A stretch of 64,000 nucleotides of DNA from Lineus longissimus. Taxonomy: Eukaryota > Nemertea > Pilidiophora > Heteronemertea > Lineidae. How positions within the stretch are numbered: the stretch's first letter is position 1; each line of letters begins with the position of its first letter. Positions 1 through 64,000 of this stretch are shown here, one piece after another. The notes under the pieces were generated by a model. The model saw only the letters and a list, made by a program, of their open reading frames with translations, did not search any database and had not been told where the DNA came from. The stretch covers positions 9,240,001 to 9,304,000 of the forward strand of contig NC_088321.1 of assembly GCF_910592395.1 (NCBI RefSeq), written 5' to 3'. Position numbers and translations under genes: made by a program.

Positions 1-594
1 TGGAAATAGAGCGTCTAAGGCTTTGAGATGCCTTCGCAGTTGATAAATGCTAGCGGTCTGGTTGATCTCCTAATGTCGCTATCGGTCACCTGTAGCTGAT
101 CCATTAACCCTCTCCATTTGAACCATTCGGTTGCGTTTAGTCCCAGTGATTCGAAAGGTATCACTGTTTTGTCTGGTCTTAGTAAATCTGAAATATACTT
201 TATCCCTACTTCCTTCCAATGTTTATGAAAAATCATTATTTGATTAATTTTGATTAATTTATTGTACCATAAATATGTTTTTCCCGAGCCACGTGCTTGC
301 AGGCGCCGCCTCTTTTGCCTCAGTGAGCCAATCATCTTATATTGTAGCATGTGATGTATGTTTTACCAGACTATTATGTGGAGTATTGTCCTTTGGATTG
401 AGGGTAAGGTTCACCTCAATGTAAAACAATGCAAGTTTGATAAAAGAAGCAATTACACTGTTAACCCGTTGACATGAAGGTACTGTAGTGACTCTAAAAG
501 GGGCAATCGACATGAAGGTACTGTAGTGACTCTTAAACGGGCAATAGGGATTACACTACATCTCTGAACGTTCGTGCACTTGAAATTTGGTTGA

Positions 595-3500
595 TGGAAA
601 TAGAGCGTCTAAGGCTTTGAGATGCCTTCGCAGTTGATAAATGCTAGCGGTCTGGTTGATCTCCTAATGTCGCTATCGGTCACCTGTAGCTGATCCATTA
701 ACCCTCTCCATTTGAACCATTCGGTTGCGTTTAGTCCCAGTGATTCGAAAGGTATCACTGTTTTGTCTGGTCTTAGTAAATCTGAAATATACTTTATCCC
801 TACTTCCTTCCAATGTTTATGAAAAATCATTCTTTGATTAATTTTGATTAATTTATTGTACCATAAATATGTTTTTCCCGAGCCACGTGCTTGCAGGCGC
901 CGCCTCTTTTGCCTCAGTGAGCCAATCATCTTATATTGTAGCATGTGATGTATGTTTTACCAGACTATTATGTGGAGTATTGTCCTTTGGATTGAGGGTA
1001 AGGTTCACCTCAATGTAAAACAATGCAAGTTTGATAAAAGAAGCAATTACACTGTTAACCCGTTGATATGAAGGTACTGTAGTGACTCTAAAAGGGGCAA
1101 TCGACATAAAGGTACTGTAGTGACTCTTAAACGGGCAATAGGGATTACACTACATCTCTGAACGTTCGTGCACTTGAAATTTGGTTGATGGAAATAGAGC
1201 GTCTAAGGCTTTGAGATGCCTTCGCAGTTGATAAATGCTAGCGGTCTGGTTGATCTCCCAATGTCGCTATCGGTCACCTGTAGCTGATCCATTAACCCTC
1301 TCCATTTGAACCATTCGGTTGCGTTTAGTCCCAGTGATTCGAAAGGTATCACTGTTTTGTCTGGTCTTAGTAAATCTGAAATATACTTTATCCCTACTTC
1401 CTTCCAATGTTTATGAAAAATCATTCTTTGATTAATTTTGATTAATTTATTGTACCATAAATATGTTTTTCCCGAGCCACGTGCTTGCAGGCGCCGCCTC
1501 TTTTGCCTCAGTGAGCCAATCATCTTATATTGTAGCATGTGATGTATGTTTTACCAGACTATTATGTGGAGTATTGTCCTTTGGATTGAGGGTAAGGTTC
1601 ACCTCAATGTAAAACAATGCAAGTTTGATAAAAGAAGCAATTACACTGTTAACCCGTTGACATGAAGGTACTGTAGTGACTCTAAAAGGGGCAATCGACA
1701 TGAAGGTACTGTAGTGACTCTTAAACGGGCAATAGGGATTACACTACATCTCTGAACGTTCGTGCACTTGAAATTTGGTTGATGGAAATAGAGCGTCTAA
1801 GGCTTTGAGATGCCTTCGCAGTTGATAAATGCTAGCGGTCTGGTTGATCTCCTAATGTCGCTATCGGTCACCTGTAGCTGATCCATTAACCCTCTCCATT
1901 TGAACCATTCGGTTGCGTTTAGTCCCAGTGATTCGAAAGGTATCACTGTTTTGTCTGGTCTTAGTAAATCTGAAATATACTTTATCCCTACTTCCTTCCA
2001 ATGTTTATGAAAAATCATTCTTTGATTAATTTTGATTAATTTATTGTACCATAAATATGTTTTTCCCGAGCCACGTGCTTGCAGGCGCCGCCTCTTTTGC
2101 CTCAGTGAGCCAATCATCTTATATTGTAGCATGTGATGTATGTTTTACCAGACTATTATGTGGAGTATTGTCCTTTGGATTGAGGGTAAGGTTCACCTCA
2201 ATGTAAAACAATGCAAGTTTGATAAAAGAAGCAATTACACTGTTAACCCGTTGATATGAAGGTACTGTAGTGACTCTAAAAGGGGCAATCGACATAAAGG
2301 TACTGTAGTGACTCTTAAACGGGCAATAGGGATTACACTACATCTCTGAACGTTCGTGCACTTGAAATTTGGTTGATGGAAATAGAGCGTCTAAGGCTTT
2401 GAGATGCCTTCGCAGTTGATAAATGCTAGCGGTCTGGTTGATCTCCCAATGTCGCTATCGGTCACCTGTAGCTGATCCATTAACCCTCTCCATTTGAACC
2501 ATTCGGTTGCGTTTAGTCCCAGTGATTCGAAAGGTATCACTGTTTTGTCTGGTCTTAGTAAATCTGAAATATACTTTATCCCTACTTCCTTCCAATGTTT
2601 ATGAAAAATCATTCTTTGATTAATTTTGATTAATTTATTGTACCATAAATATGTTTTTCCCGAGCCACGTGCTTGCAGGCGCCGCCTCTTTTGCCTCAGT
2701 GAGCCAATCATCTTATATTGTAGCATGTGATGTATGTTTTACCAGACTATTATGTGGAGTATTGTCCTTTGGATTGAGGGTAAGGTTCACCTCAATGTAA
2801 AACAATGCAAGTTTGATAAAAGAAGCAATTACACTGTTAACCCGTTGACATGAAGGTACTGTAGTGACTCTAAAAGGGGCAATCGACATGAAGGTACTGT
2901 AGTGACTCTTAAACGGGCAATAGGGATTACACTACATCTCTGAACGTTCGTGCACTTGAAATTTGGTTGATGGAAATAGAGCGTCTAAGGCTTTGAGATG
3001 CCTTCGCAGTTGATAAATGCTAGCGGTCTGGTTGATCTCCTAATGTCGCTATCGGTCACCTGTAGCTGATCCATTAACCCTCTCCATTTGAACCATTCGG
3101 TTGCGTTTAGTCCCAGTGATTCGAAAGGTATCACTGTTTTGTCTGGTCTTAGTAAATCTGAAATATACTTTATCCCTACTTCCTTCCAATGTTTATGAAA
3201 AATCATTCTTTGATTAATTTTGATTAATTTATTGTACCATAAATATGTTTTTCCCGAGCCACGTGCTTGCAGGCGCCGCCTCTTTTGCCTCAGTGAGCCA
3301 ATCATCTTATATTGTAGCATGTGATGTATGTTTTACCAGACTATTATGTGGAGTATTGTCCTTTGGATTGAGGGTAAGGTTCACCTCAATGTAAAACAAT
3401 GCAAGTTTGATAAAAGAAGCAATTACACTGTTAACCCGTTGATATGAAGGTACTGTAGTGACTCTAAAAGGGGCAATCGACATAAAGGTACTGTAGTGAC

Positions 3501-6500
3501 TCTTAAACGGGCAATAGGGATTACACTACATCTCTGAACGTTCGTGCACTTGAAATTTGGTTGATGGAAATAGAGCGTCTAAGGCTTTGAGATGCCTTCG
3601 CAGTTGATAAATGCTAGCGGTCTGGTTGATCTCCCAATGTCGCTATCGGTCACCTGTAGCTGATCCATTAACCCTCTCCATTTGAACCATTCGGTTGCGT
3701 TTAGTCCCAGTGATTCGAAAGGTATCACTGTTTTGTCTGGTCTTAGTAAATCTGAAATATACTTTATCCCTACTTCCTTCCAATGTTTATGAAAAATCAT
3801 TCTTTGATTAATTTTGATTAATTTATTGTACCATAAATATGTTTTTCCCGAGCCACGTGCTTGCAGGCGCCGCCTCTTTTGCCTCAGTGAGCCAATCATC
3901 TTATATTGTAGCATGTGATGTATGTTTTACCAGACTATTATGTGGAGTATTGTCCTTTGGATTGAGGGTAAGGTTCACCTCAATGTAAAACAATGCAAGT
4001 TTGATAAAAGAAGCAATTACACTGTTAACCCGTTGACATGAAGGTACTGTAGTGACTCTAAAAGGGGCAATCGACATGAAGGTACTGTAGTGACTCTTAA
4101 ACGGGCAATAGGGATTACACTACATCTCTGAACGTTCGTGCACTTGAAATTTGGTTGATGGAAATAGAGCGTCTAAGGCTTTGAGATGCCTTCGCAGTTG
4201 ATAAATGCTAGCGGTCTGGTTGATCTCCTAATGTCGCTATCGGTCACCTGTAGCTGATCCATTAACCCTCTCCATTTGAACCATTCGGTTGCGTTTAGTC
4301 CCAGTGATTCGAAAGGTATCACTGTTTTGTCTGGTCTTAGTAAATCTGAAATATACTTTATCCCTACTTCCTTCCAATGTTTATGAAAAATCATTCTTTG
4401 ATTAATTTTGATTAATTTATTGTACCATAAATATGTTTTTCCCGAGCCACGTGCTTGCAGGCGCCGCCTCTTTTGCCTCAGTGAGCCAATCATCTTATAT
4501 TGTAGCATGTGATGTATGTTTTACCAGACTATTATGTGGAGTATTGTCCTTTGGATTGAGGGTAAGGTTCACCTTAATGTAAAACAATGCAAGTTTGATA
4601 AAAGAAGCAATTACACTGTTAACCCGTTGATATGAAGGTACTGTAGTGACTCTAAAAGGGGCAATCGACATAAAGGTACTGTAGTGACTCTTAAACGGGC
4701 AATAGGGATTACACTACATCTCTGAACGTTCGTGCACTTGAAATTTGGTTGATGGAAATAGAGCGTCTAAGGCTTTGAGATGCCTTCGCAGTTGATAAAT
4801 GCTAGCGGTCTGGTTGATCTCCCAATGTCGCTATCGGTCACCTGTAGCTGATCCATTAACCCTCTCCATTTGAACCATTCGGTTGCGTTTAGTCCCAGTG
4901 ATTCGAAAGGTATCACTGTTTTGTCTGGTCTTAGTAAATCTGAAATATACTTTATCCCTACTTCCTTCCAATGTTTATGAAAAATCATTCTTTGATTAAT
5001 TTTGATTAATTTATTGTACCATAAATATGTTTTTCCCGAGCCACGTGCTTGCAGGCGCCGCCTCTTTTGCCTCAGTGAGCCAATCATCTTATATTGTAGC
5101 ATGTGATGTATGTTTTACCAGACTATTATGTGGAGTATTGTCCTTTGGATTGAGGGTAAGGTTCACCTCAATGTAAAACAATGCAAGTTTGATAAAAGAA
5201 GCAATTACACTGTTAACCCGTTGACATGAAGGTACTGTAGTGACTCTAAAAGGGGCAATCGACATGAAGGTACTGTAGTGACTCTTAAACGGGCAATAGG
5301 GATTACACTACATCTCTGAACGTTCGTGCACTTGAAATTTGGTTGATGGAAATAGAGCGTCTAAGGCTTTGAGATGCCTTCGCAGTTGATAAATGCTAGC
5401 GGTCTGGTTGATCTCCTAATGTCGCTATCGGTCACCTGTAGCTGATCCATTAACCCTCTCCATTTGAACCATTCGGTTGCGTTTAGTCCCAGTGATTCGA
5501 AAGGTATCACTGTTTTGTCTGGTCTTAGTAAATCTGAAATATACTTTATCCCTACTTCCTTCCAATGTTTATGAAAAATCATTCTTTGATTAATTTTGAT
5601 TAATTTATTGTACCATAAATATGTTTTTCCCGAGCCACGTGCTTGCAGGCGCCGCCTCTTTTGCCTCAGTGAGCCAATCATCTTATATTGTAGCATGTGA
5701 TGTATGTTTTACCAGACTATTATGTGGAGTATTGTCCTTTGGATTGAGGGTAAGGTTCACCTCAATGTAAAACAATGCAAGTTTGATAAAAGAAGCAATT
5801 ACACTGTTAACCCGTTGATATGAAGGTACTGTAGTGACTCTAAAAGGGGCAATCGACATAAAGGTACTGTAGTGACTCTTAAACGGGCAATAGGGATTAC
5901 ACTACATCTCTGAACGTTCGTGCACTTGAAATTTGGTTGATGGAAATAGAGCGTCTAAGGCTTTGAGATGCCTTCGCAGTTGATAAATGCTAGCGGTCTG
6001 GTTGATCTCCCAATGTCGCTATCGGTCACCTGTAGCTGATCCATTAACCCTCTCCATTTGAACCATTCGGTTGGGTTTGTCCCAGTGATTCGAAAGGTAT
6101 CACTGTTTTGTCTGGTCTTAGTAAATCTGAAATATACTTTATCCCTACTTCCTTCCAATGTTTAAGAAAAATCATTATTTGATTAATTTTGATTAATTTA
6201 TTGTACCATAAATATGTTTTTCCCGAGCCACGTGCTTGCAGGCGCCGCCTCTTTTGCCTCAGTGAGCCAATCATCTTATATTGTAGCATGTGATGTATGT
6301 TTTACCAGACTATTATGTGGAGTATTGTCCTTTGGATTGAGGGTAAGGTTCACCTCAATGTAAAACAATGCAAGTTTGATAAAAGAAGCAATTACACTGT
6401 TAACCCGTTGACATGAAGGTACTGTAGTGACTCTAAAAGGGGCAATCGACATGAAGGTACTGTAGTGACTCTTAAACGGGCAATAGGGATTACACTACAT

Positions 6501-6533
6501 CTCTGAACGTTCGTGCACTTGAAATTTGGTTGA
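595..6533 (-). repeat. Dimeric higher-order repeat (1,188 bp) in A1
   Basis: From the second to the eleventh monomer two subtypes alternate strictly. One reads CTCCTAATG (Arg in the minus-strand frame) and ends with GTTGATATGAAGG plus GACATAAAGG. The other reads CTCCCAATG (Gly) and ends with GTTGACATGAAGG plus GACATGAAGG. The repeating unit is therefore a dimer of 2 x 594 bp, about five copies. Monomers 1 and 12 break the alternation, as expected at the edge of a homogenised block. Confidence 0.9.
609..944 (-). pseudogene. LINE ORF2 C-terminal remnant in A monomer (representative)
   Basis: A 111-codon open frame recurs in almost every A1 monomer and many A2 monomers; this copy stands for them. 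Its central part, with the motifs KTYLWYNKLIKIN, HKHWKEVGIKYISDLL and VIPFESLGL, resembles the segment following the reverse-transcriptase domain of L1/Tx1-like non-LTR retrotransposon ORF2 proteins (pattern: LW-N-kI-i, W-xx-GI-xx-i-DLL, then an f-s-f-e-e-l-like stretch). No RT catalytic motif, endonuclease or zinc knuckle is present. I infer that a 5'-truncated LINE fragment was incorporated into the ancestral monomer and then amplified. Frame retention over many copies probably reflects recent homogenisation, since several copies carry indels or premature stops. The LINE assignment is by motif recall; no search was run. Confidence 0.7.
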
Positions 6534-7349
6534 TGGAAATAGAGCGTCTAAGGCTTTGAGATGCCTTCGCAGTTGATAAATGCTAGCGGTCTGGTTGATC
6601 TCCCAATGTCGCTATCGGTCACCTGTAGCTGATCCATTAACCCTCTCCATTTGAACCATTCGAATGGGTTTGTCCCAGTGATTCGAAAGGTATCACTGTT
6701 TTGTCTGGTCTTAGTAAATCTGAAATATACTTTATCCCTACTTCCTTCCAATGTTTAAGAAAAATCATTATTTGATTAATTTTGATTAATTTATTGTACC
6801 ATAAATATGTTTTTCCCGAGCCACGTGCTTGCAGGCGCCGCCTCTTTTGCCTCAGTGAGCCAATCATCTTATATTGTAGCATGTGATGTATGTTTTACCA
6901 GACTATTATGTGGAGTATTGTCCTTTGGATTGAGGGTAAGGTTCACCTCAATGTAAAACAATGCAAGTTTGATAAAAGAAGCAATTACACTGTTAACCCG
7001 TTGACATGAAGGTACTGTAGTGACTCTAAAAGGGGCAATCGACATGAAGGTACTGTAGTGACTCTTAAACGGGCAATAGGGATTACACTACATCTCTGAA
7101 CGTTCGTGCACTTGAAATTTGGTTGATGGAAATAGAGCGTCTAAGGCTTTGAGATGCCTTCGCAGTTAATAAATGCTAGCGGTCTGGTTGATCTCCTAAT
7201 GTCGCTATCGGTCACCTGTAGCTGATCCATTAACCCTCTCCATTTGAACCATTCGGTTGCGTTTAGTCCCAGTGATTCGAAAGGTATCACTGTTTTGTCT
7301 GGTCTTAGTAAATCTGAAATATACTTTATCCCTACTTCCTTCCAATGTT

Positions 7350-7366
7350 TAAGAAAATCAGCCTCA
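7350..7366. other. A1/B1 inversion junction
   Basis: The A monomer (minus orientation) is cut in the block AATGTTTAAGAAAA and continues directly into B sequence TCAGCCTCAAGTGACTG, where the satellite family runs in the opposite direction. The A side normally continues AAATCATT and the B side is normally preceded by GGTATAAATCAG, so AAATCA-like microhomology spans the join. The same join occurs at about 53570. Confidence 0.9.
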
Positions 7367-7384
7367 AGTGACTGATGCCTACCT

Positions 7385-7463
7385 GTAACCAGCTACAGGT
7401 GACCGATAGCGACATTAGGAGATGTAACCAGCTACAGGTGACCAATAGCGACATTAGAAGATC
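7385..7463 (+). repeat. 39-bp minisatellite in B monomer, two-copy form
   Basis: GTAACCAGCTACAGGTGACC followed by (A/G)ATAGCGACATTAG(G/A)AGAT is repeated in tandem with a 39-bp period. Two copies occur here and in many monomers; three copies occur in others (for example near 8960-9080, 12135-12260, 55214-55335). Each unit contains CCTGTA...TACAGG, a small potential hairpin with a 6-nt loop. Because 39 is a multiple of 3, copy gain keeps an accidental minus-strand frame open, giving 75- and 88-codon versions. Confidence 0.9.
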
Positions 7464-7903
7464 AACCAGATCGCTTGGATTTATCAACTGCGAAGGCATC
7501 TTAAAGCCTTAGACGCTATATTTCCATCAACCAAATTTCAGGATGCGCAGCGTTATGTATGTCCAGGTTATGTCCTAAATTTAGTATTTCTGGTTTAAAC
7601 TAAAAGTATGGACTTATTGCCCCTTTAAGAGTCACTACAGTACCTTCATGTCAACGGGTTAACAGTGAAATTGCTTCTTTTATCAAACTTGCATTGTTTA
7701 CATCCGTCTTATTCAAGTGAACCGTACCCCAATACAAAGGACAATACTCCACATAATAGTCTGGTAAAACATATATCACATGCTACAATATAAGATGTTA
7801 TATATGATTGGCTCACTAAGGCAAAGGAGGCGGCGCCTGCAAGCACGCGGCTCGGGAAAAACATATTTATGGTACAAATAAATTAATCAAAATCAATCAA
7901 AGA

Positions 7904-8101
7904 ATGATCTTTCATAAACATTGGAAAGGGATAAATTATATTTCAGATTTACAAAGACCAGACAAAACAGTGATACCTTTTGAATCACTGGGACTAAAAG
8001 CAACCGAATGGTTCAAATGGAGAGGGTTAATGGATGTTTTTATAAATAAAGATTTAGGCTTAGACTTTTACAGTTTCTGCGTAGATCTTACATTATTTTG
8101 A
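7904..8101 (+). pseudogene. LINE ORF2 remnant in B monomer (representative)
   Basis: This is the B-form counterpart of the A remnant, on the opposite strand. It keeps INKLIKINQRMIFHKHWK just upstream and ISDLQRPDKTVIPFESLGL within. Compared with the A form the residues E-V are lost before GI, so the stretch reads HKHWKGINYISDLQ, and the frame then runs into unrelated satellite sequence. In many other B monomers the open frame begins further upstream (MAREKHIYGTNKLIKIN, for example 10252-10434, 13429-13611, 19045-19227, 25461-25643) and stops soon after KWRG. There is no reason to think it is expressed. Confidence 0.65.
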
Positions 8102-8116
8102 TCAGTGGTAAAATTA
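8063..8116 (+). repeat. 54-bp invertible segment, forward orientation
   Basis: The segment lies between constant flanks TTAGGCTTA and TAAGAGACAATC. Here it reads GACTTTTACAGTTTCTGCG ... ending GGTAAAATTA. In other monomers the same segment is the reverse complement between the same flanks. The ends form an imperfect inverted repeat (CTTA-GAC-TTTTAC / GTAAAA-TTA-TAAG) that could support hairpin-mediated flipping. Similar forward copies occur near 10452, 13630, 14419, 19258, 20046, 23272, 25677 and 54316. Confidence 0.85.
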
Positions 8117-9676
8117 TAAGAGACAATCATGCCCAACGGTATAAATCAGCCTCAAGTGACTGATGCCTACCTGTAACCAGCTACAGGTGACCGATAGCGA
8201 CATTAGGAGATGTAACCAGCTACAGGTGACCAATAGCGACATTAGAAGATCAACCAGATCGCTTGGATTTATCAACTGCGAAGGCATCTTAAAGCCTTAG
8301 ACGCTATATTTCCATCAACCAAATTTCAGGATGCGCAGCGTTATGTATGTCCAGGTTATGTCCTAAATTTAGTATTTCTGGTTTAAACTAAAAAAGTATG
8401 GACTTATTGCCCCTTTAAGAGTCACTACAGTACCTTCATGTCAACGGGTTAACAGTGAAATTGCTTCTTTTATCAAACTTGCATTGTTTACATCCGTCTT
8501 ATTCAAGTGAACCGTACCCCAATACAAAGGACAATACTCCACATAATAGTCTGGTAAAACATATATCACATGCTACAATATAAGATGTTATATATGATTG
8601 GCTCACTAAGGCAAAGGAGGCGGCGCCTGCAAGCACGCGGCTCGGGAAAAACATATTTATGGTACAAATAAATTAATCAAAATCAATCAAAGAATGATCT
8701 TTCATAAACATTGGAAAGGGATAAATTATATTTCAGATTTACAAAGACCAGACAAAACAGTGATACCTTTTGAATCACTGGGACTAAAAGCAACCGAATG
8801 GTTCAAATGGAGAGGTTAATGGATGTTATTATAAATAAAGATTTAGGCTTATAATTTTAACACTGATAACAATAATGTAAGATCTACGCAGAAACTGTAA
8901 AAGTCTAAGAGACAATCATGCCCAACGGTATAAATCAGCCTCAAGTGACTGATGCCTACCTGTAACCAGCTACAGGTGACCGATAGTGACATTATGAGAT
9001 GTAACCAGCTACAGGTGACCAATAGCGACATTAGGAGATGTAACCAGCTACAGGTGACCGATAGCGACATAAGAAGATCAACCAGATCGCTTGGATTTAT
9101 TAACTGCGAAGGCATCTTAAAGCCTTAGACGCTATATTTCCATCAACCAAATTTCAGGATGCGCAGCGTTATGTATGTCCAGGTTATGTCCTAAATTTAG
9201 TATTTCTGGTTTAAACTAAAAAAGTCTGGACTTATTGCCCCTTTAAGAGTCACTACAGTACCTTCATGTCAACGGGTTAACAGTGAAATTGCTTCTTTTA
9301 TCAAACTTGCATTGTTTACATCCGTCTTATTCAAGTGAACCGTACCCCAATACAAAGGACAATACTCCACATAATAGTCTGGTAAAAGATATATCACATG
9401 CTACAATATAAGATGTTATATATGATTGGCTCACTAAGGCAAAGGAGGCGGCACCTGCAAGCACGTTGCTCGGGAAAAACATATTTATGGTACAAATAAA
9501 TTAATCAAAATCAATCAAAGAATGATCTTTCATAAACATTGGAAAGGGATAAATTATATTTCAGATTTACAAAGACCAGACAAAACAGTGATACCTTTTG
9601 AATCACTGGGACTAAAAGCAACCGAATGGTTCAAATGGAGAGTTTAATGGATGTTATTATAAATAAAGATTTAGGC

Positions 9677-12600
9677 TTATAATTTTACCACTGATAAAAA
9701 TAATGTAAGATCTACGCAGAAACTGTAAAAGTCTAAGAGACAATCATGCCCAACGGTATAAATCAGCCTCAAGTGACTGATGCCTACCTGTAACCAGCTA
9801 CAGGTGACCGATAGCGACATTAGGAGATGTAACCAGCTACAGGTGACCAATAGCGACATTAGAAGATCAACCAGATCGCTTGGATTTATCAACTGCGAAG
9901 GCATCTTAAAGCCTTAGACGCTATATTTCCATCAACCAAATTTCAGGATGCGCAGCGTTATGTATGTCCAGGTTATGTCCTAAATTTAGTATTTCTGGTT
10001 TAAACTAAAAGTATGGACTTATTGCCCCTTTAAGAGTCACTACAGTACCTTCATGTCAACGGGTTAACAGTGAAATTGCTTCTTTTATCAAACTTGCATT
10101 GTTTACATCCGTCTTATTCAAGTGAACCGTACCCCAATACAAAGGACAATACTCCACATAATAGTCTGGTAAAACATATATCACATGCTACAATATAAGA
10201 TGTTATATATGATTGGCTCACTAAGGCAAAGGAGGCGGCGCCTGCAAGCACGTGGCACGGGAAAAACATATTTATGGTACAAATAAATTAATCAAAATCA
10301 ATCAAAGAATGATCTTTCATAAACATTGGAAGGGGATAAATTATATTTCAGATTTACAAAGACCAGACAAAACAGTGATACCTTTCGAATCACTGGGACT
10401 AAAAGCAACCGAATGGTTCAAATGGAGAGGTTAATATAAATAAAGATTTAGGCTTAGACTTTTACAGTTTCTGCGTAGATCTTACATTATTGTAATCAGT
10501 GTTAAAAGTCTTAGAGACAATCATGCCCAACGGTATAAATCAGCCTCAAGTGACTGATGCCTACCTGTAACCAGCTACAGGTGACCGATAGCGACATTAG
10601 GAGATGTAACCAGCTACAGGTGACCAATAGCGACATTAGAAGATCAACCAGATCGCTTGGATTTATCAACTGCGAAGGCATCTTAAAGCCTTAGACGCTA
10701 TATTTCCATCAACCAAATTTCAGGATGCCAGCGTTATGTATGTCCAGGTTATGTCCTAAATTTAGTATTTCTGGTTTAAACTAAAAAAGTATGGACTTAT
10801 TGCCCCTTTAAGAGTCACTACAGTACCTTCATGTCAACGGGGTTAACAGTGAAATTGCTTCTTTTATCAAACTTGCATTGTTTACATCCGTCTTATTCAA
10901 GTGAACCGTACCCCAATACAAAGGACAATACTCCACATAATAGTCTGGTAAAACATATATCACATGCTACAATATAAGATGTTATATATGATTGGCTCAC
11001 TAAGGCAAAGGAGGCGGCGCCTGCAAGCACGCGGCTCGGGAAAAACATATTTATGGTACAAATAAATTAATCAAAATCAATCAAAGAATGATCTTTCATA
11101 AACATTGGAAGGGGATAAATTATATTTCAGATTTACAAAGACCAGACAAAACAGTGATACCTTTTGAATCACTGGGACTAAAAGCAACCGAATGGTTCAA
11201 ATGGAGAGGTTAATGGATGTTATTATAAATAAAGATTTAGGCTTATAATTTTACAGTTTCTGCGTAGATCTTACATTATTGTAATCAGTGTTAAAAGTCT
11301 TAGAGACAATCATGCCCAACGGTATAAATCAGCCTCAAGTGACTGATGCCTACCTGTAACCAGCTACAGGTGACCGATAGCGACATTAGGAGATGTAACC
11401 AGCTACAGGTGACCAATAGCGACATTAGAAGATCAACCAGATCGCTTGGATTTATCAACTGCGAAGGCATCTTAAAGCCTTAGACGCTATATTTCCATCA
11501 ACCAAATTTCAGGATGCGCAGCGTTATGTATGTCCAGGTTATGTCCTAAATTTAGTATTTCTGGTTTAAACTAAAAAAGTATGGACTTATTGCCCCTTTA
11601 AGAGTCACTACAGTACCTTCATGTCAACGGGTTAACAGTGAAATTGCTTCTTTTATCAAACTTGCATTGTTTACATCCGTCTTATTCAAGTGAACCGTAC
11701 CCCAATACAAAGGACAATACTCCACATAATAGTCTGGTAAAACATATATCACATGCTACAATATAAGATGTTATATATGATTGGCTCACTAAGGCAAAGG
11801 AGGCGGCGCCTGCAAGCACGCGGCTCGGGAAAAACATATTTATGGTACAAATAAATTAATCAAAATCAATCAAAGAATGATCTTTCATAAACATTGGAAG
11901 GGGATAAATTATATTTCAGATTTACAAAGACCAGACAAAACAGTGATACCTTTTGAATCACTGGGACTAAAAGCAACCGAATGGTTCAAATGGAGAGGTT
12001 AATGGATGTTATAAAGATTTAGGCTTATAATTTTAACACTGATAACAATAATGTAAGATCTACGCAGAAACTGTAAAAGTCTAAGAGACAATCATGCCCA
12101 ACGGTATAAATCAGCCTCAAGTGACTGATGCCTACCTGTAACCAGCTACAGGTGACCGATAGCGACATTATGAGATGTAACCAGCTACAGGTGACCAATA
12201 GTGACATTAGGAGATGTAACAAGCTACAGGTGACCAATAGCGACATTAGAAGATCAACCAGATCGCTTGGATTTATAAACTGCGAAGGCATCTTAAAGCC
12301 TTAGACGCTATATTTCCATCAACCAAATTTCAGGATGCGCAGCGTTATGTATGTCCAGGTTATGTCCTAAATTTAGTATTTCTGGTTTAAAACTAAAAAA
12401 GTATGGACTTATTGCCCCTTTAAGAGTCACTACAGTACCTTCATGTCAACGGGTTAACAGTGAAATTGCTTCTTTTATCAAACTTGCATTGTTTACATCC
12501 GTCTTATTCAAGTGAACCGTACCCCAATACAAAGGACAATACTCCACATAATAGTCTGGTAAAACATATATCACATGCTACAATATAAGATGTCATATAT

Positions 12601-15600
12601 GATTGGCTCACTAAGGCAAAGGAGGCGGCGCCTGCAAGCACGCGGCTCGGGAAAAACATATTTATGGTACAAATAAATTAATCAAAATCAATCAAAGAAT
12701 GATTTTTCATAAACATTGGAAAGGGATAAATTATATTTCAGATTTACAAAGACCAGACAAAACAGTGATACCTTTTGAATCACTGGGACTAAAAGCAACC
12801 GAATGGTTCAAATGGAGAGGTTAATGGATGTTATTATAAATAAAGATTTAGGCTTATAATTTTAACACTGATATCAATAATGTAAGATCTACGCAGAAAC
12901 TGTAAAAGTCTAAGAGACAATCATGCCCAACGGTATAAATCAGCCTCAAGTGACTGATGCCTACCTGTAACCAGCTACAGGTGACCGATAGTGACATTAT
13001 GAGATGTAACCAGCTACAGGTGACCAATAGCGACATTAGGAGATCAACCAGATCGCTTGGATTTATCAACTGCGAAGGCATCTTAAAGCCTTAGACGCTA
13101 TATTTCCATCAACCAAATTTCAGGATGCGCAGCGTTATGTATGTCCAGGTTATGTCCTAAATTTAGTATTTCTGGTTTAAACTAAAAGTATGGACTTATT
13201 GCCCCTTTAAGAGTCACTACAGTACCTTCATGTCAACGGGTTAACAGTGAAATTGCTTCTTTTATCAAACTTGCATTGTTTACATCCGTCTTATTCAAGT
13301 GAACCGTACCCCAATACAAAGGACAATACTCCACATAATAGTCTGGTAAAACATATATCACATGCTACAATATAAGATGTTATATATGATTGGCTCACTA
13401 AGGCAAAGGAGGCGGCGCCTGCAAGCACGTGGCACGGGAAAAACATATTTATGGTACAAATAAATTAATCAAAATCAATCAAAGAATGATCTTTCATAAA
13501 CATTGGAAGGGGATAAATTATATTTCAGATTTACAAAGACCAGACAAAACAGTGATACCTTTCGAATCACTGGGACTAAAAGCAACCGAATGGTTCAAAT
13601 GGAGAGGTTAATATAAATAAAGATTTAGGCTTAGACTTTTACAGTTTCTGCGTAGATCTTACATTATTGTAATCAGTGTTAAAAGTCTTAGAGACAATCA
13701 TGCCCAACGGTATAAATCAGCCTCAAGTGACTGATGCCTACCTGTAACCAGCTACAGGTGACCGATAGCGACATTAGGAGATGTAACCAGCTACAGGTGA
13801 CCAATAGCGACATTAGAAGATCAACCAGATCGCTTGGATTTATCAACTGCGAAGGCATCTTAAAGCCTTAGACGCTATATTTCCATCAACCAAATTTCAG
13901 GATGCGCAGCGTTATGTATGTCCAGGTTATGTCCTAAATTTAGTATTTCTGGTTTAAACTAAAAAAGTATGGACTTATTGCCCCTTTAAGAGTCACTACA
14001 GTACCTTCATGTCAACGGGTTAACAGTGAAATTGCTTCTTTTATCAAACTTGCATTGTTTACATCCGTCTTATTCAAGTGAACCGTACCCCAATACAAAG
14101 GACAATACTCCACATAATAGTCTGGTAAAACATATATCACATGCTACAATATAAGATGTTATATATGATTGGCTCACTAAGGCAAAGGAGGCGGCGCCTG
14201 CAAGCACGCGGCTCGGGAAAAACATATTTATGGTACAAATAAATTAATCAAAATCAATCAAAGAATGATCTTTCATAAACATTGGAAGGGGATAAATTAT
14301 ATTTCAGATTTACAAAGACCAGACAAAACAGTGATACCTTTTGAATCACTGGGACTAAAAGCAACCGAATGGTTCAAATGGAGAGGTTAATGGATGTTAT
14401 TATAAATAAAGATTTAGGCTTAGACTTTTACAGTTTCTGCGTAGATCTTACATTATTGTAATCAGTGTTAAAAGTCTTAGAGACAATCATGCCCAACGGT
14501 ATAAATCAGCCTCAAGTGACTGATGCCTACCTGTAACCAGCTACAGGTGACCGATAGCGACATTAGGAGATGTAACCAGCTACAGGTGACCAATAGCGAC
14601 ATTAGAAGATCAACCAGATCGCTTGGATTTATCAACTGCGAAGGCATCTTAAAGCCTTAGACGCTATATTTCCATCAACCAAATTTCAGGATGCGCAGCG
14701 TTATGTATGTCCAGGTTATGTCCTAAATTTAGTATTTCTGGTTTAAACTAAAAAAGTATGGACTTATTGCCCCTTTAAGAGTCACTACAGTACCTTCATG
14801 TCAACGGGTTAACAGTGAAATTGCTTCTTTTATCAAACTTGCATTGTTTACATCCGTCTTATTCAAGTGAACCGTACCCCAATACAAAGGACAATACTCC
14901 ACATAATAGTCTGGTAAAACATATATCACATGCTACAATATAAGATGTTATATATGATTGGCTCACTAAGGCAAAGGAGGCGGCGCCTGCAAGCACGCGG
15001 CTCGGGAAAAACATATTTATGGTACAAATAAATTAATCAAAATCAATCAAAGAATGATCTTTCATAAACATTGGAAGGGGATAAATTATATTTCAGATTT
15101 ACAAAGACCAGACAAAACAGTGATACCTTTTGAATCACTGGGACTAAAAGCAACCGAATGGTTCAAATGGAGAGGTTAATGGATGTTATAAAGATTTAGG
15201 CTTATAATTTTAACACTGATAACAATAATGTAAGATCTACGCAGAAACTGTAAAAGTCTAAGAGACAATCATGCCCAACGGTATAAATCAGCCTCAAGTG
15301 ACTGATGCCTACCTGTAACCAGCTACAGGTGACCGATAGCGACATTATGAGATGTAACCAGCTACAGGTGACCAATAGCGACATTAGGAGATGTAACAAG
15401 CTACAGGTGACCAATAGCGACATTAGAAGATCAACCAGATCGCTTGGATTTATAAACTGCGAAGGCATCTTAAAGCCTTAGACGCTATATTTCCATCAAC
15501 CAAATTTCAGGATGCGCAGCGTTATGTATGTCCAGGTTATGTCCTAAATTTAGTATTTCTGGTTTAAACTAAAAAAGTATGGACTTATTGCCCCTTTAAG

Positions 15601-16031
15601 AGTCACTACAGTACCTTCATGTCAACGGGTTAACAGTGAAATTGCTTCTTTTATCAAACTTGCATTGTTTACATCCGTCTTATTCAAGTGAACCGTACCC
15701 CAATACAAAGGACAATACTCCACATAATAGTCTGGTAAAACATATATCACATGCTACAATATAAGATGTCATATATGATTGGCTCACTAAGGCAAAGGAG
15801 GCGGCGCCTGCAAGCACGCGGCTCGGGAAAAACATATTTATGGTACAAATAAATTAATCAAAATCAATCAAAGAATGATCTTTCATAAACATTGGAAAGG
15901 GATAAATTATATTTCAGATTTACAAAGACCAGACAAAACAGTGATACCTTTTGAATCACTGGGACTAAAAGCAACCGAATGGTTCAAATGGAGAGGTTAA
16001 TGGATGTTATTATAAATAAAGATTTAGGCTT
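9677..16031 (+). repeat. Four-monomer higher-order repeat, ~3,177 bp
   Basis: Diagnostic monomer variants repeat with a 3,177-bp offset: the GTGGCACGGG variant at about 10252 and 13429, the flipped-segment three-copy variant at 12025 and 15202, and the flipped two-copy variant at 9677 and 12854. About two copies are present. Copies have since diverged slightly, for example in minisatellite bases. Confidence 0.75.
9680..9733 (-). repeat. 54-bp invertible segment, flipped orientation
   Basis: This is the reverse complement of 8063-8116 with one base difference, placed between identical flanks TTAGGCTTA and TAAGAGACAATC. Flipped copies also occur near 8857, 12032, 12862, 15209, 16819, 17643, 18473, 20828, 21657, 22486, 24060, 24889, 26463, 27290, 28120, 28907, 29736, 55107, 55935 and 63358. 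Some flipped copies end AATTTTAACACTGAT and others AATTTTACCACTGAT, matching two forward subtypes. Confidence 0.85.
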
Positions 16032-16811
16032 ATAATTTTACAGTTTCTGCGTAGATCTTACATTATTGTAATCAGTGTTAAAAGTCTTAGAGACAATCAT
16101 GCCCAACGGTATAAATCAGCCTCAAGTGACTGATGCCTACCTGTAACCAGCTACAGGTGACCGATAGCGACATTAGGAGATGTAACCAGCTACAGGTGAC
16201 CAATAGCGACATTAGAAGATCAACCAGATCGCTTGGATTTATCAACTGCGAAGGCATCTTAAAGCCTTAGACGCTATATTTCCATCAACCAAATTTCAGG
16301 ATGCGCAGCGTTATGTATGTCCAGGTTATGTCCTAAATTTAGTATTTCTGGTTTAAACTAAAAAAGTCTGGACTTATTGCCCCTTTAAGAGTCACTACAG
16401 TACCTTCATGTCAACGGGTTAACAGTGAAATTGCTTCTTTTATCAAACTTGCATTGTTTACATCCGTCTTATTCAAGTGAACCGTACCCCAATACAAAGG
16501 ACAATACTCCACATAATAGTCTGGTAAAACATATATCACATGCTACAATATAAGATGTTATATATGATTGGCTCACTAAGGCAAAGGAGGCGGCGCCTGC
16601 AAGCACGCGGCTCGGGAAAAACATATTTATGGTACAAATAAATTAATCAAAATCAATCAAAGAATGATCTTTCATAAACATTGGAAGGGGATAAATTATA
16701 TTTCAGATTTACAAAGACCAGACAAAACAGTGATACCTTTTGAATCACTGGCACTAAAAGCAACCGAATGGTTCAAATGGAGAGGTTAATGGATGTTATA
16801 AAGATTTAGGC

Positions 16812-19800
16812 TTATAATTTTAACACTGATAACAATAATGTAAGATCTACGCAGAAACTGTAAAAGTCTAAGAGACAATCATGCCCAACGGTATAAATCA
16901 GCCTCAAGTGACTGATGCCTACCTGTAACCAGCTACAGGTGACCGATAGCGACATTATGAGATGTAACCAGCTACAGGTGACCAATAGTGACATTAGGAG
17001 ATGTAACAAGCTACAGGTGACCAATAGCGACATTAGAAGATCAACCAGATCGCTTGGATTTATAAACTGCGAAGGCATCTTAAAGCCTTAGACGCTATAT
17101 TTCCATCAACCAAATTTCAGGATGCGCAGCGTTATGTATGTCCAGGTTATGTCCTAAATTTAGTATTTCTGGTTTAAAACTAAAAAAGTATGGACTTATT
17201 GCCCCTTTAAGAGTCACTACAGTACCTTCATGTCAACGGGTTAACAGTGAAATTGCTTCTTTTATCAAACTTGCATTGTTTACATCCGTCTTATTCAAGT
17301 GAACCGTACCCCAATACAAAGGACAATACTCCACATAATAGTCTGGTAAAACATATATCACATGCTACAATATAAGATGTCATATATGATTGGCTCACTA
17401 AGGCAAAGGAGGCGGCGCCTGCAAGCACGCGGCTCGGGAAAAACATATTTATGGTACAAATAAATTAATCAAAATCAATCAAAGAATGATCTTTCATAAA
17501 CATTGGAAAGGGATAAATTATATTTCAGATTTACAAAGACCAGACAAAACAGTGATACCTTTTGAATCACTGGGACTAAAAGCAACCGAATGGTTCAAAT
17601 GGAGAGGTTAATGGATGTTATTATAAATAAAGATTTAGGCTTATAATTTTAACACTGATATCAATAATGTAAGATCTACGCAGAAACTGTAAAAGTCTAA
17701 GAGACAATCATGCCCAACGGTATAAATCAGCCTCAAGTGACTGATGCCTACCTGTAACCAGCTACAGGTGACCGATAGTGACATTATGAGATGTAACCAG
17801 CTACAGGTGACCAATAGCGACATTAGGAGATGTAACCAGCTACAGGTGACCGATAGCGACATAAGAAGATCAACCAGATCGCTTGGATTTATAAACTGCG
17901 AAGGCATCTTAAAGCCTTAGACGCTATATTTCCATCAACCAAATTTCAGGATGCGCAGCGTTATGTATGTCCAGGTTATGTCCTAAATTTAGTATTTCTG
18001 GTTTAAACTAAAAAAGTCTGGACTTATTGCCCCTTTAAGAGTCACTACAGTACCTTCATGTCAACGGGTTAACAGTGAAATTGCTTCTTTTATCAAACTT
18101 GCATTGTTTACATCCGTCTTATTCAAGTGAACCGTACCCCAATACAAAGGACAATACTCCACATAATAGTCTGGTAAAAGATATATCACATGCTACAATA
18201 TAAGATGTTATATATGATTGGCTCACTAAGGCAAAGGAGGCGGCACCTGCAAGCACGTTGCTCGGGAAAAACATATTTATGGTACAAATAAATTAATCAA
18301 AATCAATCAAAGAATGATCTTTCATAAACATTGGAAAGGGATAAATTATATTTCAGATTTACAAAGACCAGACAAAACAGTGATACCTTTTGAATCACTG
18401 GGACTAAAAGCAACCGAATGGTTCAAATGGAGAGGGTTAATGGATGTTATTATAAAAAAAGATTTAGGCTTATAATTTTACCACTGATAAAAATAATGTA
18501 AGATCTACGCAGAAACTGTAAAAGTCTAAGAGACAATCATGCCCAACGGTATAAATCAGCCTCAAGTGACTGATGCCTACCTGTAACCAGCTACAGGTGA
18601 CCGATAGCGACATTAGGAGATGTAACCAGCTACAGGTGACCAATAGCGACATTAGAAGATCAACCAGATCGCTTGGATTTATCAACTGCGAAGGCATCTT
18701 AAAGCCTTAGACGCTATATTTCCATCAACCAAATTTCAGGATGCGCAGCGTTATGTATGTCCAGGTTATGTCCTAAATTTAGTATTTCTGGTTTAAACTA
18801 AAAGTATGGACTTATTGCCCCTTTAAGAGTCACTACAGTACCTTCATGTCAACGGGTTAACAGTGAAATTGCTTCTTTTATCAAACTTGCATTGTTTACA
18901 TCCGTCTTATTCAAGTGAACCGTACCCCAATACAAAGGACAATACTCCACATAATAGTCTGGTAAAACATATATCACATGCTACAATATAAGATGTTATA
19001 TATGATTGGCTCACTAAGGCAAAGGAGGCGGCGCCTGCAAGCACGTGGCACGGGAAAAACATATTTATGGTACAAATAAATTAATCAAAATCAATCAAAG
19101 AATGATCTTTCATAAACATTGGAAGGGGATAAATTATATTTCAGATTTACAAAGACCAGACAAAACAGTGATACCTTTCGAATCACTGGGACTAAAAGCA
19201 ACCGAATGGTTCAAATGGAGAGGTTAATGGATGTTATTATAAATAAAGATTTAGGCTTAGACTTTTACAGTTTCTGCGTAGATCTTACATTATTGTAATC
19301 AGTGTTAAAAGTCTTAGAGACAATCATGCCCAACGGTATAAATCAGCCTCAAGTGACTGATGCCTACCTGTAACCAGCTACAGGTGACCGATAGCGACAT
19401 TAGGAGATGTAACCAGCTACAGGTGACCAATAGCGACATTAGAAGATCAACCAGATCGCTTGGATTTATCAACTGCGAAGGCATCTTAAAGCCTTAGACG
19501 CTATATTTCCATCAACCAAATTTCAGGATGCGCAGCGTTATGTATGTCCAGGTTATGTCCTAAATTTAGTATTTCTGGTTTAAACTAAAAGTATGGACTT
19601 ATTGCCCCTTTAAGAGTCATTACAGTACCTTCATGTCAACGGGTTAACAGTGAAATTGCTTCTTTTATCAAACTTACATTGTTTACATCCGTCTTATTCA
19701 AGTGAACCGTACCCCAATACAAAGGACAATACTCCACATAATAGTCTGGTAAAACATATATCACATGCTACAATATAAGATGTTATATATGATTGGCTCA

Positions 19801-22800
19801 CTAAGGCAAAGGAGGCGGCGCCTGCAAGCACGTGGCACGGGAAAAACATATTTATGGTACAAATAAATTAATCAAAATCAATCAAAGAATGATCTTTCAT
19901 AAACATTGGAAGGGGATAAATTATATTTCAGATTTACAAAGACCAGACAAAACAGTGATACCTTTCGAATCACTGGGACTAAAAGCAACCGAATGGTTCA
20001 AATGGAGAGGTTAATGGATGTTATTATAAATAAAGATTTAGGCTTAGACTTTTACAGTTTCTGCGTAGATCTTACATTATTGTAATCAGTGTTAAAAGTC
20101 TTAGAGACAATCATGCCCAACGGTATAAATCAGCCTCAAGTGACTGATGCCTACCTGTAACCAGCTACAGGTGACCGATAGCGACATTAGGAGATGTAAC
20201 CAGCTACAGGTGACCAATAGCGACATTAGAAGATCAACCAGATCGCTTGGATTTATCAACTGCGAAGGCATCTTAAAGCCTTAGACGCTATATTTCCATC
20301 AACCAAATTTCAGGATGCGCAGCGTTATGTATGTCCAGGTTATGTCCTAAATTTAGTATTTCTGGTTTAAACTAAAAAAGTATGGACTTATTGCCCCTTT
20401 AAGAGTCACTACAGTACCTTCATGTCAACGGGTTAACAGTGAAATTGCTTCTTTTATCAAACTTGCATTGTTTACATCCGTCTTATTCAAGTGAACCGTA
20501 CCCCAATACAAAGGACAATACTCCACATAATAGTCTGGTAAAACATATATCACATGCTACAATATAAGATGTTATATATGATTGGCTCACTAAGGCAAAG
20601 GAGGCGGCGCCTGCAAGCACGCGGCTCGGGAAAAACATATTTATGGTACAAATAAATTAATCAAAATCAATCAAAGAATGATCTTTCATAAACATTGGAA
20701 GGGGATAAATTATATTTCAGATTTACAAAGACCAGACAAAACAGTGATACCTTTTGAATCACTGGGACTAAAAGCAACCGAATGGTTCAAATGGAGAGGT
20801 TAATGGATGTTATAAAGATTTAGGCTTATAATTTTAACACTGATAACAATAATGTAAGATCTACGCAGAAACTGTAAAAGTCTAAGAGACAATCATGCCC
20901 AACGGTATAAATCAGCCTCAAGTGACTGATGCCTACCTGTAACCAGCTACAGGTGACCGATAGCGACATTATGAGATGTAACCAGCTACAGGTGACCAAT
21001 AGCGACATTAGGAGATGTAACAAGCTACAGGTGACCAATAGCGACATTAGAAGATCAACCAGATCGCTTGGATTTATAAACTGCGAAGGCATCTTAAAGC
21101 CTTAGACGCTATATTTCCATCAACCAAATTTCAGGATGCGCAGCGTTATGTATGTCCAGGTTATGTCCTAAATTTAGTATTTCTGGTTTAAACTAAAAAA
21201 GTATGGACTTATTGCCCCTTTAAGAGTCACTACAGTACCTTCATGTCAACGGGTTAACAGTGAAATTGCTTCTTTTATCAAACTTGCATTGTTTACATCC
21301 GTCTTATTCAAGTGAACCGTACCCCAATACAAAGGACAATACTCCACATAATAGTCTGGTAAAACATATATCACATGCTACAATATAAGATGTCATATAT
21401 GATTGGCTCACTAAGGCAAAGGAGGCGGCGCCTGCAAGCACGCGGCTCGGGAAAAACATATTTATGGTACAAATAAATTAATCAAAATCAATCAAAGAAT
21501 GATCTTTCATAAACATTGGAAAGGGATAAATTATATTTCAGATTTACAAAGACCAGACAAAACAGTGATACCTTTTGAATCACTGGGACTAAAAGCAACC
21601 GAATGGTTCAAATGGAGAGGTTAATGGATGTTATTATAAATAAAGATTTAGGCTTATAATTTTAACACTGATATCAATAATGTAAGATCTACGCAGAAAC
21701 TGTAAAAGTCTAAGAGACAATCATGCCCAACGGTATAAATCAGCCTCAAGTGACTGATGCCTACCTGTAACCAGCTACAGGTGACCGATAGTGACATTAT
21801 GAGATGTAACCAGCTACAGGTGACCAATAGCGACATTAGGAGATGTAACCAGCTACAGGTGACCGATAGCGACATAAGAAGATCAACCAGATCGCTTGGA
21901 TTTATAAACTGCGAAGGCATCTTAAAGCCTTAGACGCTATATTTCCATCAACCAAATTTCAGGATGCGCAGCGTTATGTATGTCCAGGTTATGTCCTAAA
22001 TTTAGTATTTCTGGTTTAAACTAAAAAAGTCTGGACTTATTGCCCCTTTAAGAGTCACTACAGTACCTTCATGTCAACGGGTTAACAGTGAAATTGCTTC
22101 TTTTATCAAACTTGCATTGTTTACATCCGTCTTATTCAAGTGAACCGTACCCCAATATAAAGGACAATACTCCACATAATAGTCTGGTAAAAGATATATC
22201 ACATGCTACAATATAAGATGTTATATATGATTGGCTCACTAAGGCAAAGGAGGCGGCACCTGCAAGCACGTTGCTCGGGAAAAACATATTTATGGTACAA
22301 ATAAATTAATCAAAATCAATCAAAGAATGATCTTTCATAAACATTGGAAAGGGATAAATTATATTTCAGATTTACAAAGACCAGACAAAACAGTGATACC
22401 TTTTGAATCACTGGGACTAAAAGCAACCGAATGGTTCAAATGGAGAGGGTTAATGGATGTTATTATAAAAAAAGATTTAGGCTTATAATTTTACCACTGA
22501 TAAAAATAATGTAAGATCTACGCAGAAACTGTAAAAGTCTAAGAGACAATCATGCCCAACGGTATAAATCAGCCTCAAGTGACTGATGCCTACCTGTAAC
22601 CAGCTACAGGTGACCGATAGCGACATTAGGAGATGTAACCAGCTACAGGTGACCAATAGCGACATTAGAAGATCAACCAGATCGCTTGGATTTATCAACT
22701 GCGAAGGCATCTTAAAGCCTTAGACGCTATATTTCCATCAACCAAATTTCAGGATGCGCAGCGTTATGTATGTCCAGGTTATGTCCTAAATTTAGTATTT

Positions 22801-24838
22801 CTGGTTTAAACTAAAAGTATGGACTTATTGCCCCTTTAAGAGTCACTACAGTACCTTCATGTCAACGGGTTAACAGTGAAATTGCTTCTTTTATCAAACT
22901 TGCATTGTTTACATCCGTCTTATTCAAGTGAACCGTACCCCAATACAAAGGACAATACTCCACATAATAGTCTGGTAAAACATATATCACATGCTACAAT
23001 ATAAGATGTTATATATGATTGGCTCACTAAGGCAAAGGAGGCGGCGCCTGCAAGCACGTGGCACGGGAAAAACATATTTATGGTACAAATAAATTAATCA
23101 AAATCAATCAAAGAATGATCTTTCATAAACATTGGAAGGGGATAAATTATATTTCAGATTTACAAAGACCAGACAAAACAGTGATACCTTTCGAATCACT
23201 GGGACTAAAAGCAACCGAATGGTTCAAATGGAGAGGTTAATGGATGTTATTATAAATAAAGATTTAGGCTTAGACTTTTACAGTTTCTGCGTAGATCTTA
23301 CATTATTGTAATCAGTGTTAAAAGTCTTAGAGACAATCATGCCCAACGGTATAAATCAGCCTCAAGTGACTGATGCCTACCTGTAACCAGCTACAGGTGA
23401 CCGATAGCGACATTAGGAGATGTAACCAGCTACAGGTGACCAATAGCGACATTAGAAGATCAACCAGATCGCTTGGATTTATCAACTGCGAAGGCATCTT
23501 AAAGCCTTAGACGCTATATTTCCATCAACCAAATTTCAGGATGCGCAGCGTTATGTGTGTCCAGGTTATGTCCTAAATTTAGTATTTCTGGTTTAAACTA
23601 AAATTATGGACTTATTGCCCCTTTAAGAGTCATTACAGTACCTTCATGTCAACGGGTTAACAGTGAAATTGCTTCTTTTATCAAACTTACATTGTTTACA
23701 TCCGTCTTATTCAAGTGAACCGTACCCCAATACAAAGGACAATACTCCACATAATAGTCTGGTAAAACATATATCACATGCTACAATATAAGATGTTATA
23801 TATGATTGGCTCACTAAGGCAAAGGAGGCGGCGCCTGCAAGCACGTGGCTCGGGAAAAACATATTTATGGTACAAATAAATTAATCAAAATCAATCAAAG
23901 AATGATCTTTCATAAACATTGGAAGGGGATAAATTATATTTCAGATTTACAAAGACCAGACAAAACAGTGATACCTTTTGAATCACTGGGACTAAAAGCA
24001 ACCGAATGGTTCAAATGGAGAGGTTAATGGATGTTATTATAAATAAAGATTTAGGCTTATAATTTTAACACTGATAACAATAATGTAAGATCTACGCAGA
24101 AACTGTAAAAGTCTAAGAGACAATCATGCCCAACGGTATAAATCAGCCTCAAGTGACTGATGCCTACCTGTAACCAGCTACAGGTGACCGATAGCGACAT
24201 TATGAGATGTAACCAGCTACAGGTGACCAATAGCGACATTAGGAGATGTAACAAGCTACAGGTGACCAATAGCGACATTAGAAGATCAACCAGATCGCTT
24301 GGATTTATAAACTGCGAAGGCATCTTAAAGCCTTAGACGCTATATTTCCATCAACCAAATTTCAGGATGCGCAGCGTTATGTATGTCCAGGTTATGTCCT
24401 AAATTTAGTATTTCTGGTTTAAACTAAAAAAGTCTGGACTTATTGCCCCTTTAAGAGTCACTACAGTACCTTCATGTCAACGGGTTAACAGTGAAATTGC
24501 TTCTTTTATCAAACTTGCATTGTTTACATCCGTCTTATTCAAGTGAACCGTACCCCAATACAAAGGACAATACTCCACATAATAGTCTGGTAAAAGATAT
24601 ATCACATGCTACAATATAAGATGTTATATATGATTGGCTCACTAAGGCAAAGGAGGCGGCACCTGCAAGCACGTTGCTCGGGAAAAACATATTTATGGTA
24701 CAAATAAATTAATCAAAATCAATCAAAGAATGATCTTTCATAAACATTGGAAAGGGATAAATTATATTTCAGATTTACAAAGACCAGACAAAACAGTGAT
24801 ACCTTTTGAATCACTGGGACTAAAAGCAACCGAATGGT
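16812..24838 (+). repeat. Five-monomer higher-order repeat, ~4,013 bp, two copies
   Basis: Five consecutive diagnostic variants recur at a 4,013-4,014-bp offset: 16812/20826, 17641/21654, 18470/22483, 19045/23058 and 19832/23845. Rare private changes are also shared, such as AAAAAAAGATTTAGG in place of AATAAAGATTTAGG at about 18455 and 22468. This supports recent block duplication over independent homogenisation. Confidence 0.8.
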
Positions 24839-27800
24839 TCAAATGGAGAGGGTTAATGGATGTTATTATAAATAAAGATTTAGGCTTATAATTTTACCAC
24901 TGATAAAAATAATGTAAGATCTACGCAGAAACTGTAAAAGTCTAAGAGACAATCATGCCCAACGGTATAAATCAGCCTCAAGTGACTGATGCCTACCTGT
25001 AACCAGCTACAGGTGACCGATAGCGACATTAGGAGATGTAACCAGCTACAGGTGACCAATAGCGACATTAGAAGATCAACCAGATCGCTTGGATTTATCA
25101 ACTGCGAAGGCATCTTAAAGCCTTAGACGCTATATTTCCATCAACCAAATTTCAGGATGCGCAGCGTTATGTATGTCCAGGTTATGTCCTAAATTTAGTA
25201 TTTCTGGTTTAAACTAAAAGTATGGACTTATTGCCCCTTTAAGAGTCACTACAGTACCTTCATGTCAACGGGTTAACAGTGAAATTGCTTCTTTTATCAA
25301 ACTTGCATTGTTTACATCCGTCTTATTCAAGTGAACCGTACCCCAATACAAAGGACAATACTCCACATAATAGTCTGGTAAAACATATATCACATGCTAC
25401 AATATAAGATGTTATATATGATTGGCTCACTAAGGCAAAGGAGGCGGCGCCTGCAAGCACGTGGCACGGGAAAAACATATTTATGGTACAAATAAATTAA
25501 TCAAAATCAATCAAAGAATGATCTTTCATAAACATTGGAAGGGGATAAATTATATTTCAGATTTACAAAGACCAGACAAAACAGTGATACCTTTCGAATC
25601 ACTGGGACTAAAAGCAACCGAATGGTTCAAATGGAGAGGTTAATGGATGTTATTATAAATAAAGATTTAGGCTTAGACTTTTACAGTTTCTGCGTAGATC
25701 TTACATTATTGTAATCAGTGTTAAAAGTCTTAGAGACAATCATGCCCAACGGTATAAATCAGCCTCAAGTGACTGATGCCTACCTGTAACCAGCTACAGG
25801 TGACCGATAGCGACATTAGGAGATGTAACCAGCTACAGGTGACCAATAGCGACATTAGAAGATCAACCAGATCGCTTGGATTTATCAACTGCGAAGGCAT
25901 CTTAAAGCCTTAGACGCTATATTTCCATCAACCAAATTTCAGGATGCGCAGCGTTATGTGTGTCCAGGTTATGTCCTAAATTTAGTATTTCTGGTTTAAA
26001 CTAAAATTATGGACTTATTGCCCCTTTAAGAGTCATTACAGTACCTTCATGTCAACGGGTTAACAGTGAAATTGCTTCTTTTATCAAACTTACATTGTTT
26101 ACATCCGTCTTATTCAAGTGAACCGTACCCCAATACAAAGGACAATACTCCACATAATAGTCTGGTAAAACATATATCACATGCTACAATATAAGATGTT
26201 ATATATGATTGGCTCACTAAGGCAAAGGAGGCGGCGCCTGCAAGCACGTGGCTCGGGAAAAACATATTTATGGTACAAATAAATTAATCAAAATCAATCA
26301 AAGAATGATCTTTCATAAACATTGGAAGGGGATAAATTATATTTCAGATTTACAAAGACCAGACAAAACAGTGATACCTTTTGAATCACTGGGACTAAAA
26401 GCAACCGAATGGTTCAAATGGAGAGGTTAATGGATGTTATTATAAATAAAGATTTAGGCTTATAATTTTAACACTGATAACAATAATGTAAGATCTACGC
26501 AGAAACTGTAAAAGTCTAAGAGACAATCATGCCCAACGGTATAAATCAGCCTCAAGTGACTGATGCCTACCTGTAACCAGCTACAGGTGACCGATAGCGA
26601 CATTATGAGATGTAACCAGCTACAGGTGACCAATAGCGACATTAGGAGATGTAACAAGCTACAGGTGACCAATAGCGACATTAGAAGATCAACCAGATCG
26701 CTTGGATTTATAAACTGCGAAGGCATCTTAAAGCCTTAGACGCTATATTTCCATCAACCAAATTTCAGGATGCGCAGCGTTATGTATGTCCAGGTTATGT
26801 CCTAAATTTAGTATTTCTGGTTTAAACTAAAAAAGTATGGACTTATTGCCCCTTTAAGAGTCACTACAGTACCTTCATGTCAACGGGTTAACAGTGAAAT
26901 TGCTTCTTTTATCAAACTTGCATTGTTTACATCCGTCTTATTCAAGTGAACCGTACCCCAATACAAAGGACAATACTCCACATAATAGTCTGGTAAAACA
27001 TATATCACATGCTACAATATAAGATGTCATATATGATTGGCTCGCTAAGGCAAAGGAGGCGGCGCCTGCAAGCACGCGGCTCGGGAAAAACATATTTATG
27101 GTACAAATAAATTAATCAAAATCAATCAAAGAATGATCTTTCATAAACATTGGAAAGGGATAAATTATATTTCAGATTTACAAAGACCAGACAAAACAGT
27201 GATACCTTTTGAATCACTGGGACTAAAAGCAACCGAATGGTTCAAATGGAGAGGTTAATGGATGTTATTATAAATAAAGATTTAGGCTTATAATTTTAAC
27301 ACTGATAACAATAATGTAAGATCTACGCAGAAACTGTAAAAGTCTAAGAGACAATCATGCCCAACGGTATAAATCAGCCTCAAGTGACTGATGCCTACCT
27401 GTAACCAGCTACAGGTGACCGATAGTGACATTATGAGATGTAACCAGCTACAGGTGACCAATAGCGACATTAGGAGATGTAACCAGCTACAGGTGACCGA
27501 TAGCGACATAAGAAGATCAACCAGATCGCTTGGATTTATAAACTGCGAAGGCATCTTAAAGCCTTAGACGCTATATTTCCATCAACCAAATTTCAGGATG
27601 CGCAGCGTTATGTATGTCCAGGTTATGTCCTAAATTTAGTATTTCTGGTTTAAACTAAAAAAGTCTGGACTTATTGCCCCTTTAAGAGTCACTACAGTAC
27701 CTTCATGTCAACGGGTTAACAGTGAAATTGCTTCTTTTATCAAACTTGCATTGTTTACATCCGTCTTATTCAAGTGAACCGTACCCCAATACAAAGGACA

Positions 27801-30405
27801 ATACTCCACATAATAGTCTGGTAAAAGATATATCACATGCTACAATATAAGATGTTATATATGATTGGCTCACTAAGGCAAAGGAGGCGGCACCTGCAAG
27901 CACGTTGCTCGGGAAAAACATATTTATGGTACAAATAAATTAATCAAAATCAATCAAAGAATGATCTTTCATAAACATTGGAAAGGGATAAATTATATTT
28001 CAGATTTACAAAGACCAGACAAAACAGTGATACCTTTTGAATCACTGGGACTAAAAGCAACCGAATGGTTCAAATGGAGAGGGTTAATGGATGTTATTAT
28101 AAATAAAGATTTAGGCTTATAATTTTACCACTGATAAAAATAATGTAAGATCTACGCAGAAACTGTAAAAGTCTAAGAGACAATCATGCCCAACGGTATA
28201 AATCAGCCTCAAGTGACTGATGCCTACCTGTAACCAGCTACAGGTGACCGATAGCGACATTAGGAGATGTAACCAGCTACAGGTGACCAATAGCGACATT
28301 AGAAGATCAACCAGATCGCTTGGATTTATCAACTGCGAAGGCATCTTAAAGCCTTAGACGCTATATTTCCATCAACCAAATTTCAGGATGCGCAGCGTTA
28401 TGTATGTCCAGGTTATGTCCTAAATTTAGTATTTCTGGTTTAAACTAAAAGTATGGACTTATTGCCCCTTTAAGAGTCACTACAGTACCTTCATGTCAAC
28501 GGGTTAACAGTGAAATTGCTTCTTTTATCAAACTTGCATTGTTTACATCCGTCTTATTCAAGTGAACCGTACCCCAATACAAAGGACAATACTCCACATA
28601 ATAGTCTGGTAAAACATATATCACATGCTACAATATAAGATGTTATATATGATTGGCTCACTAAGGCAAAGGAGGCGGCGCCTGCAAGCACGTGGCACGG
28701 GAAAAACATATTTATGGTACAAATAAATTAATCAAAATCAATCAAAGAATGATCTTTCATAAACATTGGAAGGGGATAAATTATATTTCAGATTTACAAA
28801 GACCAGACAAAACAGTGATACCTTTCGAATCACTGGGACTAAAAGCAACCGAATGGTTCAAATGGAGAGGTTAATGGATGTTATTATAAATAAAGATTTA
28901 GGCTTATAATTTTAACACTGATAACAATAATATAAGATCTACGCAGAAACTGTAAAAGTCTAAGAGACAATCATGCCCAACGGTATAAATCAGCCTCAAG
29001 TGACTGATGCCTACCTGTAACCAGCTACAGGTGACCGATAGCGACATTATGAGATGTAACCAGCTACAGGTGACCAATAGCGACATTAGGAGATGTAACA
29101 AGCTACAGGTGACCAATAGCGACATTAGAAGATCAACCAGATCGCTTGGATTTATAAACTGCGAAGGCATCTTAAAGCCTTAGACGCTATATTTCCATCA
29201 ACCAAATTTCAGGATGCGCAGCGTTATGTATGTCCAGGTTATGTCCTAAATTTAGTATTTCTGGTTTAAACTAAAAAAGTATGGACTTATTGCCCCTTTA
29301 AGAGTCACTACAGTACCTTCATGTCAACGGGTTAACAGTGAAATTGCTTCTTTTATCAAACTTGCATTGTTTACATCCGTCTTATTCAAGTGAACCGTAC
29401 CCCAATACAAAGGACAATACTCCACATAATAGTCTGGTAAAAGATATATCACATGCTACAATATAAGATGTTATATATGATTGGCTCACTAAGGCAAAGG
29501 AGGCGGCACCTGCAAGCACGTTGCTCGGGAAAAACATATTTATGGTACAAATAAATTAATCAAAATCAATCAAAGAATGATCTTTCATAAACATTGGAAA
29601 GGGATAAATTATATTTCAGATTTACAAAGACCAGACAAAACAGTGATACCTTTTGAATCACTGGGACTAAAAGCAACCGAATGGTTCAAATGGAGAGGGT
29701 TAATGGATGTTATTATAAATAAAGATTTAGGCTTATAATTTTACCACTGATAAAAATAATGTAAGATCTACGCAGAAACTGTAAAAGTCTAAGAGACAAT
29801 CATGCCCAACGGTATAAATCAGCCTCAAGTGACTGATGCCTACCTGTAACCAGCTACAGGTGACCGATAGCGACATTAGGAGATGTAACCAGCTACAGGT
29901 GACCAATAGCGACATTAGAAGATCAACCAGATCGCTTGGATTTATCAACTGCGAAGGCATCTTAAAGCCTTAGACGCTATATTTCCATCAACCAAATTTC
30001 AGGATGCGCAGCGTTATGTATGTCCAGGTTATGTCCTAAATTTAGTATTTCTGGTTTAAACTAAAAGTATGGACTTATTGCCCCTTTAAGAGTCACTACA
30101 GTACCTTCATGTCAACGGGTTAACAGTGAAATTGCTTCTTTTATCAAACTTGCATTGTTTACATCCGTCTTATTCAAGTGAACCGTACCCCAATACAAAG
30201 GACAATACTCCACATAATAGTCTGGTAAAACATATATCACATGCTACAATATAAGATGTTATATATGATTGGCTCACTAAGGCAAAGGAGGCGGCGCCTG
30301 CAAGCACGTGGCACGGGAAAAACATATTTATGGTACAAATAAATTAATCAAAATCAATCAAAGAATGATCTTTCATAAACATTGGAAGGGGATAAATTAT
30401 ATTTC
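24057..30405 (+). repeat. Shortened B higher-order blocks (~2.40-2.44 kb)
   Basis: The order of monomer variants seen in the 4.01-kb repeat continues, but with monomers missing. The three-copy flipped variant recurs at 24057, 26460 and 28904 (offsets 2,403 and 2,444 bp). This fits loss of one or two monomers from the five-monomer block by unequal exchange. The last block runs into the N gap. Confidence 0.7.
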
Positions 30406-30505
30406 NNNNNNNNNNNNNNNNNNNNNNNNNNNNNNNNNNNNNNNNNNNNNNNNNNNNNNNNNNNNNNNNNNNNNNNNNNNNNNNNNNNNNNNNNNNNNNN
30501 NNNNN
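30406..30505. other. 100-N scaffold gap
   Basis: Exactly 100 ambiguous bases. Array B1 (plus orientation) ends on the left and array A2 (minus orientation) begins on the right, each mid-monomer. A round length of 100 usually marks a gap of unknown size, so the B1-A2 adjacency and relative orientation are not established by sequence. Confidence 0.98.
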
Positions 30506-31736
30506 GAACGTTCGTGCACTTGAAATTTGGTTGATGGAAATAGAGCGTTTAAGGCTTTGAGATGCCTTCGCAGTTAATAAATGCTAGCGGTCTGGTTGAT
30601 CTCCTAATGTCGCTATCGGTCACCTGTAGCTGATCCATTAACCCTCTCCATTTGAACCATTCGGTTGCGTTTAGTCCCAGTGATTCGAAAGGTATCACTG
30701 TTTTGTCTGGTCTTAGTAAATCTGAAATATACTTTATCCCTACTTCCTTCCAATGTTTATGAAAAATCATTCTTTGATTAATTTTGATTAATTTATTGTA
30801 CCATAAATATGTTTTTCCCGAGCCACGTGCTTGCAGGCGCCGCCTCTTTTGCCTTAGTGAGCCAATCATCTTATATTGTAGCATGTGATGTATGTTTTAC
30901 CAGACTATTATGTGGAGTATTGTCCTTTGGATTGAGGGTAAGGTTCACCTCAATGTAAAACAATGCAAGTTTGATAAAAGAAGCAATTACACTGTTAACC
31001 CGTTGACATGAAGGTACTATAGTGACTCTAAAAGGGGCAATCGACATGAAGGTACTGTAGTGACTCTTAAACGGGCAATAGGGATTACACTACATCTCTG
31101 AACGTTCGTGCACTTGAAATTTGGTTGATGGAAATAGAGCGTCTAAGGCTTTGAGATGCCTTCGCAGTTGATAAATGCTAGCGGTCTGGTTGATCTCCTA
31201 ATGTCGCTATCGGTCACCTGTAGCTGATCCATTAACCCTCTCCATTTGAACCATTCGGTTGCGTTTAGTCCCAGTGATTCGAAAGGTATCACTGTTTTGT
31301 CTGGTCTTAGTAAATCTGAAATATACTTTATCCCTACTTCCTTCCAATGTTCATGAAAGATCATTCTTTGATTAATTTTGATTAATTTATTGTACCATAA
31401 ATATGTTTTTCCCGAGCCACGTGCTTGCAGGCGCCGCCTCTTTTGCCTTAGTGAGCCAATCATCTTATATTGTAGCATGTGATGTATGTTTTACCAGACT
31501 ATTATGTGGAGTATTGTCCTTTGGATTGAGGGTAAGGTTCACCTCAATGTAAAACAATGCAAGTTTGATAAAAGAAGCAATTACACTGTTAACCCGTTGA
31601 CATGAAGGTACTATAGTGACTCTAAAAGGGGCAATCGACATGAAGGTACTGTAGTGACTCTTAAACGGGCAATAGGGATTACACTACATCTCTGAACGTT
31701 CGTGCACTTGAAATTTGGTTGATGGAAATAGAGCGT

Positions 31737-32274
31737 CTAAGGCTTTGAGATGCCTTCGCAGTTGATAAATGCTAGCGGTCTGGTTGATCTCCTAATGTCG
31801 CTATCGGTCACCTGTAGCTGATCCATTAACCCTCTCCATTTGAACCATTCGGTTGCGTTTAGTCCCAGTGATTCGAAAGGTATCACTGTTTTGTCTGGTC
31901 TTAGTAAATCTGAAATATACTTTATCCCTACTTCCTTCCAATGTTTATGAAAAATCATTCTTTGATTAATTTTGATTAATTTATTGTACCATAAATATGT
32001 TTTTCCCGAGCCACGTGCTTGCAGGCGCCGCCTCTTTTGCCTCAGTGAGCCAATCATCTTATATTGTAGCATGTGATGTAAAACATGTAAAACAATGCAA
32101 GTTTGATAAAAGAAGCAATTACACTGTTAACCCGTTGACATGAAGGTACTGTAGTGACTCTAAAAGGGGCAATCGACATGAAGGTACTGTAGTGACTCTT
32201 AAACGGGCAATAGGGATTACACTACATCACTGAACGTTCGTGCACTTGAAATTTGGTTGATGGAAATAGAGCGT
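31737..32274 (-). repeat. 538-bp deletion subtype of A monomer
   Basis: The sequence jumps from GTGATGTAAAACATG directly to TAAAACAATGC, removing 56 bp that contain the CAGACTATTATGTGGAGTA block. The short direct repeat TGTAAAAC/TGTAAAACA flanks the loss, fitting slippage or microhomology deletion. The same allele is seen in monomers beginning at about 34663, 43434, 46366 and 49297, each time followed by the subtype with CAGTTGGTAAATGC, so it travels as part of a larger repeat unit. Confidence 0.85.
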
Positions 32275-35200
32275 CTAAGGCTTTGAGATGCCTTCGCAGT
32301 TGGTAAATGCTAGCGGTCTGGTTGATCTCCTAATGTCGCTATCGGTCACCTGTAGCTGATCCATTAACCCTCTCCATTTGAACCATTCGGTTGCGTTTAG
32401 TCCCAGTGATTCGAAAGGTATCACTGTTTTGTCTGGTCTTAGTAAATCTGAAATATACTTTATTCCTACTTCCTTCCAATGTTTATGAAAAATCATTCTT
32501 TGATTAATTTTGATTAATTTATTGTACCATAAATATGTTTTTCCCGAGCCACGTGCTTGCAGGTGCCGCCTCTTTTGCCTTAGTGAGCCAATCATCTTAT
32601 ATTGTAGCATGTGATGTATGTTTTACCAGACTATTATGTGGAGTATTGTCCTTTGGATTGAGGGTACGGTTCACCTCAATGTAAAACAATGCAAGTTTGA
32701 TAAAAGAAGCAATTACACTGTTAACCCGTTGACATGAAGGTACTGTAGTGACTCTAAAAGGGGCAATCGACATGAAGGTACTGTAGTGACTCTTAAACGG
32801 GCAATAGGGATTACACTACATCTCTGAACGTTCGTGCACTTGAAATTTGGTTGATGGAATAGAGCGTCTAAGGCTTTGAGATGCCTTCGCAGTTAATAAA
32901 TGCTAGCGGTCTGGTTGATCTCCTAATGTCGCTATCGGTCACCTGTAGCTGATCAATTAACCCTCTCCATTTGAACCATTCGGTTGCGTTTAGTCCCAGT
33001 GATTCGAAAGGTATCACTGTTTTGTCTGGTCTTAGTAAATCTGAAATATACTTTATCCCTACTTCCTTCCAATGTTCATGAAAGATCATTCTTTGATTAA
33101 TTTTGATTAATTTATTGTACCATAAATATGTTTTTCCCGAGCCACGTGCTTGCAGGTGCCGCCTCTTTTGCCTTAGTGAGCCAATCATCTTATATTGTAG
33201 TATGTGATGTGATGTATGTTTTACCAGACTATTATGTGGAGTATTGTCCTTTGGATTGAGGGTACGGTTCACCTCACTCAATGTAAAACAATGCAAGTTT
33301 GATAAAAGAAGCAATTACACTGTTAACCCGTTGACATGAAGGTACTGTAGTGACTCTAAAAGGGGCAATCGACATGAAGGTACTGTAGTGACTCTTAAAC
33401 GGGCAATAGGGATTACACTACATCTCTGAACGTTCGTGCACTTGAAATTTGGTTGATGGAAATAGAGCGTCTAAGGCTTTGAGATGCCTTCGCAGTTGAT
33501 AAATGCTAGCGGTCTGGTTGATCTCCTAATGTCGCTATCGGTCACCTGTAGCTGATCCATTAACCCTCTCCATTTGAACCATTCGGTTGCGTTTAGTCCC
33601 AGTGATTCGAAAGGTATCACTGTTTTGTCTGGTCTTAGTAAATCTGAAATATACTTTATCCCTACTTCCTTCCAATGTTCATGAAAGATCATTCTTTGAT
33701 TAATTTTGATTAATTTATTGTACCATAAATATGTTTTTCCCGAGCCACGTGCTTGCAGGTGCCGCCTCTTTTGCCTTAGTGAGCCAATCATCTTATATTG
33801 TAGTATGTGATGTATGTTTTACCAGACTATTATGTGGAGTATTGTCCTTTGGATTGAGGGTACGGTTCACCTCAATGTAAAACAATGCAAGTTTGATAAA
33901 AGAAGCAATTACACTGTTAACCCGTTGACATGAAGGTACTGTAGTGACTCTAAAAGGGGCAATCGACATGAAGGTACTGTAGTGACTCTTAAACGGGCAA
34001 TAGGGATTACACTACATCTCTGAACGTTCGTGCACTTGAAATTTGGTTGATGGAAATAGAGCGTTTAAGGCTTTGAGATGCCTTCGCAGTTAATAAATGC
34101 TAGCGGTCTGGTTGATCTCCTAATGTCGCTATCGGTCACCTGTAGCTGATCCATTAACCCTCTCCATTTGAACCATTCGGTTGCGTTTAGTCCCAGTGAT
34201 TCGAAAGGTATCACTGTTTTGTCTGGTCTTAGTAAATCTGAAATATACTTTATCCCTACTTCCTTCCAATGTTTATGAAAAATCATTCTTTGATTAATTT
34301 TGATTAATTTATTGTACCATAAATATGTTTTTCCCGAGCCACGTGCTTGCAGGCGCCGCCTCTTTTGCCTTAGTGAGCCAATCATCTTATATTGTAGCAT
34401 GTGATGTATGTTTTACCAGACTATTATGTGGAGTATTGTCCTTTGGATTGAGGGTACGGTTCACCTCACTCAATGTAAAACAATGCAAGTTTGATAAAAG
34501 AAGCAATTACACTGTTAACCCGTTGACATGAAGGTACTGTAGTGACTCTAAAAGGGGCAATCGACATGAAGGTACTGTAGTGACTCTTAAACGGGCAATA
34601 GGGATTACACTACATCTCTGAACGTTCGTGCACTTGAAATTTGGTTGATGGAAATAGAGCGTCTAAGGCTTTGAGATGCCTTCGCAGTTGATAAATGCTA
34701 GCGGTCTGGTTGATCTCCTAATGTCGCTATCGGTCACCTGTAGCTGATCCATTAACCCTCTCCATTTGAACCATTCGGTTGCGTTTAGTCCCAGTGATTC
34801 GAAAGGTATCACTGTTTTGTCTGGTCTTAGTAAATCTGAAATATACTTTATCCCTACTTCCTTCCAATGTTTATGAAAAATCATTCTTTGATTAATTTTG
34901 ATTAATTTATTGTACCATAAATATGTTTTTCCCGAGCCACGTGCTTGCAGGCGCCGCCTCTTTTGCCTCAGTGAGCCAATCATCTTATATTGTAGCATGT
35001 GATGTAAAACATGTAAAACAATGCAAGTTTGATAAAAGAAGCAATTACACTGTTAACCCGTTGACATGAAGGTACTGTAGTGACTCTAAAAGGGGCAATC
35101 GACATGAAGGTACTGTAGTGACTCTTAAACGGGCAATAGGGATTACACTACATCACTGAACGTTCGTGCACTTGAAATTTGGTTGATGGAAATAGAGCGT

Positions 35201-36995
35201 CTAAGGCTTTGAGATGCCTTCGCAGTTGGTAAATGCTAGCGGTCTGGTTGATCTCCTAATGTCGCTATCGGTCACCTGTAGCTGATCCATTAACCCTCTC
35301 CATTTGAACCATTCGGTTGCGTTTAGTCCCAGTGATTCGAAAGGTATCACTGTTTTGTCTGGTCTTAGTAAATCTGAAATATACTTTATTCCTACTTCCT
35401 TCCAATGTTTATGAAAAATCATTCTTTGATTAATTTTGATTAATTTATTGTACCATAAATATGTTTTTCCCGAGCCACGTGCTTGCAGGTGCCGCCTCTT
35501 TTGCCTTAGTGAGCCAATCATCTTATATTGTAGCATGTGATGTATGTTTTACCAGACTATTATGTGGAGTATTGTCCTTTGGATTGAGGGTACGGTTCAC
35601 CTCAATGTAAAACAATGCAAGTTTGATAAAAGAAGCAATTACACTGTTAACCCGTTGACATGAAGGTACTGTAGTGACTCTAAAAGGGGCAATCGACATG
35701 AAGGTACTGTAGTGACTCTTAAACGGGCAATAGGGATTACACTACATCTCTGAACGTTCGTGCACTTGAAATTTGGTTGATGGAAATAGAGCGTCTAAGG
35801 CTTTGAGATGCCTTCGCAGTTAATAAATGCTAGCGGTCTGGTTGATCTCCTAATGTCGCTATCGGTCACCTGTAGCTGATCCATTAACCCTCTCCATTTG
35901 AACCATTCGGTTGCGTTTAGTCCCAGTGATTCGAAAGGTATCACTGTTTTGTCTGGTCTTAGTAAATCTGAAATATACTTTATCCCTACTTCCTTCCAAT
36001 GTTCATGAAAGATCATTCTTTGATTAATTTTGATTAATTTATTGTACCATAAATATGTTTTTCCCGAGCCACGTGCTTGCAGGTGCCGCCTCTTTTGCCT
36101 TAGTGAGCCAATCATCTTATATTGTAGTATGTGATGTGATGTATGTTTTACCAGACTATTATGTGGAGTATTGTCCTTTGGATTGAGGGTACGGTTCACC
36201 TCACTCAATGTAAAACAATGCAAGTTTGATAAAAGAAGCAATTACACTGTTAACCCGTTGACATGAAGGTACTGTAGTGACTCTAAAAGGGGCAATCGAC
36301 ATGAAGGTACTGTAGTGACTCTTAAACGGGCAATAGGGATTACACTACATCACTGAACGTTCGTGCACTTGAAATTTGGTTGATGGAAATAGAGCGTCTA
36401 AGGCTTTGAGATGCCTTCGCAGTTGGTAAATGCTAGCGGTCTGGTTGATCTCCTAATGTCGCTATCGGTCACCTGTAGCCGATCCATTAACCCTCTCCAT
36501 TTGAACCATTCGGTTGTGTTTAGTCCCAGTGATTCGAAAGGTATCACTGTTTTGTCTGGTCTTAATAAATCTGAAATATACTTTATCCCTACTTCCTTCC
36601 AATGTTTAAGAAAAATCACTATTTGATTAATTTTGATTAATTTATTGTACCATAAATATGTTTTTCCCGAGCCACGTGCTTGCAGGCGCCGCCTCTTTTG
36701 CCTTAGTGAGCCAATCATCTTATATTGTAGCATGTGATGTATGTTTTACCAGACTATTATGTGGAGTATTGTCCTTTGGATTGAGGGTACGGTTCACCTC
36801 ACTCAATGTAAAACAATGCAGGTTTGATAAAAGAAGCAATTACACTGTTAACCCGTTGACATGAAGGTACTGTAGTGACTCTAAAAGGGGCAATCGACAT
36901 GAAGGTACTGTAGTGACTCTTAAACGGGCAATAGGGATTACACTACATCTCTGAACGTTCGTGCACTTGAAATTTGGTTGATGGAAATAGAGCGT
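32275..36995 (-). repeat. Five-monomer higher-order repeat, ~2.93 kb
   Basis: Marker monomers repeat with about 2,927-bp spacing: GGTAAATGC subtype at 32275 and 35201; GTGAT-duplication subtype at 32868 and 35795; next monomer at 33471 and 36398. The same five-monomer order reappears downstream with a 2,931-bp offset (45170/48101, 45768/48699, 46366/49297, 46904/49835, 47498/50429). Confidence 0.75.
32868..33314 (-). pseudogene. Longest LINE-remnant frame in A2 (148 codons)
   Basis: In this monomer subtype the GTGAT duplication and CTCA insertion extend the open minus-strand frame upstream of the usual start, so it gains about 37 N-terminal residues (LSEVNRTLNPKDNTPHN and neighbours) before the LINE-like part. 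The same subtype recurs at 35795, 39317, 41639, 44567, 47498 and 50429. The added residues show no domain I recognise, and the gain comes from two small indels, so I regard it as an accidental extension of a satellite frame. Confidence 0.55.
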
Positions 36996-39900
36996 CTAAG
37001 GCTTTGAGATGCCTTCGCAGTTGATAAATGCTAGCGGTCTGGTTGATCTCCTAATGTCGCTATCGGTCACCTGTAGCTGATCCATTAACCCTCTCCATTT
37101 GAACCATTCGGTTGCGTTTAGTCCCAGTGATTCGAAAGGTATCACTGTTTTGTCTGGTCTTAGTAAATCTGAAATATACTTTATCCCTACTTCCTTCCAA
37201 TGTTTATGAAAAATCATTCTTTGATTAATTTTGATTAATTTATTGTACCATAAATATGTTTTTCCCGAGCCACGTGCTTGCAGGCGCCGCCTCTATTGCC
37301 TTAGTGAGCCAATCATCTTATATTGTAGCATGTGATGTATGTTTTACCAGACTATTATGTGGAGTATTGTCCTTTGGATTGAGGGTACGGTTCACCTCAC
37401 TCAATGTAAAACAATGCAAGTTTGATAAAAGAAGCAATTACACTGTTAACCCGTTGACATGAAGGTACTGTAGTGACTCTAAAAGGGGCAATCGACATGA
37501 AGGTACTGTAGTGACTCTTAAACGGGCAATAGGGATTACACTACATCTCTGAACGTTCGTGCACTTGAAATTTGGTTGATGGAAATAGAGCGTCTAAGGC
37601 TTTGAGATGCCTTCGCAGTTGATAAATGCTAGCGGTCTGGTTGATCTCCTAATGTCGCTATCGGTCACCTGTAGCTGATCCATTAACCCTCTCCATTTGA
37701 ACCATTCGGTTGCGTTTAGTCCCAGTGATTCGAAAGGTATCACTGTTTTGTCTGGTCTTAGTAAATCTGAAATATACTTTATCCCTACTTCCTTCCAATG
37801 TTTATGAAAAATCATTCTTTGATTAATTTTGATTAATTTATTGTACCATAAATATGTTTTTCCCGAGCCACGTGCTTGCAGGCGCCGCCTCTATTGCCTT
37901 AGTGAGCCAATCATCTTATATTGTAGCATGTGATGTATGTTTTACCAGACTATTATGTGGAGTATTGTCCTTTGGATTGAGGGTACGGTTCACCTCACTC
38001 AATGTAAAACAATGCAAGTTTGATAAAAGAAGCAATTACACTGTTAACCCGTTGACATGAAGGTACTGTAGTGACTCTAAAAGGGGCAATCGACATGAAG
38101 GTACTGTAGTGACTCTTAAACGGGCAATAGGGATTACACTACATCTCTGAACGTTCGTGCACTTGAAATTTGGTTGATGGAAATAGAGCGTCTAAGGCTT
38201 TGAGATGCCTTCGCAGTTGATAAATGCTAGCGGTCTGGTTGATCTCCTAATGTCGCTATCGGTCACCTGTAGCTGATCCATTAACCCTCTCCATTTGAAC
38301 CATTCGGTTGCGTTTAGTCCCAGTGATTCGAAAGGTATCACTGTTTTGTCTGGTCTTAGTAAATCTGAAATATACTTTATCCCTACTTCCTTCCAATGTT
38401 CATGAAAGATCATTCTTTGATTAATTTTGATTAATTTATTGTACCATAAATATGTTTTTCCCGAGCCACGTGCTTGCAGGTGCCGCCTCTTTTGCCCTAG
38501 TGAGCCAATCATCTTATATTGTAGTATGTGATGTATGTTTTACCAGACTATTATGTGGAGTATTGTCCTTTGGATTGAGGGAAAGGTTCACCTCAATGTA
38601 AAACAATGCAAGTTTGATAAAAGAAGCAATTACACTGTTAACCCGTTGACATGAAGGTACTGTAGTGACTCTAAAAGGGGCAATCGACATGAAGGTACTG
38701 TAGTGACTCTTAAACGGGCAATAGGGATTACACTACATCTCTGAACCTTCGTGCACTTGAAATTTGGTTGATGGAAATAGAGCGTCTAAGGCTTTGAGAT
38801 GCCTTCGCAGTTAATAAATGCTAGCGGTCTGGTTGATCTCCTAATGTCGCTATCGGTCACCTGTAGCTGATCCATTAACCCTCTCCATTTGAACCATTCG
38901 GTTGCGTTTAGTCCCAGTGATTCGAAAGGTATCACTGTTTTGTCTGGTCTCTTCCTTCCAATGTTTATGAAAAATCATTCTTTGATTAATTTTGATTAAT
39001 TTATTGTACCATAAATATGTTTTTCCCGAGCCACGTGCTTGCAGGCGCCGCCTCTTTTGCCTTAGTGAGCCAATCATCTTATATTGTAGCATGTGATGTA
39101 TGTTTTACCAGACTATTATGTGGAGTATTGTCCTTTGGATTGAGGGTACGGTTCACCTCACTCAATGTAAAACAATGCAAGTTTGATAAAAGAAGCAATT
39201 ACACTGTTAACCCGTTGACATGAAGGTACTGTAGTGACTCTTAAACGGGCAATAGGGATTACACTACATCTCTGAACGTTCGTGCACTTGAAATTTGGTT
39301 GATGGAAATAGAGCGTCTAAGGCTTTGAGATGCCTTCGCAGTTAATAAATGCTAGCGGTCTGGTTGATCTCCTAATGTCGCTATCGGTCACCTGTAGCTG
39401 ATCAATTAACCCTCTCCATTTGAACCATTCGGTTGCGTTTAGTCCCAGTGATTCGAAAGGTATCACTGTTTTGTCTGGTCTTAGTAAATCTGAAATATAC
39501 TTTATCCCTACTTCCTTCCAATGTTCATGAAAGATCATTCTTTGATTAATTTTGATTAATTTATTGTACCATAAATATGTTTTTCCCGAGCCACGTGCTT
39601 GCAGGTGCCGCCTCTTTTGCCTTAGTGAGCCAATCATCTTATATTGTAGTATGTGATGTGATGTATGTTTTACCAGACTATTGTGTGGAGTATTGTCCTT
39701 TGGATTGAGGGTACGGTTCACCTCACTCAATGTAAAACAATGCAAGTTTGATAAAAGAAGCAATTACACTGTTAACCCGTTGACATGAAGGTACTGTAGT
39801 GACTCTAAAAGGGGCAATCGACATGAAGGTACTGTAGTGACTCTTAAACGGGCAATAGGGATTACACTACATCTCTGAACGTTCGTGCACTTGAAATTTG

Positions 39901-42900
39901 GTTGATGGAAATAGAGCGTCTAAGGCTTTGAGATGCCTTCGCAGTTGATAAATGCTAGCGGTCTGGTTGATCTCCTAATGTCGCTATCGGTCACCTGTAG
40001 CTGATCCATTAACCCTCTCCATTTGAACCATTCGGTTGCGTTTAGTCCCAGTGATTCGAAAGGTATCACTGTTTTGTCTGGTCTTAGTAAATCTGAAATA
40101 TACTTTATCCCTACTTCCTTCCAATGTTCATGAAAGATCATTCTTTGATTAATTTTGATTAATTTATTGTACCATAAATATGTTTTTCCCGAGCCACGTG
40201 CTTGCAGGTGCCGCCTCTTTTGCCTTAGTGAGCCAATCATCTTATATTGTAGTATGTGATGTATGTTTTACCAGACTATTATGTGGAGTATTGTCCTTTG
40301 GATTGAGGGTACGGTTCACCTCAATGTAAAACAATGCAAGTTTGATAAAAGAAGCAATTACACTGTTAACCCGTTGACATGAAGGTACTGTAGTGACTCT
40401 AAAAGGGGCAATCGACATGAAGGTACTGTAGTGACTCTTAAACGGGCAATAGGGATTACACTACATCTCTGAACGTTCGTGCACTTGAAATTTGGTTGAT
40501 GGAAATAGAGCGTCTAAGGCTTTGAGATGCCTTCGCAGTTGATAAATGCTAGCGGTCTGGTTGATCTCCTAATGTCGCTATCGGTCACCTGTAGCTGATC
40601 CATTAACCCTCTCCATTTGAACCATTCGGTTGCGTTTAGTCCCAGTGATTCGAAAGGTATCACTGTTTTGTCTGGTCTTAGTAAATCTGAAATATACTTT
40701 ATCCCTACTTCCTTCCAATGTTCATGAAAGATCATTCTTTGATTAATTTTGATTAATTTATTGTACCATAAATATGTTTTTCCCGAGCCACGTGCTTGCA
40801 GGTGCCGCCTCTTTTGCCTTAGTGAGCCAATCATCTTATATTGTAGTATGTGATGTATGTTTTACCAGACTATTATGTGGAGTATTGTCCTTTGGATTGA
40901 GGGAAAGGTTCACCTCAATGTAAAACAATGCAAGTTTGATAAAAGAAGCAATTACACTGTTAACCCGTTGACATGAAGGTACTGTAGTGACTCTAAAAGG
41001 GGCAATCGACATGAAGGTACTGTAGTGACTCTTAAACGGGCAATAGGGATTACACTACATCTCTGAACCTTCGTGCACTTGAAATTTGGTTGATGGAAAT
41101 AGAGCGTCTAAGGCTTTGAGATGCCTTCGCAGTTAATAAATGCTAGCGGTCTGGTTGATCTCCTAATGTCGCTATCGGTCACCTGTAGCTGATCCATTAA
41201 CCCTCTCCATTTGAACCATTCGGTTGCGTTTAGTCCCAGTGATTCGAAAGGTATCACTGTTTTGTCTGGTCTCTTCCTTCCAATGTTTATGAAAAATCAT
41301 TCTTTGATTAATTTTGATTAATTTATTGTACCATAAATATGTTTTTCCCGAGCCACGTGCTTGCAGGCGCCGCCTCTTTTGCCTTAGTGAGCCAATCATC
41401 TTATATTGTAGCATGTGATGTATGTTTTACCAGACTATTATGTGGAGTATTGTCCTTTGGATTGAGGGTACGGTTCACCTCACTCAATGTAAAACAATGC
41501 AAGTTTGATAAAAGAAGCAATTACACTGTTAACCCGTTGACATGAAGGTACTGTAGTGACTCTTAAACGGGCAATAGGGATTACACTACATCTCTGAACG
41601 TTCGTGCACTTGAAATTTGGTTGATGGAAATAGAGCGTCTAAGGCTTTGAGATGCCTTCGCAGTTAATAAATGCTAGCGGTCCGGTTGATCTCCTAATGT
41701 CGCTATCGGTCACCTGTAGCTGATCAATTAACCCTCTCCATTTGAACCATTCGGTTGCGTTTAGTCCCAGTGATTCGAAAGGTATCACTGTTTTGTCTGG
41801 TCTTAGTAAATCTGAAATATACTTTATCCCTACTTCCTTCCAATGTTCATGAAAGATCATTCTTTGATTAATTTTGATTAATTTATTGTACCATAAATAT
41901 GTTTTTCCCGAGCCACGTGCTTGCAGGTGCCGCCTCTTTTGCCTTAGTGAGCCAATCATCTTATATTGTAGTATGTGATGTGATGTATGTTTTACCAGAC
42001 TATTGTGTGGAGTATTGTCCTTTGGATTGAGGGTACGGTTCACCTCACTCAATGTAAAACAATGCAAGTTTGATAAAAGAAGCAATTACACTGTTAACCC
42101 GTTGACATGAAGGTACTGTAGTGACTCTAAAAGGGGCAATCGACATGAAGGTACTGTAGTGACTCTTAAACGGGCAATAGGGATTACACTACATCTCTGA
42201 ACGTTCGTGCACTTGAAATTTGGTTGATGGAAATAGAGCGTCTAAGGCTTTGAGATGCCTTCGCAGTTGATAAATGCTAGCGGTCTGGTTGATCTCCTAA
42301 TGTCGCTATCGGTCACCTGTAGCTGATCCATTAACCCTCTCCATTTGAACCATTCGGTTGCGTTTAGTCCCAGTGATTCGAAAGGTATCACTGTTTTGTC
42401 TGGTCTTAGTAAATCTGAAATATACTTTATCCCTACTTCCTTCCAATGTTCATGAAAGATCATTCTTTGATTAATTTTGATTAATTTATTGTACCATAAA
42501 TATGTTTTTCCCGAGCCACGTGCTTGCAGGTGCCGCCTCTTTTGCCTTAGTGAGCCAATCATCTTATATTGTAGTATGTGATGTATGTTTTACCAGACTA
42601 TTATGTGGAGTATTGTCCTTTGGATTGAGGGTACGGTTCACCTCAATGTAAAACAATGCAAGTTTGATAAAAGAAGCAATTACACTGTTAACCCGTTGAC
42701 ATGAAGGTACTGTAGTGACTCTAAAAGGGGCAATCGACATGAAGGTACTGTAGTGACTCTTAAACGGGCAATAGGGATTACACTACATCTCTGAACGTTC
42801 GTGCACTTGAAATTTGGTTGATGGAAATAGAGCGTTTAAGGCTTTGAGATGCCTTCGCAGTTAATAAATGCTAGCGGTCTGGTTGATCTCCTAATGTCGC

Positions 42901-45767
42901 TATCGGTCACCTGTAGCTGATCCATTAACCCTCTCCATTTGAACCATTCGGTTGCGTTTAGTCCCAGTGATTCGAAAGGTATCACTGTTTTGTCTGGTCT
43001 TAGTAAATCTGAAATATACTTTATCCCTACTTCCTTCCAATGTTTATGAAAAATCATTCTTTGATTAATTTTGATTAATTTATTGTACCATAAATATGTT
43101 TTTCCCGAGCCACGTGCTTGCAGGCGCCGCCTCTTTTGCCTTAGTGAGCCAATCATCTTATATTGTAGCATGTGATGTATGTTTTACCAGACTATTATGT
43201 GGAGTATTGTCCTTTGGATTGAGGGTACGGTTCACCTCACTCAATGTAAAACAATGCAAGTTTGATAAAAGAAGCAATTACACTGTTAACCCGTTGACAT
43301 GAAGGTACTGTAGTGACTCTAAAAGGGGCAATCGACATGAAGGTACTGTAGTGACTCTTAAACGGGCAATAGGGATTACACTACATCTCTGAACGTTCGT
43401 GCACTTGAAATTTGGTTGATGGAAATAGAGCGTCTAAGGCTTTGAGATGCCTTCGCAGTTGATAAATGCTAGCGGTCTGGTTGATCTCCTAATGTCGCTA
43501 TCGGTCACCTGTAGCTGATCCATTAACCCTCTCCATTTGAACCATTCGGTTGCGTTTAGTCCCAGTGATTCGAAAGGTATCACTGTTTTGTCTGGTCTTA
43601 GTAAATCTGAAATATACTTTATCCCTACTTCCTTCCAATGTTTATGAAAAATCATTCTTTGATTAATTTTGATTAATTTATTGTACCATAAATATGTTTT
43701 TTCCCGAGCCACGTGCTTGCAGGCGCCGCCTCTTTTGCCTCAGTGAGCCAATTATCTTATATTGTAGCATGTGATGTAAAACATGTAAAACAATGCAAGT
43801 TTGATAAAAGAAGCAATTACACTGTTAACCCGTTGACATGAAGGTACTGTAGTGACTCTAAAAGGGGCAATCGACATGAAGGTACTGTAGTGACTCTTAA
43901 ACGGGCAATAGGGATTACACTACATCACTGAACGTTCGTGCACTTGAAATTTGGTTGATGGAAATAGAGCGTCTAAGGCTTTGAGATGCCTTCGCAGTTG
44001 GTAAATGCTAGCGGTCTGGTTGATCTCCTAATGTCGCTATCGGTCACCTGTAGCTGATCCATTAACCCTCTCCATTTGAACCATTCGGTTGCGTTTAGTC
44101 CCAGTGATTCGAAAGGTATCACTGTTTTGTCTGGTCTTAGTAAATCTGAAATATACTTTATTCCTACTTCCTTCCAATGTTTATGAAAAATCATTCTTTG
44201 ATTAATTTTGATTAATTTATTGTACCATAAATATGTTTTTCCCGAGCCACGTGCTTGCAGGTGCCGCCTCTTTTGCCTTAGTGAGCCAATCATCTTATAT
44301 TGTAGCATGTGATGTATGTTTTACCAGACTATTATGTGGAGTATTGTCCTTTGGATTGAGGGTACGGTTCACCTCAATGTAAAACAATGCAAGTTTGATA
44401 AAAGAAGCAATTACACTGTTAACCCGTTGACATGAAGGTACTGTAGTGACTCTAAAAGGGGCAATCGACATGAAGGTACTGTAGTGACTCTTAAACGGGC
44501 AATAGGGATTACACTACATCTCTGAACGTTCGTGCACTTGAAATTTGGTTGATGGAAATAGAGCGTCTAAGGCTTTGAGATGCCTTCGCAGTTAATAAAT
44601 GCTAGCGGTCTGGTTGATCTCCTAATGTCGCTATCGGTCACCTGTAGCTGATCAATTAACCCTCTCCATTTGAACCATTCGGTTGCGTTTAGTCCCAGTG
44701 ATTCGAAAGGTATCACTGTTTTGTCTGGTCTTAGTAAATCTGAAATATACTTTATCCCTACTTCCTTCCAATGTTCATGAAAGATCATTCTTTGATTAAT
44801 TTTGATTAATTTATTGTACCATAAATATGTTTTTCCCGAGCCACGTGCTTGCAGGTGCCGCCTCTTTTGCCTTAGTGAGCCAATCATCTTATATTGTAGT
44901 ATGTGATGTGATGTATGTTTTACCAGACTATTATGTGGAGTATTGTCCTTTGGATTGAGGGTACGGTTCACCTCACTCAATGTAAAACAATGCAAGTTTG
45001 ATAAAAGAAGCAATTACACTGTTAACCCGTTGACATGAAGGTACTGTAGTGACTCTAAAAGGGGCAATCGACATGAAGGTACTGTAGTGACTCTTAAACG
45101 GGCAATAGGGATTACACTACATCACTGAACGTTCGTGCACTTGAAATTTGGTTGATGGAAATAGAGCGTCTAAGGCTTTGAGATGCCTTCGCAGTTGGTA
45201 AATGCTAGCGGTCTGGTTGATCTCCTAATGTCGCTATCGGTCACCTGTAGCCGATCCATTAACCCTCTCCATTTGAACCATTCGGTTGTGTTTAGTCCCA
45301 GTGATTCGAAAGGTATCACTGTTTTGTCTGGTCTTAATAAATCTGAAATATACTTTATCCCTACTTCCTTCCAATGTTTAAGAAAAATCACTATTTGATT
45401 AATTTTGATTAATTTATTGTACCATAAATATGTTTTTCCCGAGCCACGTGCTTGCAGGCGCCGCCTCTTTTGCCTTAGTGAGCCAATCATCTTATATTGT
45501 AGCATGTGATGTATGTTTTACCAGACTATTATGTGGAGTATTGTCCTTTGGATTGAGGGTACGGTTCACCTCACTCAATGTAAAACAATGCAGGTTTGAT
45601 AAAAGAAGCAATTACACTGTTAACCCGTTGACATGAAGGTACTGTAGTGACTCTAAAAGGGGCAATCGACATGAAGGTACTGTAGTGACTCTTAAACGGG
45701 CAATAGGGATTACACTACATCTCTGAACGTTCGTGCACTTGAAATTTGGTTGATGGAAATAGAGCGT
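34065..45767 (-). repeat. Long-range duplicated block in A2, 8.77-kb offset
   Basis: The ordered set of subtypes at 34065, 34663, 35201, 35795 and 36398 recurs at 42836, 43434, 43973, 44567 and 45170, an offset of 8,771-8,772 bp. Rare markers are shared, including GTTTAAGGC at the monomer start (34065 and 42836) and the GTGTTTAGTCCC/CTTAATAAATC/AATCACTATTTG combination (36398 and 45170). The feature spans from the first to the second copy. Confidence 0.75.
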
Positions 45768-48700
45768 CTAAGGCTTTGAGATGCCTTCGCAGTTGATAAA
45801 TGCTAGCGGTCTGGTTGATCTCCTAATGTCGCTATCGGTCACCTGTAGCTGATCCATTAACCCTCTCCATTTGAACCATTCGGTTGCGTTTAGTCCCAGT
45901 GATTCGAAAGGTATCACTGTTTTGTCTGGTCTTAGTAAATCTGAAATATACTTTATCCCTACTTCCTTCCAATGTTTATGAAAAATCATTCTTTGATTAA
46001 TTTTGATTAATTTATTGTACCATAAATATGTTTTTCCCGAGCCACGTGCTTGCAGGCGCCGCCTCTTTTGCCTTAGTGAGCCAATCATCTTATATTGTAG
46101 CATGTGATGTATGTTTTACCAGACTATTATGTGGAGTATTGTCCTTTGGATTGAGGGTACGGTTCACCTCACTCAATGTAAAACAATGCAAGTTTGATAA
46201 AAGAAGCAATTACACTGTTAACCCGTTGACATGAAGGTACTGTAGTGACTCTAAAAGGGGCAATCGACATGAAGGTACTGTAGTGACTCTTAAACGGGCA
46301 ATAGGGATTACACTACATCTCTGAACGTTCGTGCACTTGAAATTTGGTTGATGGAAATAGAGCGTCTAAGGCTTTGAGATGCCTTCGCAGTTGATAAATG
46401 CTAGCGGTCTGGTTGATCTCCTAATGTCGCTATCGGTCACCTGTAGCTGATCCATTAACCCTCTCCATTTGAACCATTCGGTTGCGTTTAGTCCCAGTGA
46501 TTCGAAAGGTATCACTGTTTTGTCTGGTCTTAGTAAATCTGAAATATACTTTATCCCTACTTCCTTCCAATGTTTATGAAAAATCATTCTTTGATTAATT
46601 TTGATTAATTTATTGTACCATAAATATGTTTTTCCCGAGCCACGTGCTTGCAGGCGCCGCCTCTTTTGCCTCAGTGAGCCAATCATCTTATATTGTAGCA
46701 TGTGATGTAAAACATGTAAAACAATGCAAGTTTGATAAAAGAAGCAATTACACTGTTAACCCGTTGACATGAAGGTACTGTAGTGACTCTAAAAGGGGCA
46801 ATCGACATGAAGGTACTGTAGTGACTCTTAAACGGGCAATAGGGATTACACTACATCACTGAACGTTCGTGCACTTGAAATTTGGTTGATGGAAATAGAG
46901 CGTCTAAGGCTTTGAGATGCCTTCGCAGTTGGTAAATGCTAGCGGTCTGGTTGATCTCCTAATGTCGCTATCGGTCACCTGTAGCTGATCCATTAACCCT
47001 CTCCATTTGAACCATTCGGTTGCGTTTAGTCCCAGTGATTCGAAAGGTATCACTGTTTTGTCTGGTCTTAGTAAATCTGAAATATACTTTATTCCTACTT
47101 CCTTCCAATGTTTATGAAAAATCATTCTTTGATTAATTTTGATTAATTTATTGTACCATAAATATGTTTTTCCCGAGCCACGTGCTTGCAGGTGCCGCCT
47201 CTTTTGCCTTAGTGAGCCAATCATCTTATATTGTAGTATGTGATGTATGTTTTACCAGACTATTATGTGGAGTATTGTCCTTTGGATTGAGGGTACGGTT
47301 CACCTCAATGTAAAACAATGCAAGTTTGATAAAAGAAGCAATTACACTGTTAACCCGTTGACATGAAGGTACTGTAGTGACTCTAAAAGGGGCAATCGAC
47401 ATGAAGGTACTGTAGTGACTCTTAAACGGGCAATAGGGATTACACTACATCTCTGAACGTTCGTGCACTTGAAATTTGGTTGATGGAAATAGAGCGTCTA
47501 AGGCTTTGAGATGCCTTCGCAGTTAATAAATGCTAGCGGTCTGGTTGATCTCCTAATGTCGCTATCGGTCACCTGTAGCTGATCCATTAACCCTCTCCAT
47601 TTGAACCATTCGGTTGCGTTTAGTCCCAGTGATTCGAAAGGTATCACTGTTTTGTCTGGTCTTAGTAAATCTGAAATATACTTTATCCCTACTTCCTTCC
47701 AATGTTCATGAAAGATCATTCTTTGATTAATTTTGATTAATTTATTGTACCATAAATATGTTTTTCCCGAGCCACGTGCTTGCAGGTGCCGCCTCTTTTG
47801 CCTTAGTGAGCCAATCATCTTATATTGTAGTATGTGATGTGATGTATGTTTTACCAGACTATTATGTGGAGTATTGTCCTTTGGATTGAGGGTACGGTTC
47901 ACCTCACTCAATGTAAAACAATGCAAGTTTGATAAAAGAAGCAATTACACTGTTAACCCGTTGACATGAAGGTACTGTAGTGACTCTAAAAGGGGCAATC
48001 GACATGAAGGTACTGTAGTGACTCTTAAACGGGCAATAGGGATTACACTACATCACTGAACGTTCGTGCACTTGAAATTTGGTTGATGGAAATAGAGCGT
48101 CTAAGGCTTTGAGATGCCTTCGCAGTTGGTAAATGCTAGCGGTCTGGTTGATCTCCTAATGTCGCTATCGGTCACCTGTAGCCGATCCATTAACCCTCTC
48201 CATTTGAACCATTCGGTTGTGTTTAGTCCCAGTGATTCGAAAGGTATCACTGTTTTGTCTGGTCTTAATAAATCTGAAATATACTTTATCCCTACTTCCT
48301 TCCAATGTTTAAGAAAAATCACTATTTGATTAATTTTGATTAATTTATTGTACCATAAATATGTTTTTCCCGAGCCACGTGCTTGCAGGCGCCGCCTCTT
48401 TTGCCTTAGTGAGCCAATCATCTTATATTGTAGCATGTGATGTATGTTTTACCAGACTATTATGTGGAGTATTGTCCTTTGGATTGAGGGTACGGTTCAC
48501 CTCACTCAATGTAAAACAATGCAGGTTTGATAAAAGAAGCAATTACACTGTTAACCCGTTGACATGAAGGTACTGTAGTGACTCTAAAAGGGGCAATCGA
48601 CATGAAGGTACTGTAGTGACTCTTAAACGGGCAATAGGGATTACACTACATCTCTGAACGTTCGTGCACTTGAAATTTGGTTGATGGAAATAGAGCGTCT

Positions 48701-51700
48701 AAGGCTTTGAGATGCCTTCGCAGTTGATAAATGCTAGCGGTCTGGTTGATCTCCTAATGTCGCTATCGGTCACCTGTAGCTGATCCATTAACCCTCTCCA
48801 TTTGAACCATTCGGTTGCGTTTAGTCCCAGTGATTCGAAAGGTATCACTGTTTTGTCTGGTCTTAGTAAATCTGAAATATACTTTATCCCTACTTCCTTC
48901 CAATGTTTATGAAAAATCATTCTTTGATTAATTTTGATTAATTTATTGTACCATAAATATGTTTTTCCCGAGCCACGTGCTTGCAGGCGCCGCCTCTTTT
49001 GCCTTAGTGAGCCAATCATCTTATATTGTAGCATGTGATGTATGTTTTACCAGACTATTATGTGGAGTATTGTCCTTTGGATTGAGGGTACGGTTCACCT
49101 CACTCAATGTAAAACAATGCAAGTTTGATAAAAGAAGCAATTACACTGTTAACCCGTTGACATGAAGGTACTGTAGTGACTCTAAAAGGGGCAATCGACA
49201 TGAAGGTACTGTAGTGACTCTTAAACGGGCAATAGGGATTACACTACATCTCTGAACGTTCGTGCACTTGAAATTTGGTTGATGGAAATAGAGCGTTTAA
49301 GGCTTTGAGATGCCTTCGCAGTTAATAAATGCTAGCGGTCTGGTTGATCTCCTAATGTCGCTATCGGTCACCTGTAGCTGATCCATTAACCCTCTCCATT
49401 TGAACCATTCGGTTGCGTTTAGTCCCAGTGATTCGAAAGGTATCACTGTTTTGTCTGGTCTTAGTAAATCTGAAATATACTTTATCCCTACTTCCTTCCA
49501 ATGTTTATGAAAAATCATTCTTTGATTAATTTTGATTAATTTATTGTACCATAAATATGTTTTTCCCGAGCCACGTGCTTGCAGGCGCCGCCTCTTTTGC
49601 CTTAGTGAGCCAATCATCTTATATTGTAGCATGTGATGTAAAACATGTAAAACAATGCAAGTTTGATAAAAGAAGCAATTACACTGTTAACCCGTTGACA
49701 TGAAGGTACTGTAGTGACTCTAAAAGGGGCAATCGACATGAAGGTACTGTAGTGACTCTTAAACGGGCAATAGGGATTACACTACATCACTGAACGTTCG
49801 TGCACTTGAAATTTGGTTGATGGAAATAGAGCGTCTAAGGCTTTGAGATGCCTTCGCAGTTGGTAAATGCTAGCGGTCTGGTTGATCTCCTAATGTCGCT
49901 ATCGGTCACCTGTAGCCGATCCATTAACCCTCTCCATTTGAACCATTCGGTTGCGTTTAGTCCCAGTGATTCGAAAGGTATCACTGTTTTGTCTGGTCTT
50001 AGTAAATCTGAAATATACTTTATCCCTACTTCCTTCCAATGTTTATGAAAGATCATTCTTTGATTAATTTTGATTAATTTATTGTACCATAAATATGTTT
50101 TTCCCGAGCCACGTGCTTGCAGGCGCCGCCTCTTTTGCCTTAGTGAGCCAATCATCTTATATTGTAGCATGTGATGTATGTTTTACCAGACTATTATGTG
50201 GAGTATTGTCCTTTGGATTGAGGGTAAGGTTCACCTCAATGTAAAACAATGCAAGTTTGATAAAAGAAGCAATTACACTGTTAACCCGTTGACATGAAGG
50301 TACTGTAGTGACTCTAAAAGGGGCAATCGACATGAAGGTACTGTAGTGACTCTTAAACGGGCAATAGGGATTACACTACATCTCTGAACGTTCGTGCACT
50401 TGAAATTTGGTTGATGGAAATAGAGCGTCTAAGGCTTTGAGATGCCTTCGCAGTTAATAAATGCTAGCGGTCTGGTTGATCTCCTAATGTCGCTATCGGT
50501 CACCTGTAGCTGATCAATTAACCCTCTCCATTTGAACCATTCGGTTGCGTTTAGTCCCAGTGATTCGAAAGGTATCACTGTTTTGTCTGGTCTTAGTAAA
50601 TCTGAAATATACTTTATCCCTACTTCCTTCCAATGTTCATGAAAGATCATTCTTTGATTAATTTTGATTAATTTATTGTACCATAAATATGTTTTTCCCG
50701 AGCCACGTGCTTGCAGGTGCCGCCTCTTTTGCCTTAGTGAGCCAATCATCTTATATTGTAGTATGTGATGTGATGTATGTTTTACCAGACTATTATGTGG
50801 AGTATTGTCCTTTGGATTGAGGGTACGGTTCACCTCACTCAATGTAAAACAATGCAGGTTTGATAAAAGAAGCAATTACACTGTTAACCCGTTGACATGA
50901 AGGTACTGTAGTGACTCTAAAAGGGGCAATCGACATGAAGGTACTGTAGTGACTCTTAAACGGGCAATAGGGATTACACTACATCTCTGAACGTTCGTGC
51001 ACTTGAAATTTGGTTGATGGAAATAGAGCGTCTAAGGCTTTGAGATGCCTTCGCAGTTGATAAATGCTAGCGGTCTGGTTGATCTCCTAATGTCGCTATC
51101 GGTCACCTGTAGCTGATCCATTAACCCTCTCCATTTGAACCATTCGGTTGCGTTTAGTCCCAGTGATTCGAAAGGTATCACTGTTTTGTCTGGTCTTAGT
51201 AAATCTGAAATATACTTTATCCCTACTTCCTTCCAATGTTTATGAAAAATCATTCTTTGATTAATTTTGATTAATTTATTGTACCATAAATATGTTTTTC
51301 CCGAGCCACGTGCTTGCAGGCGCCGCCTCTATTGCCTTAGTGAGCCAATCATCTTATATTGTAGCATGTGATGTATGTTTTACCAGACTATTATGTGGAG
51401 TATTGTCCTTTGGATTGAGGGTACGGTTCACCTCACTCAATGTAAAACAATGCAAGTTTGATAAAAGAAGCAATTACACTGTTAACCCGTTGACATGAAG
51501 GTACTGTAGTGACTCTAAAAGGGGCAATCGACATGAAGGTACTGTAGTGACTCTTAAACGGGCAATAGGGATTACACTACATCACTGAACGTTCGTGCAC
51601 TTGAAATTTGGTTGATGGAAATAGAGCGTCTAAGGCTTTGAGATGCCTTCGCAGTTGGTAAATGCTAGCGGTCTGGTTGATCTCCTAATGTCGCTATCGG

Positions 51701-53352
51701 TCACCTGTAGCTGATCCATTAACCCTCTCCATTTGAACCATTCGGTTGCGTTTAGTCCCAGTGATTCGAAAGGTATCACTGTTTTGTCTGGTCTTAGTAA
51801 ATCTGAAATATACTTTATCCCTACTTCCTTCCAATGTTTATGAAAAATCATTCTTTGATTAATTTTGATTAATTTATTGTACCATAAATATGTTTTTCCC
51901 GAGCCACGTGCTTGCAGGCGCCGCCTCTATTGCCTTAGTGAGCCAATCATCTTATATTGTAGCATGTGATGTATGTTTTACCAGACTATTATGTGGAGTA
52001 TTGTCCTTTGGATTGAGGGTACGGTTCACCTCACTCAATGTAAAACAATGCAAGTTTGATAAAAGAAGCAATTACACTGTTAACCCGTTGACATGAAGGT
52101 ACTGTAGTGACTCTAAAAGGGGCAATCGACATGAAGGTACTGTAGTGACTCTTAAACGGGCAATAGGGATTACACTACATCTCTGAACGTTCGTGCACTT
52201 GAAATTTGGTTGATGGAAATAGAGCGTCTAAGGCTTTGAGATGCCTTCGCAGTTGATAAATGCTAGCGGTCTGGTTGATCTCCTAATGTCGCTATCGGTC
52301 ACCTGTAGCTGATCCATTAACCCTCTCCATTTGAACCATTCGGTTGCGTTTAGTCCCAGTGATTCGAAAGGTATCACTGTTTTGTCTGGTCTTAGTAAAT
52401 CTGAAATATACTTTATCCCTACTTCCTTCCAATGTTCATGAAAGATCATTCTTTGATTAATTTTGATTAATTTATTGTACCATAAATATGTTTTTCCCGA
52501 GCCACGTGCTTGCAGGTGCCGCCTCTTTTGCCCTAGTGAGCCAATCATCTTATATTGTAGTATGTGATGTATGTTTTACCAGACTATTATGTGGAGTATT
52601 GTCCTTTGGATTGAGGGTACGGTTCACCTCAATGTAAAACAATGCAAGTTTGATAAAAGAAGCAATTACACTGTTAACCCGTTGACATGAAGGTACTGTA
52701 GTGACTCTAAAAGGGGCAATCGACATGAAGGTACTGTAGTGACTCTTAAACGGGCAATAGGGATTACACTACATCTCTGAACCTTCGTGCACTTGAAATT
52801 TGGTTGATGGAAATAGAGCGTCTAAGGCTTTGAGATGCCTTCGCAGTTAATAAATGCTAGCGGTCTGGTTGATCTCCTAATGTCGCTATCGGTCACCTGT
52901 AGCTGATCCATTAACCCTCTCCATTTGAACCATTCGGTTGCGTTTAGTCCCAGTGATTCGAAAGGTATCACTGTTTTGTCTGGTCTCTTCCTTCCAATGT
53001 TTATGAAAAATCATTCTTTGATTAATTTTGATTAATTTATTGTACCATAAATATGTTTTTCCCGAGCCACGTGCTTGCAGGCGCCGCCTCTTTTGCCTTA
53101 GTGAGCCAATCATCTTATATTGTAGCATGTGATGTATGTTTTACCAGACTATTATGTGGAGTATTGTCCTTTGGATTGAGGGTACGGTTCACCTCACTCA
53201 ATGTAAAACAATGCAAGTTTGATAAAAGAAGCAATTACACTGTTAACCCGTTGACATGAAGGTACTGTAGTGACTCTTAAACGGGCAATAGGGATTACAC
53301 TACATCTCTGAACGTTCGTGCACTTGAAATTTGGTTGATGGAAATAGAGCGT
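36996..53352 (-). repeat. Long-range duplicated block in A2, 14.04-kb offset
   Basis: Monomers at 36996, 37594, 38192 and 38783 recur at 51032, 51630, 52228 and 52819 with a constant offset of 14,036 bp. Shared rare markers are CCTCTATTGCC (36996, 37594 / 51032, 51630), TTTTGCCCTAG (38192 / 52228) and CTGAACCTTCG followed by the 31-bp-deleted monomer. The feature spans both copies. It implies segment-scale amplification inside the array, or assembly duplication. Confidence 0.75.
38783..43433 (-). repeat. Four-monomer higher-order repeat, ~2.32 kb
   Basis: A distinctive monomer lacking 31 bp (GTCTGGTCTCTTCCTTCC) and one 38-bp block lies at about 38783 and 41105. The following GTGAT-duplication monomers at 39317 and 41639 share the rare ATTGTGTGGAG change. 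The next monomers at 39920 and 42242 match as well, giving a 2,322-bp period. Both copies are preceded by the rare CTGAACCTTCGTG variant. Confidence 0.8.
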
Positions 53353-53561
53353 CTAAGGCTTTGAGATGCCTTCGCAGTTGATAAATGCTAGCGGTCTGGT
53401 TGATCTCCTAATGTCGCTATCGGTCACCTGTAGCTGATCCATTAACCCTCTCCATTTGAACCATTCGGTTGCGTTTAGTCCCAGTGATTCGAAAGGTATC
53501 ACTGTTTTGTCTGGTCTTAGTAAATCTGAAATATACTTTATCCCTACTTCCTTCCAATGTT

Positions 53562-53578
53562 TAAGAAAATCAGCCTCA
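53562..53578. other. A2/B2 inversion junction
   Basis: The A monomer is broken at AATGTTTAAGAAAA and joined to TCAGCCTCAAGTGACTG, the same base-level join as at about 7357. The neighbouring monomers differ: GCAGTTAATAAATGC versus GCAGTTGATAAATGC on the A side; two versus three minisatellite units on the B side. The join was therefore either copied and then diverged, or formed repeatedly at one site. Confidence 0.9.
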
Positions 53579-56235
53579 AGTGACTGATGCCTACCTGTTA
53601 CCAGCTACAGGTGACCGATAGTGACATTATGAGATGTAACCAGCTACAGGTGACCAATAGCGACATTAGGAGATGTAACCAGCTACAGGTGACCGATAGC
53701 GACATTAGAAGATCAACCAGATCGCTTGGATTTATAAACTGCGAAGGCATCTTAAAGCCTTAGACGCTATATTTCCATCAACCAAATTTCAGGATGCGCA
53801 GCGTTATGTATGTCCAGGTTATGTCCTAAATTTAGTATTTCTGGTTTTAACTAAAAAAGTCTGGACTTATTGCCCCTTTAAGAGTCACTACAGTACCTTC
53901 ATGTCAACGGGTTAACAGTGAAATTGCTTCTTTTATCAAACTTGCATTGTTTACATCCGTCTTATTCAAGTGAACCGTACCGCAATACAAAGGACAATAC
54001 TCCACATAATAGTCTGGTAAAACATATATCACATGCTACAATATAAGATGCTATATATGATTGGCTCACTAAGGCAAAGGAGGCGGCACCTGCAAGCACA
54101 TTGCTCGGGAAAAACATATTTATGGTACAAATAAATTAATCAAAATCAATCAAAGAATGATCTTTCATAAACATTGGAAAGGGATAAATTATATTTCAGA
54201 TTTACAAAGACCAGACAAAACAGTGATACCTTTTGAATCACTGGGACTAAAAGCAACCGAATGGTTCAAATGGAGAGGGTTAATGGATGTTATTATAAAT
54301 AAAGATTTAGGCTTAGACTTTTACAGTTTCTGCGTAGATCTTACATTATTGTAATCAGTGTTAAAAGTCTTAGAGACAATCATGCCCAACGGTATAAATC
54401 AGCCTCAAGTGACTGATGCCTACCTGTAACCAGCTACAGGTGACCGATAGCGACATTAGGAGATGTAACCAGCTACAGGTGACCAATAGCGACATTAGAA
54501 GATCAACCAGATCGCTTGGATTTATCAACTGCGAAGGCATCTTAAAGCCTTAGACGCTATATTTCCATCAACCAAATTTCAGGATGCGCAGCGTTATGTG
54601 TGTCCAGGTTATGTCCTAAATTTAGTATTTCTGGTTTAAACTAAAATTATGGACTTATTGCCCCTTTAAGAGTCATTACAGTACCTTCATGTCAACGGGT
54701 TAACAGTGAAATTGCTTCTTTTATCAAACTTACATTGTTTACATCCGTCTTATTCAAGTGAACCGTACCCCAATACAAAGGACAATACTCCACATAATAG
54801 TCAGGTAAAACATATATCACATGCTACAATATAAGATGTTATATATGATTGGCTCACTAAGGCAAAGGAGGCGGCGCCTGCAAGCACGTGGCTCGGGAAA
54901 AACATATTTATGGTACAAATAAATTAATCAAAATCAATCAAAGAATGATCTTTCATAAACAATGGAAGGGGATAAATTATATTTCAGATTTACAAAGACC
55001 AGACAAAACAGTGATACCTTTTGAATCACTGGGACTAAAAGCAACCGAATGGTTCAAATGGAGAGGTTAATGGATGTTATTATAAATAGAGATTTAGGCT
55101 TATAATTTTAACACTGATAATAATAATATAAGATCTACGCAGAAACTGTAAAAGTCTAAGAGACAATCATGCCCAACGGTATAAATCAGCCTCAAGTGAC
55201 TGATGCCTACCTGTAACCAGCTACAGGTGACCGATAGCGACATTAGGAGATGTAACCAGCTACAGGTGACCAATAGCGACATTAGGAGATGTAACCAGCT
55301 ACAGGTGACCAATAGCGACATTAGAAGATCAACCAGATCGCTTGGATTTATAAACTGCGAAGGCATCTTAAAGCCTTAGACGCTATATTTCCATCAACCA
55401 AATTTCAGGATGCGCAGCGTTATGTATGTCCAGGTTATGTCCTAAATTTAGTATTTCTGGTTTAAACTAAAAAAGTATGGACTTATTGCCCCTTTAAGAG
55501 TCACTACAGTACCTTCATGTCAACGGGTTAACAGTGAAATTGCTTCTTTTATCAAACTTGCATTGTTTACATCCGTCTTATTCAAGTGAACAGTACCCCA
55601 ATACAAAGGACAATACTCCACATAATAGTCTGGTAAAACATATATCACATGCTACAATATAAGATGTCATATATGATTGGCTCACTAAGGCAAAGGAGGC
55701 GGCGCCTGCAAGCACGCGGCTCGGGAAAAACATATTTATGGTACAAATAAATTAATCAAAATCAATCAAAGAATGATCTTTCATAAACATTGGAAAGGGA
55801 TAAATTATATTTCAGATTTACAAAGACCAGACAAAACAGTGATACCTTTTGAATCACTGGGACTAAAAGCAACCGAATGGTTCAAATGGAGAGGTTAATG
55901 GATGTTATTATAAATAAAGATTTAGGCTTATAATTTTAACACTGATAATAATAATATAAGATCTACGCAGAAACTGTAAAAGTCTCAGAGACAATCACGC
56001 CCAACGGTATAAATCAGCCTCAAGTGACTGATGCCTACCTGTAACCAGCTACAGGTGACCGATAGCGACATTATGAGATGTAACCAGCTACAGGTGACCA
56101 ATAGCGACATTAGAAGATCAACCAGATCGCTTGGATTTATCAACTGCGAAGGCATCTTAAAGCCTTAGACGCTATATTTCCATCAACCAAATTTCAGGAT
56201 GTGCAGCGTTATGTATGTCCAGGTTATGTCCTAAA
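53570..56235 (+). repeat. Satellite array B2, left part
   Basis: About three and a half B monomers (anchors near 53571, 54408, 55191 and 56020). The first has the CACATTGCTCGGG variant, the second the GTGTGTCCAGG / AAATTATGG variant. The last is interrupted at CCTAAA by the transposon and resumes at 62873 with TTTAGTATTTCTGG. No gene is seen. Confidence 0.95.
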
Positions 56236-56256
56236 GGGCCTGTTCACTTTCGTTTT
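56236..56256 (+). repeat. Left terminal inverted repeat
   Basis: A 21-bp terminus reading GGGCCTGTTCACTTTCG and then TTTT. It pairs with 62852-62872 with a single mismatch at position 5 (C here, A in the other end read inward). The host AAA immediately outside mirrors the TTT at the other end, so the apparent inverted repeat extends into the target as CTAAAGGGC. Confidence 0.92.
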
Positions 56257-56810
56257 AAGACGTTAAGAAATAGGGTCGTTATGATCACCCTGAATGTTAT
56301 GTCATTACTAGGCCTATAAGGTGATTACATGACCATCTTAGTGAAGTTCGAGTCAGACTGCCCCATTTCCTCTCTGGGGGTGAAAGGTGTTGTTACCCTT
56401 TATAAATTGGTTATGCATTGTTGATTGAGATTACTTGTGGTTGCGTAATGTGCCTTTAGGCCTACTCTCTGGAGAATGTAACACTTTTCCGGATCATAGG
56501 GTCTTTTGGAAGGGAGGATTTTATCAATAATAGGTGCTGAGCTATTCAAAGACAGCACCTGCTTTGTATTCTGTCATTCAGACAATAGAGCTGTGCATGA
56601 ATGAGAACAATCTATTCAACAGATGAGTTTCTGCAGGGACCCTGTCCATGAAAATATTGTCTAATGTCTAGTGTTTGAATAGGGTCAAGGAAACCATAAG
56701 ATGTTACATCATCATTCCTAATAGTTCCTTTTGTCAAGATTCCAGCATGCTTTCTACCATCAGAACACATTAGACGTTTGTGCATTGAATGAAGACTGCC
56801 AGCTTTAGAC
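56257..56810 (+). other. Transposon 5' noncoding region
   Basis: No convincing coding sequence. A 66-codon minus-strand frame (56612-56812) covers part of it but resembles nothing I recognise. Transcription probably starts here, because the first credible exon opens at 56811. Confidence 0.5.
56401..56406 (+). promoter_or_regulatory. Possible TATA box
   Basis: TATAAA lies about 405 bp upstream of the proposed first ATG. There is no initiator or transcript evidence, and a TATAAA hexamer can occur by chance in AT-rich DNA. Confidence 0.2.
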
Positions 56811-56921
56811 ATGGTGCTCCATGTATGTGAAGGTTGTGGGGCATTGATACATGAGAGTGGACAGCGAATTTCGAATCTACAAAGACATCTTCGGCATTAC
56901 TGCATAAATAGAGATTTGTTT
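56811..56921 (+). CDS. Exon 1: C2HC zinc-finger-like motif
   Basis: Thirty-seven codons opening with ATG at 56811, the first ATG after an in-frame stop at 56790-56792. The peptide contains CEGCGALIHESG and LQRHLRHYC, giving C-x2-C-x16-H-x4-C (Cys6, Cys9, His26, Cys31), the spacing of a small DNA-binding zinc finger. It ends TTT|GTAAGT, a strong 5' splice site in phase 0. Joining to the acceptor at 57567 keeps the frame of the transposase exon. Related Harbinger-type elements supply DNA binding in a separate Myb-like protein, so an attached finger would be a different arrangement. No transcript evidence is available. Confidence 0.6.
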
Positions 56922-59900
56922 GTAAGTATTATCCTCCGAACTATGTGAACCAATGCATTTCGAACATCGTCGATTTCCCGATTTGAGCAGCTTTGCCATC
57001 CTGTTGGTGAGGGTTTTGTATAGACCTCTTGCCTTTGTCCGATAAAGGGGCTGATGGAGGGGGGGGGGGGGCTAATTCTAATGTCGTTTATACATTGTGA
57101 ATCCCTATATCTTAAAATCTACTGGACCGATTTTCACCAAACTTTTTCTGCTTGTAGACATGATAAACATTCTACAGAGATTTGTAAAAAAATGGTATGT
57201 TGCTGATCTAGACTTTCAGTAAAATGTTTGGCGAAAATCGGCCAAGTTGATTTTGAGATACAGGGATTCACAATTCATGAAGCCATTAGAATTTACCCCC
57301 GGCCAATCGGCCCCTGAGTCAGACTAAGGCAAGAGGTCTATTCATTGAAGAGGGTGTGTACATACGACCCAGGCCAACAGGTGGCCATTGTCAAATTCGG
57401 GAAAGCCACCATGTTTGAAAATCCTCTGGAGTACTGTAAACCTCTTAAATGTTTTTCTCGTTAAACGCAAAAATACAAGTAAAAGGCACGAAATTGTGCA
57501 AAGTGTCATGTGCAAAGTGTCATGTATAACTCACTAGTAACTGCAACAATTCCTTGTTCTATTACAGGCTCAATATCACCAAGGTAATCCAGACGTCCAA
57601 GGCAATGGGACAATTGATGGTCAACATGATGACGCTGATACTGCCACCCATGATGAACCAATCGGCACCGCCAGCCATGATGAACCAATGGACACCGCCA
57701 GCCATGATGAACCAATGGACACCGCCTCTTCTGATGATGAACCGGAGACTGCTGCTAACAACGACGTAGACTCTGAAACTGCCAGTCCCAACGATAGGCC
57801 TGGCCAAACCTCCAGCCGCAGTGAAAACAACACTGATGGAACATATGTTTATGGGGTATCAGACAGTTGCTATGATGCTGAGTTTCCAAGACATGAATGG
57901 CCTGAGAACCGACGACGGGACTGGAATCACATGCGAAAGCCATGGATGATGCCAGATTGGAAGCTAGAGAATTTCACAGGCATGAAAAAGGAACAGTTCT
58001 GGCTGCTTGTGTGGGAGCATCAGCAGGGGAGGACCCAGAAGTCAACCTGCCGTAGTTTGGATCCTTCTGCTAGAGTATTGTTGTATCGGCACAAAATGCG
58101 GAGTAACGTAGAGTTTCGTGATTTGGCTGCGTACTTTGATATAGGTCTGCCAACTGCCAATGACATTTTCTGGACTGAGTTGTGTGCTGACATTCTCAAT
58201 AGCTCAAGCCTTCCATTGCAGTGGTTTGGTAACCTAAGTGACTCTGAGAAAAATGATGTTTACTCCAATATGAAAGGTCGAGAATCCCCCATCCATAGTG
58301 AGTTGCTGTCCTACTTTTCTGATCCAAAAGATGGTTCTTCAAGGATGCCTGTTGCTGCAAGCATGGATTCTAAAAAAGTGAAGGTGCAGAACTCAATGGA
58401 TTATGAGCAACAGAAGGATTGTTATTATTCCAAAAAGGGAGGGCATTTCATAACCTTTTCTACTTTGGTGGATACTACAGGACATGTGGTTTTGACACTT
58501 CCTGTGGCTGCAGCAGCCACCCCAAGGTGTGGTGATAGCAATCTGTGTGGTGTTGAGTTGCAATTATGCGAAAGTCAGGCTGACAGTGAGGTCGCACCTC
58601 AGGGACTTCTGTCTCTCCTTCAAGGAACCTCGGACTACTTCGTGATACTCGCTGTGGACAAGGGGTACATCTATGTGCCACATAATGTAAGCCAACAAAA
58701 TGTGACAAATCTGAAGCAGTGGTGTTCTGAGAATGGTTGCAGGCTAATATGGCCTAGTGAGGGGGATGAGGATATTCTCCAAGTTGATCCAACAAGTGGT
58801 AAAATTGAGATGACGGCATCTCCTAGCGACCCTGTTCTCACAAAAAACAGCAAAATCATAGTTGGAAAGCTCAGATTCGGAGTAGAACAATTTCATGGAG
58901 CTATTGCTGATGAAAAAATCCTGGACATAATACCTTATCAGTTCCTCCAACCACTTGGAGAACAATTTTGCAACAAATATGGTATACCTAATGATTATGT
59001 GAATTGTCCTCGTATCTACCTTATATGGCTAGCTGCAGTGTCACATTTCAATCAGTTCCATGCAAAATTCAACATAAAGTTCGTGGATGATCAGGAGCAG
59101 GTTCGCCTGGCGAAGCTGATTAAGCACCGACTCAACATCAGTAACTTCCTGCATGACCCCTCAGTCACTCTTCCTCCTCATGTGCTGCAGTTCCCTTCTG
59201 CCAGGAGTATTCAGTGGAACAGTGTTGAAGTCGGAGACATTGGTCAACTCAGAGACCGCCTTGACTTGCCGGCTCTTAGTGCACAGCAGATATACGAATT
59301 CACTCTTGGACCGTACTTGGTTCGTAGGGGTTGTTCTTACATTACCCATTGTAAGCAACTCGAAATCGGTGCTCAAATGGGCCAATTCGAAAGTATTGCT
59401 GAATACTGGGACATGGCACGTGAACTTCCAGTTACCACCCGTGTTTACTTCACAAATGTCGATGAGATTCCGGATGGCTGGAACAATGAAACTTACTTCC
59501 AGTGGCCCGAGACAGGAGTGACCATCATAACGATGAAAATGCCATCGGCAAACAGGACGAACAGAAACCCGGGGAACATGAAACGGCCTCTAGTAGTGTT
59601 CACACAGAGTGGTTCACCGAGGAACAGCGAGTTGGAGAACTATCTAGGATTTACTGGGCCGCTACAGAGACTTTGTGGTTGGACTTGTGGGACAGCTGCC
59701 AAGAGGGACCTTGGCTCCCGTATGCTCACGTCAGATGCCCATGTAGCCGCACTTCTGATGATACTGTGTGCTGAGGAGAGGTTTCGGGATCCTGTAGTAA
59801 GAAAATGTCATCTAGCCGACCCAAAGCTGCCAGAACCCCTTCAGCCTCGCTACACTGCGCCAAGGGGTCGCACACCAGTTTTCCGTAGGACACAAAGACA

Positions 59901-60829
59901 ACGCCCACCACAACAGAGCACAAGTCCCCAACAATCTGAGATCCCTGACACCCATGAGTCTGAAGTGACCAACATTGCTGATGTGGACAGGAATGATGAG
60001 CCCATGCCGCCCCAATATCCAGGATCACGACTGATCAATGACGCAAACATTTGCTACAGCAATGCTGTGCTCCAGTGTTTAAATCATGTGAATCTTGGCC
60101 AGCACATACAAGGTGATCAACCAAATCTTGTGGACAACACCTTTCTTGATATTTGTGCCAGGATGGCTGGACAGGGTGCACCTTTCTCTGTCCAGGAACT
60201 CATTACCACTCTGAATACCACAATTAATGGGAGAGGGTATGTGCTAGGAGTATACCAGGATGCAGGAGAATTTCTAATGAGCTTGTTGGAAAAACTCAGT
60301 ATACCTGAAGGAGTTCTCACTTCGTGGCCAGGGCAATTCCACTGCCCCCTTGGGGCACATTGACTTACAGTTGGTGAGGGATGGCACCGTGTTAAGGATT
60401 AACGTTCCACGTGGCCCCCAAGCAGTGTCACTTATCGATCTTTACCATGATCACTTTGCAAATTCAGGTATTCTCCAGGGTCACTGTCAATTCCAAGGAC
60501 GAAATGGGAGAGTCTGTGAACGCCACTCGCAGGGGTTTCAGATCACTGTAGATGGACCTATAACTATAATCGAGGTCAACAGACGATCAGGCAATCAAAA
60601 GTGCATGACCAAGATTAGACCTCCAGAGGGAGGTACCCTAGATGGCAAGATAATTCAAGGCATCATGTGCCATTCTGGGGACCAGTGCAATGTGGGCCAC
60701 TGGTTCGCCTATCTAAGAGACCCCAACAACATCTGGTGGAGGATGGATGATGATAGGCAACCAGTGGCTGCATCACTTTGGGACCAACAAGGGAACAACT
60801 TTACCCTGAATGTTTTCTTTTTGGCCTAG
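56811..60829 (+). CDS. Zinc finger-DDE transposase-USP fusion gene (2 exons, frameshifted)
   Basis: Proposed gene model: exon 1 at 56811-56921, intron 56922-57567, exon 2 from 57568 to the stop at 60827-60829, with a 1-nt frame change near 60345-60360; about 1,120 residues. Domains in order: C2HC zinc-finger-like motif (residues 6-31), acidic HDEPMDTAS repeats, helix-turn-helix, DDE catalytic core, a region of unknown function, a basic Pro/Arg-rich linker, and a USP-type cysteine-peptidase domain. The transposase would bind the TIRs and catalyse excision and integration at AAATTT. The USP domain might remove ubiquitin from the transposase or host factors, which is inference. No other gene of comparable size is visible in the element. 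The frame change means this copy is inactive in the USP part, carries a sequence error, or uses programmed frameshifting. Confidence 0.7.
57021..57340. mobile_element. Fold-back MITE-like element nested in the intron
   Basis: About 320 bp whose two halves are inverted repeats of each other. The left end TAGACCTCTTGCCTTTGTC matches the reverse complement of the right end GACTAAGGCAAGAGGTCTA almost exactly. Pairing continues inward through AATTCTAATG, ATTGTGAATCCCTATATCTT and CCGATTTTCACCAAA, with scattered mismatches, into a short centre near 57150-57220. No coding capacity. I could not define a target duplication with confidence (TA or longer). Its position suggests a small non-autonomous transposon that jumped into the larger one. 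Confidence 0.75.
57059..57071 (+). repeat. G13 homopolymer
   Basis: Thirteen consecutive G inside the left arm of the fold-back element. A second 13-G run lies at 61699-61711. Such runs are error-prone in sequencing, so the length is uncertain. Confidence 0.9.
57568..60363 (+). CDS. Exon 2: DDE transposase and N-terminal half of USP domain
   Basis: Open from the acceptor at 57567 to TGA at 60361-60363. The first in-exon ATG that gives a long frame is at 57688 (891 codons; numbering below starts there). Residues ~92-170 are helical and hold an HTH of IS5/Harbinger type (RSNVEFRDLAAYFDIGLPTA). The catalytic triad fits Asp227 (ASMDSKKVKV), Asp324 (LAVDKGYIYVP) and Glu400 (LRFGVEQFHG), spaced 97 and 76 residues. 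Residues ~484-700 contain LSAQQIYEFTLGPYLVRRG, perhaps related to accessory regions of ISL2EU-like proteins (weak). Residues ~712-775 are basic and Pro/Gln-rich. The USP Cys box is at 780-800 (NDANICYSNAVLQCL, Cys789), followed by QDAGEFLMSLL. The final three residues come from the shifted frame. Confidence 0.85.
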   Translation, partial: AQYHQGNPDVQGNGTIDGQHDDADTATHDEPIGTASHDEPMDTASHDEPMDTASSDDEPETAANNDVDSETASPNDRPGQTSSRSENNTDGTYVYGVSDSCYDAEFPRHEWPENRRRDWNHMRKPWMMPDWKLENFTGMKKEQFWLLVWEHQQGRTQKSTCRSLDPSARVLLYRHKMRSNVEFRDLAAYFDIGLPTANDIFWTELCADILNSSSLPLQWFGNLSDSEKNDVYSNMKGRESPIHSELLSYFSDPKDGSSRMPVAASMDSKKVKVQNSMDYEQQKDCYYSKKGGHFITFSTLVDTTGHVVLTLPVAAAATPRCGDSNLCGVELQLCESQADSEVAPQGLLSLLQGTSDYFVILAVDKGYIYVPHNVSQQNVTNLKQWCSENGCRLIWPSEGDEDILQVDPTSGKIEMTASPSDPVLTKNSKIIVGKLRFGVEQFHGAIADEKILDIIPYQFLQPLGEQFCNKYGIPNDYVNCPRIYLIWLAAVSHFNQFHAKFNIKFVDDQEQVRLAKLIKHRLNISNFLHDPSVTLPPHVLQFPSARSIQWNSVEVGDIGQLRDRLDLPALSAQQIYEFTLGPYLVRRGCSYITHCKQLEIGAQMGQFESIAEYWDMARELPVTTRVYFTNVDEIPDGWNNETYFQWPETGVTIITMKMPSANRTNRNPGNMKRPLVVFTQSGSPRNSELENYLGFTGPLQRLCGWTCGTAAKRDLGSRMLTSDAHVAALLMILCAEERFRDPVVRKCHLADPKLPEPLQPRYTAPRGRTPVFRRTQRQRPPQQSTSPQQSEIPDTHESEVTNIADVDRNDEPMPPQYPGSRLINDANICYSNAVLQCLNHVNLGQHIQGDQPNLVDNTFLDICARMAGQGAPFSVQELITTLNTTINGRGYVLGVYQDAGEFLMSLLEKLSIPEGVLTSWPGQFHCPLGAH
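57649..57741 (+). repeat. 27-bp coding tandem repeat (HDEPMDTAS)
   Basis: About three and a half copies of CATGATGAACCAATGGACAC plus CGCCAGC, spaced 27 bp (57649, 57676, 57703). Each encodes the acidic nonapeptide HDEPMDTAS (the first copy has IG for MD). The repeat lies in the presumed flexible linker between zinc finger and HTH, and its length may vary between copies of the element. Confidence 0.85.
60341..60363 (+). other. Frame change inside the USP domain
   Basis: Frame 1 ends CAC TGC CCC CTT GGG GCA CAT TGA. The downstream USP residues are in frame 2, reading TTG GGG CAC ATT GAC. The two frames overlap in the run GCCCCCTTGGGG, and both read Pro-Leu-Gly there. Removing one C or one G from these homopolymers would restore one continuous reading frame, so a 1-bp insertion (mutation or sequencing error) is the simplest cause. 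Programmed +1 shifting or a tiny intron are alternatives; no good splice pair is visible. Confidence 0.75.
60350..60829 (+). CDS. C-terminal half of USP-type peptidase domain
   Basis: About 159 codons in frame 2, ending at TAG 60827-60829; there is no ATG at its start, so it is a continuation and not an independent gene. It contains the USP His box GHWFAYLRDPNNIWWRMDDD, with the presumed catalytic His at 60698-60700 and the Asp cluster at 60746-60754. This matches the USP pattern G-H-(Y/W)-xx-Y-xR-...-W-xx-x-D-D. ITIIEVNRRSG upstream corresponds to the strand that usually reads l-x-i-x-L-x-R-F. The zinc-binding CxxC fingers found in many USPs are not evident, so the domain is compact. Together with the Cys box of the preceding frame it holds the expected Cys, His and Asp. 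Confidence 0.8.
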   Translation: MGHIDLQLVRDGTVLRINVPRGPQAVSLIDLYHDHFANSGILQGHCQFQGRNGRVCERHSQGFQITVDGPITIIEVNRRSGNQKCMTKIRPPEGGTLDGKIIQGIMCHSGDQCNVGHWFAYLRDPNNIWWRMDDDRQPVAASLWDQQGNNFTLNVFFLA

Positions 60830-61070
60830 ACTATGTTCATAAAAGCAGTTTGACTAGATTCATATGATTCATATGATTCTGACGTTCAATTTTTGGCCTA
60901 GACTGTGTTCATAGCATACTTTAGCTGGATTCAAGTCCTGGATTATTTGTTGTTCCATTGGATACTGAGGTGATTTGACGTTTGGCCTAGACTGTGTTCA
61001 TAACGTACTTTGCTGGATTCAAGTCCTGGATTATCTTTTGTTCCTTTGGATTACTGGTGATTCTGACTGT
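60821..61070 (+). repeat. Three direct repeats at the 3' end of the gene
   Basis: TTGGCCTAGACTGTGTTCAT recurs at 60821 (as ACTATG), 60893 and 60982. The second and third copies continue with ACTTT-GCTGGATTCAAGTCC and TGGATTAT, then a GGAT-ACTG-GTGATT block. The first copy includes the last two codons and the TAG stop, so the repeat seems to have grown from the gene terminus by local duplication. Spacing is 72 and 89 bp. Confidence 0.85.
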
Positions 61071-61235
61071 GGATAAACTGATGGGGATGTGACTGATGAT
61101 TCCATTTATGGGCAGTTGATTGCAGATAGGTAGGACAACCTATACCATAAGTTTTATTCTCTAATAACCAGTGTCGTTTTTCAATTTCAGATGCGTTGCA
61201 GGCTTCACAGTAGTATATCAATAGCATGGCCAGAC

Positions 61236-61241
61236 AATAAA
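61236..61241 (+). terminator. Possible polyadenylation signal
   Basis: AATAAA about 407 bp beyond the TAG stop, on the coding strand. It is the first canonical hexamer I noticed after the gene. No cleavage-site evidence. Confidence 0.35.
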
Positions 61242-61698
61242 TTCCTCGGGCAATTAGAAGAATAACAATGTTCAGATGACAATTGCTAAAATAGTTTGGG
61301 TTTAATTTTGAAAGAATAATGTGTTAAATTAGATATGGGGTTATTTGTCACAAATAACACTTCCAGTGTATGTCTCAGAGGTAATCATCATTTCATTTGC
61401 CACACTTGACATCAGTGCCACCATTGGAGAAAAGATAAACAACTGGTCATAATCTGCCACCTCGCCCCAGGCAAAAATGATTGATCGCACATGCGCACTT
61501 GGGATGTTTTCCTGGTTTGCAAATTCTGTCCGATTGTTTCTCTTTACTCCTATGGTGGCGCTGATGATGATTTTGGCAACCTCATGTAATCAAATCCATT
61601 TGTTGTTGAACTAAAAATGTATGCCTTGCACGGTTCAACACAAGTTCTGTTCATAGAAGAAAAAACAAACTACAATAATAAGCTATATCACACTGATC

Positions 61699-61711
61699 GG
61701 GGGGGGGGGGG
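61699..61711 (+). repeat. Second G13 homopolymer
   Basis: Thirteen G within the 3' noncoding region, following CACTGATC. No function inferred; its length may be inaccurate. Confidence 0.9.
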
Positions 61712-62851
61712 AACATCAAACCAGAAGGCCAAATGCTTGCTCTTTCCCTTATCATCTAAAGCATTCATTGCCATACAAAGTCCTCTTATTGGTGTGTCTG
61801 TCCCCTAAGTCCACTGGGTAGTTTTCACTGCATGCAGTTCATTGTGGTGGGTGCTTCACAATTGAGGGATTTCAAGCATGCCTAGTATAGATGTGTTGAC
61901 AGTAGGCTTATGAACACCAAACTATACTTTTCTCACAAATGAAATGGTACTGGTATCCGCTTTCATATTTGCCATTGGTTTCATTTGTTAGAAACACCCT
62001 GAAGAAAAAAAAGGCAACAGGAAGACTGGTCATATCCAGGGGAAAACCCAACTCTTATCTGTAGCAAATGCGATGAAATGGTTCATTTTATTATCATTTC
62101 TTTTCTTTCTGATGTCCATTTGGATTTGATCACTTTTATAGACATCATTCATTCTCATTATGCCCTCTTGATGAAGAACAAGTCATTTTTATGAAAGAGT
62201 AGGGCCATATTGAGATTCAATACATTTATTACGACATTTTTAGGAGCTAAAAGTAAAGAAAACTATTAGAAAGTTCATCAGCAGTAGGCCCAGGTAACTC
62301 AAACAATTGGCTTTTTGTGTCCTTCAATAGGAAAATGATGGCAGCTCAGCACATCTGCCATTCTATAGGCCTATGAACCCTAGGCCTTCATTGTTCACTG
62401 TGGCCATTGTTGTCCAGCACGCAGTGCACACCCCCACAGTTGAATGGTTCAATCTGCTGTGTTACAAACAGATTCATGTAATACCCAACTCGAAGTAATG
62501 AATGGCTATTTTTAAAATGGCTTGAGGAATTAATAGTTCATCTGAGGTCAACTCTCCCTTAAACGATGAATTTCAAAGTCATTTTTTGGGGTGTTTCTGA
62601 TAATTATGAATCAAATTATTGGATTATTTGGAGCTCTCATGACCGGCACAACCCATTTCTGAAGTAATATTTAGAAAATCATGGCATTTTCACAAGGCCT
62701 AATCAGTTCAATTGTTCTTTTGTCTTAGTTAATGACAAGTAAACGAATTGTCATTTCACCCAATATTAATCATTTTAATCATTGTATCATCCCTGCAATT
62801 TTCAAATTCCTCGCTTTTTCCGTTTTCCCAAGGATCACAAAACTTGGTCAC

Positions 62852-62872
62852 AAAACGAAAGTGAACATGCCC
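62852..62872 (-). repeat. Right terminal inverted repeat
   Basis: AAAACGAAAGTGAACATGCC followed by C, the inverted match of 56236-56256 with one mismatch. It is followed directly by host TTTAGTATTTCTGG, the right half of the satellite target. Confidence 0.92.
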
Positions 62873-64000
62873 TTTAGTATTTCTGGTTTAAACTAAAAGT
62901 ATGGACTTATTGCCCCTTTAAGAGTCACTACAGTACCTTCATGTCAACGGGTTAACAGTGAAATTGCTTCTTTTATCAAACTTGCATTGTTTACATCCGT
63001 CTTATTCAAGTGAACCGTACCCCAATACAAAGGACAATACTCCACATAATAGTCTGGTAAAACATATATCACATGCTACAATATAAGATGTTATATATGA
63101 TTGGCTCACTAAGGCAAAGGAGGCGGCGCCTGCAAGCACGTGGCACGGGAAAAACATATTTATGGTACAAATAAATTAATCAAAATCAATCAAAGAATGA
63201 TCTTTCATAAACATTGGAAGGGGATAAATTATATTTCAGATTTACAAAGACCAGACAAAACAGTGATACCTTTCGAATCACTGGGACTAAAAGCAACCGA
63301 ATGGTTCAAATGGAGAGGGTTAATGGATGTTATTATAAATAAAGATTTAGGCTTATAATTTTACCACTGATAAAAATAATGTAAGATCTACGAAGAAACT
63401 GTAAAAGTCTAAGAGACAATCATGCCCAACGGTATAAATCAGCCTCAAGTGACTGATGCCTACCTGTAACCAGCTACAGGTGACCGATAGCGACATTAGG
63501 AGATGTAACCAGCTACAGGTGACCAATAGCGACATTAGAAGATCAACCAGATCGCTTGGATTTATCAACTGCGAAGGCATCTTAGAGCCTTAGACGCTAT
63601 ATTTCCATCAACCAAATTTCAGGATGCGCAGCGTTATGTATGTCCAGGTTATGTCCTAAATTTAGTATTTCTGGTTTAAACTAAAAGTATGGACTTATTG
63701 CCCCTTTAAGAGTCACTACAGTACCTTCATGTCAACGGGTTAACAGTGAAATTGCTTCTTTTATCAAACTTGCATTGTTTACATCCGTCTTATTCAAGTG
63801 AACCGTACCCCAATACAAAGGACAATACTCCACATAATAGTCTGGTAAAACATATATCACATGCTACAATATAAGATGTTATATATGATTGGCTCACTAA
63901 GGCAAAGGAGGCGGCGCCTGCAAGCACGTGGCACGGGAAAAACATATTTATGGTACAAATAAATTAATCAAAATAAATCAAAGAATGATCTTTCATAAAC
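62873..64000 (+). repeat. Satellite array B2, right part
   Basis: The monomer interrupted at 56235 resumes with TTTAGTATTTCTGG and is of the GTGGCACGGG subtype with a flipped 54-bp segment (63358-63411) and a two-copy minisatellite. A second monomer begins near 63450 and runs off the end of the window within the LINE remnant. The array continues beyond the window. Confidence 0.95.

Follow-up and report, generated by a model that had tools for sequence, protein, structure and literature searches.

A transposase fused to a ubiquitin-specific protease domain in a probable Spy-type transposon of the nemertean Lineus longissimus

Several groups of transposons have been described as carrying peptidases that act on ubiquitin or on ubiquitin-like proteins. 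Ginger elements encode OTU or ULP1 domains and Mutator elements encode ULP1 (PMC2836005), and Helitrons encode OTU and VTD deubiquitinases (PMC9741609). Members of the VTD family that were assayed cleave ubiquitin chains, and transposon OTU domains had no prior testing according to the same paper (PMC9741609). The association of a transposase with a peptidase of family C19, to which ubiquitin-specific proteases (USPs) belong, was noted in 2010, in one sentence, for a Trichomonas vaginalis protein, XP_001314237.1, which combines transposase_11 and peptidase C19 (PMC2836005).

Spy elements are recognized by their insertion within AAATTT without duplication of the target (PMC4482050, PMC11304231). 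Intact elements published so far measure 1,165-5,910 bp and contain a single ORF, which encodes about 700 aa in the five elements tested; they come from Arthropoda, Cnidaria and Mollusca, and Nemertea is not one of these three phyla in the 2024 survey (PMC11304231). In the literature covered here (titles, abstracts and passages, with few subscription papers and no supplements), no USP was found in a Spy-type or Harbinger-type element.

The DNA analysed here, hereafter the window, is a stretch of 64,000 nucleotides from Lineus longissimus, a nemertean whose assembly tnLinLong1.1 comprises 391 Mb in 19 chromosomes (PMC8593623). It contains a copy of a transposon whose transposase is fused to a USP. 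On balance, this transposon is best explained as a young member of the Spy group that carries a USP captured once, maintained by selection and perhaps acting in cis.

Ends, target and gene of the element

The features of the window copy and of its surroundings are as follows.

53824..56235, no strand: satellite array left of the element, units of about 790/828 bp
56233..56235, no strand: left target half AAA (host satellite); AAA is left of 10/10 family-A copies
56236..62872, + strand: whole DNA transposon, very probably of Spy type, 6,637 bp; inverted ends, flanks equal to the empty satellite site, ends common to 9 other copies
56236..56261, no strand: left terminal inverted repeat, 26 nt
56811..56921, + strand: predicted exon 1, 37 aa, C2HC/BED-like zinc finger
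56922..57567, + strand: intron predicted from the sequence, GTAAGT ... TTACAG, phase 0; the family B counterpart has the same phase
57568..60829, + strand: predicted exon 2 (linker, HTH, DDE, linker, USP), with a frame change near its end in the window copy
58054..58170, + strand: HTH_Tnp_4-like region, aa 172-210, E 0.0084, below cut-off
58366..58887, + strand: DDE core, D276 (58366-58368), D373 (58657-58659), E449 (58885-58887); DDE_Tnp_4 match weak
60016..60348, + strand: USP N-terminal half, oxyanion Asn833, Cys838 (60052-60054), QDAGEF
60356..60826, + strand: USP C-terminal half in the shifted frame, His box (His 60698-60700), Asp 60746-60748
62847..62872, no strand: right terminal inverted repeat, 26 nt
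62873..62875, no strand: right target half TTT (host satellite), without duplication; TTT is right of 9/10 family-A copies
62873..64000, no strand: satellite array right of the element, units of about 790/828 bp as on the left

Inverted-repeat arms were detected at 56231-56261 and 62847-62877 (31 nt, 90%). Since their five outer bases correspond to the host target, the element itself extends from 56236 to 62872. The insertion point is located inside a single satellite unit, in which the empty site reads TCCTAAATTTAGTATTTCTGG, a sequence found in 33 exact occurrences within the window (7573-30034 and 53824-63654). The left and right flanks of the window copy, once joined, are identical to this empty site letter for letter. 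The window copy is inserted between AAA and TTT, and target duplication is absent.

This comparison with an empty site was made for the window copy, the remaining copies of the same family (family A) being judged by their flanks alone. When the window copy and nine others were read at both ends, AAA was found on the left of all ten and TTT on the right of nine, the remaining copy displaying AAG; beyond these bases, the flanks differ among copies and no repeated target is found there. In a related family (family B), AAA flanks the left end of two copies out of three (TAT in the third), TTT flanks the only right end read, and the inverted ends reach about 160 nt at 93% in copy L011. These counts cover families A and B. 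The sequence-only reading had proposed an IS5/Harbinger/Spy-type affinity; insertion between AAA and TTT without duplication supports the Spy affinity (PHIS superfamily), and the element very probably belongs to the Spy group. In Lineus longissimus, its length ranges from 6.6 to 8.1 kb, the intact A copies carrying about 1.2 kb of additional sequence upstream of exon 2 compared with the window copy.

Other features of the surroundings deserve a mention. The intron region at 57017-57345 holds nested inverted repeats. A second tandem array, made of units of about 594 bp, occupies positions 1-7426 and about 30506-53436 of the window; it is inverted relative to the 790/828-bp satellite, with which it has in common a 427-nt stretch at about 89%. 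Six other element-end sequences (on C12, C14, C15 and C27) appear joined to the insertion site of the satellite, the matches (92-94%) spanning the satellite flank and the terminal 16 bases of the end, and a seventh (98%) spans only the last 5 bases of the end. The satellite thus seems to gather Spy-type insertions at a single position.

An open frame of 940 codons from stop to stop runs on the + strand from 57541 to 60363, and a second frame of 182 codons (60281-60829) carries the His-box end of the USP. Both points had been anticipated from the letters of the window: the fusion of HTH and DDE core with the USP lies in one frame, in which the Pfam UCH profile matches the Cys-box end, and the His box follows after a frame change, in a frame where the same profile matches the His-box end. 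The catalytic triad first given as Asp227, Asp324 and Glu400 is present too, and corresponds to D276, D373 and E449 when residues are numbered from stop to stop; counting from residue 50, the first in-frame Met, accounts for the offset of 49. The start originally assigned to the feature, 57568, coincides with the predicted start of exon 2. A consensus splice acceptor immediately precedes this position, so that the true beginning of the gene is probably upstream of it, at 56811.

The putative exon 1 displays a CxxC...H...C pattern and a GTAAGT donor, and its finger matches Pfam zf-BED weakly (E 0.028, below cut-off). A counterpart, MVLHLCE.CG, is found at the start of a longer first exon in family B and also in P0005, one of the relatives described below. 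This exon of family B is followed by a predicted intron, in the same phase as in family A, and family B also has a second C2H2-like finger; its fingers match Pfam weakly. In family C, a FLYWCH zinc-finger exon lies upstream of the transposase frame (L063 702-869, Pfam E 1.9e-10), to which it may be spliced. The DNA-binding N terminus may be exchangeable between families, with FLYWCH in C versus C2H2/BED-like fingers in A and B. No further frame of at least 150 codons was found in the window. Globally, it is almost certain from these predictions that the only recognized gene of the element encodes a four-part protein made of a zinc finger (on a predicted exon), an HTH, a DDE core and a C-terminal USP.

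Identity and conservation of the two catalytic domains

The two pieces of the USP in the window copy match Pfam UCH (PF00443) with E 8.5e-5 and 22.7 bits for the Cys-box end and E 2.9e-4 and 21 bits for the His-box end, both marginally below the curated cut-off of 23.9 bits. In an intact relative, both halves lie in a single frame and the score reaches 40.4 bits. Among six proteins submitted to this test, five (P0001, P0002, P0003, P0004 and P0006) exceed the cut-off and the sixth, P0005, stops before the USP; in P0003, positions 2-234 of the 254 of the profile are matched in a single stretch. Furthermore, when a profile of all six proteins was compared with PDB, 67 sequences reached E<=1; the 60 that were listed comprise 59 ubiquitin carboxyl-terminal hydrolases and one BpJOS. 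NCBIfam gave no match for the three proteins compared with it. The UCH and PDB profile matches place the domain in C19, as the sequence-only reading had suggested.

The USP alignment of five families contains 59 invariant columns, including Asn833, Cys838, Asp907 (in QDAGEF) and His1053. Cys935, His939, Cys982 and Cys992 are likewise invariant and could constitute a zinc site in the USP fingers. The third residue of the triad is Asp in three of the five families and Asn in the two others; active USPs use either residue. The oxyanion Asn, the catalytic Cys, the His and the Asp/Asn occur in the expected order in the five families and in eight intact A copies. Among 30 loci fetched, at least one USP motif pattern is missing from each of the decayed L026, L027 and L029, the USP match of L027 beginning downstream of the Cys box. 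An AlphaFold model of P0006 obtained from a four-row alignment has a mean pLDDT of 30.5, too low to bear on the USP fold.

For the transposase, D276, D373 and E449 are invariant in the six aligned proteins. HTH_Tnp_4 and DDE_Tnp_4 are each matched at E<=1 in four of the six, every match being below cut-off. We infer that both the DDE core and the USP would be catalytically active.

Copies, families and history of the fusion

A search of the genome yielded at least 64 matches, which were grouped by hand into about 40 transposase places. Each of eight other contigs carries a copy with a single open frame of 1,095 codons encoding the transposase and the whole USP, the pairwise differences amounting to 0-4 per 3,285 coding nt. 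These eight copies are devoid of internal stops and of the frame change of the window copy, and all eight retain N833, C838, H1053, D1069, D276, D373 and E449. A tenth family-A copy (L010/L030) is broken elsewhere than the window copy. The near identity of the intact copies, combined with their different flanks, indicates that family A moved recently; it is a young, recently moving element.

The same layout is found in family B (L011-L013, 61% to family A), family C (L017-L022 and others, about 51%) and family D (L016, 44%), and several decayed families also have a transposase followed by a USP. The 30 best-scoring loci, which represent 29 copies, all have a USP match, and among the matches listed a USP match is found at 38 of the about 40 transposase places. 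Of the remaining two, C14:9114784-9116968 has kept only a small piece from the end of the USP, and C4:15525883-15526887 is a short decayed transposase fragment devoid of USP. Two other places (C4:17228433-17229056 and C7:14720578-14723396) show transposon-type USP matches interrupted by stops, with no transposase match listed nearby.

Outside this genome, a search of 5.8 billion proteins, in which one protein-database pass scored the 7,998 candidates with most words in common, found two relatives, of which P0006 (955 aa) has the complete transposase-USP fusion. The other, P0005 (822 aa), shares 71% identity with family A across 65% of the query and stops short of the USP region; its gene model could be truncated or the USP truly absent. 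The USP part of P0006, used as a query, retrieved no additional protein from the protein database, and 74 pattern matches in viral contigs gave no confirmed relative. The fusion, which the sequence-only reading had advised seeking in intact copies and other species, is therefore present in eight intact copies, in other families and in P0006. Intact relatives devoid of USP, revealing a local capture or an assembly join, and a domain that fails to match C19 had been named beforehand as what would speak against it. Neither check overturned the fusion; of the two relatives from outside this genome, P0005 ends before the USP.

The DDE and USP trees of five proteins have the same topology, ((A,B),((C,P6),D)), with support of 100% (DDE) and 99% (USP) for the main split and of only 41% and 43% for the inner node, and the pairwise identities of the two domains are correlated (0.92, 10 pairs). 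As dS was saturated in 17 of 18 comparisons, dN/dS was set aside and identities by codon position were used instead. For the USP in the six pairs of families A-D, they amount to 0.53-0.67 at position 1, 0.63-0.73 at position 2 and 0.29-0.40 at position 3, which is near saturation. Of the two domains, the USP has the higher rate of evolution (54% identity between A and B, versus 66% for the DDE core). The matching histories of the two domains and the codon-position pattern point to a single capture before the five families split, followed by selection. The sequences thus support the view that an ancestor acquired the USP once and that selection has retained it in the five families under comparison. 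The host genome contains 94 UCH matches, transposon ones included, and none of the 48 matches of the transposon USP falls at a recognizable host USP gene. As no host gene is found among these matches despite the many host USPs, the capture looks old.

An unrelated locus, C3:11239300-11244300 (L067 1-2501, L068 1562-2353), encodes a USP followed by ULP1 in one frame, which matches UCH (E 3.1e-25) and Peptidase_C48 (E 1.8e-11). The frames upstream display transposase-like motifs, YFDATGS and NAPVEAWFKTIK, and neither of the two frames has a Pfam match. Frames of equal length with similar UCH scores occur at C3:11412375 and C3:11417675, which suggests that the locus is repeated and may represent a further transposon, equipped with two proteases of ubiquitin type.

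Possible roles of the USP and comparison with known elements

In the mechanism proposed, the zinc finger and the HTH would bind the element ends, and the DDE core would excise the element and join it between AAA and TTT, as expected from the chemistry of the family. The USP would act in cis by removing ubiquitin from the transposase and from nearby DNA-bound proteins, which would preserve the protein-DNA complex until transposition is completed. That the USP protects the transposase in cis from ubiquitin-dependent removal is put forward tentatively. Two observations make it the preferred role: transposase and USP form one protein in each of the eight intact A copies and in the open B and C frames, and proteases of the ubiquitin system are found repeatedly in transposons of other kinds (PMC2836005, PMC9741609).

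The frame shift of the window copy could have betrayed a chance frame, an assembly join or a local capture of a host gene, a reading whose probability is now virtually nil as the eight intact copies, the other families and the protein found outside this genome rule it out. It is very unlikely that the USP is a catalytically dead module with a ubiquitin-binding or structural role: the Asn found as third triad residue in two of the five families and the faster divergence of the USP compared with the DDE core would fit such a module, but either Asp or Asn serves in active USPs, and Asn833, Cys838 and His1053 are invariant in the five families and unchanged in the eight intact A copies.

Two other explanations assume an active protease with different substrates. 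The USP might have its substrates among the proteins of host chromatin or DNA repair (ubiquitinated histones, PCNA or repair factors) where the element is excised or inserted, and thereby aid integration or repair of the donor gap, in line with the repair activation suggested for transposon OTU and ULP1 (PMC2836005). The satellite location of the element, together with the other element ends that seem joined to the same satellite site, would suit this role, but the many AAATTT sites of the satellite (the 33 exact empty sites of the window) explain such insertions, and this explanation is regarded as less probable than not by a wide measure. It is improbable that the USP counters a germline host defence in trans, for example the ubiquitin-dependent removal of transposon proteins; a comparable idea was raised for the VTD deubiquitinases of transposons (PMC9741609), but a protease joined to the transposase would more readily act in cis.

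A broader interpretation would make the element a member of an old Spy-type lineage of spiralian animals, whose built-in cis deubiquitinase edits both the transposase and the chromatin where it lands, letting the element persist and move in satellite heterochromatin. The capture of ubiquitin proteases would then be a recurrent route of counter-defence, the separate USP-ULP1 locus of the same genome pointing to recurrent capture. This interpretation is speculative and rather unlikely as a whole. Whatever the role, the element makes testable the question of why transposons repeatedly acquire ubiquitin or SUMO proteases, as it offers young intact copies, one recognized gene, a clean AAA/TTT target and a Cys that can be removed without affecting the DDE core. 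Spy transposases described as having no more than a DNA-binding part and a DDE core are already active in human cells (PMC11304231), which would allow a direct measurement of what the USP adds.

The pairing of a transposase with C19 as such has a precedent. The earlier impression that a USP fused to this kind of transposase was new stands for Spy-type and Harbinger-type elements in the literature covered, where none was found. The nearest precedent, Trichomonas XP_001314237.1, also associates a DDE transposase with C19; compared by its description only, it differs by its protist host and its Transposase_11 model (PMC2836005). As far as the literature was searched, the novelty lies in the presence of a USP in elements of Spy type that inhabit an animal and include both young intact copies and several old families. 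Ginger1 likewise carries a cysteine protease of the ubiquitin/SUMO system C-terminal to a DDE transposase, but its transposase is of integrase type and its protease is OTU or Ulp1 instead of C19 (PMC2836005). Mutator elements also bear a peptidase of a ubiquitin-like system, but of ULP1 type (C48) and in another transposase superfamily (PMC2836005), and Helitrons also encode deubiquitinase domains, but are rolling-circle elements with other protease classes (PMC9741609).

The closest resemblance is with the published Spy elements, which have in common with this one the insertion between AAA and TTT without duplication, the inverted ends, a single transposase gene encoding a DNA-binding part (predicted here) and a DDE core, and young copies of low divergence in some species. 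Unlike them, the element described here measures 6.6-8.1 kb, has a main exon of 1,095 codons encoding a C-terminal USP and a predicted N-terminal zinc finger, and resides in Nemertea. It would thus extend Spy-type elements to a further phylum, with a protein architecture larger than that described for Spy in the 2024 survey (PMC11304231).
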